From: a virus
IMG/VR virus record: IMGVR_UViG_3300048033_001213
Coordinates: 1 to 22,795 of that record
Reading direction: 5' to 3' (one strand)
DNA: 22,795 nt
The first letter of the stretch is position 1; each line of letters opens with the position of its first letter. Below, piece by piece: positions 1-22,795 of the stretch. The notes below the pieces were generated by a model. It was given only the letters and a program-made list of their open reading frames with translations, was not told where the DNA came from and searched no databases. A program made the translations under genes and the position numbers.

Positions 1-38
1 CTTTGGATCGTAAAATAAATCTTAATGCTTCAATATGA
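1..38 (+). CDS. terL: 3' tail of terminase large subunit (continues from window end if circular)
   Basis: The frame beginning at base 3 is open from the window edge and reads LDRKINLNASI before TGA at 36-38. That stop overlaps the ATG at 35, the overlap style used throughout this genome, so this looks like the end of an upstream gene. The last base of the window (g) plus the first two (ct) make GCT, Ala. This places Ala directly after the final Asp of the terminase nuclease at 22792-22794, where terminases normally carry Asp-Ala. The full protein would be 388 residues, a reasonable terminase length. The residues after Asp-Ala are not the usual Arg-Tyr, so the join is likely but not proven. 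Confidence 0.65.
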   Translation, partial: LDRKINLNASI

Positions 39-1648
39 TGAAAATAGTAGAATTAATTTTAGATGAGAATGACGAGTTGAATGGCATAGAAGCTATCAGT
101 ATTGTTGAAAAACCTGCAATAGAGGAAGATTTTGTTGCTTTAAAAGATGAGCAAGAAATCGAATTAAAAAAGATTGATGAGGAAAAGAGGATTCTTCTCG
201 GACCAATTTTGATACCAAACAAACCAATATTGCGAAAAGGGAAAGAAGATAATTACTACATATACTTCTCAAGAGATACTGTAAGAAAAGCATCGGAATT
301 ATATCTCAAGAATGGAAATCAAGGCAAAAGTACACTTGAACACGAACATTCAATTAATGGCCTAACCCTTGTTGAATCGTGGATTGTTGAAGATCAAAAG
401 AAAGACAAAAGTCAATTGTACGGAATGGACGTTCCACTTGGAACTTGGATGGGAACAATACGAGTTGATAATCAAGATATTTGGGATCAATACGTAAAGT
501 CAGGAAAGGTAAAAGGATTTTCAATTGAAGGATATTTTGCAGACAAAAGTGAGCAACCTCAAGAGAAAGGAATTAAGGACAAATTATCAGAGATCGAGGA
601 AGATGATCGGAAATACTTAATTAAGTCCTTAAAAAACCTTTTAAGTGGCAATAGACAGGAGTTAGAAAGCTTTTCAGATTATCCGGAGGGAGTTCGTAAT
701 AATGCAAAAAGAGGAATTGAATTAAACGAGAAGGTTGGAAACAAATGCGCAACGCAGGTGGGAAAAGTTCGTGCAAGGCAGTTGAGCAAGGGAGTTGGTT
801 TGACAGTACCCACGATAAAGAGGATGCATTCATACCTTTCAAGAGCAGAAACTTATTACGATCCAAACGATTCAAAAGCTTGTGGAACAATCAGCTATTT
901 GCTTTGGGGTGGCTTGGCCGGTAAAAGGTGGGCGCAATCAAAACTAAAGGAACTTGGAGAACTTGAGTTGGAATCAAAAGTGATAAGTGATTCTCTTGCA
1001 ATTATAGATGACAGACTTGCATACTCTTCAAAAGAGATGGCAATGAAAGCTTCCGAAGATATTGGTTGCGAAGGGTTGCATACTCACGAGTTCGAAGGCA
1101 AAACTTGGTATATGGCTTGTGAAGAGCATAAACTTAAAAAATCTCCTTGTTGGGAAGGTTATCGTCAAGATGGATATAAGATGAAAGGCGGCAAGCGTGT
1201 ACCAAATTGTGTCAAAGCAACAGAAGAAATGGCAAAGGTTGGAAAACGTGGTGGAGTTGTGCCAAGCAAAAAAGCCCCAAAGTCAGGAACAAAAAACCCA
1301 AAACCAAAAGGAAAAGGATCGGCCAAAGGAACAGCAAAAGGAAAGACCGGTGCAAAACCAACAGCAAAAGACAGAGCAACACTTCAAAAAAAAGCTGATG
1401 AGTTTAATAAAAAATACAAAGAGAAACTTGGATATGGAGTAACGGTTGGTCAGTTGGCATCAGTTTATCAAAGAGGACTAGGTGCGTTCAATACATCTCA
1501 CTCTCCAAATGTAAGTTCAGCTTCTCAATGGGCATTTGCACGTGTTAATGCTTATTTGTATTTAATCAAAAACGGCAGGCCACAAAATCCAAAGTATATC
1601 AACGATTATGATTTGCTTCCAAAAAAACACCCAAAAAATAGTAAATGA
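35..1648 (+). CDS. Prohead protease (XkdF-like) with extra C-terminal domains
   Basis: A 537-residue protein. Residues 1-175 resemble the XkdF-type phage serine protease that matures the capsid by cleaving scaffold and capsid precursors. LEHEHS at 101-106 supplies candidate His residues, and GFSIEG at 161-166 holds the candidate Ser (S163). Residues 215-305 form a helical domain ending in a LLWGG-AGKRWA motif; I recall this domain being appended to other phage proteases. Residues 340-395 form a Cys/His-containing segment ending in a GYRQDGYKMKGGKRVPNC-type motif. A Lys/Ala/Gly-rich linker spans about 405-445. The last 90 residues resemble the DUF5824-type phage domain (GVGAF/GLGAF and QWAFARVNAYL motifs). 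ATG at 38 is an alternative start. The gene overlaps the next by ATGA. The position before scaffold and capsid genes fits a maturation protease. The role of the added domains is unknown. Confidence 0.8.
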   Translation: MMKIVELILDENDELNGIEAISIVEKPAIEEDFVALKDEQEIELKKIDEEKRILLGPILIPNKPILRKGKEDNYYIYFSRDTVRKASELYLKNGNQGKSTLEHEHSINGLTLVESWIVEDQKKDKSQLYGMDVPLGTWMGTIRVDNQDIWDQYVKSGKVKGFSIEGYFADKSEQPQEKGIKDKLSEIEEDDRKYLIKSLKNLLSGNRQELESFSDYPEGVRNNAKRGIELNEKVGNKCATQVGKVRARQLSKGVGLTVPTIKRMHSYLSRAETYYDPNDSKACGTISYLLWGGLAGKRWAQSKLKELGELELESKVISDSLAIIDDRLAYSSKEMAMKASEDIGCEGLHTHEFEGKTWYMACEEHKLKKSPCWEGYRQDGYKMKGGKRVPNCVKATEEMAKVGKRGGVVPSKKAPKSGTKNPKPKGKGSAKGTAKGKTGAKPTAKDRATLQKKADEFNKKYKEKLGYGVTVGQLASVYQRGLGAFNTSHSPNVSSASQWAFARVNAYLYLIKNGRPQNPKYINDYDLLPKKHPKNSK

Positions 1649-2886
1649 AATATCCAATACCACAAAATAAAAAAAGAGGATGTCTTTGTAGAGATAATGA
1701 AACGTATTCAGTTGAATGCTGTGGCGAAGATTATTTCAACCAAGGTGTTGGAAGTGTAACAGGAAATTTTGTGGATGGAGTTTTTCAGGATTCTTCAGGG
1801 ACAGTAAATCAAACGGACACAGAAAGGTCGATAATAAACGTAAGTGAAACTACGACAATTGCTCCGACCACAACAGCTTCCCCAACAACAACAATAGCAG
1901 CAACTACAACGATTGCTCCGGCTACGACAACTACTATCGCTCCAACAACCACTTTAGCACCAACAACTACGACAACGACAACGATTGCCCCTACAACGAC
2001 TACAACAACTACAACCGCACCAACAACGACCACTACAACAACTACGACCACAACTACAACAGCAACACCAACTACAACTCTTGCTGCATATACTTGTTCA
2101 AATGTTGGAAGCGAAACAATTTATATAGGAGCAGGTGGAAGTTATACAGCTTCATTCTCAAGCGGAATCCTTCATACAAGCGCAAGCCCATCTTCGTTTG
2201 CAAGTAATACAACACTTGCCGATATTCAAAGAACGGCTACTTTTGGATTTACAGCCCCAAGCGGATATACAAACTCTGGAAACCCAATAACTGGTTGTAG
2301 CTTTAATGCTTATCAGCCAAGTAAAACAAAATTATATCAAACAAATATTCTTTCAGGGGAGAGAACTTGGAGGTTTACAATCAAGGGTTCAAATGTTCCG
2401 GACACTTCGACAACAACAATAGATTTAGCTGTAACAGGAAGAGTTCAGTTTTTTGGGTATGCAAGACCAACAGTTGTAAGTGGTGACTCGTCAGGAATTA
2501 CTTGGACAGAATCATCAGCCCTTTACCTTACAGTTGGTTTTAGCACAAGCACAGTTTCTGTTACACACAGATCAGATACTGAGTTTACATCAATACAAAC
2601 AGATACCGGAAACATATCGAAATTCATATCAATCTTAGCAACTGATTCTTCTGGATCTTCAATTTCTGCAATATCAGCTTCGGGGGTTAACAAAGCGGTA
2701 TCAGAATACACAACTAATCAGCAGTCAGGAACTTTGATAAATATTCAAAAATCAAATGCTCAAGGATATAACATAGCTACGAATGTTTTCTCACCCATAG
2801 CTGATGGATATTATTGTCAAAGAAATCAAAACGAACAGATTAGAGTACAAAGCGGAATAATTACTGAATATTCTTCGATTACCTAA
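1645..2886 (+). CDS. Thr-rich virion surface or fibre-like protein
   Basis: A 413-residue protein with three parts. The N-terminus (1-60) carries a Cys cluster, RGCLC then VECC at about 11-27. A mucin-like low-complexity stretch of Thr with Pro, Ala and Ile follows (about 69-147). The C-terminal region (about 150-413) is rich in Ser, Thr and Gly and looks beta-rich, ending in YYCQRNQNEQIRVQSG. No signal peptide is evident. I do not recognise the family with certainty, although the Cys-rich start recalls hypothetical proteins of marine Bacteroidetes phages. Its place between protease and scaffold and its Thr-rich spacer suggest an exposed head fibre or decoration, with the linker acting as a stalk. 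It overlaps the protease gene by ATGA. A cell-surface function in the infected host is possible but less likely. Confidence 0.6.
   Translation: MKYPIPQNKKRGCLCRDNETYSVECCGEDYFNQGVGSVTGNFVDGVFQDSSGTVNQTDTERSIINVSETTTIAPTTTASPTTTIAATTTIAPATTTTIAPTTTLAPTTTTTTTIAPTTTTTTTTAPTTTTTTTTTTTTTATPTTTLAAYTCSNVGSETIYIGAGGSYTASFSSGILHTSASPSSFASNTTLADIQRTATFGFTAPSGYTNSGNPITGCSFNAYQPSKTKLYQTNILSGERTWRFTIKGSNVPDTSTTTIDLAVTGRVQFFGYARPTVVSGDSSGITWTESSALYLTVGFSTSTVSVTHRSDTEFTSIQTDTGNISKFISILATDSSGSSISAISASGVNKAVSEYTTNQQSGTLINIQKSNAQGYNIATNVFSPIADGYYCQRNQNEQIRVQSGIITEYSSIT
1849..2083 (+). repeat. ACN-repeat low-complexity tract encoding Thr-rich stalk
   Basis: About 235 bases are almost entirely Thr codons (aca, acc, acg, act mixed) interrupted by Ala, Pro and Ile in IAPTTT-like units. 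Synonymous codons alternate, so the DNA is less repetitive than the protein. That argues against recent slippage and for selection on the peptide. Confidence 0.85.
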
Positions 2887-2913
2887 AGTTCAAAATGCAA
2901 ACTTTTTTAAGAG

Positions 2914-2928
2914 TTTCGTTACATAAGT
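2914..2928 (+). promoter_or_regulatory. Possible phage promoter or leader motif before scaffold gene
   Basis: The 17 bases TTCGTTACATAAGTATG ending at the start codon nearly match TTCGTTATATAGATATG before the gene at 5849, with the same distance to ATG. A weaker relative (TTTCGGATATTAG) lies at 5171. The sequence is not the canonical Bacteroidetes -7 box. It could be a promoter for the phage sigma-like factor or a translation leader. This rests only on recurrence. Confidence 0.3.
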
Positions 2929-3504
2929 ATGAAAAATACAAAAAATATGTTAAACGAAATCAGAACCCTTCTTGGGGTTGAGGAGCAGGAAACTATTCTT
3001 GCAAAACTCAATCTTGAGAATGGCACTATTTTAGAATCGGAAGATTTTAAAAATGGAAGTGACGTATTCATATTGACAGAAGATGAGAAAGTCGCATTGC
3101 CTGTTGGTGAATATGAACTCGAAGATGGTCGGTTTTTGGAAGTGGCAGAAGAAGGAGTAATTTCCGAAATCAAAGCTGAAAAAGAAGAAGCCAAAGACGA
3201 GGAAGAAGAAAAATCAGATGACAAGGAAGAAATGGCCTATGCAACAAAAGAAGAACTTGCTGAAGTTGTATCTATGGTTCAAGAAATCAAGTCTATGATT
3301 GAAAAAATGGGAGACAAAAAAGAGGACGAAAAAGAAGAAGAGGAAGAAATGGCTGAATTGAAAGAAAACCTTTCAGAAGCTTCTGCTGATCCAATCAAAC
3401 ATTCTCCAGAAAAAACAACTGAAACAAAATTTAACCTTTATTCACAAAAAAGACCTTTAACAACTTTTGATCGAGTTATGGAAGGTATATCACAAATTAA
3501 TTAA
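2929..3504 (+). CDS. Acidic coiled-coil protein, probable capsid scaffold
   Basis: A 191-residue, strongly charged protein. Residues 1-80 form a small domain (NLENGTILESEDFKNGSDVF, then a PVGEYELEDG motif). About 83-165 is Glu/Lys/Asp-rich and predicted helical or coiled-coil (EEAKDEEEEKSDDKEE, then IKSMIEKMGDKKEDEKEEEEE). The C-terminal 25 residues are basic to neutral. Scaffolding proteins are typically acidic, helical and encoded just before the major capsid protein, as here: the stop at 3502-3504 is one base from the capsid ATG. Assignment is by position and composition, not by a family signature. A minor capsid or assembly protein is the main alternative. Confidence 0.65.
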   Translation: MKNTKNMLNEIRTLLGVEEQETILAKLNLENGTILESEDFKNGSDVFILTEDEKVALPVGEYELEDGRFLEVAEEGVISEIKAEKEEAKDEEEEKSDDKEEMAYATKEELAEVVSMVQEIKSMIEKMGDKKEDEKEEEEEMAELKENLSEASADPIKHSPEKTTETKFNLYSQKRPLTTFDRVMEGISQIN

Positions 3505-3505
3505 A

Positions 3506-4459
3506 ATGGCAACAACAACTTCAATTACAACCACATATGCAGGAGAGTTTGCAGGTCAATACATCTCCAAAGCACTTCTTTCAGGCGATACAATCGCACA
3601 AGGAGGGATCACTGTAAAACCAAACGTAAAGTTTAAAGAGGTAATCAAGAAAGTAGATACCAACGCAATTGTCAAAGACGCAACTTGCGATTTCGATCCT
3701 ACTTCAACAGTAACTCTAACCGAAAGAATTTTACAACCGGAATATCAGCAAGTCAATTTGCAACTATGTAAGTCAGACTTTCAAAGTGACTGGGAAGCAA
3801 TCTCAATGGGATTATCTGCTCACCAATCATTACCAAAAAACTTTTCAGATTTCCTAATTGCTCACGTTGCAGCTAAAGTTGCACAAAGAACAGAGCAAAG
3901 CATTTGGGCTGGAGACACTTCAAGCAACGGACAATTCAACGGATTGACAACTCAAATCGCTCTTGATGCTGGTTTACCTGCTGCTCAAGAAGTAGCCGGA
4001 ACAACTGTAGATGCGAGCAACGTAATCGCTCAACTTGGAAGCATTGTAGATGCTGTTCCTTCAACAATTTACGGAAGTGAGGATTTGTTTATGTATGTAT
4101 CTTCTAACATCGCAAGAGCCTATATCAGAGCATTGGGTGGATTTGGTGCATCAGGTCTTGGAGCAGCCGGTACAAATAACCAAGGTACTCAATGGTTTAA
4201 CAACGGAAGCTTGTCTTTTGATGGAGTAAAAATCTTTGTCGCTCAAGGACTTGCTGACAACACAGCAGTAGCTGCTGAAAAGTCAAACATATATTTTGGA
4301 ACTGGTCTTTTAGCTGATCACAACGAAGTAAAAGTTATTGATATGGCTGACCTTGATGGAAGTCAAAACGTAAGAGTTGTAATGAGATTTACAGCAGGTG
4401 TACAATACGGAATTGTAGATGACATCGTAACTTACGGAATCACTAACTCAGCAAATTAA
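3506..4459 (+). CDS. Major capsid protein (HK97-fold)
   Basis: A 317-residue protein starting MATTTSITTTYAGEFAGQYI. I chose ATG 3506 because it lies in an A-rich context one base after the scaffold stop; an in-frame TTG at 3467 would overlap the scaffold gene. An N-terminal arm precedes a central domain with LPKNFSDFLIAHVAAKVAQRTE, resembling the spine-helix region of HK97-type capsids, then a loop region (GTTVDASNVIAQL). The C-terminal domain has VKIFVAQGLADN and a beta-rich end (VRVVMRFTAGVQYGI). Ala, Gly, Thr and Asn content is high and charge is low, as is typical for abundant capsid subunits. No separate decoration protein is obvious unless it is the next gene. Confidence 0.85.
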   Translation: MATTTSITTTYAGEFAGQYISKALLSGDTIAQGGITVKPNVKFKEVIKKVDTNAIVKDATCDFDPTSTVTLTERILQPEYQQVNLQLCKSDFQSDWEAISMGLSAHQSLPKNFSDFLIAHVAAKVAQRTEQSIWAGDTSSNGQFNGLTTQIALDAGLPAAQEVAGTTVDASNVIAQLGSIVDAVPSTIYGSEDLFMYVSSNIARAYIRALGGFGASGLGAAGTNNQGTQWFNNGSLSFDGVKIFVAQGLADNTAVAAEKSNIYFGTGLLADHNEVKVIDMADLDGSQNVRVVMRFTAGVQYGIVDDIVTYGITNSAN

Positions 4460-4476
4460 TCATTAATCAGATAGGG

Positions 4477-4494
4477 GAGGGGAAACTCTCCCTC
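4477..4494 (+). other. GC-rich hairpin after capsid gene
   Basis: GAGGGG at 4477-4482 pairs with TCCCTC at 4489-4494 around a 6-base loop, in an otherwise AT-rich gap. No T-run follows, so it is not a standard terminator. It could protect the 3' end of capsid mRNA or be a processing site. Confidence 0.4.
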
Positions 4495-4511
4495 ATCTTA
4501 AAACATCACTT

Positions 4512-5090
4512 ATGGCTTGTACATTATCGCTTGGGAGGAAAGAACCCTGCAAAGATACAGTCGGTGGGATTAAAAACGTTTACTTTGTTGATTTTGGAGG
4601 ACTCGGAACCGTTACGGAAGTTAACGATGAGGTCACAAACTTAACAGGAGATGGATCAAACAATCTTACTGCTTACAAATATGAATTAAAAGGTGCCAAC
4701 AGTTTTGAACAGACTGTAAATGCATCAAGAGAGAACGGTACAGTTTTCTATGAGCAAACGCTTAATATCAATTTGAAAAAATTATCAAAGGAAGATAACC
4801 AAGAATTGAAACTATTAGCTTTTGCAAGACCACACGTTGCTGTTGAAGATTATAATGGCAATGTGATGTTGATGGGATTAGAACACGGAGCGGACGTTTC
4901 TGGAGGGACAATTACCACAGGAGCAGCGATGGGCGATTTGTCAGGTTATACTATGACATTAACTGCTCAAGAAAGGAAGCCTGCAAACTTTATGGCATCA
5001 GATACAATTGATGCGGATTTCCCATTTAGCGTAACAGATTACGCAGGATTATCAGGAACAATAAGCATAACAGAAGGAACAAATTCCTAA
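4512..5090 (+). CDS. Phage structural protein, possible tail tube or head-completion protein
   Basis: A 192-residue protein with alternating beta-strand pattern. It opens with two Cys (MACTLSLGRKEPCKD). A middle section, VFYEQTLNINLKKLSKEDNQELKLLA, is followed by VEDYNGNVMLMGLEHGADVSGG and GDLSGYTMTLTAQERKP. The NG-NV-hMG-E-GA-h-GG then G-h-h-TLTAQE pattern is one I recall from phage structural proteins encoded just after capsid genes, where tail tube-like or head-tail joining roles have been proposed. The preceding gene is the capsid and a strong terminator follows, so it shares the late structural transcript. I can support structural protein but not the exact role. Confidence 0.6.
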   Translation: MACTLSLGRKEPCKDTVGGIKNVYFVDFGGLGTVTEVNDEVTNLTGDGSNNLTAYKYELKGANSFEQTVNASRENGTVFYEQTLNINLKKLSKEDNQELKLLAFARPHVAVEDYNGNVMLMGLEHGADVSGGTITTGAAMGDLSGYTMTLTAQERKPANFMASDTIDADFPFSVTDYAGLSGTISITEGTNS

Positions 5091-5113
5091 TTCTTTTTTC
5101 ATTGTTCGAAGAG

Positions 5114-5142
5114 GGGTGTCAGAAATGATGCCCTTTTTTTTT
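5114..5142 (+). terminator. Rho-independent terminator with GAAA tetraloop
   Basis: GGGTGTCA (5114-5121) pairs with TGATGCCC (5126-5133), with two wobble pairs, around the loop GAAA, followed by nine T. It closes the scaffold-capsid transcript. Confidence 0.85.
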
Positions 5143-5188
5143 ATTAAAAAATTTTGATAAGTCAAGAATATTTCGGATATTAGTGGAA

Positions 5189-5746
5189 ATGATTAACTTA
5201 AAAAATCGAAAAATGGAAAACGTAAAAAGACAAAAAAGAAAAGTTGGAGTTGCTGGTGGATTTATCAATCAGATGATGGGCAACAATTCATCAATCCCCG
5301 TGGTCGGTGAAGGTGCAACAGAATTAATGTATTCGGATAGACATCCTTATGAAGTTGTTAAAGTTTCAGACGATGGAAGTTCTTGTGAAATTAGAGAAAT
5401 GGATTATGAATTTATCGGATCAGGTTATGGAGATGAAAGATACAAGTTGAAAAGCAATCCTTCAGGTTTTAAAAAGACATTAGAATGGAACGAGAGAAAA
5501 GGTTGCTGGTGTTACATTACTTATTCTGTTGAAATTATAAAATCATTGGACAGGAAATTAACAAAGCAATTTGGAATGTGGAGTGTTCTTGATAATTTGC
5601 CAAACGGAGTTACTAAAAAGGATATATATAATGAAAATGGAGAGGGGTTTAAATTGATCGAAGGAGTTACCAAAAGATACAAAAACAGAAATAAAATTTC
5701 AATATATTTTGGTCAGGCTGAAAAATACCAAGATCCACATTTTTAA
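5189..5746 (+). CDS. Conserved-looking phage protein of unknown function
   Basis: A 185-residue protein with a basic N-terminus (MENVKRQKRKVG). Next come a VVGEGATELMYSDRHPYEVVKV segment, a likely small beta-barrel of about 70 residues containing YEFIGSGYGDERYKLKSNP, and an aromatic, Cys-containing patch (LEWNERKGCWCYITYSVE). The C-terminus is charged (KLIEGVTKRYKNRNKISIYFG). No enzyme motif is visible. Starts possible in this frame are GTG 5183, ATG 5189 and ATG 5213. The 5213 start lies in the A-rich context common here and gives MENVKRQ. Two terminators of similar design flank the gene, so it is a transcription unit of its own inside the virion gene block. I recall similar hypothetical proteins in uncultured marine phages, with no assigned role. 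Confidence 0.7.
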   Translation: MINLKNRKMENVKRQKRKVGVAGGFINQMMGNNSSIPVVGEGATELMYSDRHPYEVVKVSDDGSSCEIREMDYEFIGSGYGDERYKLKSNPSGFKKTLEWNERKGCWCYITYSVEIIKSLDRKLTKQFGMWSVLDNLPNGVTKKDIYNENGEGFKLIEGVTKRYKNRNKISIYFGQAEKYQDPHF

Positions 5747-5787
5747 AAATCTGACAAAGTTCAAAGGTACACTATCAGAGAAAAGAG

Positions 5788-5816
5788 GGGCAGCAGAAAT
5801 GTTGCTCTTTTTTTTT
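5788..5816 (+). terminator. Rho-independent terminator with GAAA tetraloop (second copy of the design)
   Basis: GGGCAGCA (5788-5795) pairs with TGTTGCTC (5800-5807) around GAAA, then nine T. Stem length, loop and T-run match the terminator at 5114, although most stem bases differ. It ends the single-gene unit upstream. Confidence 0.85.
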
Positions 5817-5830
5817 GCAATTATTTAAAC

Positions 5831-5848
5831 TATCTTCGTTATATAGAT
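5831..5848 (+). promoter_or_regulatory. Possible promoter before the portal operon
   Basis: TATCTTCG (5831-5838) is one base off the Bacteroidetes -7 consensus TAnnTTTG and sits just after a terminator, so a new transcript must start nearby. The following TTATATAGATATG matches the sequence before the gene at 2929. No correctly spaced -33 TTTG is visible. Confidence 0.4.
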
Positions 5849-6199
5849 ATGAAGATTTTGACAACAAGCACTTCAAACCAAACAATCAAGGTTGTGCCAA
5901 GAGAATATGTTACGACAGCTTCGTTGGTTTTAAGAGACGATACAACAAACACAGAAACCACAGATAGTGTTACTCCAACAACAATTGGAGACTATTTACA
6001 AATAGAAAATGCATACACTTTGAAGGAAAGCAGGTTTTATGATCTTACTTTAAAAAATTCCGGTGGCTCTGTGATTTACAAGGACAAAGTTTTTTGCACA
6101 GATCAAACAGTCGATCAAAGCACAAACAATTATTATTCAGTTAATGATTCTGTTTATACCACAGACACAACATACGATGACGATTACATTTTACTATGA
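5849..6199 (+). CDS. Small beta-rich protein next to the portal
   Basis: A 116-residue protein, rich in Thr, Asp, Ser and Tyr, with alternating strands: TIKVVPREYVTTASLVLRDD, then YTLKESRFYDLTLKN and VIYKDKVFCTDQTVDQ. The C-terminus is acidic (TTYDDDYILL). No catalytic motif is visible. It overlaps the portal gene by ATGA, suggesting translational coupling and a virion role. The same gene order, a small Thr-rich protein then portal, is familiar to me from uncultured marine phages, where it is annotated hypothetical. A head-tail interface or tail-associated protein is a reasonable but unproven guess. Confidence 0.7.
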   Translation: MKILTTSTSNQTIKVVPREYVTTASLVLRDDTTNTETTDSVTPTTIGDYLQIENAYTLKESRFYDLTLKNSGGSVIYKDKVFCTDQTVDQSTNNYYSVNDSVYTTDTTYDDDYILL

Positions 6200-7953
6200 A
6201 AGATATTTCGATTGTAAACTTAAATAGTTACACAACTCCAAAGGTAATTGAATACCGAAACAAAGAATGGATTTCCTATGGAGAGCAAAACGATTATTTT
6301 CAGCACTTGATTGATCGTTACAACGGAAGCCCAACAAACAACGCAATCATTAACGGCCTTTCTGATATGATCTATGGCGATGGATTAGATTCAACAGATT
6401 CGTCAAGAAAGCCGGAGGAATATGCCAAGGCACTTTCTCTTTTCACAAAAGACTGTGTGAGAAAACTTGTTTATGATCTTAAATTGATGGGGCAATGTTC
6501 AATGCAGCTTATTTATTCAAAGGATAGAAAAACAATTGCAAAGGTTGAGCATTTTCCGATAGAAACATTAAGGGCAGAAAAAAGCAATGATGATGGAGAA
6601 GTCGAAGCTTATTATTATCATCCAGATTGGTCAAAGGTAAAACCAAACGACAGCCCAAAAAGAATACCGGCTTTTGGTACTTCAAAAGAAAACATTGAAG
6701 TTTTGGTTGTAAAGCCTTATCGTGCTGGATTTTATTACTTCTCTCCTGTTGATTATCAAGGTGGACTTCAATATTCAGAACTTGAAGAAGAAATTGCAAA
6801 CTACCATATCAACAACATTCAAAATGGATTAGCACCTTCAATGCTCATAAACTTTAACAATGGAATTCCAAGTGACGAGGAAAGGGAAATGATCGAGCAA
6901 AGAATCTACAAGAAGTACTCAGGAACTTCTAATTCTGGAAAATTTATACTTGCATTTAACGATAGTGCTGATCAAGCTGCAAACTTACAAACTGTTGAAT
7001 TATCAGAAGCGCACGCACAATATGAGTTCCTTTCAAACGAAGCATCAAGAAAAATACTTGTAAGTCATAGGATCGTCTCTCCGATGCTTTTTGGCATAAA
7101 GGATCAGACTGGCCTAGGTAATAACGCAGACGAGCTTAAAACAGCTTCTATTTTGACTGACAACGTTGTGGTAAGACCATTCCAAAGATTATTGATTGAT
7201 GCGTTTGATCAAGTCTTGGCTTTCAACGGAATTTCAATTAACCTTTATTTCAAAACATTACAACCACTTGAGTTTGTTGATGTTGATAATATTGCAGACA
7301 AAGAAACAAGAGAAGAAGAAACTGGAGTAAAAGAAAATCTTACAGCTTTATCATTGTACGAAGCAGAAGATTGGTTGGAACACTTAAAAGATGTTGGCGA
7401 AGATGACTTTGACGAAGAAGAATACGAATTGATAGATTCTGAAATTGTTGATGATGAGGAACCGGAAGATTTTGATGTTGAAGAATATCTGAATGGGATA
7501 AAATTATCTGCAAATCAAAAGTCAAAAATTGATGACAAGTTCTACAAGGTGCGTTATAAGTATGTGAAAGGAACAAAAAGAAGCCCAAAGAGTGACAGTA
7601 GATTGTTTTGTTCAAAAATGCTGAGAATAGGCAAGTTGTACCGAAAGGAAGATATTATCAGAATGGAAAAAGATGGTGTCAATAAAAGCCACGGACACAA
7701 AGGGGAAGCTTACTCAATATTTAAGTACAAAGGTGGTGTAAATTGTCATCATAGATGGGAAAGAAGAATATACAAGAAAAGAAAAAAAGTTGATGGATCA
7801 CCTTATGGTGGAAGCCCATTGACTGGAACAAAGTTTGTGAACGTAAATCAAGCTGTGCGAGAAGGATTTAAACTTCCGAAACAACCTACTGAAGTTTCAG
7901 TTGCACCGGTTGATATGCCGGATCAAGGACATCACCCAAATTGGAGACCATAA
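6196..7953 (+). CDS. Portal protein with C-terminal Cys/His domain
   Basis: A 585-residue protein. The first 400 residues have portal features. NDYFQHLIDRYNGSPTNNAIINGLSDMIYG is the typical opening, then comes a QCSMQLIYS strand. IANYHINNIQNGLAPSMLI is followed by a stem/crown section with ASRKILVSHRIVSPMLFG. A very acidic linker (about 395-440) leads to an extra domain. In it, RLFCSKM (Cys472) and GGVNCHHRWERR (Cys517, His518, His519) resemble the Cys/His pattern of Mu gpF or SPP1 gp7-type minor head proteins. Such proteins are usually separate and bind the portal, so this looks like a fusion. The portal is the DNA gateway that docks the terminase. It ends in TAATG shared with the next gene. 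Confidence 0.85.
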   Translation: MKDISIVNLNSYTTPKVIEYRNKEWISYGEQNDYFQHLIDRYNGSPTNNAIINGLSDMIYGDGLDSTDSSRKPEEYAKALSLFTKDCVRKLVYDLKLMGQCSMQLIYSKDRKTIAKVEHFPIETLRAEKSNDDGEVEAYYYHPDWSKVKPNDSPKRIPAFGTSKENIEVLVVKPYRAGFYYFSPVDYQGGLQYSELEEEIANYHINNIQNGLAPSMLINFNNGIPSDEEREMIEQRIYKKYSGTSNSGKFILAFNDSADQAANLQTVELSEAHAQYEFLSNEASRKILVSHRIVSPMLFGIKDQTGLGNNADELKTASILTDNVVVRPFQRLLIDAFDQVLAFNGISINLYFKTLQPLEFVDVDNIADKETREEETGVKENLTALSLYEAEDWLEHLKDVGEDDFDEEEYELIDSEIVDDEEPEDFDVEEYLNGIKLSANQKSKIDDKFYKVRYKYVKGTKRSPKSDSRLFCSKMLRIGKLYRKEDIIRMEKDGVNKSHGHKGEAYSIFKYKGGVNCHHRWERRIYKKRKKVDGSPYGGSPLTGTKFVNVNQAVREGFKLPKQPTEVSVAPVDMPDQGHHPNWRP

Positions 7954-8453
7954 TGGCAACAGCATTATTTATTAAAAGATCGGACTTAGTTAAGAACTCA
8001 ATTATTGATGGCAACGTTGATACTGATGATTTCATTCATTACATAAAGATTGCTCAAGAGATTCACATTCAGAACTTTCTTGGAACAAAGCTTTATAACA
8101 AGATTTCAGCAGACATAATTGCAAGCAGTTTATCGGGAGCATATCAAACTTTGATTAATAATTACGTTCAGGATATGTTGATTTTTTATGCAATGGTTGA
8201 GTATCTTCCATTTACGGCTTACAAGATCAAAAATGGTGGAATATTCAAGCATACAAGCGAATCGGGGGAGGTTCCTTCAAAGAGTGAAATTGATTATCTT
8301 GTGAACAAATATCGAGATAAAGCTGAATATTATACAAGAAGGATGATCGATTACGTTACATTTAATATAAGCAGTTTTCCGGAATACAACACAAACAACA
8401 ACGAAGATGTTTATCCGGACAAAGATAGCTTGTTTCAAGGTTGGGTTTTATGA
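7953..8453 (+). CDS. Head-tail connector candidate (DUF6712-like)
   Basis: A 166-residue helical protein. ATG 7953 overlaps the portal stop by one base; an in-frame TTG at 7941 is less likely. Helical stretches include DFIHYIKIAQEIHIQNFLGTKLY, LINNYVQDMLIFYAMVEYLPF and KSEIDYLVNKYRDKAEYYTRRM, and the C-terminus is acidic, ending in FQGWVL. The all-helical build, the LGTKLY motif and the place right after the portal match the small connector proteins annotated DUF6712 in Bacteroidetes phages, where I believe a neck role is assumed. Identification is by pattern and position. Confidence 0.65.
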   Translation: MATALFIKRSDLVKNSIIDGNVDTDDFIHYIKIAQEIHIQNFLGTKLYNKISADIIASSLSGAYQTLINNYVQDMLIFYAMVEYLPFTAYKIKNGGIFKHTSESGEVPSKSEIDYLVNKYRDKAEYYTRRMIDYVTFNISSFPEYNTNNNEDVYPDKDSLFQGWVL

Positions 8454-8504
8454 CATATATACCGAAAGATAAAAATATACAGAAACTAAAAAAATATTTA
8501 GAGT

Positions 8505-8711
8505 ATGCCAAGTCCAATAAGCAATTGGTACGGAAACAACACAATAAGTTGGGGAAGTAGCTATTCAGAAAGTTACTGGGGAAATGCAAATGAAGCAAAT
8601 TCGTGGGGTATTATTTATCCTGCAATTGCCGGTGGTTCTTCCTTGACAGTAGATACAAGCATAATTAAAGCAGACAGCACAAGAATAACAGTTGATCAAA
8701 CAGAAATTTAA
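8505..8711 (+). CDS. Small virion-associated protein
   Basis: A 68-residue protein with an aromatic N-terminal half (NWYGNNTISWGSSYSESYWG, then NSWGIIYPAIAG). The beta-like C-terminus has two VDTS/VDQT-type repeats (SLTVDTSIIKADSTRITVDQTEI region). No membrane segment or enzyme motif is visible. The gene follows a 51-base gap and precedes the fibre genes, so a virion or fibre-adaptor role is likely. Low-complexity short proteins of this kind are common before fibre genes in marine phages. Function unknown. Confidence 0.6.
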   Translation: MPSPISNWYGNNTISWGSSYSESYWGNANEANSWGIIYPAIAGGSSLTVDTSIIKADSTRITVDQTEI

Positions 8712-8716
8712 ATAAA

Positions 8717-9733
8717 ATGGCAAAACAAGTAATTGGAGTTGGAGCAGAAGCCAACGATGGAAATGGCGATAACCTAAGAAATGCTTTCATCAAAGTCAAT
8801 GATAATTTTACAGAACTTTATGATGATGATGCAGGTGACGTAAGCAGTATAATTGCAGGAACAGGAGTAAGCGTAGATCAAGGAACCGGAAATGTAACAG
8901 TTACAAATTCTGCGCCTGATCAAACTGTGGCCTTAACTGGAGGAACAGGTATCAGTACAAGCGGAACATATCCAAGTTTTACAATCACAAATGACTCTCC
9001 CAATGCTACACACACAGGAGATGTTACAGGTGCAACAGCACTAACAATTGCAAATGATGCAGTTGATGGGGATAAAATTGCCGATGATTCAATAGATAGC
9101 GAACATTATGTTGATGGCTCAATTGATACTGCACACATTGCTGATGATGCTGTAACCGCAGATAAGTTGGCAAATTCAATTAATACGGAGATTGCTGCTA
9201 ATACAGCAAAAACAGGAATTACCTCAACTCAAGCATCAGCTATCACAGCTAACACAGCTAAGACATCCAACGCAACCCATACTGGTGATGTAACCGGAGC
9301 AACTGCATTAACAATCGCAAGTCAAGCTGTAACAACTGCAAAAATAGCAGACAACAATATTACGTATCCAAAACTTTCAGGAACATTTACTTCTAAAACC
9401 ACAATCACAACTTTAGATGGAACTGTTACTTTTGACTGTGATGCATCTTCACTATTTCAGCTTTCGGGGGACTTAATGGGAACATTTACAATAGTACTTG
9501 ATGGATATACAGTAGGTCAGGTAATCACAATTTTTCCAATTAAGGGAAGTGAAACTGTAAATTTATCTGCTCAAGGTGCAGGAACAAATGTTTTCAATAA
9601 GATCGGCGGAGATTACAATGATGATGGTTCAACAAGCAACGTGCTTCAAATAGAATGCGTAGATGCTTCTGCAGTAAGTCCAGTTTTCTTTTATTCAGTT
9701 GCTGAATTTACAGAAGCTTCATCTGATATATAG
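8717..9733 (+). CDS. Tail fibre protein
   Basis: A 338-residue protein. Residues 1-35 contain the GAEANDGNGDNLRNAFIKVN-then-NFTELYD pattern. This is a widely seen N-terminal oligomerisation motif of phage fibre and baseplate-attached proteins. The body is Thr/Ala/Asp-rich with repeats of an AD(D/N)-AV-ADK type (DDSIDSEHYVDGSIDTAHIA region) typical of shaft segments. A 17-residue sequence, NATHTGDVTGATALTIA, occurs twice (96-112 and 185-201). The C-terminal 110 residues look beta-rich and may be a trimeric tip. It probably binds the receptor or carries the adhesin encoded next. No chaperone domain or peptidase motif is visible. Confidence 0.8.
   Translation: MAKQVIGVGAEANDGNGDNLRNAFIKVNDNFTELYDDDAGDVSSIIAGTGVSVDQGTGNVTVTNSAPDQTVALTGGTGISTSGTYPSFTITNDSPNATHTGDVTGATALTIANDAVDGDKIADDSIDSEHYVDGSIDTAHIADDAVTADKLANSINTEIAANTAKTGITSTQASAITANTAKTSNATHTGDVTGATALTIASQAVTTAKIADNNITYPKLSGTFTSKTTITTLDGTVTFDCDASSLFQLSGDLMGTFTIVLDGYTVGQVITIFPIKGSETVNLSAQGAGTNVFNKIGGDYNDDGSTSNVLQIECVDASAVSPVFFYSVAEFTEASSDI
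9002..9319 (+). repeat. Duplicated fibre-shaft unit (9002-9052 and 9269-9319)
   Basis: The two 51-base copies encode the same 17 residues, NATHTGDVTGATALTIA, but differ in 12 of 17 codons, all synonymously. The protein repeat is therefore conserved while the DNA has diverged. Confidence 0.85.
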
Positions 9734-9736
9734 ATT

Positions 9737-10654
9737 ATGGGATTAAACAAAAGAATTTTACAGTTTGGATCTGCAACCCCTGACCCAGTTGATATAAGTG
9801 TTCGAGCCTTGATTATTGGAGGAGGTGGCGGAGGTGGTACACCGGGCGAAGCCGGTTCACACCCATACTTGTCTAGAGGTGGGGGCGGAGGTGGTGCCGG
9901 AGAGTTTTTAGATCGAGCATCACAAACAATAACAACACAGTCAAATTATACGATAACCGTTGGCGCAGGCGGAAACAAAGGTTCAAATGGAAGTGCTTCA
10001 AACTTTTCAAGTGCTGGTGCCCAAGCTTCTACTTTTAATTACAACTGCCGAGGGGGTGGACGTGGTGCAGGAGCAGGAGGTGCTTTAACTGGAGGATCAG
10101 GTGGTGGTGGAGCATCACTTTACAGAACGTCAGGAGCAGGAGCAACAAGAGATGAAGCTGCTTTTGGATCAAGAGCAAACTCAGGAGGTAATGGAAATGT
10201 TCCGCCATCCGGTGGGCCATATAACTACAAAGGTGGTGGAGGTGGAGGTGCAGGCTCTGCGGGAGTTAGTGCTAATTCAGGAGCCGGTGGAAGTGGTTAT
10301 GCTTCTACTGTAACAGGATCATCTGTAACGTATGCCGGTGGTGGTGGTGCTGGAGCAGTTTCAGGAAGTGGTGGAAGCCCCGGAATAGGTGGATCAGGCG
10401 GTGGTGGTAACGGATCAAATTGCTGTGGTACTGGTGGTACAGGATCAGCAAACACAGGAAGTGGTGCAGGTGGTGCAGGATCAGCAAGCTTCTCTCAGGG
10501 AGGTACCGGAGGGTCAGGAGTTGTGATTTTAAAATACCCTGATACACACTTTATTACAGTTGATGCAAATTTGACAAGCAGTACAACAACAATTAGTGGT
10601 GGATTTAAAGTAACCACATTCACAGCAGGAACAGGAACAATAATTTTCGGATAA
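9737..10654 (+). CDS. Glycine-rich adhesin, probable receptor-binding tip
   Basis: A 305-residue protein. After a short N-terminus, VRALIIGGGGGGG starts a glycine-rich domain with many GGGGGGAG, GGSGGGG and GAGGSG runs. These are interrupted by short variable segments (SHPYLSR, NYNCRGG, PPSGGPYNYKG, NGSNCCG). ITTQSNYTITVGAGG is the usual strand preceding such runs. The C-terminal 50 residues are beta-rich (GVVILKYPDTHFITV). Glycine-rich phage adhesins such as T2/T6 gp38 use polyglycine helices as a rigid lattice displaying variable loops for receptor recognition. Here the interspersed segments are the likely contact loops. It follows the fibre gene with only three bases between, so it probably caps it. 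Confidence 0.75.
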   Translation: MGLNKRILQFGSATPDPVDISVRALIIGGGGGGGTPGEAGSHPYLSRGGGGGGAGEFLDRASQTITTQSNYTITVGAGGNKGSNGSASNFSSAGAQASTFNYNCRGGGRGAGAGGALTGGSGGGGASLYRTSGAGATRDEAAFGSRANSGGNGNVPPSGGPYNYKGGGGGGAGSAGVSANSGAGGSGYASTVTGSSVTYAGGGGAGAVSGSGGSPGIGGSGGGGNGSNCCGTGGTGSANTGSGAGGAGSASFSQGGTGGSGVVILKYPDTHFITVDANLTSSTTTISGGFKVTTFTAGTGTIIFG

Positions 10655-10660
10655 AATAAT

Positions 10661-11071
10661 ATGGCACATTACGCTTTTTTAGATAAAAACAATATTGTTG
10701 TAGAAGTAATCGTTGGAGTTGATGAAGGCTCTCAAGGAAGAACAATAGAGCAAATTGAGGAATCTTACGCATCCTTTAAAGGGTTGCAATGCAAAAAAAC
10801 ATCATACAACACAATTGGTGGAGAACATACTTTAGGTGGAACTCCTTTCAGAAAAAATTATGCAGGAATTGGAGATACTTATGATGAATCGAGAGATGCT
10901 TTTATCTCACCCAAACCTGAAAATCGTGATAGTTGGACTTTAAATGAGGAAACTTGTTTGTGGACAGCACCAGTTGAACACCCAGGCGGTGATGAAAGGT
11001 ACGTTTGGGATGAGGAAAACCTTGAATGGGTTAAATTTCAAGAAGTAACAGGTATAGAAATCGTACCGTAA
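10661..11071 (+). CDS. Fibre-associated or tail-fibre accessory protein
   Basis: A 136-residue protein starting MAHYAFLDKNNIVVEVIVGVDEG. Motifs CKKTSYNTIGGEHTLGGTPF, RKNYAGIGDTYDESRDAFI and PKPENRDSWTLNEETCLW closely follow a pattern I recall from marine phages and cyanophages, where these short proteins sit beside fibre genes. In those phages the domain often appears as a repeated unit or at the end of fibre proteins. It is likely a fibre tip, cap or attachment component. It lies six bases after the adhesin gene. No catalytic residues are evident. Confidence 0.65.
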   Translation: MAHYAFLDKNNIVVEVIVGVDEGSQGRTIEQIEESYASFKGLQCKKTSYNTIGGEHTLGGTPFRKNYAGIGDTYDESRDAFISPKPENRDSWTLNEETCLWTAPVEHPGGDERYVWDEENLEWVKFQEVTGIEIVP

Positions 11072-11087
11072 TTGAAAAAAAGTTACT

Positions 11088-11240
11088 ATGGAAGATATGA
11101 AGATATTCGGATTATACGCAATGAATCTTTTTGCTTTGGCCTTTAGCATTTCGGAATTAAACGCATACTTACAAATGTTTGTGATGCTGTCAACTTTGAT
11201 ATTCACCTTGATTCAAATAATAAAAGCCCTTAAAAAATGA
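11088..11240 (+). CDS. Small membrane protein at the start of the lysis block
   Basis: A 50-residue ORF: MEDMKIFGLYAMNLFALAF, a polar turn (SISELNAY), LQMFVMLSTLIFTLIQIIKA, then LKK. This makes two hydrophobic helices with a Lys end. Its stop overlaps the next start by ATGA, and it lies 16 bases after the fibre genes. Its composition and position fit a small holin, antiholin or membrane regulator of lysis. Size alone would make it doubtful, but the overlap and hydrophobic pattern support it being real. Confidence 0.65.
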   Translation: MEDMKIFGLYAMNLFALAFSISELNAYLQMFVMLSTLIFTLIQIIKALKK

Positions 11241-11644
11241 AAATGCCCACAAATGGAGTAGCCAAAGACATTCGACATTTTGCAGGATCTCTGCTTGTCT
11301 TTTTCTTGGTTATTGTAATTTTGTTTTATCTAACTAAATATCAGATACCAAAAGAGAATGCTCAAATAGTAAATACCTTAATTGGTATGATCGCAGCTTC
11401 GATTGCAATGGTAATCAGTTCAATTACTGGAAGAAATCCGGATGATCTTCAAGCGGCCAAAAAAGAAATTGGTGGTTTAAAAATGAAGGTTGATACTTTG
11501 GTGGATCAAAAAGATCAATTAGAGGGAATGCTTATCAAGGTTCAAGACGATATGATTGACAGATTAATGATTGCAAAGGCACTTCAATATGATGATTGTG
11601 GAAAAGCAAATTGCGGTTGTAAAAATAAAAACAAAAATGCTTGA
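11237..11644 (+). CDS. Two-helix membrane protein with coiled coil, holin- or spanin-like
   Basis: A 135-residue protein. Membrane segments lie at about 15-36 (SLLVFFLVIVILFYL) and 44-65 (VNTLIGMIAASIAMVISSI). About 70 residues of heptad-like helix follow (AAKKEIGGLKMKVDTLVDQK, then DQLEGMLIKVQDDMIDRL). The C-terminus is Cys- and Lys-rich (DDCGKANCGCKNKNKNA). It overlaps the small membrane protein by 4 bases and the peptidase by 8. A holin or inner-membrane spanin-like role is plausible. Two helices plus a coiled coil do not match the classical single-helix i-spanin. The Cys tail may bind metal or form disulfides. Confidence 0.6.
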   Translation: MKMPTNGVAKDIRHFAGSLLVFFLVIVILFYLTKYQIPKENAQIVNTLIGMIAASIAMVISSITGRNPDDLQAAKKEIGGLKMKVDTLVDQKDQLEGMLIKVQDDMIDRLMIAKALQYDDCGKANCGCKNKNKNA

Positions 11645-11996
11645 ACATTTTAAATATGAGGAATTTGATTCTCCAGACTTGCCTAATAGTGGCAGGGCTA
11701 ATATGGACGCTGACTTTCTTAGAATGCTCGATAACGCAAGGGGGATTGCTCGTGTACCCTTCAAAATCAATTCAGGATTCAGAACTGAAGAACATAATGA
11801 AAAAGTTGGAGGTGTCAAGAAATCAAGCCATATCAAAGGAAAAGCAGTTGATATTGCAGTTTCCTCATCAAGAGATAGATGGAACATATTACAAGCCTTG
11901 CAAGAAGCTGGATTTAATAGATTTGGACTTGCCAAAACCTTTATCCACGTTGATAATGACGAAGAAAAGTCACCTAATGTCATTTGGACTTACTAA
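11637..11996 (+). CDS. Endolysin, M15-type peptidoglycan peptidase
   Basis: A 119-residue protein belonging to the peptidase M15_3 (VanY-like) group. The zinc site is visible: SSHIKGKAVDI supplies His65 and Asp72, FIHVD supplies His104, and SGFRT supplies the conserved Arg49. These enzymes cut peptide cross-links or D-Ala ends of peptidoglycan, consistent with host lysis. ATG 11637 was chosen because MLEHFKYEEFDSPD is the usual start of the domain and it overlaps the previous gene by only 8 bases. A TTG at 11571 would extend it into that gene. There is no signal peptide, so export depends on the holin. Single-domain, with no cell-wall-binding module. Confidence 0.88.
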   Translation: MLEHFKYEEFDSPDLPNSGRANMDADFLRMLDNARGIARVPFKINSGFRTEEHNEKVGGVKKSSHIKGKAVDIAVSSSRDRWNILQALQEAGFNRFGLAKTFIHVDNDEEKSPNVIWTY

Positions 11997-12026
11997 CACA
12001 GTTGGATCAACAACAACAATTAAATA

Positions 12027-12404
12027 ATGTTCAAATTTATTTTAGGACTGCTTGGTGGAGGAAATAGTGGAAAAACTCCAGTTGGAAATCTTGCTTGGGA
12101 AATAAGAGAAGCAATCAAGGGAAAGGAACTTGATCCTAAAGAATTAATCGAATTACAGACTGAAATCAACAAAGCCGAAGCACAACATAGATCGTTGTTT
12201 GTTGCCGGTTGGAGACCAAGTGTTGGATGGGGTTGCTCATTAGCTTTCTTTTATCACTTTGTTATCTTCCCAATAATCAAAACAATTTTTCCAGATCAAG
12301 AATTTCCGGAATTGGAAACAGAGCCTTTGTTCACAGTCTTGATGGGTATGCTTGGTCTTGGTGGTTTAAGAACATATGAGAAGTTAAAAGACAAAACAAG
12401 ATAA
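12027..12404 (+). CDS. Holin-like membrane protein (GTA_holin_3TM type)
   Basis: A 125-residue protein. The N-terminal Gly-rich segment FILGLLGGGNSGKTPVGN precedes an amphipathic stretch, ELQTEINKAEAQHRSLFVAGWRP. Membrane segments follow at about 68-90 (WGCSLAFFYHFVIFPIIKTIF) and 100-116 (LFTVLMGMLGLGGLRTYEK). The AGWRPSVGW motif and the final GLGGLRTYEKLK are characteristic of the 3TM holin family of phages and gene transfer agents. It forms holes that let the endolysin reach the wall. It is the last gene of the lysis block and an AT-rich hairpin with a T-run follows. Confidence 0.8.
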   Translation: MFKFILGLLGGGNSGKTPVGNLAWEIREAIKGKELDPKELIELQTEINKAEAQHRSLFVAGWRPSVGWGCSLAFFYHFVIFPIIKTIFPDQEFPELETEPLFTVLMGMLGLGGLRTYEKLKDKTR

Positions 12405-12422
12405 CTTCCCCTTATATTTAAG

Positions 12423-12474
12423 AATATAATATAATTAAGATTATCATATAATCTAGATTATATTGTTTTTTTTT
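12423..12474 (+). terminator. AT-rich hairpin with T-run after lysis genes
   Basis: Nested inverted repeats are present. AATATAAT (12423-12430) pairs with ATTATATT (12457-12464). AGATTAT (12438-12444) pairs with ATAATCT (12448-12454) around a 3-base loop. Nine T follow (12466-12474). The stem is A/T only apart from two G-C pairs, so it is weak as a terminator. It could instead be an operator or an unwinding element. The 12405-12496 gap holds no gene. Confidence 0.55.
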
Positions 12475-12496
12475 GTTTAATTTTAAAATCCAATAA

Positions 12497-12739
12497 ATGT
12501 CAGAAGAAATGAGAATTAGGAACCTCGCAGAAAAAATTGCAAAAGATTTTGCATTATCAGTAAGAGAAAGAACAGACCTTTTACTTGAACTCGATGCAAA
12601 TCAATACACGAATCTTGGCATAGATTCTTTAAAGAGTGAAAAGAGCAAAGTCAAGACAGATTCAAAATTCATTTACAAACAAATCAAAGGGATAGATGAG
12701 CCAACCGGCAAGCTTCTCTTGAACCATTTAGATGGCTAA
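12497..12739 (+). CDS. Small helical protein of unknown function, before NinG
   Basis: An 80-residue charged protein: MRIRNLAEKIAKDFALSVRE, then RTDLLLELDANQYTNLGIDS and SKFIYKQIKGIDEPTGKLLL. Predicted all-helical, with no visible motif. It overlaps the NinG-like gene by 8 bases, suggesting coupled translation and a possible partner role in recombination. The LDANQYTNLGIDS-type stretch is familiar from hypothetical proteins next to ninG in Bacteroidetes phages, but I cannot name a function. Confidence 0.65.
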   Translation: MSEEMRIRNLAEKIAKDFALSVRERTDLLLELDANQYTNLGIDSLKSEKSKVKTDSKFIYKQIKGIDEPTGKLLLNHLDG

Positions 12740-13124
12740 ATCAAAAAAACCCATTAAAAGCAAACTTGTTAAGAAACTTGATATAGTTTTCTCAAGATGG
12801 GTTAGATTGTCAAATTCAGATCATAAAGGTTATTGTGAATGCGTCACCTGTAACAAAAAAGTTCATTGGTACGAAATTCAAGCAGGACATTTTATGTCAC
12901 GCAGACATTATTCAACAAGGTGGGATCACGAAAACGTAAAACCTCAATGCAAGGCCTGTAACATCTTTGGTCAAGGCAAACAGTACGAGTATTCGATTTA
13001 CTTAGGAAAGTCTGTCTCAGACGATCTATTGACCAAATCAAGGCAGTTAGTCAAGTATTCAGTTGCTGACTTGCAAAATATGATTGATCACTACACAAAT
13101 GAACTCAAGGCTTTGGAATATTGA
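12732..13124 (+). CDS. ninG: NinG/Rap-like recombination protein
   Basis: A 130-residue protein of the lambda NinG family. CECVTCNKKVHWYEIQAGHF supplies two Cys and the Q-A-G-H-F signature. SRRHYSTRWDHENVKPQCKACN supplies the N-V-x-P-Q-C-x-x-C-N block, the hallmark of the family (an HNH-related zinc fold). Lambda NinG (Rap) is a Holliday-junction endonuclease that aids RecBCD-pathway recombination. Length is shorter than lambda NinG (about 200), but such short forms are common in phages. A helical tail (DLQNMIDHYTNELKALEY) ends the protein. A strong terminator follows. Confidence 0.88.
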   Translation: MAKSKKPIKSKLVKKLDIVFSRWVRLSNSDHKGYCECVTCNKKVHWYEIQAGHFMSRRHYSTRWDHENVKPQCKACNIFGQGKQYEYSIYLGKSVSDDLLTKSRQLVKYSVADLQNMIDHYTNELKALEY

Positions 13125-13185
13125 AAAAAGATCATTATGTTTGTCTTGTATTTCATAAATACTTTTAGTTATTCATTAGCATCTT

Positions 13186-13222
13186 GAGGGAGGTCAATCT
13201 AAATGGCTTCCCTCTTTTTTTT
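13186..13222 (+). terminator. Strong rho-independent terminator
   Basis: GAGGGAGGTCA (13186-13196) pairs with TGGCTTCCCTC (13204-13214), 11 pairs with two wobbles, around a 7-base loop, then eight T. It separates the lysis/NinG block from the DNA metabolism block. Its T-run merges into the -33 box of the next promoter. Confidence 0.9.
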
Positions 13223-13250
13223 GGTAAATCAAATAATTTTTTTATTTTTG
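13220..13250 (+). promoter_or_regulatory. Bacteroidetes-type promoter for the DNA metabolism operon
   Basis: TTTG at 13220-13223, exactly 19 bases, then TATTTTTG at 13243-13250. This matches the Bacteroidetes housekeeping consensus TTTG-N19-TAnnTTTG fully. The start codon at 13257 is only 6 bases after the -7 box, so the transcript would be leaderless or start at the second ATG (13275). The best-supported promoter in the window and probably an early one using host RNA polymerase. Confidence 0.75.
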
Positions 13251-13256
13251 GGATAA

Positions 13257-13430
13257 ATGAATAACAATTTACAAATGGACTCACTTAAAATTTCTTTTAA
13301 CGAAAGATTCTGGTCGGGCTATTCTGACCAAAAACTGCAAAGTATTATTGCAGATGATTCGTTCCTTGATTCTTACAGGAATGATGCGAGAAAAGAACTA
13401 ACTAAACGACATACCAACGATGACTTATAA
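13257..13430 (+). CDS. Small first gene of the early operon
   Basis: A 57-residue ORF (51 from ATG 13275): LKISFNERFWSGYSDQKLQS, then IIADDSFLDSYRNDARKELT, charged and probably helical. It is the first frame after the promoter and overlaps the next short frame by 11 bases. The promoter spacing favours the 13275 start for a leadered message. No domain recognised. A small early host-takeover or regulatory protein is possible. Confidence 0.55.
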   Translation: MNNNLQMDSLKISFNERFWSGYSDQKLQSIIADDSFLDSYRNDARKELTKRHTNDDL

Positions 13431-13551
13431 AGAAGATTTGTTGAGACTGCACAAAGCAGAGATCGTTGCCTTACGTGGCAAGGTGCAAGAATTAGAAGCT
13501 AAACTAGAACTATTTAATCAAGAACAATGGAAAGAAAGACAGGAACGATAA
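13420..13551 (+). CDS. Very small coiled-coil protein
   Basis: A 43-residue ORF, MTYKEDLLRLHKAEIVALRG then KVQELEAKLELFNQEQWKER, with clear heptad spacing of Leu/Ile/Val over most of its length, so probably one long helix. It overlaps its neighbours on both sides (11 and 25 bases), which fits the dense packing here. The pattern suggests a dimerising regulator or adaptor. It is short, so it could be a chance frame. Confidence 0.5.
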   Translation: MTYKEDLLRLHKAEIVALRGKVQELEAKLELFNQEQWKERQER

Positions 13552-13958
13552 AAATGTTCCAACCTGCGATGCCACCAACTTATGTTGGACACGGAGGAAA
13601 AACTATGAACTCTTGGATGGTAACTATGGAGGATGGAAATCAATATAAGTTTTCATCAATCGGTGATTTTAAATACCAACCCGGAACAAGAATCGGCTTT
13701 GATGTCGATATGAACAACAACTATGCAGTCAAAGTTGCAAAAAACGTAGACAACCTTGACCAACCAAAACCACCAGTTGCAAGTTTCAGCAATATGAGTG
13801 CGGGAAAAGGATCAAAGGATGATTTTATTTTGTTGCAAGTATGCTTCAAAGAAGTTATGCAGGCCTTTGCCAAAGACTATGAGCATTTAGTATTAACCAA
13901 AACAGAAGAATATTACGATGGAATTAAAGCAATCTACAACAGAAAACAAGGAATCTAA
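13527..13958 (+). CDS. Possible OB-fold ssDNA-binding-type protein
   Basis: A 143-residue protein. The N-terminal 70 residues look like a small beta-barrel: GTIKMFQPAMPPTYVGHGGK, NSWMVTMEDGNQYKFSSIGD, PGTRIGFDVDMNNNYAVKV. This is followed by a Pro/Ser linker and a helical C-terminal 45 residues (FILLQVCFKEVMQAFAKDYE). The barrel pattern and the neighbouring SSB-like gene and ATPase suggest nucleic acid binding in replication or recombination. I see no diagnostic family motif, so this is inference from fold pattern and context. Confidence 0.55.
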   Translation: MERKTGTIKMFQPAMPPTYVGHGGKTMNSWMVTMEDGNQYKFSSIGDFKYQPGTRIGFDVDMNNNYAVKVAKNVDNLDQPKPPVASFSNMSAGKGSKDDFILLQVCFKEVMQAFAKDYEHLVLTKTEEYYDGIKAIYNRKQGI

Positions 13959-13965
13959 CGTTGAA

Positions 13966-14235
13966 ATGTTGGATTCAATACGACTGTTTCCACCCGGTAA
14001 AAATGCACCGGATTACGCAATTGGAGACTTGGTTGTGTCAATTGACAAACTAGAAAAAGAGATTTCTAAAATGAAAGAATTTGCTGACACAAAAGGTCAA
14101 ACAAGATTTCAAGTTAGAAGATCTAAAGGTGGTAATCTGTACAGCGTTTACAATGATTATTACAAGAACCAAAAGGCAGTTGATTCAAAGGGTCACTCTC
14201 CCGATAGAGGTGGTGATGATGATTTGCCTTATTAA
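13966..14235 (+). CDS. Single-stranded DNA-binding protein-like, acidic DDDLPY tail
   Basis: An 89-residue protein from ATG 13966, eight bases after the previous stop. An upstream ATG at 13918 would overlap that gene by 41 bases. MLDSIRLFPPGKNAPDYAIG then DLVVSIDKLEKEI is a beginning I recall from small SSB-like proteins of marine phages. RFQVRRSKGGNLYSVYNDYY follows. The last six residues, DDDLPY, closely resemble the acidic tip by which bacterial SSB recruits partner proteins (DDDIPF). It likely coats ssDNA during replication or exonuclease-driven recombination. It is shorter than bacterial SSB. A terminator follows directly. Confidence 0.65.
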   Translation: MLDSIRLFPPGKNAPDYAIGDLVVSIDKLEKEISKMKEFADTKGQTRFQVRRSKGGNLYSVYNDYYKNQKAVDSKGHSPDRGGDDDLPY

Positions 14236-14253
14236 TTTTTTTGTTTGATAACT

Positions 14254-14278
14254 CCCCCCTTAATTGGGGGGTTTTTTT
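14254..14278 (+). terminator. Perfect-stem terminator
   Basis: CCCCCC (14254-14259), loop TTAATT, GGGGGG (14266-14271), then seven T (14272-14278). It ends the SSB-like transcript 18 bases after the stop. The inverse arm order (C then G) is symmetrical in a hairpin, so it may also act on antisense transcripts. Confidence 0.85.
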
Positions 14279-14285
14279 ATATTTG
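14278..14285 (+). promoter_or_regulatory. Possible -7 box before the ATPase gene
   Basis: TATATTTG fits TAnnTTTG exactly and, as at 13243, lies only a few bases before an ATG (14289). No TTTG lies 19 bases upstream, where the terminator stem sits, so the promoter is incomplete or depends on another factor. Confidence 0.4.
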
Positions 14286-14288
14286 GAT

Positions 14289-15197
14289 ATGCTAATTGAA
14301 TTTAATGATGAAATACAAAAGATTCGAGATGTCAGAAATGGCAAGATTCGTGAAGGTTTTAAACTGGAAGTTCCTGAGATTGACGAACATTTTCGGTTCA
14401 AAAAAGGCAATTTCAATATTGTTTTGGGTCACGCTAATGTTGGTAAAACTTCTGTTGTTTTATATCTTATGCTCTTACATAGTCTTAAAAATGGTCTTAG
14501 ATGGCTTGTTTTTAGCAGCGAGAACGATCCTTACACCCTGATCAAAAAGCTAATTGAGTTTTTAGAACAGAAACCAATCAACAAGATTCAAGATTCAGAA
14601 TTTGACAGTAGGCTTGACTTTATCAATAGTCACTTCAAGTTTATATCAAACGAAGAAATCTATGATTGGAAAGCATTGAAAGGACTTGCACAGGCTGTTA
14701 AGAATGCTTGGGATTATGATGGATTTATAATTGATCCTTATAACTCTCTCACAAAAAAGCTTGACAAGGGGATGAATGGACACGAGTATGATTATAATGT
14801 AACCACAGAGATGAGAATGTTTTGTAAAAAGAACAACGTTTCGATTTGGTTATGTGCTCACGCTGCCACAGAAGCTTTAAGAAAAAAGCACCCCCAAAAC
14901 CACGATTATTATGATCACCCTATCCCACCTATGGCAAGTGATATTGAAGGCGGCGGTAAGTTTGTGAATCGTGCTGATGACTTCTTGGTTGTGCATCGAT
15001 ACATATATCATCCGGTTGAATGGATGTTCAGTTTTATTCACGTAAGAAAGGTTAAAGACATTGATACCGGCGGACGCCCTACCTCAATTGATCAGCCGAT
15101 TGTTTTGAAATCACTTGTTAATAATGTAGGTTTTAAAATAAATGATGTATCTTTAATACCAAAGCCTAATCGAGAACAAGCCGATTTGCCTTTTTAA
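14289..15197 (+). CDS. RecA/DnaB-fold replicative helicase-like ATPase
   Basis: A 302-residue protein. ATG 14289 follows the terminator; a TTG at 14241 would place the terminator inside the gene. Walker A is GHANVGKTS (47-55). Walker B is GFIIDP (145-150) after a WDYD turn. A sensor strand, ISIWLCAHA (184-192 region), precedes SDIEGGGKFVNRADDFLVVH, the stretch that in DnaB-like helicases lies before the arginine finger. RKVKD (253-257) follows. There is no DnaB N-terminal domain and no primase domain. The C-terminus, REQADLPF, resembles an SSB-type tip. It probably unwinds DNA at the phage fork or loads on ssDNA. A RadA- or AAA_25-like recombination ATPase is the alternative. Confidence 0.8.
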   Translation: MLIEFNDEIQKIRDVRNGKIREGFKLEVPEIDEHFRFKKGNFNIVLGHANVGKTSVVLYLMLLHSLKNGLRWLVFSSENDPYTLIKKLIEFLEQKPINKIQDSEFDSRLDFINSHFKFISNEEIYDWKALKGLAQAVKNAWDYDGFIIDPYNSLTKKLDKGMNGHEYDYNVTTEMRMFCKKNNVSIWLCAHAATEALRKKHPQNHDYYDHPIPPMASDIEGGGKFVNRADDFLVVHRYIYHPVEWMFSFIHVRKVKDIDTGGRPTSIDQPIVLKSLVNNVGFKINDVSLIPKPNREQADLPF

Positions 15198-15200
15198 CCT

Positions 15201-15374
15201 ATGGATTTTAATTTTCAAATTGTACCAGTTCACGGTTTATCGCTTGGTGTGATTTACTACAACCCAAACATTGATCAAAGATTTAACAATCTGCCTGATG
15301 TGGAAGAAGAAGATTATTTTGAACGTATTACGTTTATGTTTTTGATCTTTGGGATTCACATTACTTGGTTTTGA
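15201..15374 (+). CDS. Small hydrophobic-tailed protein of unknown function
   Basis: A 57-residue ORF: MDFNFQIVPVHGLSLGVIYY, an acidic middle (LPDVEEEDYFE), then ITFMFLIFGIHITWF. The HGLSLGVIYYNPN motif, the acidic spacer and the final hydrophobic ITW are familiar to me from short hypothetical proteins found near replication genes of marine Bacteroidetes phages. The C-terminal 16 residues could be a membrane anchor. It starts three bases after the ATPase stop, and its TGA overlaps the probable TTG start of the next gene. Confidence 0.65.
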   Translation: MDFNFQIVPVHGLSLGVIYYNPNIDQRFNNLPDVEEEDYFERITFMFLIFGIHITWF

Positions 15375-15865
15375 AAACAACACTTGAATTGATTTTTGAG
15401 AAGCACAATGACTGGGTTGGTATTGTGTGCTCTTTTGGATGCAATAGATCAACTGCCGAAGATATTGTGCAGGAATGTTACATCAAGCTTGACCGACTAA
15501 TAAAGTCAGGAACAGATTTTATGTACAATGAAACAGAGATTAATCACTTTTACGTTTTTAGAACTTTGAGGTCAATGTTTATAGATCTAAAAAGAAAAGA
15601 AGCGAGAGCAGGGTGGGTAGACATTGAACGTATATCAAGCAAAAGCTTTGACAGGATGGTTTCAGATTACGAACTTGATATATCAGAGAAGTATGAAGAG
15701 ATTCAAAAAGAACTTAAATCAATGCATTGGTACGATCAAAGAGTTTACAGTTACATTGAAGGTGGAGAAAGCATTGCAAGTCTAAGTGAAAAAACAGACA
15801 TCAGTTATTATTCTTTGTACAATACATACAAAAACGTAAAGAAAAAACTTAAAAAGAAACTATGA
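15371..15865 (+). CDS. Sigma-70-family (ECF-like) RNA polymerase sigma factor
   Basis: A 164-residue protein. Near the start, WVGIVCSFGCNRSTAEDIVQ then ECYIKL fits region 2, with the core-binding D-h-V-Q-E-x-h-h-K-L signature (31-40). FRTLRSMFIDLKRKEAR (63-79) fits region 2.4. IASLSEKTDISYYSLYNTYK then NVKKKLKKKL (135-164) fits a region 4 helix-turn-helix. TTG 15371 gives a 4-base TTGA overlap with the previous stop; TTG 15365 is an alternative and no early ATG exists. The likely role is to redirect host RNA polymerase to phage late promoters. Weak non-canonical motifs before 2929 and 5849 are candidate targets. Divergence leaves room for a sigma-like regulator. Confidence 0.7.
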   Translation: MKTTLELIFEKHNDWVGIVCSFGCNRSTAEDIVQECYIKLDRLIKSGTDFMYNETEINHFYVFRTLRSMFIDLKRKEARAGWVDIERISSKSFDRMVSDYELDISEKYEEIQKELKSMHWYDQRVYSYIEGGESIASLSEKTDISYYSLYNTYKNVKKKLKKKL

Positions 15866-16032
15866 AACTTGGAGACTTAATTGCAAAAATCACAAAGTTC
15901 TTTTATATCGATAGATTCGTAAAGTGGCTTGTGGTTGATATGCTTGGCTACGAAAGTTGTGGCTGTGAGGAAAGACAAAACAAATTAAATGAAATTAAAA
16001 TTTTCTGGAATGACACAGATGAACGAAAATGA
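15862..16032 (+). CDS. Small protein with CGC-x-x-RQ-x-LN motif
   Basis: A 56-residue ORF overlapping the sigma gene by ATGA. LGDLIAKITKFFYIDRFVKW is followed by YESCGCEERQNKLNEI. The pairing of a short helix with a CGC(x)2RxxxLN motif recurs, as I recall, in many small phage proteins of unknown function, often near lysis or packaging genes. The Cys pair may bind metal. The first 30 residues are amphipathic to hydrophobic and could associate with membrane. It overlaps the next frame. Confidence 0.65.
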   Translation: MKLGDLIAKITKFFYIDRFVKWLVVDMLGYESCGCEERQNKLNEIKIFWNDTDERK

Positions 16033-16234
16033 ACACAACAAGTTTGCTGAAATAAAAAAGACTGGTTTCACAAAAGGAAATCAAGATGATGTTTCAAAAT
16101 TCATAGCAAACCTTCACGCAAAGTATTTTAATCACACCTTTTATTTACCCTGTTCTTGTAGCCCAAAGACTTGGCAAACTTGGATTGATGAGTTAAATGT
16201 GATTCATAGGAATGGGACTGGATCGGATTCATAG
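16019..16234 (+). CDS. Small Cys-containing protein of unknown function
   Basis: A 71-residue protein from ATG 16019. ATGs at 15989 and 16010 are alternatives with longer overlap into the previous gene. NQDDVSKFIANLHAKYFNHT then FYLPCSCSPKTWQTWIDELN shows a C-S-C-S-P-K-x-W-x-x-W pattern that suggests a small metal site or a structured turn. It overlaps the nuclease-like gene by 23 bases. I recall similar short proteins in marine Bacteroidetes phages without known function. Confidence 0.6.
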   Translation: MNENEHNKFAEIKKTGFTKGNQDDVSKFIANLHAKYFNHTFYLPCSCSPKTWQTWIDELNVIHRNGTGSDS

Positions 16235-16619
16235 CTTTGAACAGGCTGTCGTTACCCTTCTCAATTTTGATGACTGGGATTTGAAGTGGACCGGGGAGGG
16301 CTACGATAGTTGTGATGCTGTTGGCAAGACACCGAAAGGAATTACTTGTGCAATGGAAATGAAGTTCAGGACAACTTGGTATGAAACGAAGATGCTTGAG
16401 GTTTACAAGTATGATCGTATGATGGAAATGGATGTCGAAGCAAGATTCTATTTTGTAAATGATCCGAAAGGACATTACATATTCTGGCTTGACAATCTTA
16501 AGTTGCCAAAAAAAGAAACTTTATACTGCCCCGGAACAACATTATGGACAAGCAAAAAAAAAGATAAAGATGTTTATTTACTTCAAGAAAAATCAGCTTC
16601 ATATAGATTAAGTTATTAA
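16212..16619 (+). CDS. Possible PD-(D/E)XK nuclease-fold protein
   Basis: A 135-residue protein. FEQAVVTLLNFDDWDLKWTG gives a candidate Glu10. YDSCDAVGKTPKG gives Asp35, followed by a strand carrying Glu-Met-Lys in AMEMKFRTTW (49-51). E...D...ExK in this order and spacing is the PD-(D/E)XK core. EVYKYDRMMEMD then EARFYFVNDPKGHYIFWLDN continues the alpha/beta pattern. The length fits single-domain Holliday-junction resolvases or VRR-type nucleases. It could process replication intermediates before packaging. No close family is recognised and activity is inferred from motif order only. Confidence 0.55.
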   Translation: MGLDRIHSFEQAVVTLLNFDDWDLKWTGEGYDSCDAVGKTPKGITCAMEMKFRTTWYETKMLEVYKYDRMMEMDVEARFYFVNDPKGHYIFWLDNLKLPKKETLYCPGTTLWTSKKKDKDVYLLQEKSASYRLSY

Positions 16620-16639
16620 AATTTTTTTATATTAGCTGA

Positions 16640-16927
16640 ATGAATAACGATGAAAAATTAAACTATCACAAAAAAATAGATGCGGTTTTCGATGCAGAGT
16701 TGGATTCCGATCTTGCGCTTATTCTCGCTTTGATTGAGAAATGGACAACACAAAAGCCAGACAGTAAACCTATCTTGAAATTGAGAGATGCATTTATACA
16801 GGTCTACTCAAAGATTCACACTCTAAGAATGGAAAGGGAACTTGCATACAAAGCAATGTCTCAGTACAGATCCGATAAACTTCGTGCGGTTGAACGTGCG
16901 AGAAAAGCTGAAGAAAATGACAAATAA
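16640..16927 (+). CDS. Helical protein of unknown function
   Basis: A 95-residue, charged, all-helical protein: KIDAVFDAELDSDLALILAL, IEKWTTQKPDSKPILKLRDA, then a long helix through KIHTLRMERELAYKAMSQYR and KLRAVERARKAEEN. The C-terminal half looks coiled-coil. It starts 20 bases after the previous stop, behind an AT-rich leader (TTTTTTTATATTAG), and overlaps the next gene by 11 bases. No motif identifies a function. Position in the DNA metabolism operon is the only clue. Confidence 0.6.
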   Translation: MNNDEKLNYHKKIDAVFDAELDSDLALILALIEKWTTQKPDSKPILKLRDAFIQVYSKIHTLRMERELAYKAMSQYRSDKLRAVERARKAEENDK

Positions 16928-17138
16928 ACAAATGATTGATTTTTATAATGAAATGAGTGCAAAAGATCTTGAATACTTTTTAAACTTGACAGTCCAAAGA
17001 TTGGTTGTTCCAAGAGCAGAGGATGAAGGAGTTTGCTGTGAAGAAGTTGATATGATCACATTGAATGGAATATATTTTGATGTAGTCACAAAGCCGTTTT
17101 TAGAAATATGTTTACAAAAAAAAGAAAAAGATGAATAA
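16917..17138 (+). CDS. Small acidic protein before the exonuclease
   Basis: A 73-residue protein from ATG 16917, overlapping its neighbours by 11 and 8 bases; a longer frame from 16842 would run deep into the previous gene. KQMIDFYNEMSAKDLEYFLN, VQRLVVPRAEDEGVCCEEVD, then FDVVTKPFLEICLQKKEKDE. A Cys-Cys pair sits in the acidic middle. No known domain. Tight coupling to the exonuclease suggests a possible inhibitor, cofactor or host-nuclease modulator, as often found beside phage exonucleases, but this is speculation. Confidence 0.6.
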   Translation: MTNKQMIDFYNEMSAKDLEYFLNLTVQRLVVPRAEDEGVCCEEVDMITLNGIYFDVVTKPFLEICLQKKEKDE

Positions 17139-17970
17139 TATAAAGTTACTAAATGGAGAAGTTTGGAATGAAAAAAAGATACTTCTCGAAATGCGAGATG
17201 ATAATTTCTACTATGATTATCTTTCAACAGAAAGAGTGTTAAGTAAATCTTCAATAAGCGGATTGATACCACCAAAAAGTGCCAAAGCTTGGTACTATGG
17301 AACAGGAAAGAAAAATAGTGAAGCTGCTTTCAGGGCAGGAAGTTTGTTTCATTGGGCAATACTTGAGCCTGAAAAGTACGAGGACGTTTATTTTAGCAAG
17401 TACAAAACAAGAAGGGCGCAGGCATTTAAAGATGAAAGACAAAAAGCCGGAAAGGAAATATATACAGAAGCTGAAAGAAGCTTTAATCAAACCCTTGTAT
17501 CAGAGTTTACTGTGAACAAAAAAGCAATGCAAAAGCTTTCGAACTGTCAAAGTGAGGTGCCATTAATTGGCAATTTATTTGGCCTTCCCTTTCGTGGAAA
17601 AGCTGATCTTATTTCAGATGATGGAAGAATGTATGATTTAAAAACTTGCGGAGACCTTGAGGATTTCCCAAAAAGTGCTTACGCTTATGCTTATGACATT
17701 CAGGTTTACATTTATTGTGAGTTGTATGGAGCCAAGCCTGAAGATTTTGAGTTTCTTGTAATTTCAAAGAACACATATGATATAGGATTTTATCCGGTTG
17801 ACAAAAGCTTCTATGATCAAGGAAAAGAAAGGCTACAACTTGCTTTAGAAGTTTATAATGCAATATTCCACGAAAAGACAGATGAGCAGATACGAGAAAC
17901 CCTAAACGAGATAACCTACGAAAACAAATTATATTCATTAAAAAAATACAGCAATGTTAAAAGCACCTAA
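17131..17970 (+). CDS. RecE/exonuclease VIII-like PD-(D/E)XK exonuclease
   Basis: A 279-residue protein matching the PDDEXK_12 (exodeoxyribonuclease VIII-like, DUF3799) group. The N-terminal STERVLSKSSISGLIPPKSA is the usual opening. RAGSLFHWAILEPEKY (68-83) carries the conserved His74. LPFRGKADLI (Asp159) and MYDLKTC (Asp169, Lys171) form the nuclease core. YDIQVYIYCELYG (188-200) is the Q-x-x-x-Y motif. Such enzymes resect double-stranded ends 5' to 3', usually paired with a RecT- or Erf-type annealing protein. No annealase is recognisable here, so the SSB-like proteins or host proteins would have to serve. It overlaps the DnaA-like gene by 17 bases. Confidence 0.85.
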   Translation: MNNIKLLNGEVWNEKKILLEMRDDNFYYDYLSTERVLSKSSISGLIPPKSAKAWYYGTGKKNSEAAFRAGSLFHWAILEPEKYEDVYFSKYKTRRAQAFKDERQKAGKEIYTEAERSFNQTLVSEFTVNKKAMQKLSNCQSEVPLIGNLFGLPFRGKADLISDDGRMYDLKTCGDLEDFPKSAYAYAYDIQVYIYCELYGAKPEDFEFLVISKNTYDIGFYPVDKSFYDQGKERLQLALEVYNAIFHEKTDEQIRETLNEITYENKLYSLKKYSNVKST

Positions 17971-18409
17971 ATTAAAAAAGAAGTTAACCAAAAGTTCTGC
18001 TCTTTCACAATATGAAGCACAGCAAATTGCAAGAAGAATTAAAAAGCTGACAGATATTGATGTTTTTAAGAAAACAAGAAGGCAAGATTGCGTTTACGTA
18101 CGATCAGTTTTTAATCACACTTTGAGCAAGGTTTTTGGTTGGGGATTGTCAAGAATAGCAATGCTTTATAAAGCTAATGGCTACAAGCAATATGATCACG
18201 CTACTGTTTGGCATTCTTTAAATATGTTTGATCTTTATATTCAGTATGAGCCAACCTTGATGAATTTGTATGAAACAGTCGCAACGCACACAAAGAACAA
18301 AAATGCATTAAGGATTTTGATACACAACAAGTTGAAAGGTTTGGCACCGGAGCAATTGGAAGCAATCAACACCTTGACAGATACATTTTATAAAGAGAAC
18401 GAAGTATGA
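17954..18409 (+). CDS. DnaA domain IV-like DNA-binding protein
   Basis: A 151-residue protein. Residues 40-95 follow the DnaA C-terminal DNA-binding pattern: a basic start (KKTRRQDCVYVRSVF), a middle helix (WGLSRIAMLYKANGYKQY), then DHATVWHSLN (81-90). The last closely resembles the DnaA signature DHTTVxHA that contacts the DnaA box. No AAA+ ATPase domain is present. The C-terminal 50 residues are helical (LRILIHNKLKGLAPEQLEAI). It could mark the phage origin and recruit host machinery, sequester host DnaA boxes, or act as a repressor. It overlaps the glycosyltransferase gene by ATGA. Confidence 0.7.
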   Translation: MLKAPKLKKKLTKSSALSQYEAQQIARRIKKLTDIDVFKKTRRQDCVYVRSVFNHTLSKVFGWGLSRIAMLYKANGYKQYDHATVWHSLNMFDLYIQYEPTLMNLYETVATHTKNKNALRILIHNKLKGLAPEQLEAINTLTDTFYKENEV

Positions 18410-19098
18410 TACCACAACAAATACATCAGATATTCTTTTCTTTTAACGGATCAAAGCTTGAGGACTTTCCTTTATTTCAGCAAAGCATCACAAGTATGAA
18501 AGAGAAAAACCCAACGTTTGATTGTTTGGTTTGGACTGAAAAAGGGGTTGAAGAATTAATCACAAAGCATTATCCTGAATTTTCTGAGTTTTACAAATCT
18601 CTTGATTATGACATAATGCGTCACGACTTTGCAAGAATGGTTATCCTTCATCGCTTTGGAGGATTTTATGTAGATATGGACAACGTGGCTTTAAAAAGTT
18701 TTGAGCCATTAACAGAATACAAGATGGTTTTGAGCAGCATCAAGCATATCAAACCAAAACACAGAGAATTTGTTATCAACGACTTTATGGGCTTTAAACC
18801 AAAGCACCCTTTAACATCTTATTATTTGAATCAATGTCAAGAAAACTATTTGCAGAAAAAGTCGATTGATGTTTACAGAGAATGGAAAGTAAGATTTGTA
18901 ACGCAAACAACTGGACCGAAGTTCTTCTCAAGGCTTCTCAAGAAATACTACCCAAACTACACACCTATGCAACTTGCATATATGAACACCAAAGACACCT
19001 TGCAGAAATATTGGAAGGATGATAATTTGGAATTAAACAAAGAAGATTATTACTTTGAGGAAAAATTTGCAGGTTCGTGGATTAAATCAATGATATGA
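18406..19098 (+). CDS. DXD-motif glycosyltransferase (GT32/Gly_transf_sug-like)
   Basis: A 230-residue protein starting IPQQIHQIFFSFNG, the usual opening of this family (I-P-x-x-I-H-Q-x-x). The donor site is visible as RHDFARMVILHRFGGFYVDM then DNVALK (72-97), where RxDxxRxxxLxxxGGxYxDxD is the family signature; Asp90 and Asp92 form the DXD that binds metal and sugar nucleotide. Relatives transfer sugars to glycans or proteins, but some phage copies sit in DNA-modification clusters. Here ATGA overlap links it to the ParB-like gene, with a second glycosyltransferase and a dioxygenase following. It may add or extend a sugar on an oxidised base. Glycosylation of the Thr-rich virion protein is an alternative. 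Confidence 0.82.
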   Translation: MIPQQIHQIFFSFNGSKLEDFPLFQQSITSMKEKNPTFDCLVWTEKGVEELITKHYPEFSEFYKSLDYDIMRHDFARMVILHRFGGFYVDMDNVALKSFEPLTEYKMVLSSIKHIKPKHREFVINDFMGFKPKHPLTSYYLNQCQENYLQKKSIDVYREWKVRFVTQTTGPKFFSRLLKKYYPNYTPMQLAYMNTKDTLQKYWKDDNLELNKEDYYFEEKFAGSWIKSMI

Positions 19099-19670
19099 TA
19101 AAAAAAGTAAACATTTCAGAAGTAAAGAAAAACCCTGACAATCCAAGATTGATCAAGGACTACAAGTATCAAAAGCTTGTAAGGAGTTTAAAAGACTTTC
19201 CAAAGATGCTTGAATTAAGGCCTATTGTCGTAAACAAGGATATGGTTATACTTGGTGGCAATATGCGTTATCGTGCGAGTATGGATGCCGGACTCAAAGA
19301 AGTTTGGATTAAAATTGCAGAACTTACACCGGAACAAGAGAAAGAGTTCATCATTAAAGATAATTCAAGTTTCGGAGAATGGGACTGGGACACACTTGCA
19401 AATGAATGGGATATTCAGGATTTAAAAGAATGGGGGTTGGACTTGCCAACTGTATATTTTGATGATGATGAAGAGCCAAAGTTTGATGAAGAAGAATTAT
19501 CTCAGGAATTAGATGCGTACATAAACGCAAATATCAAGCAAATTGTGTTGCACTACAACACGGAAGATTATGAAGCTATGATGGAAAACCTTGAAAAATT
19601 AAAGGAAAAGGAATCTGCCGAGGATAATAGTGCGTTGGTAAAAAAGCTGATTGATGAAAGGCTTTCCTAA
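19095..19670 (+). CDS. Solo ParB-like (ParB/Srx-fold) protein
   Basis: A 191-residue protein. Residues 1-75 form a ParB N-terminal domain: ISEVKKNPDNPRLIKDYKYQ, LRPIVVNKDMVILGGNMRYR, AGLKEVWIKI. The GGNMRYRA (54-61) box corresponds to the nucleotide-binding G-x-x-R-x-x-A motif. The stretch EFIIKDNSSFGEWDWDTLAN then LKEWGLDLP is the linker that in many phage proteins joins this domain to a DNA methyltransferase, but no methyltransferase domain follows. The remainder is acidic (FDDDEEPKFDEEELSQ) and ends in a helix. Solo ParB-like proteins occur in phage clusters with TET/JBP oxygenases, where they may target or regulate modification. It is not a partition protein: no ParA partner is seen. Confidence 0.78.
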   Translation: MIKKVNISEVKKNPDNPRLIKDYKYQKLVRSLKDFPKMLELRPIVVNKDMVILGGNMRYRASMDAGLKEVWIKIAELTPEQEKEFIIKDNSSFGEWDWDTLANEWDIQDLKEWGLDLPTVYFDDDEEPKFDEEELSQELDAYINANIKQIVLHYNTEDYEAMMENLEKLKEKESAEDNSALVKKLIDERLS

Positions 19671-20496
19671 AATATTTGTTCCAAGCTTAAACAGAGAAGA
19701 TGGACTGAAGGTTGTTGATCTGATTGATGGGCTTCCTTTTATCGTTTTGCTTCACGATGAAGAACAGCTTGAGAAGTATCAAAAGAATTACCCTGACCTT
19801 GAGTTTGTTGTTACAAACATACCACTTGGGGATCACGCAATGATCAAAACAAGAAACTTTGTTTACGACAATCTTGTGGAAGATGGCGAATGGTTTATGT
19901 TTTTAGATGATAACAATGACAAGATCACAAGGGTTGATGATGACCATTATGGATTTCAAAGCCTTGATGTAAAGTCAGACAAAAAATTTCAAGATGTTTA
20001 TTCAACTGAATGTACATTGAAAGAAATTGCACCACTTATCTTGAGAGACATTTCACTTGCGGAAAGAACAGGTGTCAGGCACATAGGATTTGCACCAAAC
20101 CCAAACTATTTTTTCAGGCCAAAGAAATATGGAAACATAGGTTACTCGAAAGGAAATGCTACCATCACTAAAAAGAATGGACTGCGATGGGATGAAAACC
20201 TCAAGTCAATGGATGATTATAGCTTTTCTGCTCAACATATTGCAAAGTATGGAAGGTTGCTTTTAAACTATTTTATTTGCTTTCACAAAAGTCATTATTC
20301 AAAGGGAGGAATCGGCACTCAAGAAGAAAGACTTCCAATGAAGCTTTATGATTGCAAATACTTGATTGAAAAATATGATGGCCTTCTGCGTTATTCAAAT
20401 AAGAAGGGTGCAATAAAAAATTCTGATTTAGCATTTCGCATCCGGAATATGGATTCAATAAAAAAGTGGAGAGCAAGGTTCTATGAAAAGATTTGA
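19654..20496 (+). CDS. TET/JBP-associated-type GT-A glycosyltransferase
   Basis: A 280-residue protein from ATG 19654 (TTG at 19651 is in frame). KIFVPSLNREDGLKVVDLI opens a Rossmann-like GT-A fold. FIVLLHDEEQLEKYQKNY then VVTNIPLG precedes RNFVYDNL and GEWFMFLDDNNDKITR, where Asp85-Asp86-Asn87 are the expected metal and sugar-nucleotide ligands. Later RWDENLKSMDDYSFSAQHIA then YGRLLLNY fits the acceptor-side acidic motif, followed by His-rich CFHKSHYSKGG. This arrangement matches the TAGT family encoded beside TET/JBP dioxygenases in phages, thought to glycosylate hydroxymethylated bases. The dioxygenase gene overlaps its 3' end by 14 bases. Confidence 0.75.
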   Translation: MKGFPKIFVPSLNREDGLKVVDLIDGLPFIVLLHDEEQLEKYQKNYPDLEFVVTNIPLGDHAMIKTRNFVYDNLVEDGEWFMFLDDNNDKITRVDDDHYGFQSLDVKSDKKFQDVYSTECTLKEIAPLILRDISLAERTGVRHIGFAPNPNYFFRPKKYGNIGYSKGNATITKKNGLRWDENLKSMDDYSFSAQHIAKYGRLLLNYFICFHKSHYSKGGIGTQEERLPMKLYDCKYLIEKYDGLLRYSNKKGAIKNSDLAFRIRNMDSIKKWRARFYEKI

Positions 20497-21391
20497 TTTA
20501 GAAAGAAAGGAAGTTGATATTGCAAAATTCAAAAAGAGATCAGCATACTTGAGTGATGTAACAAATGTGATCAAAGAAGATTGCATCATATATTCAGACG
20601 GAACTCCAGTTATCCTTTACAGTACATTACCATCAAAAGAAACTTCTCACTTGCGGTGGGCTGTCAAGAACACAAACTTCATCACAGGAAAAAGAACAAG
20701 AGGATTGGCACACACAAGCAGAACCTTTGGCTTTGCACCAAGGATTGCAATGCGACAAGATTATTGCCATTCATCATCTTATGCTTATGATCAACCCAAG
20801 CATCATTATGTTGTTTCAAAGTTTTCTGAAAAACTGTCAAACATCTATCAAAAGTACTTCCCGAATGTGTTTGAAGATCATAGCGAAAAAGTAAAAGAAA
20901 AGATCAAGCCTGAATGGAAAATTGCAAACACACCATTCACAAGCGGAATCATAAACAAAAACAACCCATTAAAATACCACTTTGATCAAGGAAACTTCAA
21001 AGGAGTGATGTCGAATATGATTGCATTCAAAAAAGATGTTACCGGTGGCCATCTTGTAATTCCCGAATTTGACATAGCACTTGAGATTGCAGATAACTCA
21101 CTCACGATCTTTGATGGTCAGGACATTCTTCACGGAGTTTCAGGATTTGATCGGGACAATGATATGGGTTACAGATATACAATCGTTTACTACTCCTTAG
21201 AACAAATGTGGAAGTGTGAACCAATTGATGATGAGGTTGTCAGAATTCGACAGGTAAAACACGAAAGAGAAAAGAAAAGACTTGATCCTGAACATTTAGA
21301 TGTGTTGAAGAAAAGGAGAGATGAACTGCAAGAGCATTCAGACAAAGAGATAGCACTTAACAGAATAAAGAATGAACAAAATCGAACATAA
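20483..21391 (+). CDS. TET/JBP-like 2-oxoglutarate/Fe(II) dioxygenase
   Basis: A 302-residue protein with a double-stranded beta-helix core at about 150-245. LKYHFDQGNFKGVMSNMIAF gives the HxD iron ligands (His166, Asp168), and the shared N-x-x-h pattern follows. DVTGGHLVIPEFDIALEIAD has the GG-x-L-hhP strand. LTIFDGQDILHGV gives the distal His217. YRYTIVYYS gives Arg231 for 2-oxoglutarate. This combination resembles TET/JBP enzymes, which oxidise the methyl group of 5-methylcytosine or thymine in DNA. The N-terminal 110 residues may contact DNA (TGKRTRGLAHTSRTFGF). A charged C-terminal helix follows. It lies directly after a TAGT-like glycosyltransferase. Another dioxygenase acting on protein or nucleotide remains possible. 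Confidence 0.72.
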   Translation: MKRFDLERKEVDIAKFKKRSAYLSDVTNVIKEDCIIYSDGTPVILYSTLPSKETSHLRWAVKNTNFITGKRTRGLAHTSRTFGFAPRIAMRQDYCHSSSYAYDQPKHHYVVSKFSEKLSNIYQKYFPNVFEDHSEKVKEKIKPEWKIANTPFTSGIINKNNPLKYHFDQGNFKGVMSNMIAFKKDVTGGHLVIPEFDIALEIADNSLTIFDGQDILHGVSGFDRDNDMGYRYTIVYYSLEQMWKCEPIDDEVVRIRQVKHEREKKRLDPEHLDVLKKRRDELQEHSDKEIALNRIKNEQNRT

Positions 21392-21725
21392 AAAAAAGGC
21401 ATTACTCGAAGCATTAGAGAAAAGCTTAGGAGTTGTTACAACAGCTTGTAAGCAAGTTGGCATTGGTCGAACAATGTTTTATGAGTATTTGAAAGATGAA
21501 GAATTTAAAGGTCAAGTCGATGATCTTCAGGATGTAGCTTTAGACTTTGCAGAAAGTCAGCTATTCAAACAGATACAAAAAGAAAGTACCGCAGCGACAA
21601 TCTTCTACCTTAAAACCAAAGGAAAGAAAAGAGGATATGTTGAGAGACAAGAAATAACTGGAGGGGATGGATTACCCAACGACATTACAATCGAAATTGT
21701 CAAAAGCAAAGGTCAGAACAAATGA
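21372..21725 (+). CDS. terS: Terminase small subunit (phBC6A51-like HTH)
   Basis: A 117-residue protein. A helix-turn-helix lies at about 10-40 (LLEALEKSLGVVTTACKQVG, IGRTMFYEYLKDEEF). A helical oligomerisation region follows (LQDVALDFAESQLFKQIQKE), then the characteristic TAATIFYLKTKGKKRGYVER, seen in small terminases of the phBC6A51 type. It binds the packaging site and hands DNA to the large subunit. It overlaps the dioxygenase gene by 20 bases and the large subunit by 59 bases, so packaging is translationally tied to the modification cassette. The C-terminus (IVKSKGQNK) is basic. Confidence 0.85.
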   Translation: MNKIEHKKKALLEALEKSLGVVTTACKQVGIGRTMFYEYLKDEEFKGQVDDLQDVALDFAESQLFKQIQKESTAATIFYLKTKGKKRGYVERQEITGGDGLPNDITIEIVKSKGQNK

Positions 21726-22795
21726 GGTCTGTCAGCATCTTCTCGATAGCAACAAAAAGATAGTTGTTGAGCAAGGTGGGACAAGGTCAGGAAAAACCTA
21801 CAACATTCTTGTTTGGATCATTTTCCATTATGCACCAAAGAACAGAGGCAAGACAATAACGATTTGTAGGAAAACTTTCCCTGCGTTGAGGGCATCAGTT
21901 ATGAGAGACTTCCTTGACATCTTAAAAGATCAAGGTATGTATAGGGAAGAATACCACAACAGATCATCATCAGAGTACATCTTATACAATAACCTTGTTG
22001 AGTTTATTTCTTTGGATCAGCCACAAAAGGTCAGAGGAAGGAAGAGAGATTTGCTTTTCATAAACGAAGCCAACGAATTGTTTTGGGAAGATTGGCAACA
22101 ATTAATATTCAGGACAGAGGGAAGAATCATAATTGACTACAACCCATCTGATGAATTTCATTGGATATACGACAAAGTAATTCCAAGAGAAGATGCAGAC
22201 TTCTTTCAAACAACATACGAGGACAATCCTTTTTTGTCAGATACAATCGTTAATGAGATTGAAAGGTTAAAAGAAACAGATGAGCAATACTGGCAGATAT
22301 ACGGACTTGGAGAAAGAGGTGCATCAAGGTCAACTATATTCCGATATATCGAAGTGGAGAAAATCCCTGAGAAGGCTTCTTTTTTATCCTATGGAATGGA
22401 TTACGGATATACCAATGATCCTACAACCTTGGTAGGAGTTTGGATTGATGAGTACAATTTGTACGTAAAAGAGTTTCTGTTTCAGCGTATGATGACCACA
22501 ATAGACATTCACAGGTTCTTTCAAAAAATGCAAATAGACAGGCAACCAGTCTTTGCAGATTCCGCAGAGCCAAGACTAAATGATGAGTTGCGGAGAATGG
22601 GTTGGAATGTAAGACCAAGTATTAAAGGAAAAGATTCTGTAAACGCAGGTATTGATCTGCTCAAGAGATACAAGATACACCTTACAAGCGGAAGCGAAAA
22701 CTTAATATCAGAGTTCAGAAATTACAAATGGCGAGAAGATCGTAATGGCAGGGTCTTAAATATTCCAGAGGATAAGGCGAATCACACCACCGATG
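21667..22795 (+). CDS. terL: Terminase large subunit (cut by window end)
   Basis: 376 complete codons up to 22794; the last base starts the next codon. ATG 21667 is the first ATG after an in-frame stop. TTG 21697 is an alternative giving MSKAKVRTNEV. The ATPase has Walker A GGTRSGKT (37-44), Walker B LLFINEANE (129-137) and the coupling motif IIIDYNPS (155-161). The nuclease has GMDYGYTND (Asp245), FADSAEP (Asp298) and NHTTD (Asp376), the three acidic positions of the RNase H-like fold. It is of the PBSX/Terminase_3 type. It pumps and cuts concatemeric DNA at the portal. If the window is circular it continues at position 1 and ends at 38 (388 residues). Confidence 0.9.
   Translation, partial: MDYPTTLQSKLSKAKVRTNEVCQHLLDSNKKIVVEQGGTRSGKTYNILVWIIFHYAPKNRGKTITICRKTFPALRASVMRDFLDILKDQGMYREEYHNRSSSEYILYNNLVEFISLDQPQKVRGRKRDLLFINEANELFWEDWQQLIFRTEGRIIIDYNPSDEFHWIYDKVIPREDADFFQTTYEDNPFLSDTIVNEIERLKETDEQYWQIYGLGERGASRSTIFRYIEVEKIPEKASFLSYGMDYGYTNDPTTLVGVWIDEYNLYVKEFLFQRMMTTIDIHRFFQKMQIDRQPVFADSAEPRLNDELRRMGWNVRPSIKGKDSVNAGIDLLKRYKIHLTSGSENLISEFRNYKWREDRNGRVLNIPEDKANHTTD

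Follow-up and report, generated by a model that had tools for sequence, protein, structure and literature searches.

The locus described here raises the question of whether four genes lying directly ahead of the terminase genes of a phage encode a pathway for hypermodification of its DNA, and which base such a pathway would act on. The window, i.e. the whole stretch of 22,795 nucleotides that was analysed, is a genome fragment, as are most of its relatives, and the host of the phage is probably a Bacteroidota-type bacterium. All six genes of interest are on the plus strand and follow each other head to tail: a GT32-type glycosyltransferase (18406..19098, 230 aa), a solo ParB-like N-domain protein (19095..19670, 191 aa), a diverged TAGT-like GT-A glycosyltransferase (19654..20496, 280 aa, start ATG at 19654 with an alternative TTG at 19651), a TET/JBP-type Fe(II)/2-oxoglutarate dioxygenase (20483..21391, 302 aa), the terminase small subunit gene terS (21372..21725) and the large subunit gene terL (21667..22795), which runs past the window end and whose start codon is uncertain.

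An earlier note on this DNA had reported overlaps of 4, 17 and 14 nt between the first four genes, and these agreed with the ORF coordinates; its statement that the cassette runs into terS and terL was also borne out, TET overlapping terS by 20 nt. All four cassette proteins scored over the curated Pfam cut-offs, in line with the enzyme assignments made in that note (GT32, ParB, TAGT and TET/JBP). TerS was matched by HTH profiles and by several that PHROG lists for the terminase small subunit (best E 5.5e-5), and TerL by PF04466 (Terminase_3, 8e-21) and PF17288 (5e-12). A promoter scan of the locus gave no excess over shuffles, and repeats within the cassette were confined to short, low-identity families of two or three copies.

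The TET/JBP oxygenase and the conserved core

The oxygenase matched PF12851 (Tet_JBP) at 3.7e-12 and 46.2 bits, against a cut-off of 34.9, while NCBIfam gave no match for the window TET or TAGT. The HxD...H Fe(II) triad and the 2OG-binding Arg were present, as the earlier note had seen from the motifs, and the residues concerned (H166, D168, H217 and R231) did not vary across the 28 homologues compared, which came from viral contigs and from isolates. The predicted structure (pLDDT 83.6) has a TET-type double-stranded beta-helix fold. In the fold search its 26 best PDB matches all belonged to the TET family (CcTet at 2e-12, CMD1, NgTet1 and TET2), and those ranked after them were mainly FTO/AlkB nucleic-acid demethylases. 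The competing identity named in the note, a non-nucleic-acid dioxygenase such as a prolyl hydroxylase, was rejected, along with other non-DNA 2OG enzymes, on the Tet_JBP profile and the fold search. A reading in which such an enzyme accompanies transferases of ordinary polysaccharide type draws on just the general breadth of the superfamily and is extremely improbable. Two TET clades are split by the residue three positions after the HxD Asp, which is Asn in one (103/103) and Asp in the other (90/91); the window TET is of the Asn type.

The ParB-like protein matched PF02195 (ParB_N, 7.7e-7) and ParB/Spo0J PDB chains (E 1.3e-4). The match was confined to the N-domain (residues 2-91), with no HTH domain reported, and the stretch GGNMRYRA resembles the CTP-binding box; the protein is probably a DNA-loading or targeting partner. 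Its gene was found in 81 of 92 related viral contigs, across which the core of ParB, TET, terS and terL is conserved. Since the neighbourhood recurs in these 92 contigs, the cassette is not a chance arrangement. TET directly adjoins terS in 78/82 contigs, and ParB-TET pairs lie ahead of the terminase in actinophages and a cyanophage, supporting the link to packaging that had been proposed earlier.

Two glycosyltransferases, one of them in an exchangeable slot

The TAGT-like protein matched the N-terminal half only of PF20691 (1.6e-6, 28.6 bits against a cut-off of 27.5), and also phrog_842 (beta-glucosyl-HMC-alpha-glucosyltransferase, 1.5e-8). The fold search with its model (pLDDT 88) returned the GT-A proteins TarS, LARGE1 and GlfT2. 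Its genes are associated with TET/JBP in the genomes: of 81 relatives, 70 have a single gene-sized slot separating ParB from TET. Of the slot proteins, 58 fall into one similarity network; the slot is usually occupied by a TAGT-like transferase, with divergence reaching about 15% identity, and sometimes by a set of amino acid:DNA transferase (ADDT), kinase and oxidoreductase. A fixed core with a swapped slot gene would be expected if oxidation were the constant step and tailoring varied.

The GT32 protein carries the motif YVDMDN, a DXD-containing sugar-binding region, and matched PF04488 (Gly_transf_sug) at 1.4e-14; its best PDB sequence match, a weak one, was an Och1-type mannosyltransferase. 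The gene was present in 13 of the 59 relatives with room upstream, invariably immediately 5' of ParB (gap 5–65 nt), and was cleanly missing in L002, a relative that shares 94% identity with the window in its TET. GT32 is therefore an optional second transferase. Two different transferase folds had been claimed in the earlier note, wrongly: GT-A is the fold both of the TAGT model and of the GT32 family, so that the enzymes represent two families within one fold class. As the TAGT slot is nearly universal and GT32 optional, and as no hydroxymethylase partner was found here, TAGT is the likelier of the two to act first, and it is probably the first-sugar transferase.

It is also conceivable, if rather unlikely, that TET modifies DNA while GT32, perhaps with TAGT, has some other target, for instance a protein of the virion or a polymer on the cell surface, and is simply co-transcribed. 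The acceptors of GT32 relatives are glycoproteins, glycolipids and oligosaccharides, and the optional GT32 had no match among 50,697 phage records. The constant position of GT32 just upstream of ParB argues against this, and for TAGT so do its adjacency to TET in most relatives and its very name, which reflects that association. A further reading, that sparse modification, read by ParB, flags phage DNA to the terminase and is a regulatory or packaging mark and not a shield, would suit the very tight order of ParB, TET, terS and terL in distant phages. It is improbable; that the tailoring slot is exchangeable and diverges fast is more readily explained by an arms race with nucleases than by a mark that stays fixed.

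Thymine or 5-methylcytosine

Burke et al. (2021, PNAS) reportedly found that phage TETs act on 5mC, and clusters of C5-methyltransferase, TET and glycosyltransferase genes in phages are said to be described there and by Pyle et al. (2024, Cell Rep). Phage TETs have also been summarised as acting on 5mC (PMC12730594). The C5-methyltransferase that the published cytosine pathway encodes together with TET was not found in the present lineage, with one exception (G008, see below): nothing scored over the PF00145 cut-off in the window and 58 full relative records, or in 15 isolate genomes. A compact C5-methyltransferase family occurs beside TET in L120 and is detected by PF00145 (1.4e-7); the search was repeated with a profile of this family and by motif. 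With this profile the window, 38 relatives and 9 isolates were all negative while both positive controls fired, and the motif scan yielded one divergent C5-methyltransferase-like ORF, in one relative (G008/L014); methyltransferases of unknown families could escape these searches. Because the window is a fragment, the absence is a lineage-level result. An apparently complete relative (G056, with a 101-nt terminal overlap) carries the full cassette without a C5-methyltransferase. The absence is not specific to the window clade, since many Asp-type TETs share it.

Since the lineage lacks a C5-methyltransferase, thymine, which would be converted to 5-hydroxymethyluracil, appears from the gene content to be a likelier substrate than 5mC. 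The cytosine version is less likely: 5mC would come from a methyltransferase of the host or from one that went unrecognised, the oxygenase would convert it to 5hmC, and the transferases would add sugars to that, as in the published clusters. This version has on its side, besides the published activity and the ORF in G008/L014, two records in which the genes occur together (C5-methyltransferase, TET and TAGT in L252; C5-methyltransferase and TET in L120) and the alignment with human TET2, a 5mC enzyme that carries Asn where the window TET does. Against it stand the search results above, G056 included, and the position of both methyltransferase-linked TETs in a clade apart from the window TET.

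Asn versus Asp was dropped as a substrate marker and is not used as proof, because TET2 also has Asn and the TET of HTVC112P is ParB-linked yet of the Asp type. The ADDT and kinase set of L059 was likewise dropped as support for thymine, because in L120 ADDT and a kinase accompany a C5-methyltransferase. Hydroxymethylation at the nucleotide level found no support, no thymidylate synthase-type hydroxymethylase turning up in 35 records.

Proposed pathway and known systems

Base oxidation followed by sugar addition is a known kind of phage anti-restriction disguise, and the oxidise-then-glycosylate logic proposed earlier is supported by the gene content. The cassette is likely to be a post-replicative DNA hypermodification operon that is read through into the packaging genes. 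In this pathway, the ParB-like protein would load onto phage DNA and recruit the enzymes; the oxygenase, whose family is given by sequence and fold, would then hydroxylate a 5-methylpyrimidine, thymine more probably than 5mC, within the DNA polymer. The TAGT-like enzyme, which very probably acts on the oxidised base, would add a sugar to the hydroxyl, giving a base-J-like nucleotide, and GT32, where present, would attach a second or alternative sugar, a role to which we give slightly better than even chances. The position next to terS and terL suggests late timing, before or along with packaging, and the purpose would be protection against host nucleases.

In kinetoplastids, base J is made by oxidation of thymine in DNA (JBP1/2), after which a glucosyltransferase adds the sugar. 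The predicted logic is the same, by analogy only; no J-binding domain was recognised in the window. T2 and T6 produce hmC at the nucleotide level. Their TAGT (PF20691, beta-glucosyl-HMC-alpha-glucosyltransferase) is of the same family and GT-A fold class as that of the window but adds a second glucose, whereas the window TAGT probably acts first. The acceptor in T2/T6 is glucosylated hmC (PMC13216743).

The clusters of Burke et al. and Pyle et al. reportedly resemble the window in having a TET/JBP oxygenase beside glycosyltransferases, with several sugars possible, and in the proposed role in restriction evasion and packaging; the window lineage differs in the lack of a C5-methyltransferase, in the ParB and terminase adjacency and in its separate Asn-type TET clade. 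In Rhodococcus phage Tonitrus, a set of ParB, Tet-like, aGPT-PPlase2 and 5-hmU kinase genes was interpreted as thymidine hypermodification (PMC11955845). Tonitrus and related actinophages share with the window a ParB-like and then a Tet-like gene heading the packaging genes, without a C5-methyltransferase, but Tonitrus uses ADDT (aGPT-PPlase2) and a kinase, for which relatives of the window have related genes, in place of TAGT and GT32. Mycobacterium phage Serendipitous and Arthrobacter phage Altadena share the ParB-TET core and are of the TAGT type. Nonlabens phage P12024L, a phage of Bacteroidota, has TET beside TAGT as the window does; its TET is of the Asp-type clade, has an N6/N4-type methyltransferase as neighbour and lies away from the terminase genes. 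Gp28 of P12024L was rejected as a C5-methyltransferase, as it has a DPPYG motif and matches N6_N4_Mtase.

Phage clusters of TET, TAGT and ParB are already recognised; new here is the methyltransferase-less, terminase-linked arrangement of a known kind of system. More tentatively, with chances a little short of even, it may represent a widespread phage pathway that makes glycosyl-hydroxymethyluracil directly from thymine in DNA, needing neither a methyltransferase nor a modified nucleotide pool, targeted by ParB, tied to the terminase and tailored from an exchangeable slot with sugars or amino-acid-type additions. If thymine is the substrate, phages would hold a bacterial counterpart to the base J of kinetoplastids, and the base assigned so far to many phages with TET would be wrong. 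The lineage offers a clean test system, with a constant oxygenase and ParB pair and swapped tailoring enzymes, including two closely related phages (the window and L002) set apart cleanly by a single GT32 gene. Useful reagents to mark or sequence DNA would also result, namely new DNA glycosyltransferases and a methyl-independent thymine oxygenase.

Composition of the window and identity of the cassette proteins

The 22,795-base IMG/VR record is a fragment, which starts within a block of structural genes, including those for an XkdF-type protease (35–1648) and the portal protein (6196–7953), and ends inside terL. The GT32-like (18406–19098), ParB-like (19095–19670), TAGT-like (TET-associated glycosyltransferase, 19654–20496) and TET/JBP (20483–21391) genes are placed between an exonuclease gene (17131–17970) and terL. 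ORF calling reproduced the coordinates, order and overlaps that the earlier note had assigned to these four genes, and the families it had named were recovered, with PF04488, ParB_N, TAGT and Tet_JBP each at or above the curated Pfam cut-off. TAGT was the weakest assignment: the match scored 28.6 bits against a cut-off of 27.5 and covered just the N-terminal half of the profile. PHROGs labelled this protein a beta-glucosyl-HMC-alpha-glucosyltransferase (1.5e-8), and its predicted structure (mean pLDDT 88) matched the GT-A enzymes TarS, LARGE1 and GlfT2.

The proposed TET/JBP nature of the oxygenase was borne out by its model (pLDDT 83.6), for which the 26 best PDB matches were CcTet, CMD1, NgTet1 and TET2; most of the matches ranked below these were nucleic-acid demethylases of the FTO and AlkB type. 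Residues H166, D168, H217 and R231 showed no variation across 28 homologues.

DUF6712 and the CCDC81-like HU domain are associated with Bacteroidota. Their presence in the window, together with an Ignavibacteria relative, suggests a Bacteroidota host; this relative, a MAG contig, encodes ParB, TAGT and TET (47% TET identity), followed by genes that resemble packaging and portal genes. In the structural block, a 187-aa ORF (5183–5746) had no match in seven long relatives, while the adjacent genes did match.

Gene neighbourhood of the oxygenase in related viruses

With the oxygenase as query, a scan of IMG/VR recovered 78 relatives; 14 others came from a second scan. Of the resulting 92 loci, many of them partial, 81 have ParB, 82 terS and 83 terL. 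The terS gene lay no more than 150 nt 3' of TET in 78 of 82 loci, and ParB and TET were separated by one gene-sized gap (709–906 nt) in 70 of 81.

The protein encoded in this slot was far less constant, dropping from 99% to 14–30% identity to that of the window while TET identity was 49–79% (representatives). One similarity network takes in 58 slot proteins, many of which match TAGT. The slot of three related contigs whose TET is 61% identical (L056, L058 and L059) encodes instead an ADDT (amino acid:DNA transferase; PF18724, 1.5e-8) together with an FAD-dependent oxidoreductase and a P-loop kinase, the ADDT and kinase resembling those of phage Tonitrus. The TET-to-terS interval of another (L073:3185–5605) encodes an uncharacterised tailoring set of glutamine amidotransferase, GNAT protein (acetyltransferase), ADDT and P-loop kinase. 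Five contigs (L046:958–1863, L075:6691–7596, L068:10839–11732, L069:4863–5756, and L054) encode a protein of 297–301 aa with no Pfam match, placed either within or close to the slot or immediately 3' of TET; grouped as one family by eye, these are possibly a new DNA-decorating transferase. Since slot contents vary while ParB, TET and terminase persist, the latter form the fixed part and the tailoring enzymes are swapped. This arrangement agrees with oxidation being a common first step, after which decoration would diversify.

Several actinophage isolates have the order ParB, TET, ADDT or TAGT, plus a kinase, upstream of terminase. In Arthrobacter phage Altadena, ParB and TET are directly followed by TAGT and an annotated glucosaminyl deacetylase (L139:5696–7044), a combination that hints at later deacetylation of a sugar of the GlcNAc type. 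FkbM-type methyltransferase genes lie beside TET in cyanophage MED4-184 (L082:16431–17132; order ParB, FkbM, TET) and pelagiphage HTVC112P (L138:6899–7597), and may methylate the added sugar or serve another tailoring step. Phage TET/JBP genes are publicly mislabelled as queuine tRNA-ribosyltransferase, DpdA-like transglycosylase or SNF2 DNA repair protein (e.g. NC_051587.1 gp2; KF301602.1 59353–60681; also PHROG 6059), and are thus missed by name searches.

GT32 was present in 13 of 59 relatives having upstream room, always 5–65 nt 5' of ParB. The nearest relative (L002; TET 94%, TAGT 99%) is without it, its upstream gene meeting ParB by an ATGA-type overlap; the same junction type occurs in the window between the upstream gene and GT32 and between GT32 and ParB. 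The two thus differ cleanly by this single gene. Because the TAGT slot is near-universal and GT32 is not, TAGT is more likely the first-sugar transferase, with GT32 adding a second or alternative sugar. The TAGTs of T2 and T6 place a second glucose onto an already glucosylated base (PMC13216743), so TAGT could also act after GT32.

C5-methyltransferases and the substrate base

The published phage pathway on cytosine, as outlined in PMC12730594, comprises a C5-methyltransferase, TET and a glycosyltransferase. No PF00145 match above cut-off was found in the window and 48 relatives, 10 further relatives or 15 isolate genomes. As phage enzymes can be compact, a motif search was added, which found a 217-aa C5-methyltransferase (PF00145, 1.4e-7) beside the TET of contig L120. 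A profile of this type matched L120 and a second contig, L252, while the window, 38 relatives and 9 isolates gave no match. One related record, G008, carries a divergent compact C5-methyltransferase-like ORF (C1:27170–27838, minus strand; = L080, and L014 from about 3069; SPPCTSYS ... VENPRG) that is not of the L120 type and has a homologue in L266; G008 is otherwise methyltransferase-free. The ends of record G056, which has ParB, transferase, TET, terS and terL, overlap by 101 nt at 99%, so it is apparently complete (about 33.4 kb), and no C5-methyltransferase-like gene was found in it. No thymidylate synthase-type enzyme was found across 35 records. T4-like and P12024L-like phage TETs also mostly lack a recognisable C5-methyltransferase, so its absence is not peculiar to the window's clade.

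L120 (1883–5718: compact C5-methyltransferase, TET, then a region over the ADDT cut-off and a kinase) and L252 (1954–5249: compact C5-methyltransferase and TET, then TAGT) represent two clusters of the cytosine type, running parallel to those of the ParB type. The L120-type methyltransferase occurs in hundreds of IMG/VR stretches, with TET nearby in one of 79 loci inspected.

The TETs form two groups (100/100 support). Three residues after the HxD Asp, the window's group has Asn (103/103) and the other Asp (90/91), the latter including both methyltransferase-linked TETs. The HTVC112P TET is ParB-linked yet of the Asp type, and the deepest ParB-linked rows of the tree have long branches. At most, this position is a candidate site for specificity. 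Thymine oxidation in DNA, already proposed for Tonitrus (PMC11955845), is the simplest reading, and thymine is probably the substrate rather than cytosine. The 5mC enzyme TET2 has Asn at the corresponding site, and 5mC made by the host is a possible substrate.

Proposed pathway

The analysis directly shows what the genes encode, their motifs and predicted folds, the conservation of their order, the swapping of the slot and the lack of a methyltransferase in the sampled genomes; the mechanism itself is a proposal. ParB would load onto DNA and recruit the enzymes, TET would produce hmU (or hmC), TAGT would glycosylate it, and GT32 may extend the glycan. That TET and TAGT act on phage DNA is very likely; that GT32 acts on the same glycan is slightly favoured. 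Late timing is suggested by the cassette genes leading into terminase, and the modified DNA would hinder host nucleases.

Systems of this kind are already known: Pfam has a family named for TET-associated glycosyltransferases, and actinophages with clusters of ParB and Tet-like genes have been described. The window adds a member with two transferases. The part worth following is the lineage-wide ParB–TET–terminase core, which is without a methyltransferase and carries an exchangeable tailoring slot.
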